A stretch of DNA of 64,000 nucleotides, taken from positions 124,001-188,000 of the forward strand of contig NZ_SUMD01000002.1 of NCBI RefSeq assembly GCF_005049235.1, written 5' to 3'. The notes under the pieces were generated by a model. That model was not told where the DNA came from. It ran no database searches and was given only the letters and a program-made list of their open reading frames with translations. The stretch is from Rhodococcus oryzae. GTDB lineage: Bacteria; Actinomycetota; Actinomycetes; Mycobacteriales; Mycobacteriaceae. Every line of letters starts with the position of its first letter. The stretch's first letter is position 1. This document shows, piece after piece, positions 1 through 64,000 of this stretch. Both the position numbers and the translations under genes were made by a program.

Positions 1-1000
1 CCTTGACGAGCTTCTTCTCCTTGGCGTACTTGTTCACCGTCGCGGTCAGCGCGGCGCGGAAACCCTCTTCGTGGGTGCCGCCCTCGTGGGTGTTGATGGT
101 GTTGGCGAAGGTGTGCACGGACTCCGAGTAACCGGAGTTCCACTGCATCGCGACCTCGAGCTCGTGGCCGGTACCCTTCGCGGTGAAGCCGACCACCGAG
201 TTGTGGATCGACTGCTTGGTGCGGTTGATGTGCCGCACGTAGTCCTCGAGGCCGCCGGGGTAGTGGTACGTCCGGGTGCGGACGGACTGGACCTCGGGTG
301 CCTTCGCCGCGTCAGCGTCGTACTCGGCCTCGGCCGCGACCTCCTCGTCGGTGATCCGCTCGTCGGTGAGGGTGATGGTCAGTCCCTTGTTGAGGAACGC
401 CATCTCCTGGAGCCTGCGCGCGACGGTTTCCGCGCTGTAGGTGGTGGTCTCGAAGATGTCCGGGTCCGCCCAGAACCGAACGGTGGTGCCGGTGCGGTTG
501 GTCGCGCCGCCCTCGACCAGGGCCCCTGGCACCGCCAAGGTGTACGTCTGCGACCACTCGCGGCCGTCGCGCGCGATCTCCAACTCGACCTTGCTGGAGA
601 GGGCGTTGACCACCGAGATGCCGACGCCGTGCAGGCCGCCGGACACCGCGTACGAGTCCGAGTCGAACTTGCCGCCCGCGTGCAGCTGGGTCATGACGAC
701 CTCGACGGTGGGGACACCGGAGGCGTGCATCGCGACCGGGATGCCACGGCCGTCGTCGACGACCTGGATGCCACCATCGGCCATCAGGGTGACGCCGACC
801 GTCGAGGCGTAGCCCGCCATCGCCTCGTCGACCGAGTTGTCGACGACCTCCCAGATCAGGTGGTGCAGGCCCCGCTCACCGGTGGAACCGATGTACATGC
901 CGGGGCGCTTGCGCACCGCCTCGAGCCCCTCGAGAACGGTGATGGAGGAAGCGCCGTAGTCCTTGTTGGGAGTGCTCTTGTCTGATTTCTGGGCAGCCAC
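1..1000 (-). CDS. gyrB: DNA gyrase subunit B, N-terminal part (cut by window edge)
   Basis: ATPase subunit of type II topoisomerase, which supercoils DNA with GyrA in the cytoplasm. The minus strand reads as an uninterrupted GyrB N-terminus for 333 codons and runs off the window. Visible GHKL ATPase motifs are [14 protein letters not shown] (holding the catalytic Glu and the ATP-site Asn), [10 protein letters not shown] and [15 protein letters not shown], followed by the start of the transducer domain. The start is a GTG at 1000 with AGAAGGAG about 12 bases upstream. In M. tuberculosis gyrB directly follows recF and the DUF721 gene. Here three extra genes intervene, and 175 bases of non-coding DNA separate gyrB from the last of them, so it probably has its own promoter. 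Confidence 0.97.
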
Positions 1001-1175
1001 GGGCGGGTTGCACTCCTTCTCGTCTCCAAGGCGGTCGCGACCTGTCGAGCGTCGGCCGCGGGGTTCCCGGCCCATCTTACTGTCACGTGCGTGGTCGGGG
1101 CCGCCAATGACACCCCTGACGTCCCCGTGGGCGCATTTTCGACCTCTTCGGTAGGTCGGAAGCTGGGTGGCGCGA

Positions 1176-2129
1176 TCAGGAGTTGGCGGCGGTACCGTCC
1201 TCGCTGTCCCGAGCGATGACGGCGTCGACGAACTCCACGCTCAGCCGGGCGAGATCGGCCGCGTGGGAGATCGGGGACCAGTGACCGGCCGGGATCTCGC
1301 GGCGCCGCAGGTCCGGCACCCACCGATCGATGTCCTCGTAGCCGACGGGACGCACCGCGCGGTCGCGGGTGCTCAGGATCAGCTGGACCGGAACCGTGGT
1401 GCGCCGCTCCGCCGGGTGTCGCAGCTTCGGCCGGATGTTGGCCCGGTACCGCTTGAGTCCAGTGATCATGTCCGAGCGCAGGGTCGGTGCGGGATGCACG
1501 AGCGCCGGGTCCAGGCCATCGAAGAACCGCAGGAAGGTCGGCCAGATCCGCGATATGCCGAGTCGGAACGGCAGCGGTCCGAGCCCCGGCGTCTGGAACA
1601 ACACCGTGTAGGCCGAGGCGACGGCCTGGGTCAGGCGCTTGTAGACCCCTCGCGGGGTGGGGTTGGTGAATCCGGCCCGCAGCCAGGTTCCCAGGTGGTC
1701 GAGGTTGGGCCCCGAGACGGAGGTGTACGACGCGATCCGGCGCTCGGCGCCCGGCTCGCACACCGCCTGCCAGCTCTCCACCGATCCCCAGTCATGGGCC
1801 AGCAGGTGCACGGGCCGATCGGGGCTGACGGCATCGAGCACCGCGAACAGGTCCTGCGCCAGGAATTCCAGCCGGTAGTCCGCGACCGCGGTCGGCACCG
1901 TGGACCGGCCCGAGCCGCGGGTGTCGTAGCTGACCACCCGGAACCGGTCCGTCAGGTGCGGCACCACGTGCTGCCAGAGCTGGTGGGTGTCCGGCCAGCC
2001 GTGCACCAGCACCAGCGTCGGTCCGGTCGGATTGCCCTGCTCGAACACCGCCAGCTCGACCGAGCCGCTGCGGACGGAGCGGGCAACAGCCGGCCTGATC
2101 GAGTGAGAGTCGTTGGTACTGTTGGTCAT
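1176..2129 (-). CDS. Alpha/beta hydrolase, epoxide-hydrolase-like
   Basis: 317-residue alpha/beta-hydrolase. The [10 protein letters not shown] stretch gives the HGxP oxyanion-type motif. The nucleophile elbow reads AHDWGS, with aspartate where serine hydrolases have serine, as in epoxide hydrolases and haloalkane dehalogenases. A later LSTRDRAV segment and GHWSP supply the probable acid and histidine. Hydrolysis of an epoxide or similar ester intermediate is therefore inferred; the substrate is unknown. I chose the ATG at 2129 over an upstream ATG because it lies 16 bases after the stop of the preceding reductase with AAGGA in the gap. It is the third gene of a tight cassette with the reductase and the PF10118 protein, which suggests it processes their product. 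Confidence 0.85.
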
Positions 2130-2145
2130 TGGGTAGTCCTTACCG

Positions 2146-3252
2146 TCAGAGATCGAGGACCAGGAGCTCGGACCCGGTCGATCGGGACACACAGATCAGC
2201 ATCGAATCCTCGCGCTCCTCGTCGGTCAGACGGGTCTCGCGATGGTCCGGCTCGCCCGAGATGACCCGGACCTTGCAGGTGCCGCAGAAACCCTGCTGGC
2301 ACGAGTACCCGACCCCGGGCAGCCGCTGCTTGATCACCGACAGGGCGGATTCGTCGGCGGGCACTGCCAGTATCTCGCCCGTGCTCGCGAGCTGGACCTC
2401 GAACTCGGTTCCGTCCAAAACCGGTGGCGCACCGAATCTCTCGAAGTGCAGCGAGGTCGCGGGGCTGTTCACGAAAGCCCTCCGCACGGTCTCGAGCATC
2501 GGGGTCGGCCCACAGCAGTAGACGGCCCCGCCCGCGGCCGCACGACCCAGCAGATCCTCCTCGGTCGGGATTCCGTACTCATCGTCCGGTCTTACGAAAA
2601 CCCTTGCAGGATCCCATGATTCGATCTCGTCCAGGAAAGGCATCGACTCTCGCGAACGGCCGGAGTAGACGAACTGCCAGTCCATCCCGATCTCGCGTGC
2701 GGCCCGCACCATCGCCACGATCGGTGTGATGCCGATGCCGCCCGCGATGAACAGCGCCTTTCCCTCACCGACGAACGGGAACCCGTTGCGGGGCCCGCGG
2801 ACGGTCACCGTGGTACCCGGCTGCAGGCCGTGCATCTCGATCGAGCCGCCGCCGCCGTCCGGAATGGAGCGCACCGCGATGCGGTAATGGGTCCGGTCCG
2901 CCGGGTCCCCGCAGAGCGAGTACTGCCTGCGACGCCCGGACGGGAGGTGGAAGTCCAGATGGCAGCCGGGCTGCCACGCCGGCAGCTCGGCGCCGTCCGG
3001 TGCGGCGAAGGTCAGCGCCGCGACGTTCTCGTCCTGGGCCACGATCGTCCGGTCCGACACCACCAGGGTCATCGCGGTGTCCGGGTTGTGGCCGGCGTGC
3101 TCCGGCTTGTAGTCGAAGCGGGCCACCACCCCGAGGTACCTGTCCACGACCGAACCGAGGATCGACATCACCCGGTCGTTCCGATCGCGTCCGCGCAGGT
3201 CCCGCGGCCTGCCCTCGATGCTGCGTGCCCGTTCCGCGCTCATCGTCGTCAT
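2146..3252 (-). CDS. Flavin/iron-sulfur oxidoreductase (phthalate-dioxygenase-reductase type)
   Basis: 368-residue electron-transfer reductase that takes electrons from NAD(P)H through flavin to a 2Fe-2S centre and on to a partner oxygenase. In order it shows an N-terminal flavin-binding barrel with RRQYSLCGDP, an NAD-binding domain beginning AGGIGITPIVAM and containing YCCGPTPM, and a C-terminal plant-type ferredoxin domain with CQQGFCGTC plus a distal Cys in MLICVSR. Order and length fit the PDR/VanB family. The start at 3252 lies 7 bases after the upstream stop without a clear ribosome site; an internal ATG (MSILGSVVDRYL) about 28 codons in is possible. Its close spacing with the PF10118 gene makes that protein the likely electron acceptor. 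Confidence 0.88.
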   Translation of the reverse strand: MTTMSAERARSIEGRPRDLRGRDRNDRVMSILGSVVDRYLGVVARFDYKPEHAGHNPDTAMTLVVSDRTIVAQDENVAALTFAAPDGAELPAWQPGCHLDFHLPSGRRRQYSLCGDPADRTHYRIAVRSIPDGGGGSIEMHGLQPGTTVTVRGPRNGFPFVGEGKALFIAGGIGITPIVAMVRAAREIGMDWQFVYSGRSRESMPFLDEIESWDPARVFVRPDDEYGIPTEEDLLGRAAAGGAVYCCGPTPMLETVRRAFVNSPATSLHFERFGAPPVLDGTEFEVQLASTGEILAVPADESALSVIKQRLPGVGYSCQQGFCGTCKVRVISGEPDHRETRLTDEEREDSMLICVSRSTGSELLVLDL

Positions 3253-3259
3253 CGCGGCG

Positions 3260-4159
3260 CTACTTGGCCGCGGTCTGGGCGGCGGGCGAGGAGGCGAGGT
3301 AGGCGACGGCCTGCGCGGTGGATCCCTCCTGCGACGGGTGGTACGAGCGGCTGAAGTAGCGGCCCATCCGCACGGCGAGCTCCCTCGGGCCGGGCAGGAC
3401 GCCTCGCCTGCCCGCGGCCAGGTAATCGGAGAGGTGCGGCTTGCGCCGGTGCGGCGCCCACTGGGCGAGCTCGGGGTCGTTCGCCATCAGGAACCGTGTG
3501 CCCCGAACCCAGAGGTACACGATCGCCGGGGTGGCCACGAGCTGGGTGCGGAGACGTCGGGATTCACGCTTGTCGAAGTAGCGCATCAGGTCATACGCGA
3601 CGCTGCGGTGCTCGACCTCCTCCGATCCGTGCCAGCGCAGCAGGTCGAGCATGGTCGGGTGCGGATTCGCCCGGTCCAACCCCTTGGCGTTGAGCACCCA
3701 GTCGCCGAGGAAGGCGGTGATGTGTTCGATCGCCGCGATCAGGGCGAGGCGCTCGATCAGGTAGTTCTCCTTGCGCCGGGCGGTGAACGGCCGCGGTCCG
3801 AGCAGCCGGAAGAACACCCATTCCATCTGGGACGTGAAGGGGGTGGGATCGAGGCCCTGCTTCTTGAGGTGCTCGAGGACGCCTGCATGCGACTGCGAGT
3901 GCATGGCCTCCTGGCCGATGAAGCCGGCGACGTCGTCCCGCAACTTCTCGTCCTCGATCAGCGGCAGCGCTTCCTTGAACGTCTCGACGAACCAGTCCTC
4001 CCCCGCGGGGAGCAGCAGGTGCAACACGTTGAAGACGTGGGTGGTGAACGGATCCCCCGGGATCCAGTGCATCGGCAGGTCCGACCAGTCGAACTCCACA
4101 TCACGGGCCTGCAAAAGGATGTGATCCGGCTCGGTGAGGTGCGCGCTCTCGATGGACAT
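3260..4159 (-). CDS. PF10118-type predicted metal-dependent hydrolase / putative diiron protein
   Basis: 299-residue mostly helical protein of the family annotated as predicted metal-dependent hydrolase (PF10118). Two ExxH motifs, EAMHSQSH and EEVEHRSVAYD, with additional His and Glu residues between them (EHITAF), look like ligands of a ferritin-like dinuclear iron site. The true activity may be oxygenation rather than hydrolysis; this is inference, strengthened by the reductase encoded immediately downstream. The ATG at 4159 was chosen because GGAGGAGA lies 5 bases upstream; a longer reading frame to 4201 lacks such a site. It is the first gene of the three-gene cassette and faces about 100 bases of upstream DNA containing a short palindrome. 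Confidence 0.8.
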   Translation of the reverse strand: MSIESAHLTEPDHILLQARDVEFDWSDLPMHWIPGDPFTTHVFNVLHLLLPAGEDWFVETFKEALPLIEDEKLRDDVAGFIGQEAMHSQSHAGVLEHLKKQGLDPTPFTSQMEWVFFRLLGPRPFTARRKENYLIERLALIAAIEHITAFLGDWVLNAKGLDRANPHPTMLDLLRWHGSEEVEHRSVAYDLMRYFDKRESRRLRTQLVATPAIVYLWVRGTRFLMANDPELAQWAPHRRKPHLSDYLAAGRRGVLPGPRELAVRMGRYFSRSYHPSQEGSTAQAVAYLASSPAAQTAAK

Positions 4160-4227
4160 CGGAATCTCCTCCGGCACCCGATCCCGGGATGCCTGTGACA
4201 CGGGTCATTCACTGTATGGCGAAGTAA

Positions 4228-4238
4228 CCGTAACACGG
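4228..4238. promoter_or_regulatory. Short palindrome upstream of the PF10118 cassette
   Basis: CCGT-AAC-ACGG is a perfect 4-3-4 inverted repeat inside a locally AT-richer stretch between dciA and the PF10118 gene. It could be an operator half of a cassette-specific regulator, but it is short and no regulator gene is adjacent. Confidence 0.2.
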
Positions 4239-4263
4239 AGTTATACGTACATCTAGGGGTCGA

Positions 4264-4851
4264 TCAGCCGTAGGTGTCCCGCGGCCCGCGGCCCTTGATG
4301 TGCCGTTCCCCCTTGCGCCAGCTCGGAGCGCTCGGGCCGGTGATCCGCAGGCTCGTCACGATCCCGTCGCCGACCGCAGCGGCGATCTTCGCCAGGATCT
4401 GGGACTGCATCATCCGCAGCTGGGTGGCCCAGGCCGTCGACTCGGCGGAAATGCTCAGCACGCCCTCGCGCAGCGCGACCGGTTCCGCATGCGCCGAGAT
4501 GTCCTCGCCGACCACCTGCGGCCAACGGCCGAGGACCGTGCCCTCGGCCACCCGCGGCGACCAGCCCCGGTTCTTCGCGACCAAGCCCGTCAACGCCCCG
4601 AACGGCTGCGGATCCCGTCCGTCCGGCCCCGCGCCCGACCAGCCCCGTCGACCGGTGCCGGCTCGCAGCCGCGGCTTCGGCGAGGACCTGCCCTGCCCGA
4701 CGGACTTCCCACTCGCCTTCGCGGCCGCGCGCGCCTCTTCCAGCGCCCGCCGGGCGAGGTCGATTCCGCGCAGCTCGGGCACCGGTTCGGCGCTCGCGGG
4801 CTGCGCCGGTTCCGGCCCCGCACCCCCGGCCGGGGTCGACTCGTCTGTCAT
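4264..4851 (-). CDS. dciA: DUF721 protein, DciA-type helicase loader
   Basis: 195 residues; orthologous by position and sequence to M. tuberculosis Rv0004. DciA proteins act with the replicative helicase DnaB at initiation in bacteria that lack DnaC. The N-terminal half is a Pro/Ala/Arg-rich disordered segment. The conserved DUF721 domain follows, with [21 protein letters not shown] and a C-terminal [16 protein letters not shown] segment, and the protein ends in a basic tail. The ATG at 4851 has GGAGGCGAG upstream and begins about 40 bases after the recF stop. It belongs to the dnaA-dnaN-gnd-recF-dciA run on the minus strand. Confidence 0.92.
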
Positions 4852-4891
4852 CCGTGCTCGCCTCCGTTCGTCCGTCGATGATAGGGGCAGC

Positions 4892-6082
4892 TCACACGAG
4901 TCGTGAGATTCTCCCGGCCGCGGTGCTGACCGCCTCGATGCCGAACCGTCGCGCATCCAGTTCGGCGGGCACGTCCTCCGCGACGGCCGCGGTGATGAGT
5001 ACCTGCTCCGCATCCGCCGCCACCGCGGCCAGCGCGGTCCGCCGGGTGCGGTCGAGCTCGGCGAAGACATCGTCGAGCATCAGCACCGGATCGGCGCCGT
5101 CGGCGCGCAACAACGCGAACGCCGCGAGCCGCAGCGAGAGGGCGAACGACCAGGACTCGCCGTGACTGGCGAAGCCCTTGGCCGGCTGATCGCCGAGATG
5201 GAGCTCGAGGTCGTCGCGGTGCGGCCCGACCAGACACACCCCGCGATCGATCTCGCGCTGCCTCGACACGGCCAGCTCGTTGAGGAAGCTCGCCTCGAGC
5301 AACTCGGTGTCGTCCCTGATCCAGTGGTGGTCCGGATCGACGAGCTCGGGCGGCATCGAGTCGCCGAGGCTGCTGCGGTAGCGGATCGCCGCCGGCCGGG
5401 ACTCCGGGGCGATGCCGCGATAGGAGCTCGCGACATGCGGGCCCAACTCGGCGACCAACCGCAACCGGCCTGCCAGCAGTTCGGCCCCGTGCGCCGCGAG
5501 ATGCCCGTCCCAAACATCAAGGGTAGCAAGGGCACTCGCTCCGTCGGTGGATCGGGTGCCGCGCCGTAACGCGCCGCCCGCGGTCTTGAGCAGGGCTGAT
5601 CGCTGCCGCAGCACCTTCTCGTAGTCCGCCTTGACCGCGGCCATCCGTGGCAACCGGGAGCAGAGCAGTTCGTCGAGATAGCGGCGCCGATCCCCCGGGT
5701 CGCCCCGCACCATGGACAGGTCCTCGGGCGCGAACAGCACGCTCCGCAGAACGCCGAGGATCTCGCGCGGACGCCGCAGCGGCGATCCGTTCATCCGCGC
5801 GCGGTTGGCCCGGCCGTCGTTGATCTCGAGGTCGATCGCCAGCTCGCGGCCGTCGTTGACGACCGCCGCACCGATCTGGGCCTGGGTCGCGCCCGCCCGG
5901 ATGAGCGGAGCATCGGTGGATACCCGGTGCGAGGACAGCGAGGACAGGTAGCCGAGTGCCTCGAGCAGGTTGGTCTTGCCGTGCCCGTTCGGCCCGACGA
6001 ACAGGGTCACCCCGGGTCCGGGTTCCAGCGCGATGGCGTCCCAGGAACGGAAATCCCGGAGCGTGAACTTACGAACGAACAC
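4892..6082 (-). CDS. recF: DNA replication and repair protein RecF
   Basis: 396-residue SMC-like ATPase that acts in RecFOR loading of RecA at gaps and stalled forks. The Walker A motif [14 protein letters not shown] is near residue 30. The ABC signature region is [14 protein letters not shown], and Walker B is [13 protein letters not shown] near the C-terminus. Start is GTG at 6082, directly abutting the gnd stop (TAG-GTG), so the two genes are almost certainly translationally coupled. Length is normal for the family. Confidence 0.96.
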
Positions 6083-6976
6083 CTATCCGGATTCCGACAC
6101 CCGCTGTACCGCGTGACCACCGAACTGGTTGCGCAGCGCCGAGACGGCCTTCATCGCGGGCGAGTCCGACTGCCGCGAGGCGAACCGGGCGAACAGCGCC
6201 GCGGAGATCACCGGGGCAGGCACGGCATGGTTGATCGCTTCCTCGACGGTCCAGCGACCTTCGCCGGAATCCTCTGTGTAACCGGAGATTTCAGCAAAAT
6301 TGGGGTCTTCGTCCAGTGCCTTGACCAGGAGATCGAGCAACCAGGAACGGACGACGGTGCCTTTGGTCCAGGCCCGCAGGACGCCGTGCACATCGGTGAC
6401 CAGGTCCTCCGCCTCGAGCAGTTCGAAGCCCTCGGCATAGGCATGCATCAGGCCGTACTCGATGCCGTTGTGGATCATCTTCGAGTAATGCCCGGCGCCG
6501 ACGGGGCCGGCGTGGACGAATCCATCCGCCCGCTCACCCTCGGGCCGGAGGGCATCGAAGATCGGCATCACTCGGGCGACATCCTCGTCCGAGCCGCCGA
6601 CCATCAGGCCGTATCCGTTCTCCAGACCCCAAATGCCACCGGACACACCACAATCGAGGTACCCGATGCCGTGTTCGGCCAGTAGGTCGGCATGGATCTT
6701 GTCTTCGGTGAAGCGGGAATTGCCGCCGTCGATCACCAGGTCGCCGTCGTCGAGGACGGTGGCCAGCGCCGTGATGGTCTCGCGGGTCACCGTGCCGGAG
6801 GGGACCATTACCCAGACCACCCTGGGTGCCTGCAGCGCGCCGGCCAGTGCGGCCAACGACTCGACGTCGGTCACCTCGGGACGGGGGTCGTAACCGATCA
6901 CCTCGTGACCGTGCGTGCGCAGTCGATCGCGCATGTTGAAACCCATCTTGCCCAGACCGACCAGTCCCAGCTGCAT
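6083..6976 (-). CDS. gnd: 6-phosphogluconate dehydrogenase, short (decarboxylating) form
   Basis: Oxidises 6-phosphogluconate to ribulose 5-phosphate in the pentose phosphate pathway. The 297-residue length is that of the short, often NAD-preferring class rather than the 470-residue form. The N-terminal Rossmann motif is GLVGLGKMGFNM, substrate-site residues lie in DCGVSGGIWGLENGYGLMVGG, and the catalytic region GHYSKMIHNGIEYG carries the Lys and Asn. The ATG at 6976 is preferred to one six codons upstream because GAAGGGA lies about 9 bases before it. Placement between dnaN and recF is typical of Rhodococcus, Nocardia and streptomycetes and differs from M. tuberculosis. Confidence 0.93.
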   Translation of the reverse strand: MQLGLVGLGKMGFNMRDRLRTHGHEVIGYDPRPEVTDVESLAALAGALQAPRVVWVMVPSGTVTRETITALATVLDDGDLVIDGGNSRFTEDKIHADLLAEHGIGYLDCGVSGGIWGLENGYGLMVGGSDEDVARVMPIFDALRPEGERADGFVHAGPVGAGHYSKMIHNGIEYGLMHAYAEGFELLEAEDLVTDVHGVLRAWTKGTVVRSWLLDLLVKALDEDPNFAEISGYTEDSGEGRWTVEEAINHAVPAPVISAALFARFASRQSDSPAMKAVSALRNQFGGHAVQRVSESG

Positions 6977-7028
6977 TGTTCGGTGTCCCTTCACTCGCGG
7001 TCGGTGCTGCTACGGCGGCCTTTCCGGG

Positions 7029-8198
7029 TCAGCCGGGCAGGCGGACGGGCATCAGCAGGTAGGTGTAATCGGTTTCGGGCGCAGCGAACGTGCCGGATTC
7101 ACTCGGCACCGGCTCCTCTTCGGGGGCCGGTCTCAGCACCGCGGGCCTGCTGGGAGTGGTGAACCCGAACGAGACCCGTTCGGTGTGCAGCGAACCGAGG
7201 CCGTCGATCAGGTACCCCGGGTTGAAGGCGATGGTGAGGGGTTCGCCCAGGAACTGTGCCTCGAGCGCCTCCTCGGCGCGGCCGGCATCATCGCCACCGG
7301 CGGCGAGCAGCAGTCCGTCCGCGGAGAACTGCATCCGGACCTGGGCACCCCGCTCGGCGACGAGGGACACACGCTTGATTGCCTCGACCAGCGGCGTCAC
7401 CTCGACGGTGGCGATGGCGGTGTGCTCCGTCGGCAGCAGCTGGCGGAACTTCGGGAACTCGGCGTCGAGTAGGCGGGTGGTGGTGCGCCTGCCCTCGCCG
7501 ACAATTCCGAGCAGACCCTCGGATCCGACCGAGGAACCCACGCCAAATGCCAGCTCAACGGGCGAACTCGAGACTCCACCAAGGGTTTTCGCGGATTCGG
7601 AGAGGGTTTTCGCCGGGATCAGGACGGCCGCGGAGGTGTCGGGGTTCGCCGGGGTCCACTCGATCTGCCGGACCGCGAGACGGAACCGGTCGGTCGCCGC
7701 GAGCACCACGTTGGTGCCCTCGATCTCGACCCGGATGCCGGTCAGCATGGGCAGGGTGTCGTCCTTGCCCGCGGCGATCGCGACCTGGCTGATGGCCTCG
7801 GAGAAGACGTCGACCGGCAACGATCCGGTCTGCTGTGGCAGTTCAGGCAGCTGGGGGTAGTCCTCGACCGGCATTGTGGGCAGCGAGAACTTGGCGCTGC
7901 CACAGGAAATGAGAACTCGGGTGCCGTCGACGGTGACGTCGACCGGCTTCGCAGGCAGCGAGCGGGTGATGTCTGCGAGCAGCTTTCCGGAGACCAGGGA
8001 TTTTCCTGGAACGGAGACCTCGGCGGAGATCCGGACCTGCGCGGAAACCTCGTAGTCGAAGCCGGAGATCGTCAGACCCTGGTCGTCGGCCGCGATCAGC
8101 ACACCACCGAGAACAGGTACCGGAGGCCTGGACGGGAGGCTGCGGGCCACCCACGCGACGGAATCCGCGAAATCCTCCCGAGCGACACGAAACTTCAT
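7029..8198 (-). CDS. dnaN: DNA polymerase III beta sliding clamp
   Basis: 389-residue clamp that tethers the replicative polymerase to DNA as a head-to-tail dimer. The chain begins [21 protein letters not shown] and contains the three repeated clamp domains. It ends [10 protein letters not shown], the usual hydrophobic C-terminus (MPxR) that forms part of the peptide-binding cleft. The ATG at 8198 follows GGAGCTTGGAAGT, which carries the ribosome site; upstream in-frame Met codons lack support. It lies downstream of the oriC region and upstream of gnd. Confidence 0.96.
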
Positions 8199-8365
8199 AC
8201 TTCCAAGCTCCATCGCTCGGCTGATCCTCTCCGTAGGCATGGATATCTGCGGATGCCAGCAGTGTGACACGGCAGAAGCACACCGTATGCCCTTCGCGGC
8301 GAAGTTGAAAGCCGAAAGCCACGCCGGAACCGGGGTCAGCCGGCCGGTTCGGTTGGGTGTGAGCA

Positions 8366-8640
8366 GCCGTGGTCCACAGGACCTGTTTTCAAAGAGCGAA
8401 TTACAAGTAGAGATCAGCAGTAGTAATAGGCACTGTGGATTCTGTGGACGAAGTGTGTAATCCGCTGGTCCGCCGGTGTGGCGCCGTGGGGATCAGTCCA
8501 GGTACGAAACGTGGACAGATGGGGGTCCGCTGTGGATGAGATTTTGTTGTTCACGACTCGGTCCCGGTTCATCCACAGGTTCACGGGGTTGTCCACAGGT
8601 TTGTCCACAGGTGTGAGTAGTTTTCATGAAGATCACAAAA
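8366..8640. other. oriC: DnaA-box cluster between dnaA and dnaN
   Basis: Between dnaA and dnaN I find two perfect TTGTCCACA boxes at 8589-8597 and 8601-8609, in tandem and 12 bases apart. Near-matches are TGGTCCACA (8370-8378), TGTGGACGA (8443-8451), TGTGGATTC (8434-8442), CGTGGACAG (8510-8518), TGTGGATGA (8531-8539) and TCATCCACA (8569-8577). Locally AT-rich pieces at 8400-8430 and 8540-8552, and the TTTTCATGAAGATCACAAAA stretch at 8621-8640, could serve for unwinding. Position and box content match known actinobacterial origins. The exact boundaries and unwinding site are inferred. Confidence 0.9.
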
Positions 8641-8790
8641 GACGGCGAGTCGTGGGCGCGGCGGGTCCGAGGACAGGCCACGGGAACGGTCGAATGCGTC
8701 GAGGCGGCTGAATTACCGGTTCGGTGGAGGGCTGTCATTCCGGCGACGACACGGAACTGCCCGGGTGACACGAATCCGGCAGATAAAGGT

Positions 8791-8825
8791 GTGGGGCGTG
8801 CGACCCCCTGCGGCGCACGCCCCAC
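8791..8825. repeat. 12-bp stem hairpin beside oriC
   Basis: GTGGGGCGTGCG (8791-8802) pairs perfectly with CGCACGCCCCAC (8814-8825) across an 11-base loop. No T-run follows on the plus strand; on the minus strand CCTTTATC follows. It may be a secondary terminator for dnaA or a structural element at the edge of oriC. Confidence 0.55.
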
Positions 8826-8887
8826 CTATAACGATGGTCGTCATCGTGGGGGCGGGGCGCACGCGTAGTGCACTACCTGTTCCGCGG

Positions 8888-8922
8888 CCGGACTACCTGC
8901 GGGTGCCGTGCGGGTAGTCCGG
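8888..8922 (-). terminator. Probable dnaA terminator hairpin
   Basis: CCGGACTACC (8888-8897) pairs with GGTAGTCCGG (8913-8922), a perfect 10-bp stem, 36 bases past the dnaA stop. It lacks a clear U-tract on the minus strand, as is common in GC-rich actinobacteria. Confidence 0.6.
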
Positions 8923-8957
8923 CTTTCGCTCGCGACGCCGCCGTGGCGGGACGAGCG

Positions 8958-10538
8958 TCAGCGCTTGGAACGCTGTTTGACCCGGGCCGTCAGCTCCTGG
9001 ACCTGGTCGTATACCTTCCGGCGTTCGGTCATCTCCTTGCGGATCTTCTTGTCCGCGTACATCACCGTGGTGTGATCGCGGCCGAAGGTCTGACCGATTT
9101 TCGGTAGCGAGAGGTCGGTCAGCTCGCGGCACAGGTACATCGCGATCTGTCGGGCCTGGGCGAGCGGGCGGGCCTTGCCGGGACCGCACAGGTCCTCGAT
9201 GCTGATGGTGAAGTACTCGGCGGTCACCGCCATGATGGTCGCCGCGTTGATCTCGAGACTCGTCGAATCCGGCATCAGGTCGCGGAGGACCACCTCGGCC
9301 AGGGTCAGGTCGAGCGGCTGCCGGTTCAGCGACGCGAACGCGGTGACGCGGATGAGCGCGCCCTCGAGTTCGCGGATGTTGCGCTCGATCCGGCTGGCGA
9401 TCAGCTCGAGGACGTCGTGCGGCACGTCGAGGCGGTCCATCCGCGCCTTCTTGCTGAGGATCGCGATGCGCGTCTCGAGCTCGGGCGGCTGGACATCGGT
9501 GATGAGGCCCCACTCGAACCGGGTCCGGAGTCGGTCTTCCAGGGTCGCCAGCTGCTTCGGCGGGCGGTCCGAGGACACAACGATCTGCTTGTTCGCGTTG
9601 TGGAGGGTGTTGAAGGTGTGGAAGAACTCCTCCTGGATACCCTCCTTGCCCTCGATGAATTGGATGTCATCGACGAGCAGCACATCGGTCTCGCGGTACC
9701 GGCGCTTGAAGGCGACCTTGCGGTCGTCACGGAGGCTGTTGATGAAGTCGTTGGTGAATTCCTCGGTGGAGACGTACTTGACCCGCATCCCGGGGAACAG
9801 CCGCTGCGCGTAGTGACCGGCGGCGTGCAGCAGGTGGGTCTTGCCCAGACCCGAGGCACCCCAGACGAACAGCGGGTTGTAGGCACGGGCGGGCGCCTCG
9901 GCGATGGCGACCGCGGCGGCGTGGGCAAACCGGTTCGACGCGCCGATGACAAAGGTGTCGAAGGTGTACTTCGCGTTCAGGCTGTTCCCGCCGGAGGCGG
10001 CGGGAGCGTCGGCGGGCGGCTTGGTGAAGTACGAGGGCCACGATTCGTTGACGCTTGCGATGGCCTCGCGGTCCTCGTCGAACTCCTCGTAGTCCAGCGT
10101 CTCGGAATCGGACGACTCGGACTCGGCCGCGCTGAGCCGCCGGCGGCGGAACGTCGGCACGCTGGGGGTGGACGGCTCGCCCGACGCCTCCTCGGCGACC
10201 GGTGGCGTCGGGGAGGCGGGTGCGACCGAAACCGATTCGACCGGGTCGGCCGACGGCGGCGCGATCCGGACACCGAGTCCTTCGACGCCCGCGGCGATGT
10301 GCCGGTTGAGTGCCTGCAGGATCGGTTCGCGCAGGTCGCGCTCGATCGCCTCCTGGACGAAGGACGACGGGACCGAGAGCAACGCGAATCCCTGTGCCAG
10401 GGTCAGCGGACGCACCAGCGCCAGCATGGCCTTCTGCGCCTTGGTCAGCTGCGGCCCGCCTTCGGGGGGTTCATCCGACGTCAACTCGGTGAGCACATCC
10501 ACCCAGACCTGTTCCAGGGTGATTGCTTCCTCGGTCAA
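8958..10538 (-). CDS. dnaA: Chromosomal replication initiator DnaA
   Basis: AAA+ initiator that binds DnaA boxes and melts oriC. A short N-terminal helicase-interaction domain is followed by an acidic linker of about 100 residues. The AAA+ domain has [13 protein letters not shown] (Walker A) and [14 protein letters not shown] (Walker B), and C-terminal domain IV carries the DnaA signature [15 protein letters not shown]. The start is inferred as TTG at 10538 (TTG ACC GAG GAA), giving 526 residues: GGGAGG lies 6 bases upstream and M. tuberculosis dnaA also starts TTG-ACC-GAT. The ATG at 10574 and the upstream open frame lack a ribosome site. Perfect DnaA boxes upstream suggest autoregulation. 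Confidence 0.96.
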
Positions 10539-10542
10539 CTCG

Positions 10543-10569
10543 TCCCTCCCCACATCGGTGTGGGAGGGA
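10543..10569 (-). promoter_or_regulatory. Hairpin that can mask the dnaA ribosome-binding site
   Basis: On the minus strand TCCCTCCCACA and TGTGGGGAGGGA face each other across a 4-base loop, with one bulged G. The second arm contains the GGGGAGGGA Shine-Dalgarno sequence, and the stem ends 4 bases before the TTG start. When folded it would hide the site, so initiation of dnaA translation may be limited by mRNA structure. Pairing is seen in the sequence; function is inferred. Confidence 0.5.
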
Positions 10570-10672
10570 GACATACAGGGCTCATCACGATGTTGGCCGA
10601 GCTCTCCCACCCTGGGGATAACTTCCCCGCACAGAGATACGAATATGCCACCTGATCTGTAATTCCACACAA

Positions 10673-10692
10673 TTATCCACAGATGTGGATAA
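10673..10692. promoter_or_regulatory. Inverted pair of perfect DnaA boxes upstream of dnaA
   Basis: TTATCCACA (10673-10681) and TGTGGATAA (10684-10692) are perfect boxes in opposite orientation, two bases apart. They lie 135-155 bases upstream of the dnaA start, in the probable promoter/leader zone. Binding of DnaA here would repress or tune dnaA, as known in other bacteria. Confidence 0.85.
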
Positions 10693-10954
10693 AGCACAGG
10701 GCTGTGAGTAGAGGCCGCCCCTTGCGCGGTTGATCTTGAACTGCACGTACCTCACCTGCGACGATGGCCGCGGTCGGCCGATCCTGTCGTTCGGCCGAGG
10801 GGCGGTGTCCGGGCCGATTCGCGGATTCGTGCGTGTTAGTTGGCTTACAGGGCCGGGCCGCGGTGGTTGCGGTTCGGGCGGGCGGGTCGACGGCACACTC
10901 GGCGGTCGAACACAAGCATCCTCGGGGGCGTGGCGTGTCCCTGGGCGTCCGGGT

Positions 10955-10983
10955 TTGACCTTGCGTCCGGCGCTGCGTACCCT
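10955..10983 (+). promoter_or_regulatory. Probable rpmH operon promoter
   Basis: TTGACC (10955-10960), a 17-base spacer and TACCCT (10978-10983) form a good housekeeping-type promoter pointing to rpmH. The start of transcription would be near 10990, leaving a leader of about 140 bases. Confidence 0.65.
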
Positions 10984-11130
10984 CGTACAGTCACCCGAAG
11001 TCGAGGTGGCGGTTGCCTGCTGGCCATCTCGGTCTGCTGGTCATCCGCCGGGATTTCGTCGCCGGGGACCACCAAATTTCAGTTACAGATGGCGTCGAAC
11101 GGCGCCGATTATCTATGAGGAGTGTTCACC

Positions 11131-11274
11131 GTGGCCAAGGGCAAGCGGACGTTCCAGCCGAACAACCGACGCCGCGCGCGTGTTCACGGCTTCCGTCTCC
11201 GTATGCGTACCCGTGCCGGGCGCGCCATCGTTTCTGCGCGTCGCCAAAAGGGCCGCGCTACCCTCACCGCCTGA
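11131..11274 (+). CDS. rpmH: 50S ribosomal protein L34
   Basis: 47-residue basic ribosomal protein beginning [20 protein letters not shown] and ending GRATLTA, an unmistakable L34. It starts at GTG with AGGAG about 11 bases upstream. It heads the rpmH-rnpA-yidD-yidC-khpB run. Confidence 0.97.
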
Positions 11275-11295
11275 TCCAGACTTCGGGAGCTCGGG

Positions 11296-11673
11296 GTGCT
11301 ACCTGAGCCGCACCGGTTGCGTCGGAAGGCGGACTTCGCGTCCACCGTTCGGCGAGGTCAGCGGGCGGCCCGGCGAGATGTGGTTGTCCACGCTCTCGCC
11401 GGGGCGAATGCTGACGCACTGGTGAGTGACCCGGGTCCGCGATTCGGACTGGTGGTAAGCAAGGCTGTCGGGCCGGCGGTGATTCGACATCGAGTCGCAC
11501 GCCGGCTTCGTCATATCTGTGCGGGCCTCGTGCACGAGATGCCCGAGGGTGTCAACGTGGTGATCCGTGCGCTTCCCGGCGCCGCGACCGCGTCCTCCGC
11601 GGACCTGGACCGGCAGTTGAGGTCCGGTCTTCGTAAACTCAACCTTCTTGTCAGCGTGGGTAATTCGGTATGA
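11296..11673 (+). CDS. rnpA: Ribonuclease P protein component
   Basis: 125-residue protein subunit of RNase P, which matures tRNA 5' ends with the RNA subunit. The family signature is present as [25 protein letters not shown], matching the conserved basic RNR-type helix. GTG start at 11296, preceded by GGGAG. Its stop overlaps the yidD start by four bases (ATGA). Confidence 0.94.
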
Positions 11674-12047
11674 CCGAAGCTTCTGGTGGCCCCCCGTCCT
11701 GGTGGACGGCGGTGCGGCGTGCCCCCGCGCGAACACTCATCTTCGTCATCGAGCTGTATCGCAGCTATGTGTCGCCCCTGCGCCTGCCGACCTGCCGGTT
11801 CACCCCCACCTGCAGCGAGTACGCGGTCGACGCCCTGCGTGAGCGCGGAGTCGTGATCGGCCTCGGACTGACCACGGTGCGCCTTCTCAAATGCGCGCCC
11901 TGGCACCCTGGAGGCTGGGATCCTGTTCCGTCGCGCAGGCCCCGTCGTGAGGAAACCCTTGCGACCGTCGGTGCCGCGCGATCCGGTAGAGATACTGGCA
12001 AGCAACCCCACTGTCTGATCGAAGTGGACGAACAGAGGAGTACATAG
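11670..12047 (+). CDS. yidD: Membrane protein insertion efficiency factor YidD
   Basis: 125 residues. A short amphipathic membrane-associated segment [18 protein letters not shown] precedes the conserved [15 protein letters not shown] and [16 protein letters not shown] motifs of the YidD family. These proteins assist YidC in inner-membrane protein insertion. It overlaps rnpA by four bases, which implies coupled translation. The C-terminal 35 residues are not conserved. Confidence 0.93.
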
Positions 12048-12051
12048 AGCC

Positions 12052-13134
12052 GTGCTCGACTTCATCTACTATCCGGTGTCCGGGATCCTGTGGGTCTGGC
12101 ACAAGGTGTTCGGCGCGATCCCGTTCCTGGGGCCGAACAGCGGCATCACGTGGGCGCTGTCCGTCATGTTCCTCGTGTTCACGCTGCGTGCCATTCTGTA
12201 CAAGCCCTTCGTCAAGCAGGTGCGCACCACCCGCCAGATGCAGGAGCTGCAGCCCCAGATCAAGGCGCTGCAGAAGAAGTACTCCAAGGATCGCCAGCGG
12301 ATGGCGCTGGAGATGCAGAAACTGCAGAAGGAACACGGCTTCAACCCGATCATGGGTTGCCTTCCGGTACTGCTACAGGCCCCCGTCTTCATCGGCCTGT
12401 TCCACGTGCTCCGTTCGTTCAACCGCACCGGCACCGGCTACGGCCAGCTCGGCATGTCGGTGGAGGAGAACGCCAACACCGCGAACTACTTCTTCAGCCC
12501 CGCAGACGTCCAGTCGTTCCTCGAGGCCCGACTGTTCGGCGCGCCGATCTCGGTGGCCATCACCACGCCCCAGGCACAGCTCGAGACGTTCGGTCAGTAC
12601 GGCACCGTCCCGACCGTGCTCAACATCGCGGCCGTCGCGATCCCGCTGATGGTGATCGCGTCCATCGCCACGCACTTCAACTCGCGTGCCTCGGTTGCCC
12701 GGCAGAGCGAGGCCGCCGCGGCCAACCCGCAGTCCGCGATCATGAACAAGCTTGCGCTGTGGGTCTTCCCGCTCGGTGTGCTCGTCGGTGGTCCGTTCCT
12801 GATGATCGCCATCCTGCTGTACTGGGTGGCCAACAACATCTGGACCTACGCGCAGCAGCACTTGGTCTTCCGTCGCATCGATGCGGAGGAAGAGGAGAAG
12901 AAGAAGGCAGCGCTCGAACGTCGCGCCGACAACGCACCGAAGCCCGGTGCACGACCGGACCAGGCGAAGAAGCGTAAGTCCGCGACCGTGGCCGAGTCCT
13001 CCCCCGACACCGAGCCGGCAGATGAGGCCGACGCGGGTAGCGGTACCGCCGCGGCCCCCGGCCAGGCCCCGAAGCCGGGGGCGCGCCCGCAAGGAAATCG
13101 CGGCAAGACCACCAAGCCCAAGCGCAAGCGCTGA
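12052..13134 (+). CDS. yidC: Membrane protein insertase YidC/Oxa1
   Basis: 360-residue polytopic insertase for inner-membrane proteins. An N-terminal transmembrane helix ([20 protein letters not shown]) precedes the cytoplasmic hairpin rich in Lys/Gln and the conserved [21 protein letters not shown] core. Further helices follow around residues 200-260. The last 90 residues form a long basic Lys/Pro/Ala tail, common in actinobacterial homologues and probably ribosome-facing. The GTG start follows GAGGAG by about 12 bases. Confidence 0.95.
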
Positions 13135-13154
13135 TTCAAGGAAAGTAGACGACG

Positions 13155-13736
13155 ATGGCGAATGATCCGGAAATCGGACAGGACGGGGTAGACGAGGTCG
13201 TGTCGGACGTGGTGGTCGAGACCGAGCGCGAGGTCGTGGAGCCCGAGGTCGTGGAGTCGGAGGCAGTCGATGCCGAGGACGAGCTGATCGAGGAGGGCGA
13301 GATCGCGGGTGACTACCTCGAGCAGCTGCTCGATGTCCTCGATTTCGATGGCGACATCGATCTCGACGTCGAGGGTGACCGCGCGATGGTCAGCATCGAC
13401 GGCGGTGACGACCTGTCGAAGCTGGTGGGCCGCAAGGGTGAGGTCCTCGACGCACTGCAGGAACTGACCCGCCTTGCTGTGCAGCAGGTGACCGGCGAGC
13501 GCAGCCGGCTGATGCTCGACATCGCGGGTTGGCGTGCGGGCCGTCGGACCGAGCTCAGCGAGATCGGCGTCGCGGCGGCGAAGCGGGTGCTGGAGTCGGG
13601 CGAGCCGGAGTCGCTGACGCCGATGACCCCCTTCGAGCGCAAGATCGTGCACGACGCCGTCGCCAAGATCGACGGCGTCTCCAGCGAGAGCGAGGGCGCC
13701 GAGCCCTCGCGCCGTGTGGTCGTTCTCAAGGATTGA
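13155..13736 (+). CDS. khpB: RNA-binding protein KhpB (Jag), KH and R3H domains
   Basis: 193 residues. After a strongly acidic N-terminal stretch of about 50 residues there is a KH domain with the GRKG loop (LSKLVGRKGEVLDALQEL). A C-terminal R3H domain follows with FERKIVHDAVAKI, which has the Arg-x3-His motif. It is homologous to M. tuberculosis Rv3920c. KhpB proteins bind RNA and influence cell-wall growth. ATG with AAGGAAAG upstream; last gene before a terminator. Confidence 0.93.
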   Translation: MANDPEIGQDGVDEVVSDVVVETEREVVEPEVVESEAVDAEDELIEEGEIAGDYLEQLLDVLDFDGDIDLDVEGDRAMVSIDGGDDLSKLVGRKGEVLDALQELTRLAVQQVTGERSRLMLDIAGWRAGRRTELSEIGVAAAKRVLESGEPESLTPMTPFERKIVHDAVAKIDGVSSESEGAEPSRRVVVLKD

Positions 13737-13768
13737 TCGGTCCGCATCGATGGATGTGGCCTGACGTT

Positions 13769-13800
13769 GATGGGTCCCCGCTTCCGAGCGGGGGCCCATC
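13769..13800 (+). terminator. Terminator after khpB
   Basis: GATGGGTCCCCGC (13769-13781) pairs with GCGGGGGCCCATC (13788-13800), a 13-bp stem with one G-U pair and a 6-base loop, followed by GTCGTTTCCC. It ends the rpmH operon. Confidence 0.8.
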
Positions 13801-13843
13801 GTCGTTTCCCGGCCTCCAGGTGCGGGCTGAGCGCCCGAATTCC

Positions 13844-14257
13844 CTAGGGTGCCACCGGATTATCATCCGGGACGGCGGGCGGCATACCGGACCCGTAGGG
13901 ATCGAGAATCGCGGCGACGTGCTTCCCCCACCGCTCGTGCGCAGACTGGCGCGTCATCCCCGTCGCGCGCCCGATGGTGGCCCACGTCGCCCCGCAGCGC
14001 CGCAGGCTCATCACCGTCTCGACGGAATCGATCCCGGCGCCCAACTGGATGCGGAGACAGGCGAGTTGCCACGCGAGTTGCCTCTCGGCGGGGATGTCGG
14101 TCCCCTCCTCCGCCAGCCACTCGTCGGATCCGGGAAGAGGACCGGTCCCCACGATGAGGTCGGCCTGGTGACCGGCCTCCAGGACGCCGGCTGCGACCAC
14201 CGCCTCGGAGGCGCCCCCGACGTCTGCCGTGACTGCCCTGTCGATGAGATCGCTCAT
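13844..14257 (-). CDS. Small helix-turn-helix protein of unknown role
   Basis: 137 residues. The C-terminal half holds a recognisable helix-turn-helix, LRRCGATWATIGRATGMTRQSAHERWG, of the kind seen in small actinobacterial DNA-binding proteins related to sigma region 4. The N-terminal half is acidic and unassigned. The ATG at 14257 has GGAAGG about 9 bases upstream. A 23-bp perfect palindrome lies just upstream over the probable promoter, so the protein is likely autoregulated. It has no counterpart at this position in M. tuberculosis and sits at the edge of the parS-rich region; a link to segregation is speculation. Confidence 0.65.
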   Translation of the reverse strand: MSDLIDRAVTADVGGASEAVVAAGVLEAGHQADLIVGTGPLPGSDEWLAEEGTDIPAERQLAWQLACLRIQLGAGIDSVETVMSLRRCGATWATIGRATGMTRQSAHERWGKHVAAILDPYGSGMPPAVPDDNPVAP

Positions 14258-14285
14258 CCGTTTTCGCCTTCCAGAGCGGGTACCT

Positions 14286-14308
14286 GATGTCAGGATGATC
14301 CTGACATC
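14286..14308. promoter_or_regulatory. Perfect palindromic operator over the HTH gene promoter
   Basis: GATGTCAGGAT (14286-14296), one central G, then ATCCTGACATC (14298-14308). On the minus strand TTGACA lies 18 bases before CAGGAT, which is part of the palindrome, so the site would cover the -10 element. A related half site, CCTGACGTC, follows at 14334-14342. Confidence 0.7.
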
Positions 14309-14680
14309 GGCGACTGCTGCTTGTCAAGATCTACCTGACGTCATTGCGAGCTTCGGGTGGCGCGCCCGTCGTGCACCAACCGGCGGTGGGCAATGATTCG
14401 GCTCGCGCGGTCGATTTTTCGGGTTCCATCCCACGTCTCGGCCACCACGGCCCTTTCGTCACGCTGACGAATCTCGTCACGGCGGTACCGTTCGCCCCTT
14501 CTCCCCCGCCGGGCATTCCGGGCCCGTTCGGTGCTGATCCGATCCTCGGCGAGGGTCGCTCCGGTGACGCCGTGTCGGTGTCCTGCGGGGCGGGCCGGTG
14601 CACCCTTCGCCCCTCGATGCGGGTGGACGATCGTCTGGTCATTCGGTCTGACGGACCCCGCGAGTAGGAGGTGCCACAAG

Positions 14681-14689
14681 TTATCCACA
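14681..14689. promoter_or_regulatory. Isolated perfect DnaA box in the parS region
   Basis: TTATCCACA at 14681-14689 matches the consensus exactly and lies about 6 kb from oriC among the parS sites. Confidence 0.6.
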
Positions 14690-14828
14690 CTCGGTGGATC
14701 AATCTGTTGGTGGATTGCGTTCCCCGTGGTCCGGGGCTCGCCGCGGATCGGTTGCGCGGCGATGAGTCGGGCCGTCGCAGTCCTTTCCGCGCACCGAGGA
14801 TGTCGTGATCCGCGGCCGGATCGCCGAC

Positions 14829-14844
14829 CGTTTCACGTGAAACG
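14829..14844. other. parS site 1
   Basis: CGTTTCACGTGAAACG: inner 14 bases identical to the parS consensus TGTTTCACGTGAAACA, perfectly palindromic. Confidence 0.88.
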
Positions 14845-14891
14845 CGAGGGTGGCAAATCGGGCTTGCGCCGCGCGTTGGTTCGGCAGCGGA

Positions 14892-14906
14892 CCCCTCCCC
14901 TCCCCC
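14892..14906. repeat. C-rich tract, copy 1
   Basis: CCCCTCCCCTCCCCC; an identical copy lies at 16828-16842 and a shorter one (TCCCCTCCCCC) at 15041-15051. The opposite strand has three G-runs. Confidence 0.6.
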
Positions 14907-15437
14907 ACCGGGAGGCCGGGCTCCGGCTCCCCGGGGCCCGACGTGTCGGGACCGCCGCCGGGCGGCCCGGTTCTCTCGCTCGGCCATCCCTTGGCCCCGG
15001 GATCGACGGGACACGTGCGGCTGCCGGCCGCGGGAAGCACTCCCCTCCCCCGCGCCGCGGGAACAGCTGTGTCGTCCGCAGTGCCGATCGGTCGCGCCCG
15101 ATGGGAGCCGCCCAGTCGGCGATCGACTCTGCCTCGTGCCCGGGACTGGTCGGGATGGAATCCTCACCGGTCCCGATCGGCGATGCGGAGTACGTAACTC
15201 CGCGAGGTGAGGGCCGGACCGAAGGGCTGGATCGGGGGCGGCGGAGCGCGCGTCGGTCTCGGTCAGAATGCGGCATCGGGCATTCGGCGCGATTCCTGGT
15301 TGCCAGGCAGCTGCCCCACAAGGCGACATTGCTGTGTGGGTCCAATTCGCCTGCCGGCGTGCTCGTTCCCGACCCTGCGTGTGTCCGGGTGACGGAATAC
15401 GGACAAGACGTGGGTCCGGCGGAGATCTTGATTGCTC

Positions 15438-15453
15438 GGGTTCACGTGAAACA
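15438..15453. other. parS-like site 2
   Basis: GGGTTCACGTGAAACA: two mismatches to consensus, both in the left arm. Reverse complement is TGTTTCACGTGAACCC. Confidence 0.75.
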
Positions 15454-15668
15454 TCGAGATCGAACCCGTGAGTCAGATGGTGCGGGAGGCGGGCGTCGAT
15501 CGCGGATCCAGGCCTGATGTGGTGACGCCGCGCGACGAACCGAGACGGGTGTCCCCCCGCCGCGCCTCTTCACCGGAGCGGCCAGTCGGCGGACGGTCGG
15601 TCGAGGTGACCTCCGCGCGGGCGTCCGGCGCCGGGACGTCGCCGATCCCGCGCCAGGCGCGCGGCGGA

Positions 15669-15684
15669 TGTTTCACGTGAATCC
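15669..15684. other. parS-like site 3
   Basis: TGTTTCACGTGAATCC: left arm and centre perfect, two mismatches in the right arm. Confidence 0.8.
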
Positions 15685-15975
15685 CTCCGCCCCGATTCGG
15701 ACCACGAACGAGCTGCGTCCCGCGCGGCGAACGACGGGCGATCCGCGCACGATGGCGACTGCCGATCGTCGAATGGCCCGACCACTGCGGTGCGCGTTGA
15801 CCGAGCGCCCGGCACGTGCGCGTCGTCGACGGCACCCGGCGAAACCGGGGCGGGGCGTCTACTGATGTGATCACCCTCGTCGCGCCCGGGCGGCGGATCG
15901 TGGCGATCGAGAAATCGGGAGCAGCGTGGATGTTCGCCCGACCCGAAGCGACTGGTGTTCTGGCGACCGGCCCGA

Positions 15976-15991
15976 TGTTTCACGTGAATCC
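15976..15991. other. parS-like site 4
   Basis: TGTTTCACGTGAATCC, identical to the site at 15669. Confidence 0.8.
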
Positions 15992-16255
15992 GCGCACGAC
16001 CGGCCTGCCTCGGTCGTTCGGTTGCGGGCGCTACCGGGTTCCGGACGCTCGGATTCGTCCCAGCCGGTCCTCCATGCCCGGGGCGCCTGATCTCCCGGCA
16101 GATCGCGTCGGCAACTGCTGCCGGGAGATTGGATGGAATCCCGCACGCTTCGCAGCCGCGAAGTCGAGGTTCGGCTGAGCTGCAGTCGTTGACCTCACGT
16201 GGGCCGGCCGTCGGGCGGGCGGCGTCCCTAAACGCCCCCTGTCGCGGCATCCGGA

Positions 16256-16271
16256 AGTTTCACGTGAATCC
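16256..16271. other. parS-like site 5
   Basis: AGTTTCACGTGAATCC: differs from the 15669 site only at the first base; three mismatches to consensus. Confidence 0.7.
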
Positions 16272-16430
16272 ACCGACGGGTCGGAATCCTCCCCGGCCGA
16301 GGGGCGAAGTGTGGTGCGAGAGGCCGGACAGTGTCGCCGCTACTCGGGTGGGCCCGAGGCATCCACCCGAGGCGAGGCATCCAGGTGGTCGTGCGCGGAT
16401 AGCGTGACGGGCGCCCGGCCGAGGCGATCC

Positions 16431-16446
16431 GGATTCACGTGAAACA
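16431..16446. other. parS-like site 6
   Basis: GGATTCACGTGAAACA: the exact reverse complement of the sites at 15669 and 15976. Confidence 0.78.
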
Positions 16447-16827
16447 TTCGAACCGTCCAGCGGAGTGGAACCGAGAACACGAACCGCCCCGCTCCCCCAA
16501 GTCGCTCGAACGCCGCCACATCGATCGCCGGGATGCGATCAGCGCTCGTGTCCGCCACTCGAACCGCGATCGGTTCGAGCACGCATCCGCGCTTCTGCCC
16601 CGTACTCGACCGCCAGGGGGGGCGCGCGAGACGCCCCGGCCCGTCCGCCCCGTGCCGGTGCCCGGCGCCGTCCGCCCAACCCCACGCGGAACCCGATTCC
16701 GGGTCCGCGTGTGGTTCTGCCCTCTTGGAGGATCTGGGAAGCCACTCTCCTAGCCGCGGTGTCGGCGTCGATCCCGCCGGGGCGAGATGACCTCAGTCGC
16801 GTGATCGTCTGCGAGCGGGCCAGGTCG

Positions 16828-16842
16828 CCCCTCCCCTCCCCC
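16828..16842. repeat. C-rich tract, copy 2
   Basis: CCCCTCCCCTCCCCC, identical to 14892-14906. Confidence 0.6.
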
Positions 16843-17095
16843 GGTCTCCGGGCGGGCCGATCCTCGGCGTCTTCCCCGCGAATCCCGCCCGGGGTGGCCG
16901 TGTGCCCATCGGCGGTGCCGGTTCCGGGGCGCAGTGGGGCTGTCGTCCGAATCCCAATTCGGCGCCGCGCTGACATCCGGACGGACCTGAGTGACGCACT
17001 CCCCGCTTCCGGCGGCGCGTAATCCGGCCTTCGCGCCCGATGCGGTGCAGAATCACATCGTCAGGGTTTGGGGAATCGCGGGCATCACGGGAGGA

Positions 17096-17111
17096 TGTTT
17101 CACGTGGAACA
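17096..17111. other. parS site 7, at the rsmG start
   Basis: TGTTTCACGTGGAACA: one mismatch to consensus. It covers the two candidate start codons of rsmG. Confidence 0.85.
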
Positions 17112-17766
17112 CATCGAGTCCGAGGACCTGCCTGACGCCGCTCGCACGATCTTCGGAGACCGCCTCGAACTCGCCGCGAAGTACCATCTTTCGCTCGCCA
17201 CCGACGGCGTAGAGCGCGGCCTGATCGGCCCTCGGGAGGTCCCCCGGCTGTGGGAGCGACACCTGCTCAACTGCGCGGTGATCGGCGAGCTGATCGAGGA
17301 GGGTGAGTCGGTGGTGGACGTCGGCAGCGGCGCCGGGCTCCCCGGCATCCCCCTGGCAATTGCGCGCCCCGATCTCCGGATCACCCTCGTCGAGCCGCTC
17401 CTGCGACGATCGGTCTATCTCGCCGAGTTCGCCGAATCGGTCGGGCTGGACATCCTCGTCGTGCGCGGTCGCGCGGAGCAGCCGGGCGTGATCAAGGAGG
17501 TCGGGGGTGCCGATGTCGTGACCTCGCGCGCGGTCGCTCCCCTGGAGAAGCTTGCGCGGTGGTCGATTCCGTTGATTCACGAGGGTGGTCGGATGCTCGC
17601 CATGAAGGGTTCCAGTGCGGCCGAGGAGATTTCCCGGGATCGCGCTTCCCTAACCCGCATGGGTGCTGGCAAGCTAGAGATCGTCGAGTGCGGTGTCGAC
17701 CTTCTTCCCACTCCGACCACTGTGGTTCGGGCGGAGCGTGTCTCCCGGCGATCTCATCGCCGATGA
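17104..17766 (+). CDS. rsmG: 16S rRNA (guanine-527-N7)-methyltransferase RsmG
   Basis: 220-residue SAM-dependent methyltransferase that modifies 16S rRNA. It shows [24 protein letters not shown], the SAM motif [36 protein letters not shown], and [13 protein letters not shown], all typical of GidB/RsmG. Start choice is uncertain. GGAGG ends directly against the ATG at 17095, too close to be functional, and 9 bases before the GTG at 17104, which I prefer. Either way a parS site overlaps the start, so ParB binding could affect its expression. It leads into parA-parB as in M. tuberculosis. Confidence 0.93.
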
Positions 17767-17833
17767 CGGAGTCACCGCGCGCTCGTGTGCGAATGCGACG
17801 ATCCAGCAGGCAAGTCCAGTGAAGGAGCAATCT

Positions 17834-18838
17834 ATGTCGGGTGGACCCGAATCAACTGTTTCACGTGAAACAGCTCACGACGCCTCGAGTTCCACCACCG
17901 ACAACAAAGAGAATCCGTATGCGGCCCCCGCCGCCGCGTACGCAGGCATCTCCCCGCTGGATACCCCCATCGGTGCCGCAGCACAGCGGGCCAGCCAGGT
18001 TCTGCATCCGCACACGGTGACCCTCCCCCGGCCGAAGACCCGTCGGATGCTCACCATCGCGAATCAGAAGGGTGGGGTCGGCAAGACCACGTCGGCGGTG
18101 AACCTGGCGTCGGCCCTGGCCGTGCAGGGGCTGCGGGTTCTCGTCGTCGACCTCGACCCGCAGGGCAACGCCAGCACCGCGCTGGGCGTACCGCACCACT
18201 CGGGCACCCCGTCGAGCTACGAGCTGCTGATCGGTGAGGTCACCGCCGCCGAGGCCATCCAGCAGAGCCCGCACCACGAGGGACTGTTCTGCATCCCGGC
18301 GACGATCGACCTCGCGGGCGCCGAGATCGAACTGGTCTCCATGGTCGCGCGCGAGGGTCGGCTGAAGAATGCGTTGTCCGAGAAGGCGCTGGCCGCGATC
18401 GATGCCGACTTTATCCTGATCGACTGCCCGCCCTCGCTCGGGCTGCTGACGGTCAACGCCCTCGTGGCTGCGAACGAGGTCCTGATCCCCATCCAGTGCG
18501 AGTACTACGCACTCGAGGGTGTCGGTCAGTTGCTCCGCAACATCGAGCTGGTGCAGTCCCATCTGAACCCCGACCTGCACGTGTCGACAGTGCTGCTGAC
18601 GATGTACGACGGTCGCACCAAGCTGGCGGATCAGGTCGCCGAGGAGGTGCGCAGGCACTTTGGCGACAGGGTCCTGCGCGCCGTCATCCCACGCAGCGTG
18701 AAGGTGTCGGAGGCGCCCGGTTTCGGGATGACCGTCCTCGACTACGACCCGGGTTCGCGGGGCGCAATGAGCTATCTCGACGCCGGGCGGGAACTCGCAG
18801 CACGGACCGCAACGACCAACTCGCAGGAGCAGCAGTGA
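17834..18838 (+). CDS. parA: Chromosome-partitioning ATPase ParA (Soj)
   Basis: 334-residue deviant Walker ATPase that binds DNA and drives segregation of ParB-bound origins. The first 70 residues are a disordered extension that encodes the peptide TVSRET at residues 8-13 through a perfect parS site. The ATPase core follows: [13 protein letters not shown] (residues 79-90), [27 protein letters not shown]. The ATG at 17834 is preceded by GAAGGAG at 7 bases. Its TGA overlaps the parB GTG (GTGA), so the two are co-translated. Confidence 0.97.
17857..17872. other. parS site 8, perfect, inside parA
   Basis: TGTTTCACGTGAAACA, exact match to consensus, encoding part of the ParA N-terminal extension. 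The equivalent VSRET peptide exists in M. tuberculosis ParA. Confidence 0.95.
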
Positions 18839-19965
18839 GCCAGAGAAGCAAGGGCGGACTCGGGCGGGGCCTCGCCGCGCTGATTCCCACCGGTCCTGAG
18901 GCGGGACCGCGCCTCGGAAGCGCGGCCGCCGACGTCATCATCGGCAATGCGACCGCACCGATCGCGGTGAAGCCGGCGCCGGTCATCGAGGCGCCCGAGG
19001 CTCCGGAGACCCCCGAGGCGCCGGCGAAGCAGGAGGCCCCCGCGAAGCAGGAGAAGTCGGATCCGCCGACCACTGCGACGCCGTCCACCGATGCTGCGGT
19101 CACGCCGCCGGTCAACGGCGCTGAGGTGGCGGACGGACCCGACCTCTCCCCCGTCGGTGCCGTGTACCGCGAGATCGATGCGGCCCAGATCGAGCCGAAT
19201 CCCAAGCAGCCCCGCCACGTCTTCGACGAGGAAGCCCTCGGCGAGCTCGTCCACTCGATCCGCGAGTTCGGCCTGATGCAGCCCATCGTGGTCCGCCGGG
19301 TCGCCGCCGACCGCTACCAGCTCGTCATGGGCGAACGCCGGTGGCGGGCCAGCCAGGAGGCCGGGCTCGAACGGATCCCCGCCATCGTGCGGGAGACGAA
19401 CGACGGGTCGATGCTTCGCGACGCGCTGCTGGAGAACATCCACCGGGTGCAGCTGAACCCGCTCGAAGAGGCCGCTGCCTATCAGCAGCTCCTCGAGGAG
19501 TTCAACGTCACCCACGACGAGCTGGCCACCCGGATCGGTCGCTCTCGACCGGTGGTGACGAACATGATCCGGCTCCTGAAGCTGCCGATCCCCGTGCAGC
19601 GCCGCGTCGCCGCCGGGGTGCTCTCGGCCGGCCACGCCCGGGCGTTGCTGTCCCTCGAGGCGGGTCCCGGAGCACAGGAACAGCTGGCCGCCCGGATCGT
19701 GGCGGAGGGCCTGTCGGTGCGCGCCACCGAGGAGGCCGTCACGCTCGCGAACCGGGAGGGCGAGCCGGAGCCGGCACCCGCCGCCAAGCGCAAGCCGATT
19801 CAGATGCCCGGCCTCCAGGATGTCGCGGAACGGCTCTCCTCCTCTTTCGACACCCGCGTGACGGTGAGCCTGGGCAAGCGGAAGGGCAAGATCGTCGTCG
19901 AATTCGGCTCGGTGGAGGATCTCCAGCGGATCGTCGAGATGATGGAGTCCCAGTCGCCCGGATAG
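18835..19965 (+). CDS. parB: Chromosome-partitioning protein ParB (Spo0J), CTPase
   Basis: 376-residue parS-binding CTP-dependent clamp. The N-terminal [14 protein letters not shown] box is the ParA-stimulating motif. An Ala/Pro/Glu linker follows, then the CTP-binding domain with [12 protein letters not shown] and [13 protein letters not shown], and the HTH region with [20 protein letters not shown]. The C-terminal dimerisation domain ends [15 protein letters not shown] start at 18835 with AGGAG upstream, overlapping parA by four bases. Its binding sites cluster immediately upstream of the operon. Confidence 0.97.
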
Positions 19966-19982
19966 GTCGGATTCTCCGGGTA

Positions 19983-20041
19983 CAGACACCCGCGGGCGAT
20001 ACGTCACTGTGACAGTACGGCCGCCGTGCCGCGGGTGTCTG
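19983..20041. repeat. Large nested inverted repeat after parB
   Basis: CAGACACCCGCGG (19983-19995) and CCGCGGGTGTCTG (20029-20041) are perfect 13-bp arms. Inside the 33-base loop lies a second palindrome, GTCAC-T-GTGAC (20003-20013). It may be the parAB terminator or a binding site in front of the GNAT gene. Confidence 0.65.
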
Positions 20042-20199
20042 ACTCCGGGACCACCGAAATCCCTTGTGTGCAAGTAGCTTTGGGATCTCGTCCAGTGAAG
20101 GACGCCGTCCGGACGCGGATCGCCTATCCTGGATGACAGAGAACGTGTCACGCGGGGGCTCACAGCCTCCGCAGTAGGTGTTTTGGAGGCGGAGTCAGG

Positions 20200-20877
20200 G
20201 TGTCGATGCGCATCAGCCCGCTCACCCTCGACGGTTTCGATCTACTCCCCCGTCATTCCCGGCGGTGTGTCTTCTGGGAGATGGACCCGGCCGCCGTTCG
20301 CAGCTCCCGAGACTTCTCCGATCCCGAGTTCGAGAAGGAAGCCTGGCTGTCGATGGTCATGCTGGAGTGGGGATCCTGCGGTCAGGTCGCCACCCTCGAC
20401 GGCACCCCCGCCGGCTGCGCGCTCTACTCGCCGCCCGGTGTGGTGCCGCGCGCCAAGCTCTTCCCCACCTCCCCCGTCAGCCCGGACGCGGTCCTGCTGA
20501 CGACGATGCGGCTCGAACCGGCCGCGGAGCTGGACGGGGTGGGTCCGAGTCTCATCCAGGCCGTGGTGGGCGATCTGGTTCGTCGTGGCGTGCGTGCTCT
20601 CGAGGCATTCGGGATCCGCGATCTGCAGGACGATCCGGTGGCCGGACGGCGCGGCCAGGAATGCACCCCTGCCGATTGCATGATCGATGCCGAGTTCCTC
20701 ACCGACATGGGATTCGAAGTGGTTGCCGCGCATCATCGCTACCCGCGGATGCGGCTGGAACTCACCCGTGATCATGGGTGGAAGGCTGACGTGGAGTCGG
20801 CATTGGAGCGGCTGCTCGCGGTGGCGTCGCTGACCATGACCGACATCGAACAGAAGTCGACCGTCGGGGTTCTCTGA
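20200..20877 (+). CDS. GNAT-fold protein, Rv3916c-like
   Basis: 225 residues, orthologous by position to M. tuberculosis Rv3916c between parB and cwlM. Sequence such as GQVATLDGTPAGCALYSPPGVVP and SLIQAVVGDLVRRGVRALEAFGI has the layout of a GNAT acetyltransferase, but the acceptor substrate is unknown. It starts at GTG 20200 (or ATG 20206) after GGAGGCGGAG. It is convergent with cwlM. Confidence 0.75.
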   Translation: MSMRISPLTLDGFDLLPRHSRRCVFWEMDPAAVRSSRDFSDPEFEKEAWLSMVMLEWGSCGQVATLDGTPAGCALYSPPGVVPRAKLFPTSPVSPDAVLLTTMRLEPAAELDGVGPSLIQAVVGDLVRRGVRALEAFGIRDLQDDPVAGRRGQECTPADCMIDAEFLTDMGFEVVAAHHRYPRMRLELTRDHGWKADVESALERLLAVASLTMTDIEQKSTVGVL

Positions 20878-20909
20878 CCGCGTCGCTCACGTACGGCGAC
20901 GGCGACTCC

Positions 20910-22109
20910 CTAGGCCTGGTCGGCCTTCGAGAGCTCCTCGGCCAGCAGTTCGGCGAAGGTGAATGTGCCGGTGGGCTGATCGTCCTGCCCGAGTAGGTAG
21001 AGGCGCTTCACCGCGATCAGGATGGACTCCGCGATGATGTCGCGGTTGCGCGGATTGGCGAGCACGCTGACATCGGATTCGTTTGTGAGATAACCGATGT
21101 CGACCTGCACGGTCGGCATGTTGGTCAGCCGCAACAGATCCCAGGTGCGGCCGTGGGTCCGGCAGTCCTGCAGCGAGGTCCGGGCCACGATCTCGCGCTG
21201 GATGAAGCTGGAGAGAACCTGTCCGATCCTCGAGGTGGCACCGTGCGAATTCCCGAAGTGGAAGCTGGCCACGCCATTTGCGTGCGGGCTGGTGCTGGCC
21301 GAGCACCGCAGCGAGATCATCAGGTCCGCCTCGAACGTGTTGGACGTTTCGGCGCGCTGTGCGGGCGACGGGTTCTGGTCGTGTGGGCGGGACAGGAATG
21401 TCTCCATGCCGGTCGCCGCCATCCGGCCCTCGAGCCGGCTGGCCAGGTCCCAGAGGATGTCGGACTCGGTGATCGGACCGAACGCCGAGTCGAGCACGAT
21501 GCCGGTCTCGCCGCCACCGAGGTCGGGGTCGATCACAATCCGCTTGCCGCTGAGCTGCGGGCCGGAGCGGCGGACCAGCTCCTCCTCGGTGATGGCGTGC
21601 GGCGAGCCGCCCGTGACCCGGGTGCCGAGCAGATCGAGCGACCGCAGCGTCTGCGGGCCGCAGATGCCGTCGGAGGCGATGCCGATCTCACGCTGGAACG
21701 ACGACAGACCCTCGTGGGTCTGCGGGCCGAAGTAGCCGTCGACGCGGCCCGGGTAGAAGCCGAGGTCCTGCAGCTTGGTCTGCAGCGCCGCCACGTCGTC
21801 GCCGTACAGCGGCGCGGACAGCTGGTAGATCAGCGTGCGAGCGCCGAGCCGGTACGAGGCCTCCTTGAGCGACCGGTAGGTCGCGGTGCCGACCACTCCG
21901 TCGACCAGCAGGCCTCGCTGCTGCTGGAAGGCCCGCACGGCGCTGTCGAGGTGGTGGTCGAACACCGCGTCGGGCGCGATCCACTGCGAACCGTTGATCG
22001 CCTCACGGGAGGTGATGGACACCCCGTTGTGCAGGAAGCCGAGCGTGGAAAGGGTGCCTCGAACCTCAGCAACGGCGGGACCGTGGTCGCCGTGACGGAG
22101 TCGATGCAT
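20910..22109 (-). CDS. cwlM: CwlM, amidase-fold regulator of peptidoglycan synthesis
   Basis: 399 residues. Two N-terminal peptidoglycan-binding repeats (FQQQRGLLVDGVVGTATYRSL and DLGFYPGRVDGYFGPQTHEGL) are followed by an Amidase_3 domain. In M. tuberculosis CwlM is not a working amidase; when phosphorylated by PknB it activates MurA. Here the usual GH zinc ligand in the IDPGHGG motif is replaced (VIDPDLGGG), consistent with loss of catalysis. The C-terminal PTGTFTFAELL segment that contains the regulatory Thr in M. tuberculosis is conserved. ATG at 22109 with GGGAAG upstream. Confidence 0.92.
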   Translation of the reverse strand: MHRLRHGDHGPAVAEVRGTLSTLGFLHNGVSITSREAINGSQWIAPDAVFDHHLDSAVRAFQQQRGLLVDGVVGTATYRSLKEASYRLGARTLIYQLSAPLYGDDVAALQTKLQDLGFYPGRVDGYFGPQTHEGLSSFQREIGIASDGICGPQTLRSLDLLGTRVTGGSPHAITEEELVRRSGPQLSGKRIVIDPDLGGGETGIVLDSAFGPITESDILWDLASRLEGRMAATGMETFLSRPHDQNPSPAQRAETSNTFEADLMISLRCSASTSPHANGVASFHFGNSHGATSRIGQVLSSFIQREIVARTSLQDCRTHGRTWDLLRLTNMPTVQVDIGYLTNESDVSVLANPRNRDIIAESILIAVKRLYLLGQDDQPTGTFTFAELLAEELSKADQA

Positions 22110-22186
22110 TCTTCCCGGCCCTTTCGTCAGTTCCTGACGGCGCACCAAGGCGCCGCGCGTCGCACGTGTCGATCGATTGTCGCAGA

Positions 22187-22217
22187 AGCCCCCGAGAAAC
22201 AGTCAATCTCGGGGGCT
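22187..22217 (-). terminator. Terminator after trxA
   Basis: AGCCCCCGAGA (22187-22197) pairs perfectly with TCTCGGGGGCT (22207-22217), 11-bp stem, 9-base loop, located 10 bases past the trxA stop. Confidence 0.8.
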
Positions 22218-22227
22218 GCGATGTGAC

Positions 22228-22551
22228 CTACAGGACGTCGGACAGGTCCTTGAGCAGGGCGGCCTTGCCCTTGGCTCCGACGATCTGCTTCACCGGCTTG
22301 CCGCCCTGGAACAGGATCATCGTGGGGATCGACATGACCTGGAAGTCGCGCGCGGCGGCCGGGTTCGCGTCGATGTCGAGCTTGGCGACGGTGAGCTTGT
22401 CACCGTGCTCGCCCGCGATCTCTTCGAGGACGGGGGCGACCATCTTGCAGGGGCCGCACCAGGTCGCCCAGAAGTCGACGAGGACCGGCTTCTCGGAATC
22501 GAGGACGTCCTGCTTGAAGGAGTCGTCGGTGATGGTGATCGTGTTGGACAT
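22228..22551 (-). CDS. trxA: Thioredoxin
   Basis: 107-residue cytoplasmic disulfide reductase with the WCGPC active site (VDFWATWCGPCKMVAPVLEE) and the conserved cis-Pro in MSIPTMILFQGG. It corresponds to TrxC of M. tuberculosis. AGGAG lies 7 bases before the ATG. It is reduced by the trxB product encoded just upstream, 66 bases away. Confidence 0.96.
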   Translation of the reverse strand: MSNTITITDDSFKQDVLDSEKPVLVDFWATWCGPCKMVAPVLEEIAGEHGDKLTVAKLDIDANPAAARDFQVMSIPTMILFQGGKPVKQIVGAKGKAALLKDLSDVL

Positions 22552-22617
22552 GGTGGTCTCCTCGGGTGGCTGGTCGGGGTACGCGGGCGAATCAGGCCTC
22601 GCGGGCTACTCGGGACA

Positions 22618-23607
22618 TCACGCCTCGACGGCGACGGGCACGCCGGCTGCCTCGAGGGTGTTCGCGGTGATGTCGCCGCGCTCGGCGAGCCAGCGCTCGG
22701 CGTCGATCGCCGCGGAGGCGCCGGTGCCCGCCGCGGTGATGGCCTGGCGGTAGGTGTGGTCGACCAGGTCGCCCGCCGCGAAGACACCCTCGAGCGAGGT
22801 GGCGGTGGTCGGCGACTGCACGCGGACGTAGCCCTCGTCGTCGATGTCGACCTGGCCCTTGACCAGCTCGCTGCGCGGGTCGTGGCCGATCGCGACGAAC
22901 AGGCCGGTCACGGGCAGCGTCGACTGTTCGCCGGTGACGGTGTCGCGCACGACCAGGCCGGTGACGCTGTTCTCGCCGACGACCTCGATCGGTTCGGCGT
23001 TGGTGACGAAGCGGATCTTGTCGTTTGCCTTGGCGCGCTCGAGCATGATGCGGGAGGCGCGGAACTCCTCGCGGCGGTGCACCAGGGTGACCGAGCGGGC
23101 GAACCGGGTCAGGAAGGTGGCCTCCTCCATCGCGGAGTCGCCGCCGCCGACCACGGCGATGTCCTGGTCCTTGAAGAAGAAGCCGTCGCAGGTGGCGCAG
23201 GCGCTGACGCCGCGGCCGAGCAGCCGCTCCTCCCCCTCGATGCCGAGGTAGCGGGCCGCGGCGCCCATCGCGAGCACGACCGCGTGCGCGTAGTAGGTCT
23301 CGCCGTTGGCGACGACCTTCTTGACCTCGCCGGAGAGATCGATCTCGTCGACGTCCTCGGTGCGGATGTCCGCGCCGAAGCGCTTGGCCTGCTCACGCAT
23401 CTCGTCCATCAGGTCCGGGCCCATGATGCCCTCGCGGAATCCCGGGAAGTTCTCCACCTCGGTGGTGGTCATCAGGGCGCCACCGAACTGGGTGCCCTCG
23501 AAGAGAAGGGGTTCGAGCTCCGCTCGAGCGGCGTAGACGCCTGCCGTGTATCCGGCGGGTCCGGAGCCGACGATGATGAGGTCGCGGACCGAGGTCGGAG
23601 TAGTCAT
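22618..23607 (-). CDS. trxB: Thioredoxin reductase
   Basis: 329-residue FAD/NADPH enzyme. It has [18 protein letters not shown] (FAD), the redox-active CATCDG pair, [14 protein letters not shown] (NADPH), and [19 protein letters not shown] with GGAAGG upstream. It forms an operon with trxA. Confidence 0.96.
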
Positions 23608-23651
23608 GCGGGCCTTCCGAGGTAGTGGACGTTATGTGCGTCAACAACAGC

Positions 23652-24272
23652 CTAAGGGGTGTTGTTCCCGCTGTTCGTGGGTATGCCGCGGGCGGCGGCA
23701 CGCTCGACGTACGGCGCGATCAGTTCCTCCGTGCGCTCGCGGACGGCCGCCACGTCGGCGCCCTTCTCCAGCTGACGGGTCGCGGCGTGCACCACCGCGT
23801 TGATCAGGTCTGCCATGGCGGCCGGGTCCTGCGCACCGAGTTCGGCGAGGGCTTCGGCCAGCGGGGCGATCAGCTGCCGGTGCATCGCGGCGCTGGACTC
23901 CGCGATCACATCGCGGGGCGCGATCGAGGCGATGGCGGCGGCGATGGCGTGTTCGCCGTCCGCGACCAGATCGAGGTTCGCGCGTACATAGGCGAGCACC
24001 CGCCGGTCCGGGGCACCCGCCTCGGCCATCGCGGCCTCCACCCGCTCCGACCAGCGCGGGAAGGCGTCCTCGATCAGGGCGGTGAGCAGGTGCTGACGGG
24101 ACCGGAAGTACTGGTACATGCTCGAGCGGGCCAGCCCGGCCCTGGCCGCGACCTCGGCAAATCCGGGGATCTCGGTGGCCCCCTCGGCGAGCACCGCCCG
24201 GGCGGCGTCGAGTAGCGCGCGCTCCTGTGCCTCGCGGTGTTCGGCGACGGTGGGCGCGGTGATCCGGGGCAC
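23652..24272 (-). CDS. TetR-family transcriptional regulator
   Basis: 206 residues with an N-terminal HTH (EIPGFAEVAARAGLARSSMYQYFRSRQHLL) and a ligand-binding C-terminal half. The GTG at 24272 was chosen because GAAGGGA precedes it; a longer frame has no ribosome site. It lies just upstream of trxB on the same strand with a 44-base gap, so read-through is possible, but there is no known link to thioredoxin. No counterpart occurs here in M. tuberculosis. Confidence 0.82.
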   Translation of the reverse strand: MPRITAPTVAEHREAQERALLDAARAVLAEGATEIPGFAEVAARAGLARSSMYQYFRSRQHLLTALIEDAFPRWSERVEAAMAEAGAPDRRVLAYVRANLDLVADGEHAIAAAIASIAPRDVIAESSAAMHRQLIAPLAEALAELGAQDPAAMADLINAVVHAATRQLEKGADVAAVRERTEELIAPYVERAAARGIPTNSGNNTP

Positions 24273-24525
24273 CGGTTCTCCCTTCGCCCTGTGCGTCCGC
24301 TGCTGCGGGCCGTACATCAGCCGGTCACGATCTACGCGGGACATCGTAATCGTGCCGCTCCGGAGGCCTGCGTCGACCGGCGACCCGGCCTCTCGCCGTC
24401 GCCTCCGTGCCCGCGACCGTCCGCCGTCGTCGCATCGATTTCCACCCTGTGATCTCTGTACAGGAGGCCCGGTTCGGGGGCATCCTGATCGTGAAGCCCG
24501 CTCGTAGGGTCACCGGAGGTCCGTC

Positions 24526-24843
24526 ATTCCTTTCCAGACCGCAGCTCGTGCAGTGCTCGTCTCCATCGCCGCGATCGTTATCACCGTCGCAGGCAGCGGC
24601 GGGGCGGGGGCGACTGTGTCCGGCACCGACCAGACCCCGTCGTCGCCCGCCCCCACCCCCACCGAGCAGGAGCCGGGGACCGCCACTCGGTACGTGAGCA
24701 AACCCCCGGACAACCCCGGCGACCAGGCCTACTGCAACCTGCAGGCCGACCGGGCGAACGCCATGGCTGACAGCGATCCGACGAGTGCGAAGTGGATCGT
24801 CGAGTCAGCCAACTCCAACGGTTGCAAGATCGTCGAGGCCTGA
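24526..24843 (+). CDS. Small exported protein of unknown function, start uncertain
   Basis: Hydrophobic signal-type segment LVSIAAIVITVAGSGGAGA is followed by a Ser/Pro/Thr-rich linker and a compact C-terminal part with two cysteines (AYCNLQADRANAMADSD and SNGCKIVEA), which could form a disulfide. A GTG at 24553 would give 96 residues but no positive n-region and no ribosome site. An in-frame ATT at 24526 lies behind GGAGGT and adds IPFQTAARA, which supplies an Arg before the hydrophobic core. I give that start as the more likely but unproven one. Family not recognised. Confidence 0.55.
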   Translation: MPFQTAARAVLVSIAAIVITVAGSGGAGATVSGTDQTPSSPAPTPTEQEPGTATRYVSKPPDNPGDQAYCNLQADRANAMADSDPTSAKWIVESANSNGCKIVEA

Positions 24844-24851
24844 CGGCCCGC

Positions 24852-26057
24852 TCAACCGATCAGCTGTTGCGCCTCGCGCACCACGCAGCGGGTGCCCGTG
24901 TAGATGGTCGGCATGCACTTGTTGCAGTGGATGCAATGGCCCTCGGTCGCCGTCTCGTCACGAAACCTGTTGATCAGATCGGGTTCTCGTAGCAGCGCCC
25001 GTGCCATCGCGACGAACTCGAACCCCTCGTCGAGAGCGCCGACGATGGTGTCCATCCGATTGATGCCCCCGAGCAGGATCAACGGCATCGACAGGATCTC
25101 TCGGAATTGGCGGGCGAACGGGAGGAAGAAGGCCTCCTCGAAAGGGTAGGTCGGGAACAGGTGCGGCCCGTACACTTTGAGTCCGAGACCGACCAGCTTC
25201 GGTTGCGACGCAACGAATTCCGCCATCGGAACCTCACCGCGGAAGAAATACATGCCGTTGAGGAGGGAGCTTCCGCCGGTCAGCTGCAACGCGTCGAGGT
25301 GCCCGTCGGATTCGAGCAGCTTCGCGATCTGCATGCTCTGGTCGAGCCACAGTCCCTTCGGTACCCCATCCGACATGTTGAACTTCGCGGTCACCGCGAC
25401 CTTGTCCCCCGCGGCGGCCCGGACCCGTTCGATCACCTCGCGCGGGAACCTGGCCCGGTTCGCGACGCTGCCGCCGTAGCCGTCCTTGCGCTTGTTCAGG
25501 TTGGGGCTCATGAAGGAGCTCAGCAGGTAGTTGTGGCCGAGGTGCACCTCGATGGCGTCGAACCCGGCCTCGACCGCAACCTTCGCCGAGCGCTCGAAGT
25601 CCGCGGTCACCGCCGCCAGCTGGTCCGGCGTCGCGCCGCGCACCAGACCCATTGCGGGAGCGCTGATCCGGGTGGAGGGAGCCAGGGTCGGTTGCTTGTT
25701 CGACAGCGTGTTGGCGACCAGGCCGGCGTGGCCGATCTGGGCGGCGGCCAACGCGCCCTCGGCGTGTACGGCGTCGGTGAGCCGGGTCAGGCCCGGCAGG
25801 CTCGACTCGTCGAGGACCAGAGTGTTGCGATGGACTCGGCCGCCCTCAGACACCGCGCAGTACGCCACCGTGGTGAGCGCCGCTCCCCCTGCGGCCACCG
25901 CTCGGTGGAACTCGATGAGCTCGTCGGAGACGGCCCCGCGTGGCATCACACCCTCGAAGGTGGCGGCCTTGATGATCCGGTTGCGCAGGGTGAGCGGGCC
26001 GAGCCGGGCGGGCTCGAAGACGCGCGTCGCGCTTGGCGTCTCGTTCGGGGAGGTCAT
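24852..26057 (-). CDS. NADH:flavin oxidoreductase, Old Yellow Enzyme family
   Basis: 401-residue FMN-binding TIM barrel (FEPARLGPLTLRNRIIKAA, IEVHLGHNYLLSSFMSPNLN, ILLGGINRMDTI, VAMARALLREPDL). The C-terminus has HCIHCNKCMPTIYTGTRC, a Cys cluster like the 4Fe-4S site of the larger 2,4-dienoyl-CoA reductase branch. The FAD/NAD domain of those enzymes is absent. It probably reduces an activated C=C bond; the substrate is unknown. ATG with AAGGA 7 bases upstream. Divergent from a TetR gene that likely controls it. Confidence 0.85.
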   Translation of the reverse strand: MTSPNETPSATRVFEPARLGPLTLRNRIIKAATFEGVMPRGAVSDELIEFHRAVAAGGAALTTVAYCAVSEGGRVHRNTLVLDESSLPGLTRLTDAVHAEGALAAAQIGHAGLVANTLSNKQPTLAPSTRISAPAMGLVRGATPDQLAAVTADFERSAKVAVEAGFDAIEVHLGHNYLLSSFMSPNLNKRKDGYGGSVANRARFPREVIERVRAAAGDKVAVTAKFNMSDGVPKGLWLDQSMQIAKLLESDGHLDALQLTGGSSLLNGMYFFRGEVPMAEFVASQPKLVGLGLKVYGPHLFPTYPFEEAFFLPFARQFREILSMPLILLGGINRMDTIVGALDEGFEFVAMARALLREPDLINRFRDETATEGHCIHCNKCMPTIYTGTRCVVREAQQLIG

Positions 26058-26078
26058 GTCGGATCCTTGCGTCGCAGA

Positions 26079-26103
26079 ATTACGATGCCACCGGCCTCGT
26101 AAT
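26079..26103. promoter_or_regulatory. Inverted repeat between OYE gene and TetR gene
   Basis: ATTACGA (26079-26085), 11 bases, TCGTAAT (26097-26103): perfect arms centred in the divergent promoter region, probably the operator of the adjacent TetR protein. Confidence 0.6.
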
Positions 26104-26151
26104 AGGACACGGTATAGCCCCGAGGCCGGACATGGAAGAGAATTCGGGGCA

Positions 26152-26718
26152 ATGACTAAAACCGGATCGGGTCGGCCGCGGGACCCACAGATCGATGCCG
26201 AGGTGCTCGCGGCCGCTCGCGAGCTGCTGGTCGACGTCGGATTCGACCAGCTCAGCATGCGCGCGATCGCGGCGAGGGCCGGGGTGAGCCGGGCGGCGAT
26301 CGACCGTCGATGGGACTCGAAGGCGCAGCTCGTGCTCGACGCGGTACTGGGCGTGACCCCGGACCTGACCCCGTTCGCGGGGGCCGATCGGGAGGGATGG
26401 ATCAGGTGGGTGGTGACCGGGAGTTCAGAGCTGTTCCGCCGGCCTGAGGTGCGGGAGGCGGTGCCGGGACTGCTCGCCACGTTGCGCGATCAGGAGGATC
26501 TGCGTAACACGCTGTGGCGGGGTTTCAGCGGTCCCAGCAGCGCGCTGTACGCCGAGTCCTCCGGTCCCGGCGACCAGCTGGATGCGCGCGCACTTCTGGT
26601 CCTCGGGGCCGGGGCGGCGCTGTTCCTGTCGCTGATCGCCGTCGAGGAGGACACCCAGGAGATGCGGGAGCGGGTGCTGCAGATCCTGCTGCCGGTCGCG
26701 CGGGGCGAGCAGGGGTGA
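26152..26718 (+). CDS. TetR-family regulator, divergent to OYE gene
   Basis: 188 residues with the HTH FDQLSMRAIAARAGVSRAAIDRRWDSKAQLVLDAV. The C-terminal half is the ligand domain. It is transcribed away from the OYE gene across 94 bases that contain one clear inverted repeat, the usual arrangement for a local repressor. Confidence 0.85.
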   Translation: MTKTGSGRPRDPQIDAEVLAAARELLVDVGFDQLSMRAIAARAGVSRAAIDRRWDSKAQLVLDAVLGVTPDLTPFAGADREGWIRWVVTGSSELFRRPEVREAVPGLLATLRDQEDLRNTLWRGFSGPSSALYAESSGPGDQLDARALLVLGAGAALFLSLIAVEEDTQEMRERVLQILLPVARGEQG

Positions 26719-26730
26719 TTGGCGCGGCCG

Positions 26731-27480
26731 TCAGCCGATGTCGCTGCGTGCCAAGGTTTCCGGGCGCGATTCCGTGCAGTCGGCACCGACCACCAGTGCG
26801 GTGATCTGCGGCGGTCGCGGGCCCGCGAACAACATCAGGATGCCGCGGATCCCCCGGATCCGCACCGGGCCGGACCCGAGCAACGGGGTGGCCGGATCGA
26901 CGCCGTTGGCGCGCAGGCAACCGGCGAGTGCGTCGGGGGTGGACAACGGGCCGAGCGACGACCGTCCCATCATGATGAGGGCGGCGCCGGGGGTCAGATC
27001 CGCACCCAGATCCGGCTCGTTGGAGCGGGGCAGGAACGGCTGGGCCATGGTCGGTGCCGGTGCTTCGGGATCCTCGTCGAACACTCCTGCCCCGAGGGCG
27101 ATGCCCCCTGCCAGCAGCAGGATCGCGGCGGCCGCGGCGACGGGGATCCACGCCCGCCTGCGTCGCGGGTGGTCGGCGAGGGCAACCACGGGGACCGTGT
27201 CGACCGGGGCCGGGGCGCCCTCGGCTGCCAACGCCGCGTGAATTCGCTCGAGCACCTCCGGGGGCGCCGGGGGTGCGGGGGTGTCGTCCGCACGAAGCTC
27301 GGCGAGCCGGGTGCTGACCGAATCGAGGGCGGCGAGGACTTGTCGGGCCTGCGGGTCGCTCGCCACCGCGGCGCCGAGGCGTGCCTCGAACGGGGGGTCG
27401 AACAGCCCTGCGTGCAGGTCGGCGATCAGTTCGGGGTCGAAAGGGGGCTGCAGGAGCGCTTCATCACCCTGACCGACCAT
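26731..27480 (-). CDS. Anti-sigma-M factor, Rv3912-like
   Basis: 249 residues. A cytoplasmic N-terminal part precedes a single transmembrane helix (WIPVAAAAAILLLAGGIALGAGVF, roughly residues 111-134), followed by an extracytoplasmic domain with two cysteines (LAGCLRANGV and VVGADCTES). Position directly after sigM and this topology match Rv3912, the SigM anti-sigma factor of M. tuberculosis. ATG with GGGAGGTGA upstream; 56 bases after sigM. Confidence 0.85.
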   Translation of the reverse strand: MVGQGDEALLQPPFDPELIADLHAGLFDPPFEARLGAAVASDPQARQVLAALDSVSTRLAELRADDTPAPPAPPEVLERIHAALAAEGAPAPVDTVPVVALADHPRRRRAWIPVAAAAAILLLAGGIALGAGVFDEDPEAPAPTMAQPFLPRSNEPDLGADLTPGAALIMMGRSSLGPLSTPDALAGCLRANGVDPATPLLGSGPVRIRGIRGILMLFAGPRPPQITALVVGADCTESRPETLARSDIG

Positions 27481-27536
27481 GTCACCTCCCTGCTGAGTCC
27501 TCGAGCCTTATGGGCACGTCATTATGATTAGACCCC

Positions 27537-28088
27537 TCAAGGATGGATTTGGTTCCGCTCATTCTGCAAATATTTCAACTGCTGGGCCAGCTTCAGCCGT
27601 GCCCGGGCGCAGCGGCTCTTGACGGTGCCCTCCGGAACCCCGAGTAGTGCCGCCGCCTCCGTGACCGAATACCCCTCCAGGTCGACCGCCACCACGGCGG
27701 CCCGCTGCTCGGGCGACAGCGTGAACAGGGCGGCGTCGATGGCCATCGCGGTCTCGCAGTCGTCCATCGGGTCGCGGGGGCGCGCCGGTTCCTGGTGGTC
27801 GTCCTCCAGTGGCACGGTCGGTCGAGCCCGGTTGCGGCGGATCCGATCGAGACACGCATTCACCACGATTCGGTGCAGCCAGCTGCGCACGGCCGCATCC
27901 GCCCGGAACGACGCCGCCGTCCGGTGGGCGGACAGCAACGCCTCTTGGAGCGCGTCAGCCGCGTCCTCCGGCGTGTAGCTGGTCCGCTTCGCCGTCTGCC
28001 ACAAATGGTCCTGATGTCTGCTCAACAACTCAGCAAACGCGCGTGCGTCCCCCGACGCGTGCGCTGCCAGGAGCTCGGCATCAGACAT
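27537..28088 (-). CDS. sigM: ECF sigma factor SigM
   Basis: 183 residues. Region 2 is ARAFAELLSRHQDHLWQTAKRTSYTPEDAADALQEALLSAHR with SWLHRIVVNACLDRIRR. Region 4 is VDLEGYSVTEAAALLGVPEGTVKSRCARARLKL. It closely resembles M. tuberculosis SigM, a stationary-phase ECF factor. The ATG at 28088 is chosen; a GTG at 28121 is an alternative, and neither has a good ribosome site. Gene order murJ-sigM-anti-sigma is conserved. Confidence 0.92.
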   Translation of the reverse strand: MSDAELLAAHASGDARAFAELLSRHQDHLWQTAKRTSYTPEDAADALQEALLSAHRTAASFRADAAVRSWLHRIVVNACLDRIRRNRARPTVPLEDDHQEPARPRDPMDDCETAMAIDAALFTLSPEQRAAVVAVDLEGYSVTEAAALLGVPEGTVKSRCARARLKLAQQLKYLQNERNQIHP

Positions 28089-28176
28089 GCCAGCCCCGGC
28101 GACCCCCCTATAGATTCGCACGAGAAATGCTAACCGACCGTAAGGTCTGGAGTCACTCCGAGGGCTGAACCGGCGT

Positions 28177-31100
28177 TCAGGGGGCCTTCGTGAAGCCGAT
28201 CTCCGCGAGCGAGGACTGGTTCTTTCCGCCCTCGCTCGCCAGCTTGGTGATCCACACCAGGACCTTGCCGGTCTTGCCCTCGGCGGTCACCGGAATCGTG
28301 GTGACGCCCTTCCCGAGGACCGCCGAACCGATCACCTGGGTCTGGTCGAGGGTGGGGTTCGCCGTTGCGGCGGTGCGGATCTCGACGGAGGTGCCTGCAC
28401 TCGGCGAGTTGATCGAGACCTCGCGCAGCGCGCTCGGTTCGGCCAGGTCGATCATCAGGCCGACACCGTTCTTGAAGGTGGGGAACTGGTCGAAGTAGCC
28501 GTCCGTGGTCCACGCGGTTGCCGGGTTGCCGTCGATCGCCTGCTTCGCCGTTGCCGGGTTGTCCGGTGAGCCCTGCGGCGAGTACACGGCGGCGCCCGCG
28601 GGCACCACCGATGCCCCCGCGGGGGCCGGCCCTGGTGCGGCGGTCGCCGACACGGAGGCCTCGGCCGGGGCGGTCGTGAGGCCGAAGTTCTGGTCCGTCA
28701 GCGGTTCGCTGGAGCCGCCGCCCGCCAGGACGTTGGCCAGCCACCAGCCGACCAGGGCCAACACGACGACGGTGAGGACACCGAGCGCGGACAGCGCGAT
28801 GATCATCTTGTTGTCCTTGGCCCGCTTCGCCTCGGCCTCCTCGGGATCGAGAAGGGCGCGGCTGGTCGCCCCCGCGGGGCGCTGGCCGAGTCGCAGTGCG
28901 GGCATGAGGTCGGTCTTCTGGTCCACCACGGACGCCTGGTCAAGCACGTGCTGGACGGTCGCGGCCGTGCGGATCCCGCCGCCCTGCTCGAGGGCGCGGA
29001 CGGCGACGGCGGAGATCTCGAACGGCACCTCGGGCCGGAGACGGCGCGGCTCGACCGGCAGTCCGTCGTCGGCGCGGTCCGCCAGCCTCATCCCGCCAAC
29101 GGTGCCTGCCGCGTGCGGCGTGCGCGGGTCGGCGCCCGTCTGAGGGGCCGCCGCGGGGGTACCGGATTCGGGCGCCGGTGCCGGCTCGCCGAGCGGCCAC
29201 CGCGCGGTGATCAACGCGTACAGCATGGCGCCGAGTCCGCGCACGTCCGAGCTGGGATCGGCGTCGGCCAAGGTGGCGGGGAAGGCGAGCACAGCGTCGC
29301 CACCCGCGGAGATCCGGATCCGGTCCGGATGGTCGATCGACAGCGATCCGCCGCCGCGATGGGCTGCCTCCGCCGCCGAGGCGAGCGCACGGATCGCCCT
29401 GGCCGCGCCGATCGGAGACGGTTCGGTCTCGGCCATCTCCCGCAGCGACCGTCCGGGCGTCCACTCGGCGACGACGATGCCGCCCGAGCTGCCGCGGACC
29501 ACGTCGAGGACCCGGGCCAGGCCGGGCGAGTTGATCCGACCGAGCCGCAGGGTGCGCGACAGGACCGCCTGCGGCCCCTCCGACTCGGACGTCGAGGAAC
29601 TCGCGCGCTGGTCGGCGTCGACGAAGGTCAGTGCGACCTCGCGATCGAGCTTGATGTCGTGGGCCTGCCAGAACTTGAGTCCGCGGGCACCGCCGTGCGG
29701 GGCGAGGAGGCGGTAGCGCCCGCCCGCCACCGAGGCGCCGGGGATCAGCTTGGGGCCGCGCGTGGGCTTGGCCGCCCCGGTGGAGTCGCCGCCCACCCGC
29801 AGCGGGGGCAACGTCGGCGAACCGATCGGGATGACACCGGTGTCGACGGTCAGGTCGCGCTCGGGGCGCTCCACGGCCGGCTTGTCGGCCTTGGCGGCAG
29901 CCTTGGCGCCGTCGCCGTCCGGGGTCACCGTGGTGGGCCCGTCGTCCGTTGCCTCGATCTTTCGCGGGGCCGATTCGGGCACGGACGCCTTAACAGCGGA
30001 CACGCCGGACTGGCCGTCGGCAACGTTCTCGTCGCTCACCCTCACTCCTTCGCGCATTTGTCCCGAAATCTCTCCTGTTGAGAACTGGTCCCCAGACCGC
30101 CGAGGATCAGCGTACGGGAGTGCAATCCCGCCGCTGAGGGGTATCTGAGCACCATCGATGACGGGGATCAACTCCGTCTCCGCCTCATAGAGTGGCACGA
30201 CCTTCGGCGTATCGACGCGCGATTCCGGCGCCGACCGACCGAGAAGTCTGTTCACCACCCGCCCCACTGCCACCGTGCCCGCGACCACCTCGGGCACCCG
30301 GGCGATACGCAGCAGCCCGAATGTCAGCCCGAGCATGATGACCGCGCCGATACCGACCTGGACGAAGGCGCCGGGCCCGCCGAACCGGTCGCCGAGACGG
30401 TCGAGACGCAGCAGCTCCTCGGCCGTCAGCATCGTGATCCCGCCCGCCACCGAGGCGACGACGACCAGGAACGCGGTCTTGCCGACATTCGCCATCCGCA
30501 GGTTACCGAGGCTGCGCCGGAGCAGGTATCCGCCGATCAGCGCGCCGACGGTGAAGCCGAGACCGTTCGCGACACCGAGCAGGCTGACGACCTGCTCGTC
30601 GCTGGTGGCCACCACCGGCGCCAGCATCGAGAGCCCGACCTTCACCCCGGTGATGCCGAGGATGATCCAGGTCGGTGTCCAGGCCTGCTCGCGGGCGTAG
30701 AACACCCGCAGGTGGATGAGGACGAGGGCGTACGGGATCAGGGTGAACGCGGACCAGCTGACGGCGTGTCCGAGCCGCTCGGCGTCGGCCTCACCGAAGT
30801 TGCCGTAGCCGAACAGCGCATGGCCGACCTGCGGGCCCGCGAAGGTGAGGAACACCACCACCGGCACCAGCGACACCATCGTCAACCGGGTCGAGACGGA
30901 CAGGTCGTCGACGACGGCCGGGGTGTCCTCAGCGGCCGCGTTGCGACTGAGCCGCGGCATGATCGCGGTGAGCACCGTCACGCCGAGGATGCCGTACGGC
31001 AGCTGCAGCAGCAGCCAGGCCTGCTGGTAGATCACCGGGCCCGCCGCGTCCGCGGCTGCGGCGATCCGGGTGCCGATGCTGAAGCCGATCTGGCTGATCA

Positions 31101-32310
31101 GGACGTACAGGACGATGGCGACGCCCATCCCGGCGAACATCTTCAGCCTGGCGTCGATCCCCCACAGCGGCTTCAGGCTGATGCCCTCGCGCCGGATCGC
31201 GGGCAGCAGGGTCGCGGCCTGGGTCACCACGCCGAGCGTCACGCCCAGCCCGAGCAGCAGCACGCGCCCGGTGCTCATCTCGTCGGAACCGCGGGTGACC
31301 AGCCAGAAGACCGCGAGCACGCACAGCACCACGAGGTTGTTGAGTACCGGCGCCCACGCGCCGGGCTTGAACACGCCCCTCGTGTTGAGCAGCGCGGTCA
31401 ACAGGGCCGACAGGCCGTAGAAGAGGATCGCGGGCAGCAGCAGGTAGGCGAACGAGGTGGACAGTTCGGCGTCGACCTTGCCGTCCTCCGGGAGGAAGAT
31501 CCGGGTCAGCAGCGGGGCCGCGACGACCGCGACCACCGAGGCGACGCCGAGGATCAAGCAGGTGATGGTGAACAGCCTGCGCACGAAGGCCGCGCCGCCG
31601 TCGTCGTCCTCCTTCTCGGCACGCACCAGGACCGGCACCACGATCGCGGTGAGCACCGCGCCGAGGACCAGCTCCGAGATCATGGTCGGAAGCTGGCTGG
31701 CCACGGTGAACGAGCTTGCGGTGGCCGCGCCGAGCACGGTCAGCAGCAGCACCTGCTTGAGGAAGCCGGTGATGCGGCTGACCAGGGTGGCCACCGCGAT
31801 GGAGCCGGTGGACGCGAGAAGGCGGGAGTTCGAGTTCGAGTTCGGGCTCTGCTCCTGCGGCTCCTGCTCGGGTGTCGGCTCCGGCGCGGGAGCCGCAGGC
31901 CTGTTGCCTGCCGGGCCGGGCACGGGCTGAGTGGGCGGTCCCCCGCGCTGATGCGGGGGCGGCGGCAGGTGGCGCTGCGGGGCGGCCCGCGGCGGCGCGG
32001 GCTGCGGTCGGTACGTCTGGGGCTGGGCGGGGCGGAACGGGCGCGGCTGGTCCGGCGGGAACGGCGGCTGCGGCCGGGGCGGGCCGGGGGGCGGCGGCAT
32101 GCGCCCGGCCTGGTCAGGCGGCGGTACCGGTCGCGGGTCGGCGGGTCCGTGCGGTGCCGGGTTGGCCCGCTCCCACGGGGCGGGCGGCGCCGGTTCGGGT
32201 TGCCGAGGGGCCGGATTCTGGGGTCGTTGCGCGGGCTCCGCGCCCGGATTCTGGGGTCGCCCGCTGGGGTCCGCTCCCGTGCCCGGTGGGCGACGCGTGC
32301 TCCCCGTCAT
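28177..32310 (-). CDS. murJ: Lipid II flippase MurJ fused to pseudokinase and discoidin-like domain
   Basis: 1377 residues, orthologue of M. tuberculosis Rv3910 but with a longer N-terminus. Residues 1-160 are a Pro/Gln/Arg-rich cytoplasmic tail. A MurJ/MviN core of about 14 helices follows to roughly residue 690. A cytoplasmic protein-kinase-like domain comes next, lacking the catalytic Lys (EVALTFVD) and HRD Asp, hence a pseudokinase. A transmembrane helix near 1170-1195 (IIALSALGVLTVVVLALVGW) leads to an extracellular discoidin-like domain (NPATAKQAIDGNPATAWTTDG). In mycobacteria PknB phosphorylates the pseudokinase and FhaA binds it, controlling peptidoglycan precursor export. It overlaps the upstream gene by four bases (ATGA). 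Confidence 0.93.
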   Translation of the reverse strand: MTGSTRRPPGTGADPSGRPQNPGAEPAQRPQNPAPRQPEPAPPAPWERANPAPHGPADPRPVPPPDQAGRMPPPPGPPRPQPPFPPDQPRPFRPAQPQTYRPQPAPPRAAPQRHLPPPPHQRGGPPTQPVPGPAGNRPAAPAPEPTPEQEPQEQSPNSNSNSRLLASTGSIAVATLVSRITGFLKQVLLLTVLGAATASSFTVASQLPTMISELVLGAVLTAIVVPVLVRAEKEDDDGGAAFVRRLFTITCLILGVASVVAVVAAPLLTRIFLPEDGKVDAELSTSFAYLLLPAILFYGLSALLTALLNTRGVFKPGAWAPVLNNLVVLCVLAVFWLVTRGSDEMSTGRVLLLGLGVTLGVVTQAATLLPAIRREGISLKPLWGIDARLKMFAGMGVAIVLYVLISQIGFSIGTRIAAAADAAGPVIYQQAWLLLQLPYGILGVTVLTAIMPRLSRNAAAEDTPAVVDDLSVSTRLTMVSLVPVVVFLTFAGPQVGHALFGYGNFGEADAERLGHAVSWSAFTLIPYALVLIHLRVFYAREQAWTPTWIILGITGVKVGLSMLAPVVATSDEQVVSLLGVANGLGFTVGALIGGYLLRRSLGNLRMANVGKTAFLVVVASVAGGITMLTAEELLRLDRLGDRFGGPGAFVQVGIGAVIMLGLTFGLLRIARVPEVVAGTVAVGRVVNRLLGRSAPESRVDTPKVVPLYEAETELIPVIDGAQIPLSGGIALPYADPRRSGDQFSTGEISGQMREGVRVSDENVADGQSGVSAVKASVPESAPRKIEATDDGPTTVTPDGDGAKAAAKADKPAVERPERDLTVDTGVIPIGSPTLPPLRVGGDSTGAAKPTRGPKLIPGASVAGGRYRLLAPHGGARGLKFWQAHDIKLDREVALTFVDADQRASSSTSESEGPQAVLSRTLRLGRINSPGLARVLDVVRGSSGGIVVAEWTPGRSLREMAETEPSPIGAARAIRALASAAEAAHRGGGSLSIDHPDRIRISAGGDAVLAFPATLADADPSSDVRGLGAMLYALITARWPLGEPAPAPESGTPAAAPQTGADPRTPHAAGTVGGMRLADRADDGLPVEPRRLRPEVPFEISAVAVRALEQGGGIRTAATVQHVLDQASVVDQKTDLMPALRLGQRPAGATSRALLDPEEAEAKRAKDNKMIIALSALGVLTVVVLALVGWWLANVLAGGGSSEPLTDQNFGLTTAPAEASVSATAAPGPAPAGASVVPAGAAVYSPQGSPDNPATAKQAIDGNPATAWTTDGYFDQFPTFKNGVGLMIDLAEPSALREVSINSPSAGTSVEIRTAATANPTLDQTQVIGSAVLGKGVTTIPVTAEGKTGKVLVWITKLASEGGKNQSSLAEIGFTKAP

Positions 32311-34697
32311 CGAGCTTCGTACCCTTCATCCGCTGGGTCTGGCTGACCCCGGAATCGGTGCCACAGGCGCCGTCCCGCAAGTAGCAACAGTAGTGCGCCC
32401 GCGCAGGCGGTGATGATCGCCAGCGCCTTGCCGTATGCGTTCGTCCGGATCGACACCGAGGTGGGCTCGCCCAGTTCACGGCCGTTCGTGGTGGTCAGCG
32501 CGACATCGACCACCAGCTTGCCGACGTTCTCGACGGTCGCCGGCACCTGCAGCGTCCGGCTGCCACGCGGCGGCAGCTGCTGATCGCCGATGTCGGTGAC
32601 CGTCATCTCCGGCGGCGCCGAGATCTGCAGCCGCACGTTGATCCCCACCGGCAGGTCGTTGCGCGCGACCAGCAGCAGCGGGCTCTGCTCCGAGGCGAGG
32701 GTGTAGGCGCCGCCGGGGGGAAGCACCGTCACCGACGCGTAGATCTCGGTCAGCGCCTCCTCGACGTCGCTGACCCGGGTCTCGGCGGCGGCCGTCGCGG
32801 CGCCCCGGTCCCGGTCGCGCCTTCCGGACGTGCTCAGCGCCCGCAGCAGGTCCTCGCTCAGCGGCGCGGTGTAGCCGCGCGGGGTCAGCGCCGACTGCGG
32901 ATCGTTCACAAGCGTCTCGGTGAGCGCATTGATCTCGGGGGCCACCGCGGCGGCTCCGGTCTGCACCCGCTCCGGCGCGCCGTCCTTGGCGGCCTGCGCC
33001 GGATAGTCGAGGTCGACGGGCGGCTGTGCGGTCGGTCGATCGAGCAGGTCGGCGAGCGGGCGCGGGTTGGCCAGCCCCGAACGCATCAGGGTCGACACCG
33101 TCGAGAGGACGGTGCGCGCCTCGTCACCGTTCACGGACCAGTTCTGCGGCGGCACCACGAGCAGGCCGTGGTCCGCGTTCGGGGTGGCGTTCGGCGGCGG
33201 CGTGAGTGCCGGCCAGGCGATCGCGCCGAGAGCGTCCTGGAGTCGGGCGGTCCGCGAGTCGTCGGACAGGTCGTATCGAACATCCGCGGGGGTGTAGGTG
33301 GGTGTCTGCGGGGTGGCACCGACGGCGGCGAGGGCGGTGGCCGCGGGCACATCGAACAGCGCCGCGGACAGCGGTCGATCGGCGGTCGTCCCGGCCAACG
33401 GCACCGTCGACCTCGTGGTCTCCTCGGCCACCGCGTTGTCGGCCAGCAGCGCGGTCGGACCGAGCCCCCGGAGACCAGCCGCCTCGGGGTTGAGCACACC
33501 CGCGTCCGGCCAGGTCAGGCCGCGGCGCGAGGTGATCCCCAAGATGCCGTCGACGATCCCCGCCGGTGCCGACAGGGCTCGCTCCACCAGCGTCGGGTCG
33601 TCGGTCTTCTGCAACGCCGCGAGATCGACCTGCGCGAACGGCACGGCGGTCGTGCACAGTCGGGAGGACAGCGTCCGCAACCGTTCGAGCCACTCGGTGG
33701 CCGCGGTCTGTCCGGTTCCCTCGTGTGCTGACCCGTTCGGATCCGACGGATCGTCGACCACCAGGTATCCCCTGGTCATGTTGCTCGCGGTGATCAGCAG
33801 ATCCGGGTCGACGGCCAGGCACATGCTGTCGGCGAGCTTGTGGTCGCGGTCGACGCTGTCGCCGGTGGCGAACTCGGCGGCGGCGAGCAACTGCTCGAGC
33901 CGTCCCCCGTCCGCCAGCGAGTCCGCCAGCTCGTCGTCGACGAGTCGGACCTTCTCGTCAGAGGATCCCGGGATCCCGGACGCGAGCCGGGGTTTGTCGG
34001 CGAACGGCCACATCAGGGTGACGGCGACGGGATCGGTGATGCTCGGCGGCACCGCCGCCGCGTCGGTGCGATCGGCGCCGCGGATGCTGGGGTCGCGCGG
34101 GAGCCCGAGCACCGGCAGCAGGAATCGGGCGTCGTCGAGCCGGGCCTGGCCGCCGTACTCGGGTGTGCCGTTGACGTTGACCAGCAGCGGGTACACCCCG
34201 GGCTCGGTGATGCCGAGCGACACCGAGGAGGCCGACCGCAGCGGCATCGCCAGGGTGAACCGGCTGGACTGCCCCACCTGAAGCTTCTCGGTGACGGTGG
34301 TGAACTCCCCGACCGTGTCGTAGGCCTCCTGGTCGGCCGTGAGCATGGACCTGAGCTGCTCGGACTCGGAGACGGCCGGTGCGGCCTGGAGCCGGACCTT
34401 CACGTCGTGGACGGGACGGTCGCCGACGTTGCTGACGGAACCGGTGACCGTGACGAACGGTTCGCTGGAGGTGGTGACGGCGGTCGGGGTCACCTTGTCG
34501 ACGGTCAGGCTCACGAACTCGCGCTCGTCGGTGTTCGACCGCACCCCTGCGGAGGCCGGGTCCGTGGCGGCGGACTCGGCGCCGCTGTCGGGTCCGTGTG
34601 TGGGCGCGGCGGCGGCAACCGCGGCACCCATCGGGGCGGCGGCCAACGCCAAGGCGGACAGGGTCGTCACGGCAAAGCGACGCAGGGTGGCCCTCAT
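32307..34697 (-). CDS. Secreted membrane-anchored DUF6049-type protein, Rv3909-like
   Basis: 796 residues. The N-terminal signal peptide is [26 protein letters not shown], the long extracytoplasmic region has beta-rich segments, and the single C-terminal transmembrane helix ([22 protein letters not shown]) precedes a short basic tail. Function is unknown. It is invariably found between mutT4 and murJ, so a role in wall synthesis is inferred. The ATG at 34697 overlaps the mutT stop by four bases, so mutT, this gene and murJ form one coupled operon. Confidence 0.88.
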
Positions 34698-35251
34698 CCG
34701 TTCTCTCGGGACGCTTCGCCGGTGGCGGACGCCATCTGGTCGATCAGCTCCCCCGCGACTCCGGCGAGTCGGCGTTCGTCGGCGTAGGCGAGCCGGGACT
34801 CCAACTCGGCCAATGGAACCCACGCCACCTCGGTCACCTCGACGTCGGCGTCGGAGAGCTCGCCGCCCTGGAAGCGGAGCAGATAGTGGTGCACGGTCTT
34901 GTGGACGCGCCTGCCCTCGGTCACGAACCAGTAGTCGATGCTGCCCAGTTCGGCGAGCACAGTGCCCTGGATCCCGGTCTCCTCCGCCACCTCACGCATT
35001 GCCGTCTGCTCGGCGGTCTCGCCCTGCTCGATGTGCCCCTTGGGCAGTGACCAGAGCAGCCGTCCCCGCCGGTCGGTCCGACCGATCAGCGCGGCGCACT
35101 GCTCGTCGCGGGGGCCGTCGAGGCCGTCGACCACGAGTCCGCCCGCCGACGTTTCGCGGACCGTACGCATGCGCGTGTTCGAGCGGTCGCCGTGCCCGCT
35201 TCGTCGCCGCGGGTTGCGGCGACTGCGATTCGCACGTTCGGCAGCAGACAC
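34694..35251 (-). CDS. mutT4: NUDIX hydrolase, MutT4-like
   Basis: 185 residues. The Nudix box is [22 protein letters not shown], residue pattern Gx5Ex7REUxEExGU intact. The basic N-terminal extension ([19 protein letters not shown]) matches the Arg-rich extension of M. tuberculosis MutT4. I therefore place the start at GTG 35251 rather than ATG 35170. There is no ribosome site, but TAGTAT lies 7 bases upstream, which fits a leaderless transcript. First gene of the mutT4-DUF6049-murJ operon, divergent from pcnA. Confidence 0.88.
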
Positions 35252-35258
35252 CCAATCA

Positions 35259-35264
35259 ATACTA
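35259..35264 (-). promoter_or_regulatory. Probable -10 element for leaderless mutT4
   Basis: On the minus strand TAGTAT ends 7 bases before the GTG start, the spacing expected when transcription begins at the start codon. No convincing -35 is seen. Confidence 0.5.
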
Positions 35265-35344
35265 GTTGCCCAGCGGGACCTGCCCCGAATCCCACACCGG
35301 CCGAGCGGCAAGCCGTCCCCCGCGCGTCGGTAAGCTGCGTACTC

Positions 35345-36793
<1,449 letters not shown>

Positions 36794-36796
36794 CCG

Positions 36797-37519
36797 CTAC
36801 CCGATCAGCCGGAGCAGCTGAGTCAGATCGAACGAGCTGCTCAGCATCGGGATCTCGAGGGTGAATCGGACGACGTGGCCGTCGCGGGTGGCGCGGACGT
36901 TGCGGGCATCGTTGGGCAGCGGCGGCAACGGGATGACCGGCGCGGGCAGGTAGCGCCCTGGCACCGGGAGCCCCCGCCAGCGGGCCCGGATCACCTCGAT
37001 GCGCAGCACGTCGTCGGCGATCGAGGCGTCGACGACGGCGGTCAGTCGGCGGTGCCGGTGCTCGGCGCGGATCAGGCCGGATTCCTCGGCGAACAGGATC
37101 CAGTCGAGGCCTTCCTGGAGATTGACCTGCGCCACCAGCGCCGACAGTGCGACGCGGCCCTCGACATCGATCTGTGCGGTCCGGACCCGGGTCGGCGCAC
37201 CCGGCACGAGCCGGACCCCGTTGGCGACCGCCGTGACCTCCTCCAGCGCATGACCGCCCCAGTCGATGCCCGTGAGCCGGGCCCGTGACTCGAAATGCGC
37301 GCCCTGACGTCGCACGCGAAACGAACCCAGCCGGGCCGTGACCGGCACGCCCTGCAGGGTGACGGTGACCTCCCGCCCGACGTACCGGCGCGCGATACCG
37401 AGGCTGAGTGCGGTCATCACGCTGTCGGGGACCAGCGCCGTCATCGTGCCCGCACCGAGGGTCGCCACCGGGTCGACCCAGGAGGTGGTGATCGACGACA
37501 ACGACCATCCCGTGCCCAT
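36797..37519 (-). CDS. DUF2993/LmeA-like protein
   Basis: 240 residues without a signal peptide. The pattern of short beta strands (VTVTLQGVPVTARLGSFRVRR, RARLTGIDWGGHALEEVTAVANGVRLVP, DALRIEV-like repeats) resembles the DUF2993 lipid-binding fold of LmeA, which acts in mycobacterial mannan maturation. The match is by pattern only. ATG at 37519 has no ribosome site; TATCGT lies 8 bases upstream, again compatible with leaderless expression. Confidence 0.55.
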   Translation of the reverse strand: MGTGWSLSSITTSWVDPVATLGAGTMTALVPDSVMTALSLGIARRYVGREVTVTLQGVPVTARLGSFRVRRQGAHFESRARLTGIDWGGHALEEVTAVANGVRLVPGAPTRVRTAQIDVEGRVALSALVAQVNLQEGLDWILFAEESGLIRAEHRHRRLTAVVDASIADDVLRIEVIRARWRGLPVPGRYLPAPVIPLPPLPNDARNVRATRDGHVVRFTLEIPMLSSSFDLTQLLRLIG

Positions 37520-37537
37520 GACAGGCAACGATAGGCC

Positions 37538-39055
37538 TCAGCGCAGCGTCGCATGCATCAGATAGACGTTGTAGCTGTCCCACTCCGACATCGTGAAGTA
37601 CACATCGTCGGCGGTGGACCACGGATGCAGGAAGCCGCCGTAGAGGTCCGGGTAGTCGGCGCTGCTCACCATCGGGACGCCCGCCGACCACGCGCCCTGC
37701 GGGCTGTTCGCCTGGCGCAGCACGATGGTCTCGGCCGGTGCGTCCAGGTAGCTCATCTGCCACAGGTCACGGGACCCGTCGTAACGCACCGACACCTCCG
37801 AGGCCACACCGTCGAGGATGGGGGTGGGCGAATGCTCGCCGACCGGGGTCCAGGTTCCGTGGACCCAGTATTGGTAGGCCGACTTGTCGAGCACCCGATC
37901 GGTGGCCACCCGGGCGAGGGCGATGGTGCCGAGTCGCCCGTTCGGGGTGCCGAACATGTAGACGTGGTCACCGGCAGGGACCATGCTCGCGACCTGGAAC
38001 TGGTTCATCCCGAAGATGTTCTCCCACTTGGCATATGGGTCCTTGGTCCAGGTCTGGCCGCCGTCGTCCGAGTAGGCGATGCCGCCGCGGTTCGTGTACC
38101 ACCTGCCGGGGACCGTGCTCCAGCGTCGGACCGACATGTAGCTCATGTACTGCCGGTCGCCGATGGCGAAGCCGGAGGTGGGGATGGTGGTGGTCTCCCA
38201 GTTCTTGACCTTGCGGCTGCCGAGCAGTTCGGTGGCGTGGCACCGGCTGTCCTGCACCATGGAGTCGAGGGTCAGGCCGTCGGAGAGATCGCGGTCGGTG
38301 CTGTGCCCCAACACATTCGAGCGCCAGTCCTGGCCGTTCGCGCCCGGTGGTGCCCAGCCCCGGCCGAAGGTGTCGCCGAACGCGATGGCCACCTCGCCGG
38401 GCTTGCTCTCCCACATGATGCCGAGGTCGGTGCCGTTGACCTGCCACCGCTTGTCGGTGCGGTTGATGGAACCGGGGCCGGTCAGCTGTGCCACCAGGGT
38501 CACCTCGCCCACCTCCGGTGCCGCTGCGGCGGCGTCGACCGGTCCCGGCTCCGCTGGTGGGAACCGTGGGAACGGCGGCGGCGGAGGCAGCGGCAGGCCG
38601 GGTCCGGGGATCGGGATGGGGATCGGTTCGGGGTCGGGGGCGATGGAGAAGCGCGGTATCGACGATCCCCAGGAGCCCGAACCCGAGGATGAGGAACCGG
38701 ACTCGGACGACTCGGACCCGGACGAGCCCGCAGGACCGGGTTCGGACGGCTCGGGCGCGGTGTCGGTGATGTCCGGGCAGGGATCGGCGCACGGGTCCGT
38801 TGGCAGCGGGTCCTGTGGGATGCGGGTCAGGTCCTGCGGCGGGTCGGGCACCGGGACCGGGACTATCTGGGGCCAGGGCACCCTGATGTCGATGCCGGGC
38901 GGCTCCGCGGCCTCCTCCTTCGCGGACGGGTCGAAACCGGTCTCCCCGCAGGCGTTGGTGGGCGCGGGCGCCGCCGTCGCGGTCGCCGGGGCGAGCACCG
39001 AGCCGGAGGCGGCGAGGGTGAGCACGAGCAGTGGTGCGCTCAGGCGACGGATCAC
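37538..39055 (-). CDS. Secreted DUF4185 protein, possible endo-D-arabinanase
   Basis: 505 residues. Signal peptide RRLSAPLLVLTLAASGSVLAPATATAAP, then a low-complexity Pro/Ser/Glu linker up to about residue 175. The C-terminal DUF4185 beta-propeller-like domain has GTDLGIMWESKPGEVAIAFGDTFGRGW, GGIAYSDDGGQTWTKD and LWQMSYLDAPAETIVLRQA. Some DUF4185 proteins were shown to be endo-D-arabinanases (GH183) acting on mycobacterial arabinogalactan; whether this one is active is inferred. GTG start with AAGGGGG 5 bases upstream. Confidence 0.85.
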   Translation of the reverse strand: MIRRLSAPLLVLTLAASGSVLAPATATAAPAPTNACGETGFDPSAKEEAAEPPGIDIRVPWPQIVPVPVPDPPQDLTRIPQDPLPTDPCADPCPDITDTAPEPSEPGPAGSSGSESSESGSSSSGSGSWGSSIPRFSIAPDPEPIPIPIPGPGLPLPPPPPFPRFPPAEPGPVDAAAAAPEVGEVTLVAQLTGPGSINRTDKRWQVNGTDLGIMWESKPGEVAIAFGDTFGRGWAPPGANGQDWRSNVLGHSTDRDLSDGLTLDSMVQDSRCHATELLGSRKVKNWETTTIPTSGFAIGDRQYMSYMSVRRWSTVPGRWYTNRGGIAYSDDGGQTWTKDPYAKWENIFGMNQFQVASMVPAGDHVYMFGTPNGRLGTIALARVATDRVLDKSAYQYWVHGTWTPVGEHSPTPILDGVASEVSVRYDGSRDLWQMSYLDAPAETIVLRQANSPQGAWSAGVPMVSSADYPDLYGGFLHPWSTADDVYFTMSEWDSYNVYLMHATLR

Positions 39056-39152
39056 GAAGCCCCCTTAGGCCTTCCCGATCGCCCACCGCCTCCGGACCGG
39101 CCATCGCGATCGTTGAGATGAATTTAGCAGTGGGCAACGACTCGCCGAGGGA

Positions 39153-39188
39153 TTGATTAAGTGACCACTCAATGTATTATTGGCCACT
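39153..39188 (+). promoter_or_regulatory. Promoter and operator of the TetR-DUF418 operon
   Basis: TTGATT (39153-39158), 16 bases, TATTAT (39175-39180) forms a candidate promoter. Imperfect arms AGTGACCA (39160-39167) and TGGCCACT (39181-39188) flank the -10, and CAAT-GTATT-ATTG lies inside. A TetR operator is likely. Confidence 0.55.
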
Positions 39189-39207
39189 CCGAGTACGAGG
39201 AGCACGA

Positions 39208-39810
39208 ATGCGCACAGTCGACGTTGCCGCCAGGGCGGCCAAGCGGACCGCCCTGATGGACGCCGCGGCGCGGTGTTTCGCCGAGCGCGGCTACAGCGCC
39301 ACCAGGACGGCGGACATCTGTTCCGGCGCGGGCATGAGCTCGGGCAATCTCTTCCACTACTTCCCCACCAAGCACGATGTGCTGCTCGCCCTCGTCGAAC
39401 GCGACGGCGAGCAGACGAGCGAGGCGATGACCGATCTCGCGCAGGCCGGTGACCCCCTGGCCGCGCTGCTGTCGCTCCTCGACGAGATCTGCGGGCTCGC
39501 GGGCGATCCGGTGTACTCCGGTCTCGCGCTGGAGATCTCGGCCGTCGCGCATCGCGACGAGGAGGTCGCGGCCCGGTTCAAGGCGAACGACCTCACCTTC
39601 CGGTGCGGGCTGGCGACGCTGGTGGAACGCGCAGGGGATGCCGGCCAGCTGTCCACCGATCTCACCCCGGAGCACGCCGCGACCTGGCTGGCCGCGCTCG
39701 TCGACGGCATGTTCGCCCGCGTGGCCGCCGACCCGGACTTCGACCCCTCGGCCCAGGCGCCGATCCTGCGCCGGATCGTCACCCAGCTCCTCGTGGGTGG
39801 TACCGAGTGA
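39208..39810 (+). CDS. TetR-family regulator heading a membrane-protein operon
   Basis: 200 residues with the HTH YSATRTADICSGAGMSSGNLFHYFPTKHDVLLALV. The ATG at 39208 has GAGGAG a few bases upstream, better than earlier in-frame ATGs. Its TGA overlaps the next start by four bases (GTGA), so it is co-translated with the DUF418 gene and probably autoregulates the operon. Confidence 0.87.
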   Translation: MRTVDVAARAAKRTALMDAAARCFAERGYSATRTADICSGAGMSSGNLFHYFPTKHDVLLALVERDGEQTSEAMTDLAQAGDPLAALLSLLDEICGLAGDPVYSGLALEISAVAHRDEEVAARFKANDLTFRCGLATLVERAGDAGQLSTDLTPEHAATWLAALVDGMFARVAADPDFDPSAQAPILRRIVTQLLVGGTE

Positions 39811-41009
39811 GCCTGCGCGCCGACGCCGTTTCCGCACCGGTCGCCCCCGACCGGCTCCGCAATGTCGATGCGCTGCGCGGGTTCGCGCTGCTCGGGATCC
39901 TGGCCGTCAACATCTGGGCGTTCGCCGATCCCTACTACGCGTCGCCGGAATCGAACCCGGCGTTCGATTCCGGGCTCGATCACGCCGTCCGGTTCGCGGT
40001 CTCGCTGCTCTTCGAGACCAAGTTCTACCTACTGTTCTCGTTCCTGTTCGGCTACAGCTTCACGCTGCAGATGGCGGCGGCCGAGCGGGCAGGAACGGCC
40101 TTCATCCCGCGGATGCTGCGCAGGCAGAGCGGGCTGCTCGCCATCGGCCTCGTGCACGGGGCCGTCCTCTATTACGGCGAGATCCTGTCCACCTACGCGA
40201 TCCTCGGCCTGATCCTGTTGGCGTGCAGGCGCATCTCGCCCCACCGGGCCGTGCAGATCGGCGTCGGACTGGTGGTGGCGGTGGGCGTGGTGTGGATGCT
40301 CCTCGGGCTGCTGACGCTCGCGGAAGGCGGGGGCGAGGGCGTCGCCGCATCGGATGCGGCGGTCAAGCTGACGGCCTTCGGTGGTGACGCGGCCGCGACC
40401 CTCGGCTTCCATTCCGGGCACCTGCCGGAGACCATCTCAGCTCTGGTGGCCCTGCAGGCACCGAGCGCGATGGCCATGTTCTTCTTCGGATTCGCCGCCG
40501 GCCGGGTGCAGGCGTTCGCGGACCCGGACCGCTTTCGGCCGCTGATGCGGCGGATCCTGGTCGTCGGGTTGCCGGTCGGGCTGATCGGCGCGCTCGCCTA
40601 CGCGCTGGCCGCGGCCTACGCGCCGGGCGGCGGCGTCGAGGTCTTCGCGTTCGGGCTCGGGCAGCTGACGGCGCCGCTGCTCACCGCGTCCTACGTCGTG
40701 GCCGGGGTGCTGCTGTTCCGTACCGGCCCCGGCAGGCGGATCGAGGCGGCACTGGCCCCGATGGGCACGATCGCGCTCACCAACTACCTGCTCCAGTCGC
40801 TGGTGCTGGGCGTGCTGTTCACCGGTTACGGGTTCGGCCTGATCGACCGGCTCCCGCCGCTCGCGGTCCTCGCCGCGGTGCCGGTGATCTTCGGGACCCA
40901 GCTCGTCCTCAGCCGCTGGTGGCTGCGCGGGCACCGTTACGGTCCGGCGGAGTGGGCGCTGCGCGCGATCACCATCGCGGGGATCCCGCCCTGGCGGCGT
41001 CGTGGCTAG
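39807..41009 (+). CDS. DUF418 family membrane protein
   Basis: 400 residues, about ten hydrophobic helices. The N-terminus has RLRNVDALRGFALLGILAVNIW and the core FYLLFSFLFGYSFTLQM, both typical of the YeiB/DUF418 family. The C-terminal DUF418 region includes IALTNYLLQSLVLGVLF and GPAEWALRAIT. Function unknown; related to acyl-transfer membrane proteins. It overlaps genes on both sides. Confidence 0.88.
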   Translation: MSLRADAVSAPVAPDRLRNVDALRGFALLGILAVNIWAFADPYYASPESNPAFDSGLDHAVRFAVSLLFETKFYLLFSFLFGYSFTLQMAAAERAGTAFIPRMLRRQSGLLAIGLVHGAVLYYGEILSTYAILGLILLACRRISPHRAVQIGVGLVVAVGVVWMLLGLLTLAEGGGEGVAASDAAVKLTAFGGDAAATLGFHSGHLPETISALVALQAPSAMAMFFFGFAAGRVQAFADPDRFRPLMRRILVVGLPVGLIGALAYALAAAYAPGGGVEVFAFGLGQLTAPLLTASYVVAGVLLFRTGPGRRIEAALAPMGTIALTNYLLQSLVLGVLFTGYGFGLIDRLPPLAVLAAVPVIFGTQLVLSRWWLRGHRYGPAEWALRAITIAGIPPWRRRG

Positions 41010-42048
41010 CGGGTCGCCGTCGCCCCGGCGCCGATGGCTTCGACGTGGCGTCGGCGGCCTCGCGGCGCTCCTGGTCCTGATCCTGATCGGCGGGTTGGCG
41101 GTCGTCGCGGGCAACAGCTACGCACTCCGGGAGGAGCGGGTGACGATCACGACCGCCGCGGGCCCGCTCCGCGGCGTCCTCGCCCTCCCTCGCGATGCGA
41201 AGGGGCCGGTCGGACTCGTCGTCTTCGTGCACGGGGACGGGCCGGTGGAGGCGACCAGCGAGGGGTTCTATCGGCCCATCTGGGAGGCCCTGGCCGAGGC
41301 CGGTTACGCGTCGCTGTCCATGAGCAAGCCCGGAGTCGGTGGCTCCCAGGGTAATTGGCTCGAACAGTCCCTCCACGACCGTGCCGTCGAGGCCGAGTCG
41401 ATGATCGACTGGGCGCTCGATCGCCCCGAGATCGACCCGCGGCGCATCGGGCTCTGGGGAGCGAGTCAGGGCGGCTGGGTCCTGCCCGAGGTCGCGGTCG
41501 ACCGGCCGGAGGTGTCCTTCGTCATCGCGGTGTCACCGGCGGTCAACTGGCTCGACCAGGGCCGGTACAACCTGCTGGCCGAACTCGATGCCACCGGTGC
41601 GAGCCGAGCCGAACGTCAGGCCGCGATCGCCGAGAGCGACGCGGTCCGCGCCCTGCTGAATCGGGGCGCCCCCTACGAGGAGTATCTCGAGGCGTCGGCC
41701 GACGACGAGCCCATGGACCGCGACCGCTGGGGCTTCGTCCTGCGCAACCACACCGCCGACGCGACGGCGGCACTCGGGGAACTCGGGCGCAGGGACATCC
41801 CGGTGCTGCTCGTCCTCGGCGAGGACGACCGCAACGTCGACGTCGACGACACCAAGAGCGCCTACGAGCGTCTGCTCGGTGACCGGCTCACCACGGCGCG
41901 CTTTCCCGGCGCCGCGCACACCCTTGCCCGATCCGGCATCGAGGAATCGGAGCTGTGGGGAGTCGTGGTCGGCACGTTCGCGCCGCGCCACGTCTTCGTG
42001 CCCGGCTATCTCGACGCCCAGCGTGACTTCCTCGCCGGCCTGCCCTGA
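41002..42048 (+). CDS. Membrane-anchored or exported alpha/beta hydrolase
   Basis: 348 residues. A basic N-terminus and one hydrophobic helix (GGLAALLVLILIGGLAVVAG) put the catalytic domain outside the membrane. HGDGPVEA, the nucleophile GASQGG, an acid in GEDDRN and a His in GAAHTLA make a complete serine-hydrolase triad. Acts perhaps on a lipid or ester. It starts with a GTG eight bases before the DUF418 stop, so is part of the TetR-DUF418 operon. Confidence 0.85.
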   Translation: MASGSPSPRRRWLRRGVGGLAALLVLILIGGLAVVAGNSYALREERVTITTAAGPLRGVLALPRDAKGPVGLVVFVHGDGPVEATSEGFYRPIWEALAEAGYASLSMSKPGVGGSQGNWLEQSLHDRAVEAESMIDWALDRPEIDPRRIGLWGASQGGWVLPEVAVDRPEVSFVIAVSPAVNWLDQGRYNLLAELDATGASRAERQAAIAESDAVRALLNRGAPYEEYLEASADDEPMDRDRWGFVLRNHTADATAALGELGRRDIPVLLVLGEDDRNVDVDDTKSAYERLLGDRLTTARFPGAAHTLARSGIEESELWGVVVGTFAPRHVFVPGYLDAQRDFLAGLP

Positions 42049-42068
42049 TCGACCGCTCCCACCTCTCG

Positions 42069-42443
42069 TCAGTCCGCGACCAGGTCCATCCGGAGGAACT
42101 CGCTGATGCGGAGCAGCCTCGGTGGGCGCGCAACGTCGTCGGAGAGGGCCTGGAACGCCTCGGATTCCCCGACGAGGCGTGGCGCGGCGAGATCGAACTC
42201 CCGCCCGTCGACTCGGAGCCGCGCACCGTCGGCCGCCAGGACGTTCTGCACCCAGTCCGAGCGCGATCCGTACACCAGAACGAACAGGTAGCCACCGTCG
42301 ACGGGATACGCGTCGAGCGGTGTGCGGTAGGTGGCGCCGGAGGTGCGACCCACGTGAGTCAGCACCGGCCACTTCCCGCCCGCGATCGCGCGAGGGTTGA
42401 ACACCCGCTTGTTGACGTGGCCCCACCACCTCGGCATCGGCAT
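42069..42443 (-). CDS. Deazaflavin (F420)-dependent nitroreductase-family protein
   Basis: 124 residues with the Ddn-type motif GGKWPVLTHVGRTSGATYRTPLDAYPV and LVYGSRSDWVQNVLAADG. These small split-barrel proteins use cofactor F420 (or bind fatty acids/heme in some branches) to reduce quinones or nitro compounds. Start at ATG 42443 with AAGGAGAG upstream. Divergent from a TetR gene across two tandem operators, which implies tight control. Confidence 0.85.
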   Translation of the reverse strand: MPMPRWWGHVNKRVFNPRAIAGGKWPVLTHVGRTSGATYRTPLDAYPVDGGYLFVLVYGSRSDWVQNVLAADGARLRVDGREFDLAAPRLVGESEAFQALSDDVARPPRLLRISEFLRMDLVAD

Positions 42444-42485
42444 CGGGCTCTCCTTCCCTCGTTCGGTCGATTCCCGGCGGGAGTC

Positions 42486-42499
42486 CTTACACCTGTAAG
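42486..42499. promoter_or_regulatory. TetR operator 1 (Ddn-like/TetR)
   Basis: CTTACACCTGTAAG: perfect 6-2-6 palindrome. Confidence 0.75.
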
Positions 42500-42504
42500 G
42501 CTGA

Positions 42505-42518
42505 CTTACGCCTGTAAG
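42505..42518. promoter_or_regulatory. TetR operator 2 (Ddn-like/TetR)
   Basis: CTTACGCCTGTAAG: same site with one arm mismatch, centred 19 bp from operator 1. Confidence 0.75.
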
Positions 42519-42554
42519 CTTGTCAACATTTCCGCACCCTGGAGTTGAGCCCTC

Positions 42555-43214
42555 GTGTCACCATCACCGCAGCCGCCACGGCGACCACTCAGCCGAGATC
42601 TCGTGTTGGAAGCCGCGATCCGGGTCGCGGATCGCGGTGGCGTGGAGGCGATCACGATGCGCCGGGTGGCGCAGGAACTCGGCGTGGAGGCGATGTCGCT
42701 CTACCACCACGTACCGAACAAGGACGCGATCCTCGACGGTGTGGTCGACGCGGTGTTCGCGGCGATTGAGCTACCCGATGCTCGGTGCGACGACTGGCGC
42801 GACGCGATCCGGGTCCGCGCTTCCTCCGCGCGCACTGTCCTGTCACAGCACAGTTGGGCCCTCGGCCTCATGGACTCCCGTCGCAACCCGGGTCCGGCGA
42901 CGCTACGCCACCACGACGCCGTCCTCGGCGTCCTCCGGGAGGCCGGATTCGCGCTGCCGATGGCCGCGCACGCCGTCTCGCTGGTCGACAGCTACGTCGG
43001 CGGGTTCGTCCTCCAAGAGGCGAACCTGCCGGTGACGACGCCGGGCGATGTCGAGGAAGTGGCGGGCAGCATCCTCGAGCAGCTCCCTGCGGCCGAGTTG
43101 CCGTACCTCACCGAGATGATCGTCGACCACGCCCTGCAGCCGGGCTACGACCACACGAGCGAGTTCGGCTACGGCCTGGACCTCATCCTGGACGCGCTCG
43201 AAGCCCGGAGGTAG
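42555..43214 (+). CDS. TetR-family regulator, divergent to Ddn-like gene
   Basis: 219 residues; HTH VEAITMRRVAQELGVEAMSLYHHVPNKDAILDGVV with the YHHVPNKD turn typical of the TetR_C branch. Starts GTG at 42555 with GGAG upstream. The two tandem palindromes lie between it and the Ddn-like gene. Confidence 0.88.
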   Translation: MSPSPQPPRRPLSRDLVLEAAIRVADRGGVEAITMRRVAQELGVEAMSLYHHVPNKDAILDGVVDAVFAAIELPDARCDDWRDAIRVRASSARTVLSQHSWALGLMDSRRNPGPATLRHHDAVLGVLREAGFALPMAAHAVSLVDSYVGGFVLQEANLPVTTPGDVEEVAGSILEQLPAAELPYLTEMIVDHALQPGYDHTSEFGYGLDLILDALEARR

Positions 43215-43269
43215 CGCGCCCCGACAGTCGCGGTCGGAACCGGCGTCGCCCCTCGCGCGTCCAACACGT

Positions 43270-43833
43270 ATGGGACTGGTGGAGTACTCGTTCGGCACCG
43301 GCGAGGGGGCGCCGCGGGACTGGGCGTCCGAGGCGGATCTGGACCTCGGCGGCATCGGGGTCGCGGACGCGGTGAGCCTTGACTTCGACGGCGACGGTCT
43401 GCTCGACGACGCGATGTGGGACAGCGACGGGGACGGGGGCGCGGATCGTTCGGTGCTGGACGTGGGTGACGAGGGTCGGTACTTCGAGGACGCCTCGGGT
43501 ACCGGGGTCTGGGACCTCGAGGTCCCGCCGCCCCCCGCCGAGGCCGGGCACGAGCTGCGCTGGACGGACGCAGGGGGCGTGGACCGTAGGGTGCCGGGCA
43601 GCGAGGACGCGCTGCCGGTGGAGGTCGATCTCGATCTCGACGGCGCCCCCGACATCGTGGTGATCGACACCGACGGGGACTCGCTGGTCGACGTCACCCT
43701 GCTCCGGTCGGGCCCGGCCGGCCCCTACGTCGCGATCGAGGTCGACGAGCGGTCCGACGGGTCCGCGGACGTGACGCTGTCCGATACCGACGGCGACGGC
43801 CGGCTGGACACCGTCGCCCGCGGTCCCGGTTGA
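43270..43833 (+). CDS. Acidic protein with DxDGDG calcium-site-like repeats
   Basis: 187 residues, strongly acidic, containing several DxDxDG-type loops (LDFDGDGLLDDAM, WDSDGDGGADRS, DLDLDGAPDIV, DTDGDSLVDV, SDTDGDGRLDTV) resembling thrombospondin-type-3 or FG-GAP calcium sites. No signal peptide is visible, so the location is unknown. It follows the TetR gene by 55 bases on the same strand. Start ATG without a ribosome site. Related small proteins occur widely in mycolic actinobacteria with no assigned role. Confidence 0.65.
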   Translation: MGLVEYSFGTGEGAPRDWASEADLDLGGIGVADAVSLDFDGDGLLDDAMWDSDGDGGADRSVLDVGDEGRYFEDASGTGVWDLEVPPPPAEAGHELRWTDAGGVDRRVPGSEDALPVEVDLDLDGAPDIVVIDTDGDSLVDVTLLRSGPAGPYVAIEVDERSDGSADVTLSDTDGDGRLDTVARGPG

Positions 43834-43852
43834 TCGCGGGCGGCGCGGGCGC

Positions 43853-45214
43853 TCAGCGCGACGCGCGACGCAGCGAGTTCGCCGCCACCGCCACCAGGCC
43901 GAGCCCGTACGCCGCGGCCCCGGCGAGGACGAGTCCCGGTGAGTGCCCATCGGGGGCGACCACCGTCGCCGCGGCGGCCAGCGCGCCGATGAACGCCATG
44001 TTGAACACGGTGTCCTGCAACGCGAACACCTGCCCGCGCCGGGCGTCGTCGATGTCGATCTGCATCGCCGCGTCCCCGGTGAGCTTGATCGTCTGCCCGG
44101 CGAGGCCGAGCAGGAACGCGCCGACCAGCAGCATCGGCTGGGTGAGCCCGGAGATCACCCCCAGTTGCACGGCGGTCGCGAATACCAGCGCGCCCACGAC
44201 GGTCGGGGACCTGCCGATGCGTGGGATGAGAAACGGGGTGACTGCCGCGGCGAGCAGCATGCCCGCCGCCGCGGCGCCGACCGCGACCCCGAATCCCGCG
44301 AACCCGCCCGGCAGCGCGCCCGCATACGAGGGATCCCGGAGGATCAGCACCATGATCAGCGTGTTGATCCCGAACACGATGCGGTGCACGCCGATTCCGA
44401 TCATCGCGGTGGTGACGCCGGGGGCGCCCCACACGGCGGCGGCCCCGGTGCGCAGGCCTGCCAGCACCGCCCGGACGGCGTCGAGGCCGGTCGGACCGGC
44501 CTCGGCGAGGTCGCCGGTCGGTCCGAGTCGGTGTGCGGCGAAGCCGGCCGCGGCGAGGGCGCCGATCGCGGAACCGGCGGAGGCGAGGGCGACCGTGAGG
44601 CCGGAGCCCCGATCCCCCTCGCCGAGCACTCCGAGGAGTGCGACCGCCGTCCCGGCGCCCGCGGCGGAGACCCCGGCCCCCGCGGTGGCCAGCACGGAAT
44701 TCGTTGACACCAGCCAGGATTGGCGTACCACGTTCGGTAGTGACGCCGACACCCCAGCCAGCACGAAGCGGCTGACCCCGACCGCGGCGAGCGCGAGCAG
44801 CAGCAACGGGGTCTGTGGTCCGCCGGTCAGGAGCACGGCCGCGGCCGCCAGGATCAGGCCGCCGCGCAGCAGGTTTGCCCACATCAGGACCGCGCGCCGG
44901 TCCCATCGGTCGAGCAGGGCGCCTGCGAAGGGGCCGACCAGCGAGTAGGGCAGCAGCAGCACCGCGAACCCCGCGGCGATCGCGATGGGATCGGTCTCCC
45001 GTTCGGGATTGAACAGGATCGCGCCGCCGAGCGCGGCCTGGAAGAGCCCGTCGCCGAACTGGCTCGCGAAGCGGACGGTGGTGAGTCGGCCGAGTCCTGG
45101 TGACCGGCGCAGCACGGAGCGCAGGCCGCCGTGCCCGCGCGTCGGGTCGGTCGGGGTCGGATCGGATGGCGTCGGATCCCCCGGCGTCGCGCTTCCCGGC
45201 GTCGAGTTCACCAC
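43853..45214 (-). CDS. MFS transporter
   Basis: 453 residues with about twelve hydrophobic helices. The signature loop GPFAGALLDRWDRRAVLMWANLLRGG between helices 2 and 3 is typical of the major facilitator superfamily (enterobactin-exporter-like MFS). The first 30 residues are a Thr/Pro/Asp repeat (PTPSDPTPTDPT) encoded by short GTCGGATC-like repeats. Substrate unknown. It starts at tandem GTG codons 45214/45211, nine bases after the epimerase stop, so the two are probably co-transcribed. Confidence 0.82.
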   Translation of the reverse strand: MVNSTPGSATPGDPTPSDPTPTDPTRGHGGLRSVLRRSPGLGRLTTVRFASQFGDGLFQAALGGAILFNPERETDPIAIAAGFAVLLLPYSLVGPFAGALLDRWDRRAVLMWANLLRGGLILAAAAVLLTGGPQTPLLLLALAAVGVSRFVLAGVSASLPNVVRQSWLVSTNSVLATAGAGVSAAGAGTAVALLGVLGEGDRGSGLTVALASAGSAIGALAAAGFAAHRLGPTGDLAEAGPTGLDAVRAVLAGLRTGAAAVWGAPGVTTAMIGIGVHRIVFGINTLIMVLILRDPSYAGALPGGFAGFGVAVGAAAAGMLLAAAVTPFLIPRIGRSPTVVGALVFATAVQLGVISGLTQPMLLVGAFLLGLAGQTIKLTGDAAMQIDIDDARRGQVFALQDTVFNMAFIGALAAAATVVAPDGHSPGLVLAGAAAYGLGLVAVAANSLRRASR

Positions 45215-45223
45215 CAGCTGACC

Positions 45224-46171
45224 CTATCGCGGTGCGGGCGCGAGCTCCCGTGCGCGCCACCACGCGACGGTGGCGGCGGCCGCCTCGGCCAGCGGGGTCG
45301 GCGCCAGGCCGAGCAGTCGCTCGCTGCGGGCGGAGTCCAGCACGAACGGACGCTCGAACTGGTACAGCATCTCGGCCAGCTCGCGGCTGTCGCGGTGCAC
45401 CAATCCGGCGCCGCGGAGCAGCCAGCCGGGCAGCACGCCGGTCTTCGGGTCCGGCACGCCCGCCGCCGCGGCGTAGGCGTGCACCATGGCGCGCTGGGTG
45501 ATCGCGGGGCTGGTCGGGGCGTGCAGGACCGAGTTCCACAGCGAGGGGTCGGCGGCCGCGGCGATCATGGCCGCCGCGAGGTCGGGCACGTAGGTGAACG
45601 AGTGTGGGGTGTCGAGGCCGCCCATGACGCGAACGGTCTTGCCCGACAGGATGATCGGAACCATCCGTTCGCCCGCGTGCGCCATCAGCACCCGAGGCCC
45701 GAAGAAGTCGGAGGCGGCCACGCTGACGGTGGCGGTGTCCGAGGCCTCGCGCTGGCGCAGCAGCTCGGTGCGGATGCCCAGCTTGCCGTCGCGGGCCTCG
45801 CGCGGGGTGTCCTCGGTGATGGGACCGTCGACCTGCCCGTAGGAGTACAGGCTCTCCGGGAACACCACGACGGCTCCGGCCCGGCCGGCGGCCGCGAGCA
45901 CGGCCCGCTCGGTGGAGGGCAGTTCGCGTCGCCAGGCCTCGGCCGAGTACGCCGAGCCGTGGGTGCAGTGGAACACCGCAGCGGCGCCCTCGAGCGCGGC
46001 GTCGAGCGCGCCAGGCACGGAGACGTCGACGCGGAGCCGCTCCACATTGGGGCGCTCGGGCCCGGAGCCGGACCTGGTCAGCACACGGACCCGGTGTCCC
46101 TGTGCCGCCAACTGGTCGGCGACCGTCCATCCGACGGGTCCCGCGCCGGTCACTACCTGCACTGTCGACAT
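45224..46171 (-). CDS. NAD-dependent epimerase/dehydratase family protein
   Basis: 315 residues, extended short-chain reductase fold. The N-terminal nucleotide motif is VTGAGPVGWTVADQLAAQGH, and YSYGQVDG takes the place of the usual YxxxK catalytic pair, which is not clearly kept. So it may bind NAD(P) without classical dehydrogenase activity. ATG at 46171 with AGGAGTG upstream. Divergent from a TetR gene across two palindromes; the following MFS transporter is nine bases away. Confidence 0.82.
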   Translation of the reverse strand: MSTVQVVTGAGPVGWTVADQLAAQGHRVRVLTRSGSGPERPNVERLRVDVSVPGALDAALEGAAAVFHCTHGSAYSAEAWRRELPSTERAVLAAAGRAGAVVVFPESLYSYGQVDGPITEDTPREARDGKLGIRTELLRQREASDTATVSVAASDFFGPRVLMAHAGERMVPIILSGKTVRVMGGLDTPHSFTYVPDLAAAMIAAAADPSLWNSVLHAPTSPAITQRAMVHAYAAAAGVPDPKTGVLPGWLLRGAGLVHRDSRELAEMLYQFERPFVLDSARSERLLGLAPTPLAEAAAATVAWWRARELAPAPR

Positions 46172-46202
46172 CGCAATCACTCCTGGGTGTGGTTATCGGA
46201 AC

Positions 46203-46223
46203 TTCGAGAGCACTGCTCTCGAA
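46203..46223. promoter_or_regulatory. TetR operator 1 (epimerase/TetR)
   Basis: TTCGAGAGCA, one C, TGCTCTCGAA: a perfect 21-bp palindrome in the divergent promoter region. Confidence 0.8.
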
Positions 46224-46254
46224 GCAACAGTGCGCCGACTTCGGAGGAATGTCA

Positions 46255-46267
46255 AGAGCACTGCTCT
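46255..46267. promoter_or_regulatory. TetR operator 2 (epimerase/TetR)
   Basis: AGAGCACTGCTCT, the identical core of operator 1, directly upstream of TTGACA (46274-46279) of the TetR gene promoter. Confidence 0.8.
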
Positions 46268-46308
46268 CTTTTGTTGACAGTGCTCACGAAACCGGTCAGG
46301 CTGGGGCG

Positions 46309-47013
46309 GTGACCGGTACCCCGCGCGAACGCGCACGCGAGCAGACCCTGGCCGACATCACCCGGATCGGCCGGGAGCACCTGGCCAGGGACGGGGCGGC
46401 GGCGCTGTCGCTGCGGGCGGTCGCGAGGGACCTCGGGGTGGTCTCCTCGGCCGTGTATCGATACGTGGGCAGTCGCGACGAACTGCTCACCCTGCTCGTC
46501 GTGGAGGGGTACACCGAACTGGGCGACGCGGTGGACGCGGCGGTGGCCGCCGTGCCCGCAGGAGATCCGCGGGCCCGGCTGCACGCCGTCGGGCACGCGG
46601 TCCGGGACTGGGCGCTGGCGGAGCCGGCGTGCTACGGGCTGCTGTTCGGCAGTCCCGTGCCGGGTTACCGGGCGCCGGCCGAACGCACCACCGGGCCGGG
46701 CACCCGCGTGGTCGGCGTGCTGGTCCGGATCTTCGATGAGGCCAACCGATCCGGTGATCTCGTTGTCCCGCAGACAATTCCGATCGGTGAGTCGCTGCGC
46801 GAGAACCTGCGGGCGATCCGGGCGGAACTGGGTCTCGACCTGCCCGATGAGGCGCTGGCGCGCGGGGTCCTGGCCTGGTCCTCGCTGTTCGGCGCGGTGA
46901 ACTTCGAGGTGTTCGGTCAGTACGGGCCGGACACCTTCGCGGACCCGCGGGCGCTGTTCGAGCACCACCTGTCGGTGCTGGACGAGATCGTCGGGCTCGC
47001 CCCGCCGGAGTGA
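46309..47013 (+). CDS. TetR-family regulator, probably leaderless
   Basis: 234 residues; HTH AAALSLRAVARDLGVVSSAVYRYVGSRDELLTLLV and a C-terminal TetR_C domain. The GTG at 46309 has no ribosome site, but TTGACA (46274-46279) and CAGGCT (46297-46302) place transcription start at the codon itself. The operators overlap this promoter, so it most likely represses itself and the epimerase-MFS pair. Confidence 0.86.
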   Translation: MTGTPRERAREQTLADITRIGREHLARDGAAALSLRAVARDLGVVSSAVYRYVGSRDELLTLLVVEGYTELGDAVDAAVAAVPAGDPRARLHAVGHAVRDWALAEPACYGLLFGSPVPGYRAPAERTTGPGTRVVGVLVRIFDEANRSGDLVVPQTIPIGESLRENLRAIRAELGLDLPDEALARGVLAWSSLFGAVNFEVFGQYGPDTFADPRALFEHHLSVLDEIVGLAPPE

Positions 47014-47076
47014 GGCGGCCGGTCGGGCGGCGCGTTACCCGGCACGCGTGTCGTCCGCCGGTGCGATGATTGTCCG

Positions 47077-47682
47077 GTGGACCACGCAGAAGAACCCGAG
47101 GACCGGATGGCGCCGACCGAACCGATCGTGCGCCCGGGCAGTCTGCTGATCTCCTCGACCGAGCTCACCGAGCCGGCCTTCCGCCGCACCGTGGTCTACG
47201 TCATCGAGCACAACGACGCGGGCAGCCTGGGTGTGGTGATCAACCGGCCGAGCGAGACCGCGGTGCAGGCGGTGCTGCCCCAGTGGACCGAGCTGTGCGC
47301 CAATCCGCGGGCGCTGTTCATCGGCGGCCCGGTGAAGCGGGACTCGGCGCTGTGCCTGGCCACGCTGCGTACCGGTGCCAACATCGACGGGGTCTCCGGG
47401 GTGCGCCGGGTGGACGGCCGGGTGGTCATGGTCGACCTCGATTCCGATCCGGACGCCGTCGGCCCGCTCATCGAGGGCGTGCGGGTCTTCGCGGGGTACT
47501 CGGGCTGGACCATGGGGCAGCTGGACTCGGAGTTGCAGCGCGACGACTGGACCGTGCTGTCCGCGCTGCCGTCCGACGTGATCGGCCCGCCGCGGATCGA
47601 TCTCTGGGCGCACGTCCTGCGCCGCCAGCCACTCCCCCTCGCGCTGCTCGCGACGCACCCGATCGACGTCGACCGGAACTGA
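47077..47682 (+). CDS. YqgE/AlgH family protein (UPF0301), Rv0038-like
   Basis: 201 residues, DUF179 fold. VRPGSLLISSTEL, FRRTVVYVIEHNDAGSLGVVINRPSE, FIGGPVKRDSALCL and GYSGWTMGQLDSELQRDDW are all family hallmarks and align closely with M. tuberculosis Rv0038, including the ending LATHPIDVDRN. Biochemical function unknown. GTG start at 47077 supported by N-terminal similarity to Rv0038. Confidence 0.93.
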   Translation: MDHAEEPEDRMAPTEPIVRPGSLLISSTELTEPAFRRTVVYVIEHNDAGSLGVVINRPSETAVQAVLPQWTELCANPRALFIGGPVKRDSALCLATLRTGANIDGVSGVRRVDGRVVMVDLDSDPDAVGPLIEGVRVFAGYSGWTMGQLDSELQRDDWTVLSALPSDVIGPPRIDLWAHVLRRQPLPLALLATHPIDVDRN

Positions 47683-47701
47683 CCAGCCCGGACCGAGCGG
47701 T

Positions 47702-48700
47702 TCACCGGCCCGGTGCCGAGGCCGCCGGTTCCGGGTCCTGGCGGCGGGCGAACCGCTGCGCCAGCGCGGCGCAGACGATCAGCTGGATCTGATGGAAGAT
47801 CATCAGCGGCAACACGATCAGGCCGACCGGCTGCCCGGCGAAGAGCACCGAGGCCATCGGCAGCCCGGTCGCGAGCGACTTCTTGGACCCACAGAAGAGG
47901 ATCACGATCCGGTCCGGCAGCGAGAACCCGAGCGCGCGCCCGGCGAAGGCCGTCACCCCGAGCACCGTCGCGAGGATCGCGCAGCAGACCGCGACCAGCG
48001 CCAGCACCCGCCAGGCGGAGAGCCCGCTCCACGCGTGCTCGTTCATGCCCGCGCTGAACGCCGAGTACACCACGAGCAGGATCGAGCCGCGGTCGACGAT
48101 CTTGGTCGGTGCGGCGTGCCGCTGCAGCCAGCCGGTCACCCACGGTCGGATCAGCTGACCGATGACGAACGGCAGCAGCAGCTGCAGCACGATGTCGACG
48201 ATCGAGGACGCGTCGACGGTGGCCTCGCCGGTGGTGTTCATCAGCAGGATCACCAGCAGTGGGGTGATGAACACCCCGATGAGATTCGAGAACGAGGCGC
48301 TGACGACCGCCCCCGCGACGTTGCCGCGCGCGATCGAGGTGAACGCGATGGACGACTGGACCGTCGAGGGCACCAGGCACATGTAGAGCACGCCGGTGTA
48401 CAGCTCGTCGGTGAGGACCGTCGGCGCCAGCACGCGCAGCGCGAGTCCGATCAGCGGGAACAGCAGGTAGGTCGACGCCAGCACCACCGAGTGCAGGCGC
48501 CAGTGCTTGAGCCCCTCGAGCGCCTCGCGCGGGTGCAGCCGGACGCCGTAGAGCAGGAACAGCAGCGCGATCGCGATCTTGGTGGCCCAGTCCAGTGCGG
48601 TCTGCCCGCCACCGGATGCGGGGAAGATGCTGGCCACGACGGCCACCGCGATGATCGACAGGATGAACCCGTCGATGTAGAACCTGCTCAAGAACTTCAC
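47702..48700 (-). CDS. Bile-acid:sodium symporter-like membrane protein
   Basis: 332 residues, about ten helices, of the SBF-like (YfeH/PF13593) branch: KIAIALLFLLYGVRLHPREAL, CLVPSTVQSSIAFTSIARGN (family motif), LPFVIGQLIRPWV and FCGSKKSLATGLPMASVLF. Probably a sodium-coupled or proton-coupled organic anion carrier; substrate unknown. ATG start at 48700. Confidence 0.85.
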   Translation of the reverse strand: MKFLSRFYIDGFILSIIAVAVVASIFPASGGGQTALDWATKIAIALLFLLYGVRLHPREALEGLKHWRLHSVVLASTYLLFPLIGLALRVLAPTVLTDELYTGVLYMCLVPSTVQSSIAFTSIARGNVAGAVVSASFSNLIGVFITPLLVILLMNTTGEATVDASSIVDIVLQLLLPFVIGQLIRPWVTGWLQRHAAPTKIVDRGSILLVVYSAFSAGMNEHAWSGLSAWRVLALVAVCCAILATVLGVTAFAGRALGFSLPDRIVILFCGSKKSLATGLPMASVLFAGQPVGLIVLPLMIFHQIQLIVCAALAQRFARRQDPEPAASAPGR

Positions 48701-48728
48701 ATCGGTAACGATAATCCGGGGCCGAATG

Positions 48729-49697
48729 TCAGCGGTCGGCCAGCCGCCGGTCCGCGAGGGCGTTCAGCGCGCCTGCCATCTCCTCGGCACGCGGCGTGGT
48801 GACCGTCAGCCGCTGACCGTTCGCGGCCGTGAAGACCACCGCGGGCCCGGTGGTGGTGACCACCCCGTAGTTGCCGCGGCCCTTCAGGCGCAGCCCCCAC
48901 CCGCCGAAGTCCCTGGACGGGTTCACCTCCTCGACGGCGGCCCCGACCAGCTCCTCGACCCCGTACCCGACCACGGTCATGCCCATGTTGCGCACCCACA
49001 GGCCGGTCTCGTCGAGGGTGACCCGGAAGCGCAGCAGCCCGACCATCAGCACCGAGACCGGCACGAAGACCGCGACCGGCCACCACGAGCCCGCCCGGGC
49101 GCAGAGCCCCGCGGTGATCGCCGCGCCGATCCCGAGCAGCACCGCCGTGGTCGTGGGGCCGAGCCCGAGCCGCAGGGTGATCGGCAGGTCCAGCGGCCCG
49201 CGCGGCAGTCGCGGGTCCGGCGGCGTGGTCGCCGCGGATCGTTCGCGATAGTCGCGCAGGGTCGACGCCCCGAGGACGCCGACGGCCGCGCCTGCCACGA
49301 TCCCGAGCCCGATCCACCACATCGGCAGCGTCACGTTCACGGCCGTTGCGAGATCCAGTTGCGCGGCGAGGAGCGCGATCCACAGGGTGAGCAGTAGGCC
49401 GACCACCGTCAGGCCGACGATCAGCATCGCGCGGCGCATCATCAGCATCGCGCCCGCGAGGGCGGCGATCGCGCTGGCGCCGCATCCGACGAGGAGGATC
49501 ACGATCACCATGGTCGCGGCCAGCGACCCGGGCGTACTGAAGCCGTCGGGGCCGCTCCCGGACCAGTGCGTGGCGATGGTCTCGGGCAGGCGCGGGGACC
49601 AGAGCCGGGTGAGTGTCAGGCCTACGGCGGCCGCGAGCGCGGGCAGACCGATGCCGAACAGGACGCCGGCCGGATCGAAGGTCCGGGAATTGCTCAT
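48729..49697 (-). CDS. DUF1648-type membrane protein
   Basis: 322 residues. The N-terminal motif LPETIATHWSGSGPDGFST is the DUF1648 signature, followed by several transmembrane helices and a soluble C-terminal part (DETGLWVRNMGM). Function unknown; the family is linked in other bacteria to membrane stress. ATG at 49697 without a clear ribosome site. Confidence 0.75.
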   Translation of the reverse strand: MSNSRTFDPAGVLFGIGLPALAAAVGLTLTRLWSPRLPETIATHWSGSGPDGFSTPGSLAATMVIVILLVGCGASAIAALAGAMLMMRRAMLIVGLTVVGLLLTLWIALLAAQLDLATAVNVTLPMWWIGLGIVAGAAVGVLGASTLRDYRERSAATTPPDPRLPRGPLDLPITLRLGLGPTTTAVLLGIGAAITAGLCARAGSWWPVAVFVPVSVLMVGLLRFRVTLDETGLWVRNMGMTVVGYGVEELVGAAVEEVNPSRDFGGWGLRLKGRGNYGVVTTTGPAVVFTAANGQRLTVTTPRAEEMAGALNALADRRLADR

Positions 49698-49735
49698 GGG
49701 CGCCGATTCAACCAGGTGCCGACGTGCGGACCCGT

Positions 49736-50224
49736 TCAGCTGGGCAGGCAGGCGCCCTTGAGGGCGCAAGACCCGCATGAGTCCATGCCGCAGTCCGCGG
49801 CGGCCGCGGCGTCGGCAGCGTTGGCGGCGAACTCCGCGGACTCCGGCTCGGCGGGGCTGCCGCAGCCGCAGTCGTGGCCACAGCCACCGGCAGGGGCGGC
49901 CGCCGCGGCGGCGCGGGCTCCCATGGATCCGCCGTACCCGGCGGTGACCAGGGCCGCGACCACGGCGACAGCGACGGCGAGGAGTCCTCCTGCCGTGCCG
50001 AAGGCGAGGGCACCGACACCGCCGATGACCAGCAACAACGCGGCCGCGGCCATGGTGGGCGCGGCGATGCGGTTGGCGAGGCGGAAGGCGTCGTCGCTGG
50101 CGAGAGCCTCGGGGGTGGTGACGCCGGCCCAGCGGTTGCGTGGCAGCCGGCCGGCGATCCCGGCGACCGCCACCACGCCGACGGCGAGGGCGACTACGAA
50201 CAGCACGGTTGCGACGATGACCAC
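49736..50224 (-). CDS. SdpI-like membrane protein with cysteine-rich tail
   Basis: 162 residues. The first helix VVIVATVLFVVALAVGVVAVAGI is followed by NRWAGVTTPEALASDDAFRLANRIAAP, the SdpI/YhfL signature, then two more helices. The last 55 residues are Ala-rich with two Cys groups (GGCGHDCGCG and DCGMDSCGSCALKGAC), seven Cys and one His in all, suggesting metal binding on one membrane face. GTG at 50224 with TACCCT ending 6 bases upstream, so probably leaderless. Confidence 0.75.
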   Translation of the reverse strand: MVIVATVLFVVALAVGVVAVAGIAGRLPRNRWAGVTTPEALASDDAFRLANRIAAPTMAAAALLLVIGGVGALAFGTAGGLLAVAVAVVAALVTAGYGGSMGARAAAAAAPAGGCGHDCGCGSPAEPESAEFAANAADAAAAADCGMDSCGSCALKGACLPS

Positions 50225-50353
50225 GGGTCCAGGGTACGGCGGGGACCGATGACCGGGACTATTCGGGTGACACCTTAGGCTGGTCGACGGTAATCCATGC
50301 CCGAGAACCAGCGCCGAGACGCCGAGCTCAGCGCAGAGTAGATAGCGAAACAC

Positions 50354-53200
50354 GTGACCGAGCCAGTGCAGCAGCCAGCGGACGACGCCACCCCTCAGCA
50401 CCGATACACCGCGGAGCTCGCGGGTCGGATCGAGCGGCGGTGGCAGGAGCTGTGGAGTGAGCGCGGCACCTTCAACGCGCCGAACCCGGTCGGCGATCTC
50501 GCCGGGGAGCTGCCTGCGGACAAGCTCTTCGTCCAGGACATGTTCCCGTACCCGTCCGGCTCGGGCCTGCACGTCGGGCACCCGCTCGGCTACATCGCGA
50601 CCGACGTGTTCGCGCGCTACCACCGCATGCACGGGCACAACGTGCTGCACACCCTCGGCTACGACGCCTTCGGCCTGCCCGCCGAGCAGTACGCGGTGCA
50701 GACCGGAACCCACCCGCGCACCACCACCGAGTCGAACATCCAGAACATGAAGCGGCAGCTGCGTCGGCTCGGGCTCGGCCACGACGAGCGGCGCTCGCTG
50801 GCAACCACCGATGTGGACTTCTACCACTGGACGCAGTGGATCTTCCTGCAGATCTTCAACGCCTGGTACGACATCGACCTCAAGCGGGCCCGCCCCATCG
50901 CGGAGCTCGAGGCGGAGTTCGAGTCCGGTGCCCGCACCGCCCCGGACGGCCGGTCATGGACCGCGCTCGACACGGGTGAGCGCCGCACGGTGATCGACTC
51001 GTATCGCCTTGTCTACCGGTCGGATTCGATGGTCAACTGGTGCCCCGGGCTCGGCACCGTGCTGGCCAACGAGGAGGTCACCGCGGACGGCCGCAGCGAC
51101 CGCGGCAACTTCCCGGTGTTCCGCAAGCACCTGCAGCAGTGGATGATGCGCATCACCGCGTACTCGGACCGCCTCGTCGACGACCTCGAGTTCCTGGACT
51201 GGCCGGACAAGGTCAAGGCCATGCAGCGCAACTGGATCGGGCGCTCGCACGGTGCCCAGGTCCGGTTCGGCGTTGACCCGGCGGTCGACGACGTCGCGAT
51301 CGAGGTCTTCACCACCCGCCCCGACACCCTGTTCGGTGCCACCTATGTCACCCTCGCCCCCGAGCACGAGCTGGTCGACCGGCTGGCGTCGGGCTCGTAC
51401 GCCGACGACGTGGACCCCCGCTGGACCGGCGGCGCGGCCAGCCCGGCCGAGGCCGTCGCCGCCTACCGCGCCTCCATCGCCGCGAAGACGGACCTGGAGC
51501 GGCAGGAGAACAAGGAGAAGACCGGCGTCTTCCTCGGCGAGTATGCGGTGAATCCCGTCAACGGGCACCGGCTGCCGATCTTCATCGCGGACTACGTGCT
51601 CACCGGATACGGCACCGGCGCGATCATGGCGGTGCCAGGGCACGATCAGCGCGACTGGGAGTTCGCGACCACCTTCGGCCTCGACATCGTCGAGGTCATC
51701 GCGGGCGGCGACATCACCGAGGCCGCCTTCACGGGCGACGGTCCACTGGTGAACTCGGACTACCTGGACGGGCTCGGCGTCGCGGAGGCCAAGGCCGCCA
51801 TCACCGCGCGCCTGGAGGCGGACGGCACCGGCAAGGGCACCATCCAGTACAAGCTGCGGGACTGGCTGTTCGCCCGTCAACGGTACTGGGGCGAGCCCTT
51901 CCCGATCGTCTACGGCGCGGACGGCGTCGCCCACCCGCTGCCGGAATCGATGCTGCCGGTGGAACTCCCGGAGGTCGAGGACTACGCACCGGTCTCCTTC
52001 GACCCGAACGACGAGAACTCCGAGCCGTCCCCGCCGCTGGCGAAGGCCACCGACTGGGTGAACGTCGAGCTCGATCTCGGCGACGGGCTGCAGAGCTACC
52101 ACCGCGACACCAACGTGATGCCGCAGTGGGCGGGCAGCTCCTGGTACCAGCTGCGCTACATCGACCCGACCAACGACGACGAGTTCTGCGCCAAGGAGAA
52201 CGAGCAGTACTGGATGGGTCCGCGTCCCGAGCTGCACGGCCCGAACGACCCGGGCGGCGTCGACCTGTACGTCGGCGGCGTCGAGCACGCGGTGCTGCAC
52301 CTGCTGTACTCGCGGTTCTGGCACAAGGTTCTCTTCGACCTCGGCTACGTGAGCTCGAGCGAGCCGTACCGCCGGCTCTACAACCAGGGCTACATCCAGG
52401 CCTACGCCTACACCGACTCGCGGGGCGTCTACGTGCCCGCGGAGGAGGTCACCGAGCGCGACGGTAAGTACTTCCACGGCGACGAGCCGGTCCACCGTGA
52501 GCACGGCAAGATGGGCAAGTCCCTGAAGAATTCCGTTGCGCCGGACGAGATCTGCGAGGAGTACGGCGCGGACACCCTGCGCGTGTACGAGATGTCGATG
52601 GGGCCGCTTGACACCTCACGTCCGTGGGCGACCAAGGACGTCGTCGGGTCGCACCGGTTCCTGCAGCGCGTCTGGCGCACGGTCGTCGACGAGGAGACCG
52701 GCGAGCTCCGGGTCACCGACGAGGCGCCGACCGACGACACCCTGCGCGCGCTGAACAAGACGATCGACGGCGTCAACGCGGACTACGCCGCGCTGCGCGA
52801 CAACACCGCGGCGGCCAAGCTGATCGAGCTGAACAACCACCTGACCAAGGAGTACCCGAACGGGGCGCCGCGGTCGGCGGTCGAGCCGCTGGTGCTCATG
52901 CTCGGCCCGCTGGCCCCGCACCTCGCCGAGGAGCTGTGGTCCCGGCTCGGGCACGAGACCTCGCTTGCGCACGGCCCGTTCCCGCTGGCCGAGGACAAGT
53001 GGCTGGTCGACGACACCGTCGAGTACCCGATCCAGGTCAACGGCAAGCTGCGCAGCCGGCTCACCGTGGCGGCCGACGCCGACCCGAAGTCCATCGAGGC
53101 CGCGGCCCTGGCCGACGAGAAGATCGTCGCCCTCCTGGAGGGCAACGCGCCCCGCAAGGTGATCGTGGTGCCGGGCAAGATGGTCAACATCGTCAAGTAG
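50354..53200 (+). CDS. leuS: Leucyl-tRNA synthetase
   Basis: 948-residue class I synthetase. The HIGH motif is [14 protein letters not shown], the editing domain lies in the middle ([12 protein letters not shown]), KMSKS appears as [10 protein letters not shown], and the C-terminal anticodon-binding domain is intact. GTG start at 50354. It is monocistronic and ends at a strong hairpin. Confidence 0.97.
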
Positions 53201-53219
53201 GCAGCTCCGCTGCCCGTGC

Positions 53220-53251
53220 GCGGTTAGCGGGTCCAGAGACCCGCTAACCGC
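53220..53251. terminator. Bidirectional terminator between leuS and lipase
   Basis: GCGGTTAGCGGGTC (53220-53233) pairs perfectly with GACCCGCTAACCGC (53238-53251) around a CAGA loop, a 14-bp stem 20 bases past leuS and 21 before the convergent lipase stop. Confidence 0.88.
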
Positions 53252-53272
53252 ACACAGGTGGCGAAGCCGTCG

Positions 53273-54742
53273 TCAGCACTCGGTCGGTGCCGGTTCCCCG
53301 CGCAGCCGGGCGTCGACCCAGTCGAATGCCCCGGAGTTCCCGGTGAGTTCGCCGAGGATGTGTTCGCCGGGTACCTGCCGGTACAGCGCGCGCACGCCGT
53401 AGCCGCACTGCTCGTCGTACAGGTTGCGGGAGCCGAGCGCCGGGATCCAGAACTCCTGACCACCGCTGTAGATGTACAGCGGCGTGCCGGACTTACGGTC
53501 CGCCATCTTCATCTTCGTGTAGATGTCATGTGCGACAGGTGAATCCAGCGCTTGCTTCACATTCGCGAGTGCTTCGGCCGGTATCCCGAGGACGCCGGCC
53601 AGCGCGAGGGTGTTCGCGCACTGGTCCTTGATGGACGTGATGCTCAGTCGCTGACCGAGAGTGTTGATCAGCGGGAGGATCTCGGGGTTCTCCCTCGTGA
53701 TCCCGAACAGCGCCGCGAGGAACAGCCCCCCGGCGAGGTTGCCGTTCATGGTGCGTCCGAGCATCTCGAAGTCTGCCGGTATCCCGCCCATCGCGGCGCC
53801 GACGATGTCGCCCGCCAGTTCGGGGGCGTAGGAGTCGATCAGCTTGACCGCGCCGTGCGTCGCGATCGAACCGCCGGAGTAGCCCATCATGGCGAGCTTG
53901 CTGCTGCCGAACTCGGCGGGGAACACGGTGCGCATGCCGCGGATCGTGTCGAGGATCGCGTGCCCGGCGACGAAGGGTTCGGCGTACGCCATCCGGGGCC
54001 CCTCGTGATCCGGGATGAGCACCGCGTAGCCGCGTTCCTCGGCCTTCGTGGTGACGGGCCGGACCAGCTCGAGGAAGTTCTCCGTCGGTGTGATCCCGTT
54101 TCCGAGGGTGTGGCCCGGGGTGCAGCTCCGCCCGAGCCCGTTGATCGGCACGTTGTTGACCAGGACCGGCCGCGGTCCCGGGCCGGGCCAGGGCGTGGCG
54201 GGCACGACGAGAGTCGCGGTCGCGAACGACGGCGCGCCTGCCGCGTCGGTGCTCTTCACCTTGATCTGGCGCACCTCCCGCACCGGCCCGCGCAGGAGCG
54301 CTCGGGCGGCAGGCGTCACATCACGGGTCTCGATGACCTGGCCGTTGGTCATGCCGGGCAGGCCGGGCGGGTACACGTCGAAGAACGGGTCCCCGATCGG
54401 TTTGGGCAGCATCTCGGCGCGCAGCGTCTCGAGGGGCGGGGGATCGAGATCAGGTCCCGGGATCACCGAGCCGACCACGCCCGGAATCGCGGACCCCAGC
54501 GGTGATCCGGCGGCGGAGCCGGTTCCGAGAGAGCCGGTGATCAGCGTCGTCCCGTTCAAGGGCGTGCCGTCCGAGGCCGTGCCGTCCGTCAGGGACCCGG
54601 TGCCAACCGACCCCTCACCTCCGGCGCTGCCGGAGGATTGCGCGACGGCGGTGCCGACCGACGTGCCACCCCCGATCGCGACGCCGACCGCCAAGGCGGC
54701 CACACCCATTCGTACCCAGAAACCCCCGTGCTGGATAGGCAT
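53273..54742 (-). CDS. Secretory lipase (LIP family)
   Basis: 489 residues. Signal peptide MGVAALAVGVAIGGGTSVGTAVAQ, a Gly/Ser/Thr-rich spacer, then a PF03583-type lipase domain with ARALLRGPVREVRQIKVKS, IPDHEGPRMAYAEP and the nucleophile GYSGGSIATHGA. Acts on extracellular triacylglycerols or related esters. ATG at 54742; no ribosome site, but TACGGT ends 7 bases upstream (leaderless-type). It shares a 200-base divergent region with the KstR-boxed isomerase gene. Confidence 0.88.
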   Translation of the reverse strand: MPIQHGGFWVRMGVAALAVGVAIGGGTSVGTAVAQSSGSAGGEGSVGTGSLTDGTASDGTPLNGTTLITGSLGTGSAAGSPLGSAIPGVVGSVIPGPDLDPPPLETLRAEMLPKPIGDPFFDVYPPGLPGMTNGQVIETRDVTPAARALLRGPVREVRQIKVKSTDAAGAPSFATATLVVPATPWPGPGPRPVLVNNVPINGLGRSCTPGHTLGNGITPTENFLELVRPVTTKAEERGYAVLIPDHEGPRMAYAEPFVAGHAILDTIRGMRTVFPAEFGSSKLAMMGYSGGSIATHGAVKLIDSYAPELAGDIVGAAMGGIPADFEMLGRTMNGNLAGGLFLAALFGITRENPEILPLINTLGQRLSITSIKDQCANTLALAGVLGIPAEALANVKQALDSPVAHDIYTKMKMADRKSGTPLYIYSGGQEFWIPALGSRNLYDEQCGYGVRALYRQVPGEHILGELTGNSGAFDWVDARLRGEPAPTEC

Positions 54743-54911
54743 GCGCGGCACCGTAACACCGGATTGCCGCGGCCCGAACGACTTTCGGAGGCCACGGTTA
54801 TCACATCGTGAGCTGCGGCCCAGCGAATCCGGACGAACCGGACGAGGAGGGCGGACGATGCCGGCTCCTCGTTCCATGGAATCCCGCCGGCATCGCCGGT
54901 ACCCTCGCAAC

Positions 54912-54925
54912 TAGAACAGGTTCTA
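54912..54925. promoter_or_regulatory. KstR-type operator
   Basis: TAGAACAGGTTCTA: a perfect palindrome matching the KstR consensus TNNAACNNGTTNNA, placed 20 bases before the isomerase-like gene. KstR is the cholesterol-catabolism repressor of mycolic actinobacteria; its gene is not in this window. Confidence 0.75.
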
Positions 54926-54944
54926 ACAATGAAGGGGTACCGGC

Positions 54945-55319
54945 ATGGCGGCATCACGCGAAGACATCCTGAACACCATCGAGAGCTACGTGAAGTCGGT
55001 GGCGGGCGGCACCGTGGACGACGTCCTGGCGCTGTACGCGCCCGGCGCCACCGTCGAGGATCCGGTCGGCACCGACCCGCGGACCACCGAGGAGTCGCTG
55101 CGCGAGTTCTACGGCATCATCGAGCCGCTCGAGCAGACCGCCGAGCTGGGCGTCGTCAAGATCGCGGCGGGCACGGCCGCCTTCAACTTCACCCTCACCA
55201 CCATCATGGGTGATCAGAAGGTCGAGATCTCCGTCATCGACGTGATGACCTTCGACGACGACGCCAAGATCACCACCATGAAGGCGATCTGGGGTCCGGA
55301 GGACATGGTCGCCAGCTGA
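54945..55319 (+). CDS. Ketosteroid-isomerase-like (SnoaL-fold) protein
   Basis: 124 residues of the KSI/NTF2 fold. IESYVKSV carries Tyr15 and LALYAPGATVEDPVGTDP carries Asp39, the positions of the catalytic Tyr and general-base Asp of 3-oxo-delta5-steroid isomerase. This, together with the KstR box upstream, supports steroid isomerisation. Resembles M. tuberculosis Rv0760c. ATG with GAAGGGG upstream. Confidence 0.86.
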   Translation: MAASREDILNTIESYVKSVAGGTVDDVLALYAPGATVEDPVGTDPRTTEESLREFYGIIEPLEQTAELGVVKIAAGTAAFNFTLTTIMGDQKVEISVIDVMTFDDDAKITTMKAIWGPEDMVAS

Positions 55320-55451
55320 CCGCTCGCCCGGATTCGGTCCGCGGGTCATACCGTGGTCGGACCCGGGATCAGCTCCAGGCCTGACGACAACGGGTCGCCG
55401 CGGCAATACGTTCGGATCGCAACACGATCACCAGGCGACCGAAAGCGTGCG

Positions 55452-56669
55452 ATGACCCAGATCTTGTCCCAGGCCGAGGCCCCGCCGACTCCCCGCTCAC
55501 TCCCCCGGATTGTGGGCGTGGACGTCGCGCGGGGCCTCGCCGTGCTCGGCATGATCGCTGTGCACACCGCCAGTGCCGAACAGATCGGCGAGTTCGCCTT
55601 CTTCGCGCTCAGCGGCCGATCCGCCATTCTCTTCGCGGTGCTCGCCGGCGTATCGCTTGCCCTCACCACCGGCGGCACCCGCCCGCCCGCGGGGCCCGGG
55701 CTAGTCGCGGCGCGCAGGTCCATCGCCGCGCGCGCCCTCGCCCTCTTCGTCCTCGGCCTCGTTCTCACCCAGCTCGGTTCCCCGGCGATGGTCATCCTCG
55801 CGACGTACGCGGTCCTGTTCCTGATCGCGCTCCCACTGCTGCGGCTGAGCTGGCAGTGGCTGACCGCCGTCGCGGCCGTGGCCGCCGTAGCGGGCCCGCT
55901 GCTCTCGTTTGCCATCCGTTCGCACATGGACGTGCCCGGCACCTTCGGCGAGACCGCGCGATTCGACATGCTCACCTCGGTCGACGGGGTCCGGCACCTC
56001 GGTTCGGTGATCCTGCTGGAGGGCACCTACCCGGTGCTCACCTGGGTGCCGTTCCTGCTCGCGGGCATGGCCATCGGTCGCTGGGGCCTGCGGCGTGAGC
56101 GGGCGGGCCTCGTCCTGGTCGCGCTCGGCTCGGCGCTGGCCGTGCTCGGGCTCGGCGGGTCCTGGGTGGCGCTGAACCTGTTCGGCGGCAAGGACGCGCT
56201 GGTGGCCCACCTGGACGAGATGATGCCGGGCGAGGGTGCCCAGCTGCTCGCGGACCTGCTCCGGATGGGGAGCTTCGGCACCGTCGGCACCGATCCCTGG
56301 CAGTGGATGCTCACCAGCACCCCGCACAGCGGGACCGTGTTCGAGGTCGTGGGGTCCGGCGGCGTCGCCGTCGCCGTTCTCGGCCTGTGCCTGCTCGCGG
56401 CGAGGGTCGTCCCGCGTATCCTGGTGCCGCTGGCCGCGCTCGGTTCGATGCCGCTGACGATCTACGCCGGGCACATCGTCGCCTTGGCGCTCCTGCTGCG
56501 CACCGAGTCGTTCACCCAGTCGTGGGCGACCCTGCTCTGGTTCCTGGCGGTGCCGTTGATCTTTGCCACTCTGTGGCGGCACTACCTCGGGCGGGGTCCG
56601 CTCGAATGGGCGCTGAACAAGATCGGCGCGGGCGCCGCCCGGCTCGGTTCCCGCCCCGTGGTCAGCTAG
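55452..56669 (+). CDS. DUF418/YeiB-like membrane protein
   Basis: 405 residues, about ten helices. VGVDVARGLAVLGMIAVHTAS is the family N-terminal signature, RSAILFAVLAGVSLAL follows, and the C-terminus has LPLTIYAGHIVALALLLRT and GPLEWALNKI. Related to acyltransferase-type membrane proteins; function unknown. It is distinct in sequence from the DUF418 protein at 39.8 kb. Its last eight bases overlap the convergent MaoC-like gene. Confidence 0.82.
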   Translation: MTQILSQAEAPPTPRSLPRIVGVDVARGLAVLGMIAVHTASAEQIGEFAFFALSGRSAILFAVLAGVSLALTTGGTRPPAGPGLVAARRSIAARALALFVLGLVLTQLGSPAMVILATYAVLFLIALPLLRLSWQWLTAVAAVAAVAGPLLSFAIRSHMDVPGTFGETARFDMLTSVDGVRHLGSVILLEGTYPVLTWVPFLLAGMAIGRWGLRRERAGLVLVALGSALAVLGLGGSWVALNLFGGKDALVAHLDEMMPGEGAQLLADLLRMGSFGTVGTDPWQWMLTSTPHSGTVFEVVGSGGVAVAVLGLCLLAARVVPRILVPLAALGSMPLTIYAGHIVALALLLRTESFTQSWATLLWFLAVPLIFATLWRHYLGRGPLEWALNKIGAGAARLGSRPVVS

Positions 56670-57273
56670 CGCGCGCGAACGTCGCCCAGGCCTTGGCGGC
56701 GACCGCGCCGCCGGGCCGGACCGCGGTGAGCACCACGTCCACCCGCGGCTCGCCGTCCTGGACGTATTCCTGCAGTACCTCACCGGAACAGGCCAGGGTG
56801 TCCCCCTCGGATACCCGCTCGAGGAACCGGGTCCGGAACCGCCGCACCGACTCCGGGCCCAGCCAGTCGGTGGCGAAGTTGGCCAGCAGGCCGGAGGCGA
56901 CGGCGTCGGTCGCCGAGCCGTGCGACCAGGAGTCGGCGATCAGCCTGCCCTCGGCGTCGCGGAACTCGGTCAGCTGCTCGGACTCGTTGCCGCGGGAGTG
57001 CACGTTGAGCCGATCGCCTGCCCGCGGCGGGGGGCCGAAGAACCGGCAGTCCTGCTCGGCGGGCATGGCCTGCTGATCCGGCCGGGCCGAACCCGGCACG
57101 AGCCCTTCGAAGCAGAGGTAGGTCGGCGGCACCACCGGACGCTCGGCGTCGCGGTACGCGCCGTGGGTGGAGCGGATGGCCTCCGCGAACTCGAGGATCT
57201 TGCCGCGCTCCAGGTCGACGGTGACGCCGGTGAACGGCGCCCCCACCGTGCTCGCTGCGGTTGTGGTGATCAT
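56662..57273 (-). CDS. MaoC/FAS1-like dehydratase-domain protein
   Basis: 203 residues. An N-terminal hot-dog domain of the MaoC_dehydrat_N type (VTVDLERGKILEFAEAIRSTHGAYRD, VPPTYLCFEGL) is followed by a second hot-dog half (ERVSEGDTLACSGEVLQEY). The usual catalytic D-x4-H of MaoC hydratases is not evident, so it may be the non-catalytic partner or a thioesterase-like binder. Strong ribosome site AAGGAGGTG. Divergent from kshA, so probably part of the same catabolic locus. Confidence 0.75.
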   Translation of the reverse strand: MITTTAASTVGAPFTGVTVDLERGKILEFAEAIRSTHGAYRDAERPVVPPTYLCFEGLVPGSARPDQQAMPAEQDCRFFGPPPRAGDRLNVHSRGNESEQLTEFRDAEGRLIADSWSHGSATDAVASGLLANFATDWLGPESVRRFRTRFLERVSEGDTLACSGEVLQEYVQDGEPRVDVVLTAVRPGGAVAAKAWATFARAS

Positions 57274-57514
57274 CGATCCGCACCTCCTTCGATCAGTTCG
57301 GATACCGCGACGTTAGGTCCGCGAGAGGGTTCGACGGCATCCCCTTCCCGCTGATCGGGAGACCCCGGGCACCGGCTTGCTGGGCGGGGGCGAAATCGTC
57401 CCGGTCAGCGGGAAGGCCCCATGAACTCGCATGCCGTCGCCCCGAAGTATGAGGCGCATCACATCAGTGCGTTTCTCGAGCGCGTTTGTCTCGAGAGTGA
57501 GAGAAGAGGTGGCA
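57274..57514 (+). promoter_or_regulatory. kshA-side divergent control region
   Basis: About 240 bases between the MaoC-like gene and kshA. CCTTCCCGCTGA (57343-57354) and TCAGCGGGAAGG (57405-57416) are perfect 12-bp inverted arms 50 bases apart. They could be paired sites for the IclR regulator encoded downstream of this cluster. No KstR or KstR2 consensus is seen. Confidence 0.45.
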
Positions 57515-58678
57515 ATGGCGCTGCAATCCAAGTCCGAAGCCGACGAGGTCAGGATGATCGAGGCGGCGGCGGCCCCTACCCGGTTTGCCCGTGGTTGGCA
57601 CTGCCTTGGCCTGCTGAAGTCGTTCCAGGACGGAAAGCCGCACGAGGTCAAGGCCTTCGGCACGTCGCTGGTCGTGTTCCAGTCGGAGTCGGACGGCAAG
57701 ATCAACGTGCTCGACGCGTTCTGCCGGCACATGGGCGGCAATCTCGCCCAGGGCACCGTCAAGGGTGACTCGATCGCCTGCCCGTTCCACGACTGGCGCT
57801 GGGGCGGCAACGGCAAGTGCACGGACATCCCCTACGCCCGCCGCGTTCCCCCGCTCGCGCGCACCCGCGCCTGGCCGACGCTCGAGCGCAACGGCCAGCT
57901 GTACGTGTGGCACGACCCGCAGGGCAGCAAGCCCACCGACGAGGTGACCATCCCTGAGATCGAGGGTTTCGGCACCGACGAGTGGACCGCCTTGACCTGG
58001 AACTCCATGCTGATCGAGGGCTCGCACTGCCGCGAGATCGTCGACAACGTGGTGGACATGGCGCACTTCTTCTACGTGCACTACTCGTTCCCGCGCTTCT
58101 TCAAGAACGTCTTCGAGGGTCACGTGGCCACCCAGTACATGCGTTCGACCCCGCGCCACGACATCTCGGTCGGCACCAGCTACGACGATCCGAACTCCAC
58201 CCTGCGTTCGGACGCCTCGTACTTCGGCCCGTCCTACATGATCGACTGGCTCTGGAGCGATGCCCAGGGGATGACGATCGAGACGGTCCTCGTCAACTGC
58301 CACTACCCGGTCGACGAGAACTCCTTCGTGCTGCAGTACGGCGCGATGGTCAAGAAGCCGCAGGGCATGTCGGACGAGGCGGCCGAGGCGATGGCCAAGC
58401 AGTTCGCCGAGGGAGTCGAGATGGGCTTCGAGCAGGACGTCGAGATCTGGAAGAACAAGGCGCCCATCGACAACCCGCTGCTGTCCGAGGAGGACGGCCC
58501 CGTGTACCAGCTGCGCCGTTGGTACAAGCAGTTCTACGTGGATGTCGAGGACATCACCGAGGACATGACCAAGCGCTTCGAATTCGAGATCGACACCGAT
58601 CGGGCCGTGAAGAGCTGGGAGGCGGAGGTCGCCGAGAACATCGCCAACGGCGTCGTCCCGCTCCAGACCAACGCCTGA
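57515..58678 (+). CDS. kshA: 3-ketosteroid 9-alpha-hydroxylase oxygenase KshA-like
   Basis: 387-residue Rieske non-heme iron oxygenase. Rieske ligands Cys70-x-His72 (CRHMGG) and Cys89-x2-His92 (CPFHDW). The mononuclear iron motif is DNVVDMAHFFYVH with His184 and His189. Similarity to M. tuberculosis KshA is extensive (FARGWHCLG, GPSYMIDWL, QLRRWYKQFYVDV). KshA hydroxylates C9 of 3-ketosteroids and, with delta1-dehydrogenation, opens ring B. It needs a reductase (KshB), not found nearby. ATG at 57515 after AGAGGT. Confidence 0.9.
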   Translation: MALQSKSEADEVRMIEAAAAPTRFARGWHCLGLLKSFQDGKPHEVKAFGTSLVVFQSESDGKINVLDAFCRHMGGNLAQGTVKGDSIACPFHDWRWGGNGKCTDIPYARRVPPLARTRAWPTLERNGQLYVWHDPQGSKPTDEVTIPEIEGFGTDEWTALTWNSMLIEGSHCREIVDNVVDMAHFFYVHYSFPRFFKNVFEGHVATQYMRSTPRHDISVGTSYDDPNSTLRSDASYFGPSYMIDWLWSDAQGMTIETVLVNCHYPVDENSFVLQYGAMVKKPQGMSDEAAEAMAKQFAEGVEMGFEQDVEIWKNKAPIDNPLLSEEDGPVYQLRRWYKQFYVDVEDITEDMTKRFEFEIDTDRAVKSWEAEVAENIANGVVPLQTNA

Positions 58679-58726
58679 ACCACCACCGACTTCCAGCCTC
58701 ACAGCTAGACAAGAAGGAACATCACC

Positions 58727-59908
58727 ATGACCAACAAGGCCATCGACAACCTCATCGAGATCGCGGATCAGATCCGCGACCAGGCAACGGAGGCCGAGCG
58801 GATCGGCCGCCTGCCCGACGACACCGCGAAGAAGCTCAAGGCGGCAGGCCCGATCAAGCTGCTGCAGCCCAAGCAGTACGGCGGCTTCGAGGCGCATCCC
58901 CGTGAGTTCTCGGAGACCGTCATGAAGGCGGCCTCGCTCGATCCGGCCACCGGCTGGGTGTGCGGCATCGTCGGCGTGCACCCCTGGCAGCTGGCCTTCG
59001 CGGACCCGAAGGTCCAGGAAGAGGTGTGGGGCCAGGACAACGACACCTGGATCGCGTCGCCGTACGCGCCCACCGGCATCGCCAAGCCGGTCGACGGTGG
59101 CTACATCTTCAACGGCCGCTGGCAGTTCTCCTCCGGCACCGATCACTGTGACTGGATCTTCCTGGGCGCCATGGAAGGCGACAAGGACGGCAACATGGCG
59201 CTGCCGCCGCGCATGCTACACATGATCCTGCCGCGCAAGGATTACGAGATCGTCGAGGATTCCTGGAACGTCGTGGGCCTCAAGGGAACCGGATCCAAGG
59301 ACGTCATCGTGCGGGACGCCTTCGTGCCCTCCTACCGGGTGATGGACGGCGACGAGGTGATCAACGGAACCGCGCAGAAGAACGCCGGCATGACCGAGAC
59401 CCTCTACAAGATGCCCTGGTCCAACATGTTCCCGCTCGGCATCTCCTCCGCCGTCATCGGCATCGCCGAGGGCGCGCTGGCCGCCCACCTGGACTACCAG
59501 CGTGACCGGGTCGGGGCGCAGGGCACCGCGGTCAAGGACGACCCGTACGTGCTGTTCGCGATCGGCGAGGCCGCCGCGGACATCAATGCCGCCCGCCAGG
59601 AACTGCTCGCGAACGTCGACAAGATGTGGGACATCGTCGAATCCGGCAAGGAGGTCTCCTTCGCGGATCGCGCGGCCGGTCGTCGCACCCAGGTCCGTGC
59701 CGCCTGGCGCGCCGTCGGCGCCGTCGACCAGATCTTCGCCCGCTCCGGCGGCAACGCGCTGCGCATGGACAAGCCGCTGCAGCGGTACTGGCGTGACGCG
59801 CACGCCGGCCTGGCCCACGCCATCCACGTGCCCAGCACCGTCTACCACGCTTCCGCGGTGAGCTCGCTCGGTCTCGACCCGGCCGAAAACCTCAAGTCGA
59901 TGATCTGA
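58727..59908 (+). CDS. hsaA: Flavin-dependent monooxygenase, HsaA-like
   Basis: 393 residues of the acyl-CoA-dehydrogenase fold used by two-component phenol hydroxylases. FNGRWQFSSGTDHCDW, GTGSKDVIVRDAFVP and RAGRRTQVRAAWRAV-type segments match HsaA, which hydroxylates the phenolic secosteroid (3-HSA) to a catechol using FMNH2 from HsaB. No hsaB gene is in the window. ATG with AAGGA upstream, 48 bases after kshA. Confidence 0.88.
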   Translation: MTNKAIDNLIEIADQIRDQATEAERIGRLPDDTAKKLKAAGPIKLLQPKQYGGFEAHPREFSETVMKAASLDPATGWVCGIVGVHPWQLAFADPKVQEEVWGQDNDTWIASPYAPTGIAKPVDGGYIFNGRWQFSSGTDHCDWIFLGAMEGDKDGNMALPPRMLHMILPRKDYEIVEDSWNVVGLKGTGSKDVIVRDAFVPSYRVMDGDEVINGTAQKNAGMTETLYKMPWSNMFPLGISSAVIGIAEGALAAHLDYQRDRVGAQGTAVKDDPYVLFAIGEAAADINAARQELLANVDKMWDIVESGKEVSFADRAAGRRTQVRAAWRAVGAVDQIFARSGGNALRMDKPLQRYWRDAHAGLAHAIHVPSTVYHASAVSSLGLDPAENLKSMI

Positions 59909-59950
59909 TCCGGTCCCGCACAAGCACTGAAAACAGAAGAAGGACAACAC

Positions 59951-60856
59951 ATGACTGACATCAAGGGCTTGGGCTACATCAAGGTCCAGACCAACGACAT
60001 GGAGCGCTGGCGCAAGTTCGCCTTCGACGTGCTCGGCTTCGCCGAGGGCTCGGGTCCGGACGAGAACGCCATCTATCTGCGGATGGACGAGCGCGCCGCG
60101 CGCATCGTCATCGTGCCGGGTGACGCCGACGAGGTCGTCACCATTGGCTGGGAGGTGCGCGACCACGCCGCCCTGGTCCGAGTGCAGGAGGCCGTCGAGG
60201 CCGCGGGCATCGCGGTCAAGCCGCTCTCGCTGGAGGAGGCCGACGCCCGCCGGGTGGAGGAGGTCATCACCTTCCAGGATCCGACCGGTGCCACCCTCGA
60301 GATCTTCCACGGCGCGGTCCTCGACCACAGCCCGGTCGTCACCCCGTTCGGTGCCAAGTTCGTCACGGGCGCACAGGGTCTCGGCCACGTGGTGCTGCCG
60401 GTGATGGACATCAACGGTGCCTTCGCCTTCTACACCGAGGTGCTCGGGTTCCTGCCGCGCGGCGCGTTCCGCATCCCGGCACCGCCGGAGTTCGGCCCGA
60501 TGCGGGTGCGCTTCATGGGCGTCAACGAGCGCCACCACAGCCTGGCGCTGTGCCCCGCCCCGCACGGCGGTGCCCCCGGCCTGGTGCACATCATGGTCGA
60601 GGTCGACACCCTCGACGCCGTCGGCCAGGCGCTCGACCGCGTCGTCAAGGACGGCTTCTCGGTCTCCTCGACGCTGGGCAGGCACACCAACGACAAGATG
60701 GTCTCGTTCTACGTTCGCGCTCCCGGAGGCTGGGACATCGAATTCGGAACCGAGGGCATGCGGGTGGACGAGAAGTACTACTCCGCGGAGGAGATCACCG
60801 CCGACAGCTACTGGGGCCACGACTGGTCCGGCAGCGAGCCCCTGGCGGCTATGTAG
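59951..60856 (+). CDS. hsaC: Extradiol catechol dioxygenase, HsaC-like
   Basis: 301 residues, two glyoxalase-type modules. Iron ligands His146 (GLGHVV), His213 (LVHIM) and Glu264 (WDIEFGTEG) are in place, with the active-site His195 in ERHHS. HsaC cleaves the catechol ring made by HsaA. ATG with AAGGA upstream; third gene of the operon. Confidence 0.9.
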   Translation: MTDIKGLGYIKVQTNDMERWRKFAFDVLGFAEGSGPDENAIYLRMDERAARIVIVPGDADEVVTIGWEVRDHAALVRVQEAVEAAGIAVKPLSLEEADARRVEEVITFQDPTGATLEIFHGAVLDHSPVVTPFGAKFVTGAQGLGHVVLPVMDINGAFAFYTEVLGFLPRGAFRIPAPPEFGPMRVRFMGVNERHHSLALCPAPHGGAPGLVHIMVEVDTLDAVGQALDRVVKDGFSVSSTLGRHTNDKMVSFYVRAPGGWDIEFGTEGMRVDEKYYSAEEITADSYWGHDWSGSEPLAAM

Positions 60857-60965
60857 TCACACCCCCCTCACTTCGCGCGCGGTCCCACCGTTCGTGTGCA
60901 TCATCAGCGCACAGGCACCGGGTCCGCGCGTGAGGTGTATTCAGACCCAGATAGAGAGGACCGCA

Positions 60966-62441
60966 ATGACGAGCAACACCGGGACCGTCCATCCGAGGTC
61001 GGCCCATGAGATCGAACAGTGGGACCACGAGGCCGATGTGGTGGTGGCGGGGTTCGGCGTTGCCGGTGCGTCAGCGGCCGTGGCCGCGGCCCAGGAAGGC
61101 GCCGACGTGCTGGTGCTCGAGCGCACCGGCGGATGGGGCGGCGCGGCCGCGATGGCAGGCGGGTTCATCTATCTCGGCGGCGGCACCCCACTCCAAAAGG
61201 CTTGTGGCTTCGAGGATTCCGTTGAGAGCATGAAGGCCTTCATGACGGCGGCACTCGGCCCCGGCGTGGACGCCGAGAAGATCGACGCGTATTGCCAGGG
61301 CAGCGTGGACCACTACGGCTGGCTGGTCGAGTGCGGCGTGCCGTTCAAGGCGAGCTTCTGGGGCGAGCCGGGCTGGGAACCGCCGGGCGACGACGGTCTG
61401 CAGTACACCGGCGGCGAGAACGCCGCGCCGTTCGCCGCGACCATCCCGCCTGCTCCGCGCGGGCACGTGCCGCAGATGGCGGACAAGCAGTCCGGCGGCG
61501 AGCGCGGTGGCGGCTACATGTTGATGAAGCCGCTCACCGACACCGCGGCCGGCCTCGGCGTGCGCTCGGTCTACGACACCCGCGCGCGGACCTTGGTCAC
61601 CGACGAGACCGGCCGGGTGGTCGGCGTGCTGGCGACGCAGTACGGGAAGGAGATCGCCATCCGGGCCCGCCGCGGCGTTGTGCTCGCGACCGGCAGCTTC
61701 GCGTACAACGACCAGATGGTCGAGGCGTACGCGCCCCGGCTGGTCGGCCGTCCCGCCGCCTCGATCGAGGAGCACGACGGCCGCGCGATCCAGATGGCGC
61801 AGGCGCTCGGCGCGGATCTGGCGCACATGGACGCCACCGAGGTCGCGTTCTTCTGCGACCCGCAGCTGTTCATCCGCGGCATCCTGGTCAACGGGCGGGG
61901 CCAGCGCTTCATCAACGAGGACACCTATCCCGGCCGGGTCGGGCAGGCGACCCTGATCGAGAACCAGAACCAGGCGTTCCTGGTGATCGACGAGGCCGCG
62001 TACGAGGAGGCGTTGACCACCCCCACCGCGACCCCGTTCCTGCGGCATCAGCCGGCGTGGGTCTGCGAGACGGTCGAAGAACTCGAGGCGGAGATGGGGC
62101 TGCCCGCGGGCACCCTGCAGTCCACCGTCGAGGTCTACAACCGGCACGCCGCGAATGGTGAGGACCCGGTACTCGGCAAGAAGCCGGAATGGGTCAAGCC
62201 GATCGGGTCGCCGGTCGCGGCGATCGACCTGCGCGGGTTCACCGGCGGGTTCACCCTGGGCGGGCTGCGCACCAGCGTCGACTCCGAGGTGCTGCACGTG
62301 TCGGGTGCGCCGATCCCCGGCCTGTTCGGCGCCGGTCGGTGCACCGCGGGGGTGTCCGCAGGCGGGTATGCGAGCGGTGCGTCGCTCGGCGACGGCAGCT
62401 TTTTCGGCCGCCGTGCGGGCCGGTCCGCCGCCAAGGGCTGA
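60966..62441 (+). CDS. FAD-dependent dehydrogenase, KstD/fumarate-reductase-like
   Basis: 491 residues. N-terminal FAD motif DVVVAGFGVAGASAAVAAAQEGADVLVLE, and a C-terminal flavin-binding segment IPGLFGAGRCTAGVSAGGYASGASL. It belongs to the flavoprotein family containing 3-ketosteroid delta1-dehydrogenases and urocanate/fumarate reductases. It sits with kshA/hsaA/hsaC, so steroid delta1- or delta4-dehydrogenation is likely but not proven. AGAGAGGA precedes the ATG. Last gene of the operon before a strong terminator. Confidence 0.84.
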   Translation: MTSNTGTVHPRSAHEIEQWDHEADVVVAGFGVAGASAAVAAAQEGADVLVLERTGGWGGAAAMAGGFIYLGGGTPLQKACGFEDSVESMKAFMTAALGPGVDAEKIDAYCQGSVDHYGWLVECGVPFKASFWGEPGWEPPGDDGLQYTGGENAAPFAATIPPAPRGHVPQMADKQSGGERGGGYMLMKPLTDTAAGLGVRSVYDTRARTLVTDETGRVVGVLATQYGKEIAIRARRGVVLATGSFAYNDQMVEAYAPRLVGRPAASIEEHDGRAIQMAQALGADLAHMDATEVAFFCDPQLFIRGILVNGRGQRFINEDTYPGRVGQATLIENQNQAFLVIDEAAYEEALTTPTATPFLRHQPAWVCETVEELEAEMGLPAGTLQSTVEVYNRHAANGEDPVLGKKPEWVKPIGSPVAAIDLRGFTGGFTLGGLRTSVDSEVLHVSGAPIPGLFGAGRCTAGVSAGGYASGASLGDGSFFGRRAGRSAAKG

Positions 62442-62476
62442 TCCCACTGAACGGACGATAACCGCTGGTCAACCGC

Positions 62477-62513
62477 AAGGGCCCCGGGTCGAGTCAATCG
62501 ACCCGGGGCCCTT
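62477..62513 (+). terminator. Strong rho-independent terminator of the ksh/hsa operon
   Basis: AAGGGCCCCGGGTCGA (62477-62492) pairs perfectly with TCGACCCGGGGCCCTT (62498-62513), a 16-bp stem with a 5-base loop and a T-run at the 3' side. Confidence 0.93.
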
Positions 62514-62607
62514 TGCCGTCCCGTGACCGAAAACGAACCACTCGGTCGTGTGTGACAGCCGACACAAGCTCGTGCTATCAATAGTCATATTCCTAATCGA
62601 AACACCC

Positions 62608-62629
62608 CGGTCGGACCCCTAGCCGACCG
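62608..62629. promoter_or_regulatory. Inverted repeat upstream of iclR gene
   Basis: CGGTCGG (62608-62614), 8 bases, CCGACCG (62623-62629): perfect arms 49 bases before the IclR start. Possible operator or leader hairpin. Confidence 0.45.
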
Positions 62630-62677
62630 TCGCACCAACCCGGCGCCCCCAGCCGCCAAGCACTCCCGGAGGACTCC

Positions 62678-63541
62678 ATGACAACTTTGGTCGACGCCAG
62701 CACCCCGAGCGCCGTACTCGATCGCGTCTCGCTCGTTCTGGATGCCTTCGACGGACCGGGCCGGCTGACGCTCGCTCAGGTGGTTCGGCGCACCGGGCTG
62801 CCGCGCTCCTCGGCGCACCGGATGCTCGAACGGCTCGTCCACCTCCGCTGGCTGCGCAGGCAGGGTCGCGACTACGAGCTGGGCATGCGCCTGGTGGAGC
62901 TCGGCTCCCTCGCGGTGCACCAGGATCGGATGCACCGGGCCGCGCTGCCGTTCCTGCACGAGCTGCACCGGGTGACCGGCCACGTCGTCCACCTGGCGAT
63001 CCTCGACGGCCCCGACGTCGTGTACCTCGAGAAGATCGGTGGCCGGATGGCCGCCGCCATCCCGACCCGCGTCGGCGGCCGCTACCCCGCGCACTGCACC
63101 GGGGTGGGCAAGGCGATCCTCGGGTTCGCGGGCGAGGCCCAGCTCGCGGCTCTCGACGGCGACCTCCTCAGCCGCAAGACCAAGTACTCCATCTCCACCG
63201 GGGCCCAGCTCCGCGCCGAGCTGGCCAAGGTGCGCGAGCAGGGCATCGCCTACGAGCGGGAGGAGTCGCTGCCCGGGTTCGGCTGCGTGGCGGCCCCGAT
63301 CGGAAACATCGGCGAAGCTGTCGCGGCCGTCTCGATCTGCGGTCCGGTCTCGCAGATGAAGCTCGACCACCGACTCGCCGCACCCGTCCGGATGACCGCG
63401 CTGGGAATCTGGCGCAACATCGAGGGTGGCCCGGTCCGGGTCCAGCCGACCCTGCAGCAGCAGCCTCGCCCCATCCTGGGCGGGCCGTCGGCCCACCGCG
63501 CCCGCCCCGCGGCGGCGCCCACGGATCTGCAGTACGCATGA
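62678..63541 (+). CDS. IclR-family transcriptional regulator
   Basis: 287 residues. The winged HTH LTLAQVVRRTGLPRSSAHRMLERLVHLRWLRRQGRDYELG is followed by an effector domain (AHCTGVGKAILGF, GIAYEREESLPGFGCVAAPI). The last 45 residues form a Pro/Gln/Arg tail not typical of the family. GGAGGA precedes the ATG. Likely regulator of the adjacent ksh/hsa operon; it overlaps the downstream esterase by four bases. Confidence 0.92.
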   Translation: MTTLVDASTPSAVLDRVSLVLDAFDGPGRLTLAQVVRRTGLPRSSAHRMLERLVHLRWLRRQGRDYELGMRLVELGSLAVHQDRMHRAALPFLHELHRVTGHVVHLAILDGPDVVYLEKIGGRMAAAIPTRVGGRYPAHCTGVGKAILGFAGEAQLAALDGDLLSRKTKYSISTGAQLRAELAKVREQGIAYEREESLPGFGCVAAPIGNIGEAVAAVSICGPVSQMKLDHRLAAPVRMTALGIWRNIEGGPVRVQPTLQQQPRPILGGPSAHRARPAAAPTDLQYA

Positions 63542-64000
63542 GCGTCGACGCCGAGGTGGCAGCGATCCTCGACGCGCTGAACGCCGGCTTCCCGAAGGTC
63601 GAGACCATGACCGGCGCGCAGGCGCGCGCCGCCATCCGGGCCAGGCTGGTGCGGCCCGATCAGCCGGAGCAGGTCGCCGAGATCACCGAACGCGTGGTCC
63701 CCGGTCCCTGCTCGGATCTGCCGGTCCGGATCTACCGGCCCGCGGTCACCGCAGGCGCGGAGGTGCCGATCGTCGTGTTCGCGCACGGCGGCGGGTTCGT
63801 GTTCTGTGATCTGGACACCCACGACGGGATCTGTCGGGCGATGGCCAACGGTGTCGGGGCGATCGTGATCTCGGTCGATTACCGGCTGGCCCCGGAGGCG
63901 CGGTGGCCCGCCGCCGCCGAGGACGTCTACGCCGTGGTGGCGTGGGCGGCCGAGCACGCGGCGGAACTCGGTGGCGACGCCGGCCGCATCGTGGTCGGCG
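63538..64000 (+). CDS. HSL-type alpha/beta hydrolase, N-terminal part (cut by window edge)
   Basis: 154 codons visible. HGGGFVFCDLDTHDG is the HGGG oxyanion-hole motif of the hormone-sensitive-lipase family, followed by ISVDYRLAPEARWPAAAED. The window ends before the GDSAGG nucleophile. Coupled to iclR through ATGA. Might hydrolyse a steroid ester or another acyl ester. Confidence 0.88.
   Translation, partial: MSVDAEVAAILDALNAGFPKVETMTGAQARAAIRARLVRPDQPEQVAEITERVVPGPCSDLPVRIYRPAVTAGAEVPIVVFAHGGGFVFCDLDTHDGICRAMANGVGAIVISVDYRLAPEARWPAAAEDVYAVVAWAAEHAAELGGDAGRIVVG

Follow-up and report, generated by a model that had tools for sequence, protein, structure and literature searches.

The window, that is, the whole stretch of 64,000 nucleotides that was analysed, carries eight parS-like sites beside rsmG, parA and parB, and we put at roughly 0.9 the probability, as judged from the sequence, that this locus is the chromosomal ParABS centromere of a Rhodococcus-type actinobacterium. 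The presence of the eight sites is confirmed and greatly exceeds the chance expectation of 0.05 to 0.15 per window; ParB may not load at every one of these putative sites. An earlier note on this DNA had described the array; the long gap in which most of it lies, the asymmetry of its half-sites and a C-rich companion motif (hereafter the C-box) are additions to that description.

The array and its place in the chromosome

The host genome belongs to the Rhodococcus spelaei/triatomae group. Compared with the 16-bp palindromic parS TGTTTCACGTGAAACA, the eight sites, all confirmed at the positions first given for them, have in coordinate order 2, 2, 2, 2, 3, 2, 1 and 0 mismatches, so that one is perfect, one has a single mismatch, five have two and one has three. 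The first two are CGTTTCACGTGAAACG at 14829..14844 (100% identical in the sister species, G001) and GGGTTCACGTGAAACA at 15438..15453, whose right half is perfect (94% in G001). The asymmetric sites that follow combine the halves GTTTCAC / GATTCAC at 15669..15684 and 15976..15991 (both 100% in G001) and at 16256..16271 (three mismatches in total, 88%), and the halves GATTCAC / GTTTCAC at 16431..16446, which finds no aligned site in G001 (44%). The remaining two, both 100% identical in G001, are found at 17096..17111, over the rsmG start, where the site encodes MFHVE and the ATG is at 17095, and at 17857..17872, where a perfect 16-bp parS is embedded in the 5' part of parA. The common core that had been claimed, TTCACGTGAA, is indeed present in seven of the sites, with TTCACGTGGA in the remaining one (17096), and the two sites reported as perfect over the inner 14 bases are those at 14829 and 17857. 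Six of the eight fit the description "mostly outside genes", 17096 and 17857 being the exceptions. In dinucleotide shuffles of the whole window, the core was matched 0.15 times on average and the 16-mer 0.05 times, against the eight real sites.

The 5.37-Mb genome was scanned by pattern and not by matrix. The sites are concentrated in the array, which holds 7 of the 10 occurrences of the palindrome TTCACGTGAA, for which about 1.2 are expected from base composition (68% GC). The three outside it lie within a 1114-codon ORF (contig C2), at the base of what looks on inspection like a terminator hairpin (C8) and in an intergenic position kept in G001 and G003 (C30). The looser TTCACGTGRA has 22 places in the genome and the 16-mer with at most three mismatches 21, eight of them in the array in either case. 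With two mismatches, five places are in the array and three elsewhere; with none or one there are only two, both in the array, which thus holds the best-matching sites of the genome.

Linked parA and parB are found beside the sites, as recognised by Pfam domains and solved relatives. Downstream, on the forward strand, lie rsmG (gidB; 17095..17766, PF02527), parA (17834..18838, PF13614 and related P-loop families) and parB (18835..19965, GTG start; PF02195, PF17762 and PF23552, with solved ParB/Spo0J relatives), the last being the single genome match to PF02195 (ParB_N) at an E-value of 0.001. The upstream border is formed by jag/khpB (13155..13736, forward strand, PF01424), with a hairpin directly 3' of it (13769-13800, by inspection), followed by a small reverse-strand gene (13844..14257) that has no Pfam match and, among six congeners, a tblastn match in G001 only. 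The array is 6-9 kb away from the dnaA-dnaN intergenic region (8271..8957), a likely oriC with four DnaA boxes of one mismatch each, flanked by dnaN (7029-8270) and dnaA (8958-10697, start uncertain), both on the reverse strand.

Six of the eight sites lie in the interval 14258..17094, in which no genes were detected by GC phase, Pfam or Rfam. These approximately 2.8 kb between jag and rsmG give no coding signal, having little three-base GC periodicity. Long ORFs on both strands had made coding DNA a candidate, which was rejected on the weak GC phase signal and on the ten ORFs tested there, none with a Pfam match at an E-value of 0.1; Rfam gave no match in the window. Scans of 13600-17900 returned no sigma-70 promoter, and one terminator-like site against 1.7 in shuffles. 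The interval also contains a perfect DnaA box, TTATCCACA (14681..14689, forward strand), within a block (14678-14735) 93% conserved with G001, and a single inverted repeat, TTTCGTCACGCTGACGAAT (14454..14472). A related 11-mer, CGTCACTGTGA, occurs in 13 of the 16 gaps compared.

A strictly oriented C-rich element

Interspersed with the parS sites is the C-box, a 17-nt C-rich motif. On the forward strand of the window it occurs exactly as CCCCTCCCCTCCCCCAC at 14892..14908 (100% in G001), and two C-box-like copies, GCACTCCCCTCCCCCGC at 15037..15053 (88%) and CCCCTCCCCTCCCCCGG at 16828..16844 (100%), have the exact 12-mer core without meeting the 17-mer pattern. Among 401 genomes of the family, 131 matches were found in 91, and their orientation depends on where they lie: 87 sense and no antisense at par loci, 28 sense and no antisense after qcrB, and 7 sense against 9 antisense for the 16 copies elsewhere, among which is counted one antisense copy near another ParB-like gene without rsmG (L196). 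The par and qcrB loci combined are thus sense in 115 of 115 cases. The 12-mer core occurs four times in the host genome, and the fourth copy (C1:303713, L178) has neither qcrB nor par nearby by tblastn. The complement of the C-box contains GGGNAGGG, which we take to be the KOPS motif; this reading was rejected since the genome has just four copies of the 12-mer, which would moreover be directed towards oriC.

We give about an even chance to a role of the C-box on transcription. The boxes would act on transcription arriving from upstream, as a Rho entry site or through a block by the G-rich template strand, and would in this way help to exclude RNA polymerase from the array; this is the least certain part of the mechanism that we propose. 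All 26 placed qcrB copies lie 0-215 nt after the stop codon. Several observations could be set against such a role: a position within 132 nt of the gene end is seen for only 10 of the 36 copies attributed to jag and for 7 of the 13 attributed to rsmG, the others being farther away; jag already has its 3' hairpin; and coding constraint could explain the 35 of the 87 par copies that fall in the parA/parB linker.

There is a substantial, if minority, chance that the C-box is instead a site in double-stranded DNA, bound by a nucleoid or segregation factor or serving as a polar barrier in the path of sliding ParB, SMC or replication, and not a transcription or RNA element. Its spacing relative to parS points in that direction. 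Of the 52 copies outside the linker, 16 begin no more than 10 bp downstream of a parS (-2 to 5 bp), as against 3.4% of random gap positions, and none lies within 10 bp upstream, against 4.9%; in the R. koreensis/R. jostii group, the copy preceding rsmG and the rsmG parS are 120-122 or 145 bp apart. What argues against a DNA site is that the 28 qcrB loci carry the motif in the same orientation and that 26 of them are without a parS core in the stretch examined, and also that in two loci (L181 and L151) the motif directly follows the stop codon of jag or qcrB. A text search of the literature returned no description of a strand-specific C-rich element tied to bacterial centromeres, a search with the letters of the C-box matched only work on a Streptomyces regulator, and the literature searched contained nothing on qcrB with Rho-dependent termination in actinobacteria.

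Asymmetric half-sites

An imperfect half is present in six of the eight sites. In the gaps of the host's genus, exactly one half is perfect in 35 of 40 sites and neither in only one of 40, counts biased towards order, as the limit of three mismatches set for gap sites by itself removes part of those with two poor halves. The imperfect halves depart from randomness: 27 of the 37 in the genus are GATTCAC, which accounts for 27 of 80 halves in the genus gaps and for none of 98 in eleven other gaps. A common direction of the asymmetric sites was looked for, and none was found.

These imperfect halves could mean that only the near-symmetric sites at 17857, 17096 and 14829 (two or three of them) work as parS, the asymmetric ones being relics in decay or decoys of low affinity that duplication has left behind. 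We consider this unlikely, even though, in the parts of the sources available to us, sequences of Corynebacterium glutamicum with at least three mismatches fail to recruit ParB (PMC7083940) and the ParB of Myxococcus xanthus is about ten times weaker on a site with two substitutions (PMC3778016). Within DNA that is otherwise 58% identical to that of G001, four of the five asymmetric gap sites keep 88-100% identity; the recurrence of one particular imperfect half and the near absence of sites lacking a perfect half, within the selection just described, also speak against it. The recognition-helix segment of ParB is unchanged in the genus, and none of the residues by which the ParBs of the genus differ from 17 others (two of them incomplete) falls in this segment. 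Because the helix is unchanged, we infer that asymmetric sites would nucleate more weakly than symmetric ones and that their number would compensate. The eight sites need not all matter, since a C. glutamicum strain with a single parS grows and divides like wild type according to the part of PMC7083940 that we used. The site at 16256 has three mismatches and that at 16431 is without an aligned G001 partner, which can be set against the centromere reading.

A gap that diverges around its sites

Arrays are present in all six congeneric genomes examined. Among 82 named or congeneric loci, the gap between jag and rsmG measures 1.7-5.3 kb in 16 and at most 790 bp in 66. Between the host and G001 it is 58% identical, as against 94% for rsmG, and seven of the eight parS sites nevertheless keep 88-100% identity; most parS sites are retained while the surrounding DNA diverges. 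A 162-bp unit carrying a parS is duplicated in G001 and a repeat of about 100 bp runs across parS sites in another locus (L025), so tandem duplication is one way in which such sites are gained.

It is improbable that the gap is what remains of an insertion or of genes in decay, with parS accumulating there incidentally. Its length does vary widely, little aligns between species beyond sister pairs, and parts of the gaps of other species have a coding-like periodicity (L040, L042, L059), but none of the 16 long gaps measured has fewer than three sites, counting that at rsmG, the sites mostly persist as the remainder diverges, and no match to a protein or RNA family was found in the gap of the window. 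Palindromic operators often have CACGTG as their core. That some other regulator binding CACGTG uses these sites as its operators, and that they are not parS, is very improbable given the full 16-bp consensus at 17857, the adjoining parAB, the single main cluster in the genome, and the parS that most related loci have where rsmG begins, usually with another near the parA start.

Comparison with known centromeres

Dense centromere-like arrays are already known, and that of the host is built in a lineage-specific way, with a one-way C-rich element. As far as the parts of the sources at hand go, its density is unexceptional among bacteria. M. xanthus has 22 putative parS in a 3-kb cluster about 4 kb upstream of parA (PMC3899335, PMC3778016) and, like the host, combines a dense array of about 3 kb, situated near parAB and the origin, with a distant parS, but its cluster is nearly three times denser and of the TGTTCCACGTGGAACG type (PMC7022226). 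In C. glutamicum, also an actinobacterium with multiple oriC-proximal and mostly intergenic sites, parS1-10 are ten sites in 35 kb, nine of them intergenic, for which ParB ChIP-seq has been done (PMC7083940). There the sites are identical and lie 73 kb from oriC, whereas the host has eight in 3 kb, 6-9 kb from dnaA-dnaN, mostly asymmetric and six of them in one gene-free interval. A search for Rhodococcus parS or ParB returned no paper on Rhodococcus parS, as judged by titles.

Mycobacterial par loci share the jag-rsmG-parA order and have parS where rsmG begins and close to the start of parA, but their jag-rsmG gap does not exceed about 110 bp and carries one or two parS without forming an array. 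The excess over mycobacteria that had been asserted thus stands, with eight sites against 1-2 in the gap and 1-3 near the operon; the exceptions labelled Mycobacterium are metagenome contigs, namely L097 (401-bp gap, 3 gap and 4 operon sites) and L043 (7 and 8). R. koreensis and R. jostii (L039/L136, L040/L158) resemble the host in their long gap with parS and C-boxes, and differ by fewer gap sites, by having no GATTCAC halves and by one C-box 4-5 bp after a parS.

Proposed functioning and significance

By analogy with the known family, from which ParB binding, clamp loading and SMC recruitment are taken, ParB would recognise parS, load as a clamp and spread over the gene-free interval, ParA would move the ParB complex, and this complex would probably recruit SMC. 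As a result, the newly replicated origins, 6-9 kb off, would be segregated first. A bolder reading, less likely than not, is of a two-component centromere in which parS is accompanied by a strictly oriented C-box that would shield or polarise the ParB loading zone, within a fast-evolving gene-free interval where parS are gained by duplication, one genus having mostly pairs of a strong and a weak half; the C-box would be reused at the 3' end of qcrB.

In one sister pair, centromere DNA turns over fast while most of its putative protein-binding sites persist. The C-box points to a strand-specific element linked to bacterial centromeres. Finally, the related loci make up a natural series, the one intergenic slot carrying 1-2 parS in some and 3-9 in others and the sites being symmetric or asymmetric, in which one could read how the number and strength of parS matter.

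The parS array and the rest of the genome

The window carries eight parS-like sites between 14829 and 17872, beside rsmG, parA and parB, and the starts that the earlier note had assigned to them (14829, 15438, 15669, 15976, 16256, 16431, 17096 and 17857) are all exact, with successive spacings of 609, 231, 307, 280, 175, 665 and 761 bp. The TTCACGTGRA core has 15 strand matches in the window and the parS 16-mer has 8, against means of 0.15 and 0.05 in dinucleotide shuffles of the window. The sites had been described as lying mostly outside genes, and this holds for the six that fall in the jag-rsmG gap (14258-17094), while 17096 overlaps the start of rsmG and 17857 falls within the 5' part of parA. 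The same note had seen in this array the main ParB loading centre, to be checked by scanning the genome; a pattern scan of the genome's 5,365,841 bases (31 contigs) places most of the best-matching sites in the array. The palindrome TTCACGTGAA occurs at 10 places, 7 of them in the array; TTCACGTGRA at 22, of which 8; and 16-mers with at most three mismatches at 21, of which 8. By mismatch, the array holds both 16-mers with none or one, 5 of the 8 with two, and 1 of the 11 with three. Since base composition alone predicts about 1.2 such palindromes per genome, the three outside the array are near background. One of these, at 5108-5123 of locus L032 (G000:C30:203107), is an intergenic parS-like site far from the array; it is also present in the sister species (G001) and in Rhodococcus spelaei, in the latter about 352 kb from the array.

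An expanded jag-rsmG gap

The locus reads dnaN (-), dnaA (-), rnpA, yidD, yidC, jag, a small gene (-), the array, rsmG, parA and parB, yidD being assigned by position alone. Across 14258-17094 the three-base GC difference is 0.04-0.15 in 300-bp windows, whereas most windows within genes give 0.27-0.59; none of the ten ORFs tested there matches Pfam, and Rfam gives no match anywhere in the 64-kb window. The small gene (13844-14257, -) encodes 137 amino acids with, by eye, a helix-turn-helix-like stretch; its product has no Pfam match, and it is present only in the window and the sister species among 86 loci examined. Immediately 3' of jag, a G+C-rich hairpin (13769-13800) looks terminator-like by eye, lacks a T run, and is not called by the terminator scan. 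Within the gap, a block at 14678-14735 is 93% conserved with the sister species in diverged surroundings and contains a perfect DnaA box; an exact box is found in 2 of 17 gaps, these same two. A single inverted repeat (14454-14472) has similar elements in most Rhodococcus-type gaps, and the related 11-mer CGTCACTGTGA is found in 13 of the 16 gaps compared.

Several sites lie just upstream of rsmG in all six congeneric genomes examined. The 86 loci comprise the window, five congeners and 80 named loci (the best 80 among the matches listed), and 82 were counted for gap length: L022, whose contig ends at the jag side, and L112 have no jag match, and L037 and L038 repeat congeners. A long gap (1,666-5,275 bp) is found in 16, with 3-9 sites each, the rsmG-start site included, and a short one (at most 790 bp) in 66, with 0-6 sites, mostly 0-2. 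Of the long-gap loci, five belong to the window's genus and ten are named Rhodococcus; the last, L043, is on a metagenome contig that carries the label Mycobacterium, and its RsmG shares 80% identity with that of the window. The assembly of L043, nzgw94, is probably a mixed bin: besides this par locus of Rhodococcus-like type, which has seven gap sites, it contains another rsmG locus, L066, whose gap is short. Short gaps are found in R. ruber (L050), Rhodococcus sp. Leaf247 (L048) and Rhodococcoides (L049, L051, L054, L055), and long ones, among the loci of the C-box census, in three further genera: g9 (L126, 1,718 bp), g10 (L140, L142) and g24 (L152). In two other genera, parS-like cores and C-boxes are interspersed between rsmG and parB (8 cores in L138, G239, and 13 in L156, G229); from their sequence, these are putative arrays in a different intergenic slot.

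The window and the sister species share 94% identity in rsmG and 58% in the gap, where indels were counted as differences; site by site, the identity of the eight parS is 100, 94, 100, 100, 88, 44, 100 and 100%. Beyond close pairs the gap aligns little except for short motifs. The sister species has a 162-bp tandem repeat (2.1 copies, 98% match) whose unit contains a parS, and in L025 a repeat of ~100 bp (73.5%) spans parS sites.

Asymmetric half-sites

Gap sites were required to have a CACGTG core and no more than three mismatches, a definition biased towards sites with one good half; under it, 89 sites in 17 loci have two perfect GTTTCAC halves in 45 cases, one in 43 and none in 1, and the 40 in the window's genus 4, 35 and 1. 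In the genus, 27 of 80 halves are GATTCAC, versus 0 of 98 in eleven other gaps. The recognition-helix segment of ParB does not differ between the genus and groups without GATTCAC halves, and we infer that the asymmetric sites would be weaker sites rather than a sign of altered ParB specificity. No rule for the direction, left or right, of the perfect halves was found in the gap sites.

The C-box

A 17-nt C-rich motif, the C-box, is interspersed among the parS sites, exact at 14892-14908 (+) and similar at 15037-15053 (+) and 16828-16844 (+). It was brought out as CTCCCCTCCCCC by k-mer comparison and by alignment with the sister species; this form has four copies in the window genome, three of them in the gap, all on the + strand of their contigs. 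The form CTCCCCTCC has 25 copies in 11 of 17 gaps, none reversed. In 401 family genomes, drawn evenly from a larger group, CCMCTCCCCTCCCCYRC gives 131 matches in 91 genomes, against 6 for the pattern read backwards. We examined the surroundings of all 131 (L117-L177, L179-L208 and the window): 87 are at par loci with rsmG (39 in the jag-rsmG gap, 10 between rsmG and parA, 35 in the linker of parA and parB, and 3 at other positions) and 28 come after qcrB, every one of these in sense orientation; the remaining 16, found at neither, are divided between the two strands (7 and 9). Many linker copies lie at a fixed offset ahead of the ParB domain, and coding constraint may drive them.

We lean, at roughly 0.5, towards a role in transcription. 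The C-rich strand is the sense strand in 115 of 115 copies at par and qcrB loci, Rho is described as anchoring at cytidine-rich RNA (PMC6797219), and some copies lie directly 3' of genes (jag in L181, qcrB in L151). Of the copies after qcrB, the 26 that could be placed are 0-215 nt from its stop, but only 7 of the 13 rsmG-assigned copies and 10 of the 36 jag-assigned ones lie within 124 and 132 nt, respectively, of the gene end. A partner acting on the DNA itself is a somewhat less likely alternative, for which the tight spacing to parS in two groups speaks: 16 of 52 non-linker par copies start at most 10 bp downstream of a parS, where 3.4% of random positions drawn from these gaps would fall, and 0 of 52 lie as close upstream, versus 4.9%. 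All 16 belong to g22 and g26; in the window's genus C-box and parS are spaced loosely, by 47 bp in the window.

A known kind of array with variant features

Established knowledge of the family predicts that the locus would work as a ParABS system, to which the present analysis adds anatomy and conservation. Loci with many parS are described for M. xanthus (a 3-kb cluster with 22 putative parS, some 4 kb upstream of parA, plus a single site far away; PMC3899335) and C. glutamicum (ten sites in 35 kb, a one-parS strain growing and dividing like the wild type; PMC7083940), and multiple parS have been suggested to improve robustness (PMC7022226). The array of the window is therefore of a known kind, and its variant features are the long jag-rsmG gap, the asymmetry of the half-sites and the C-box.
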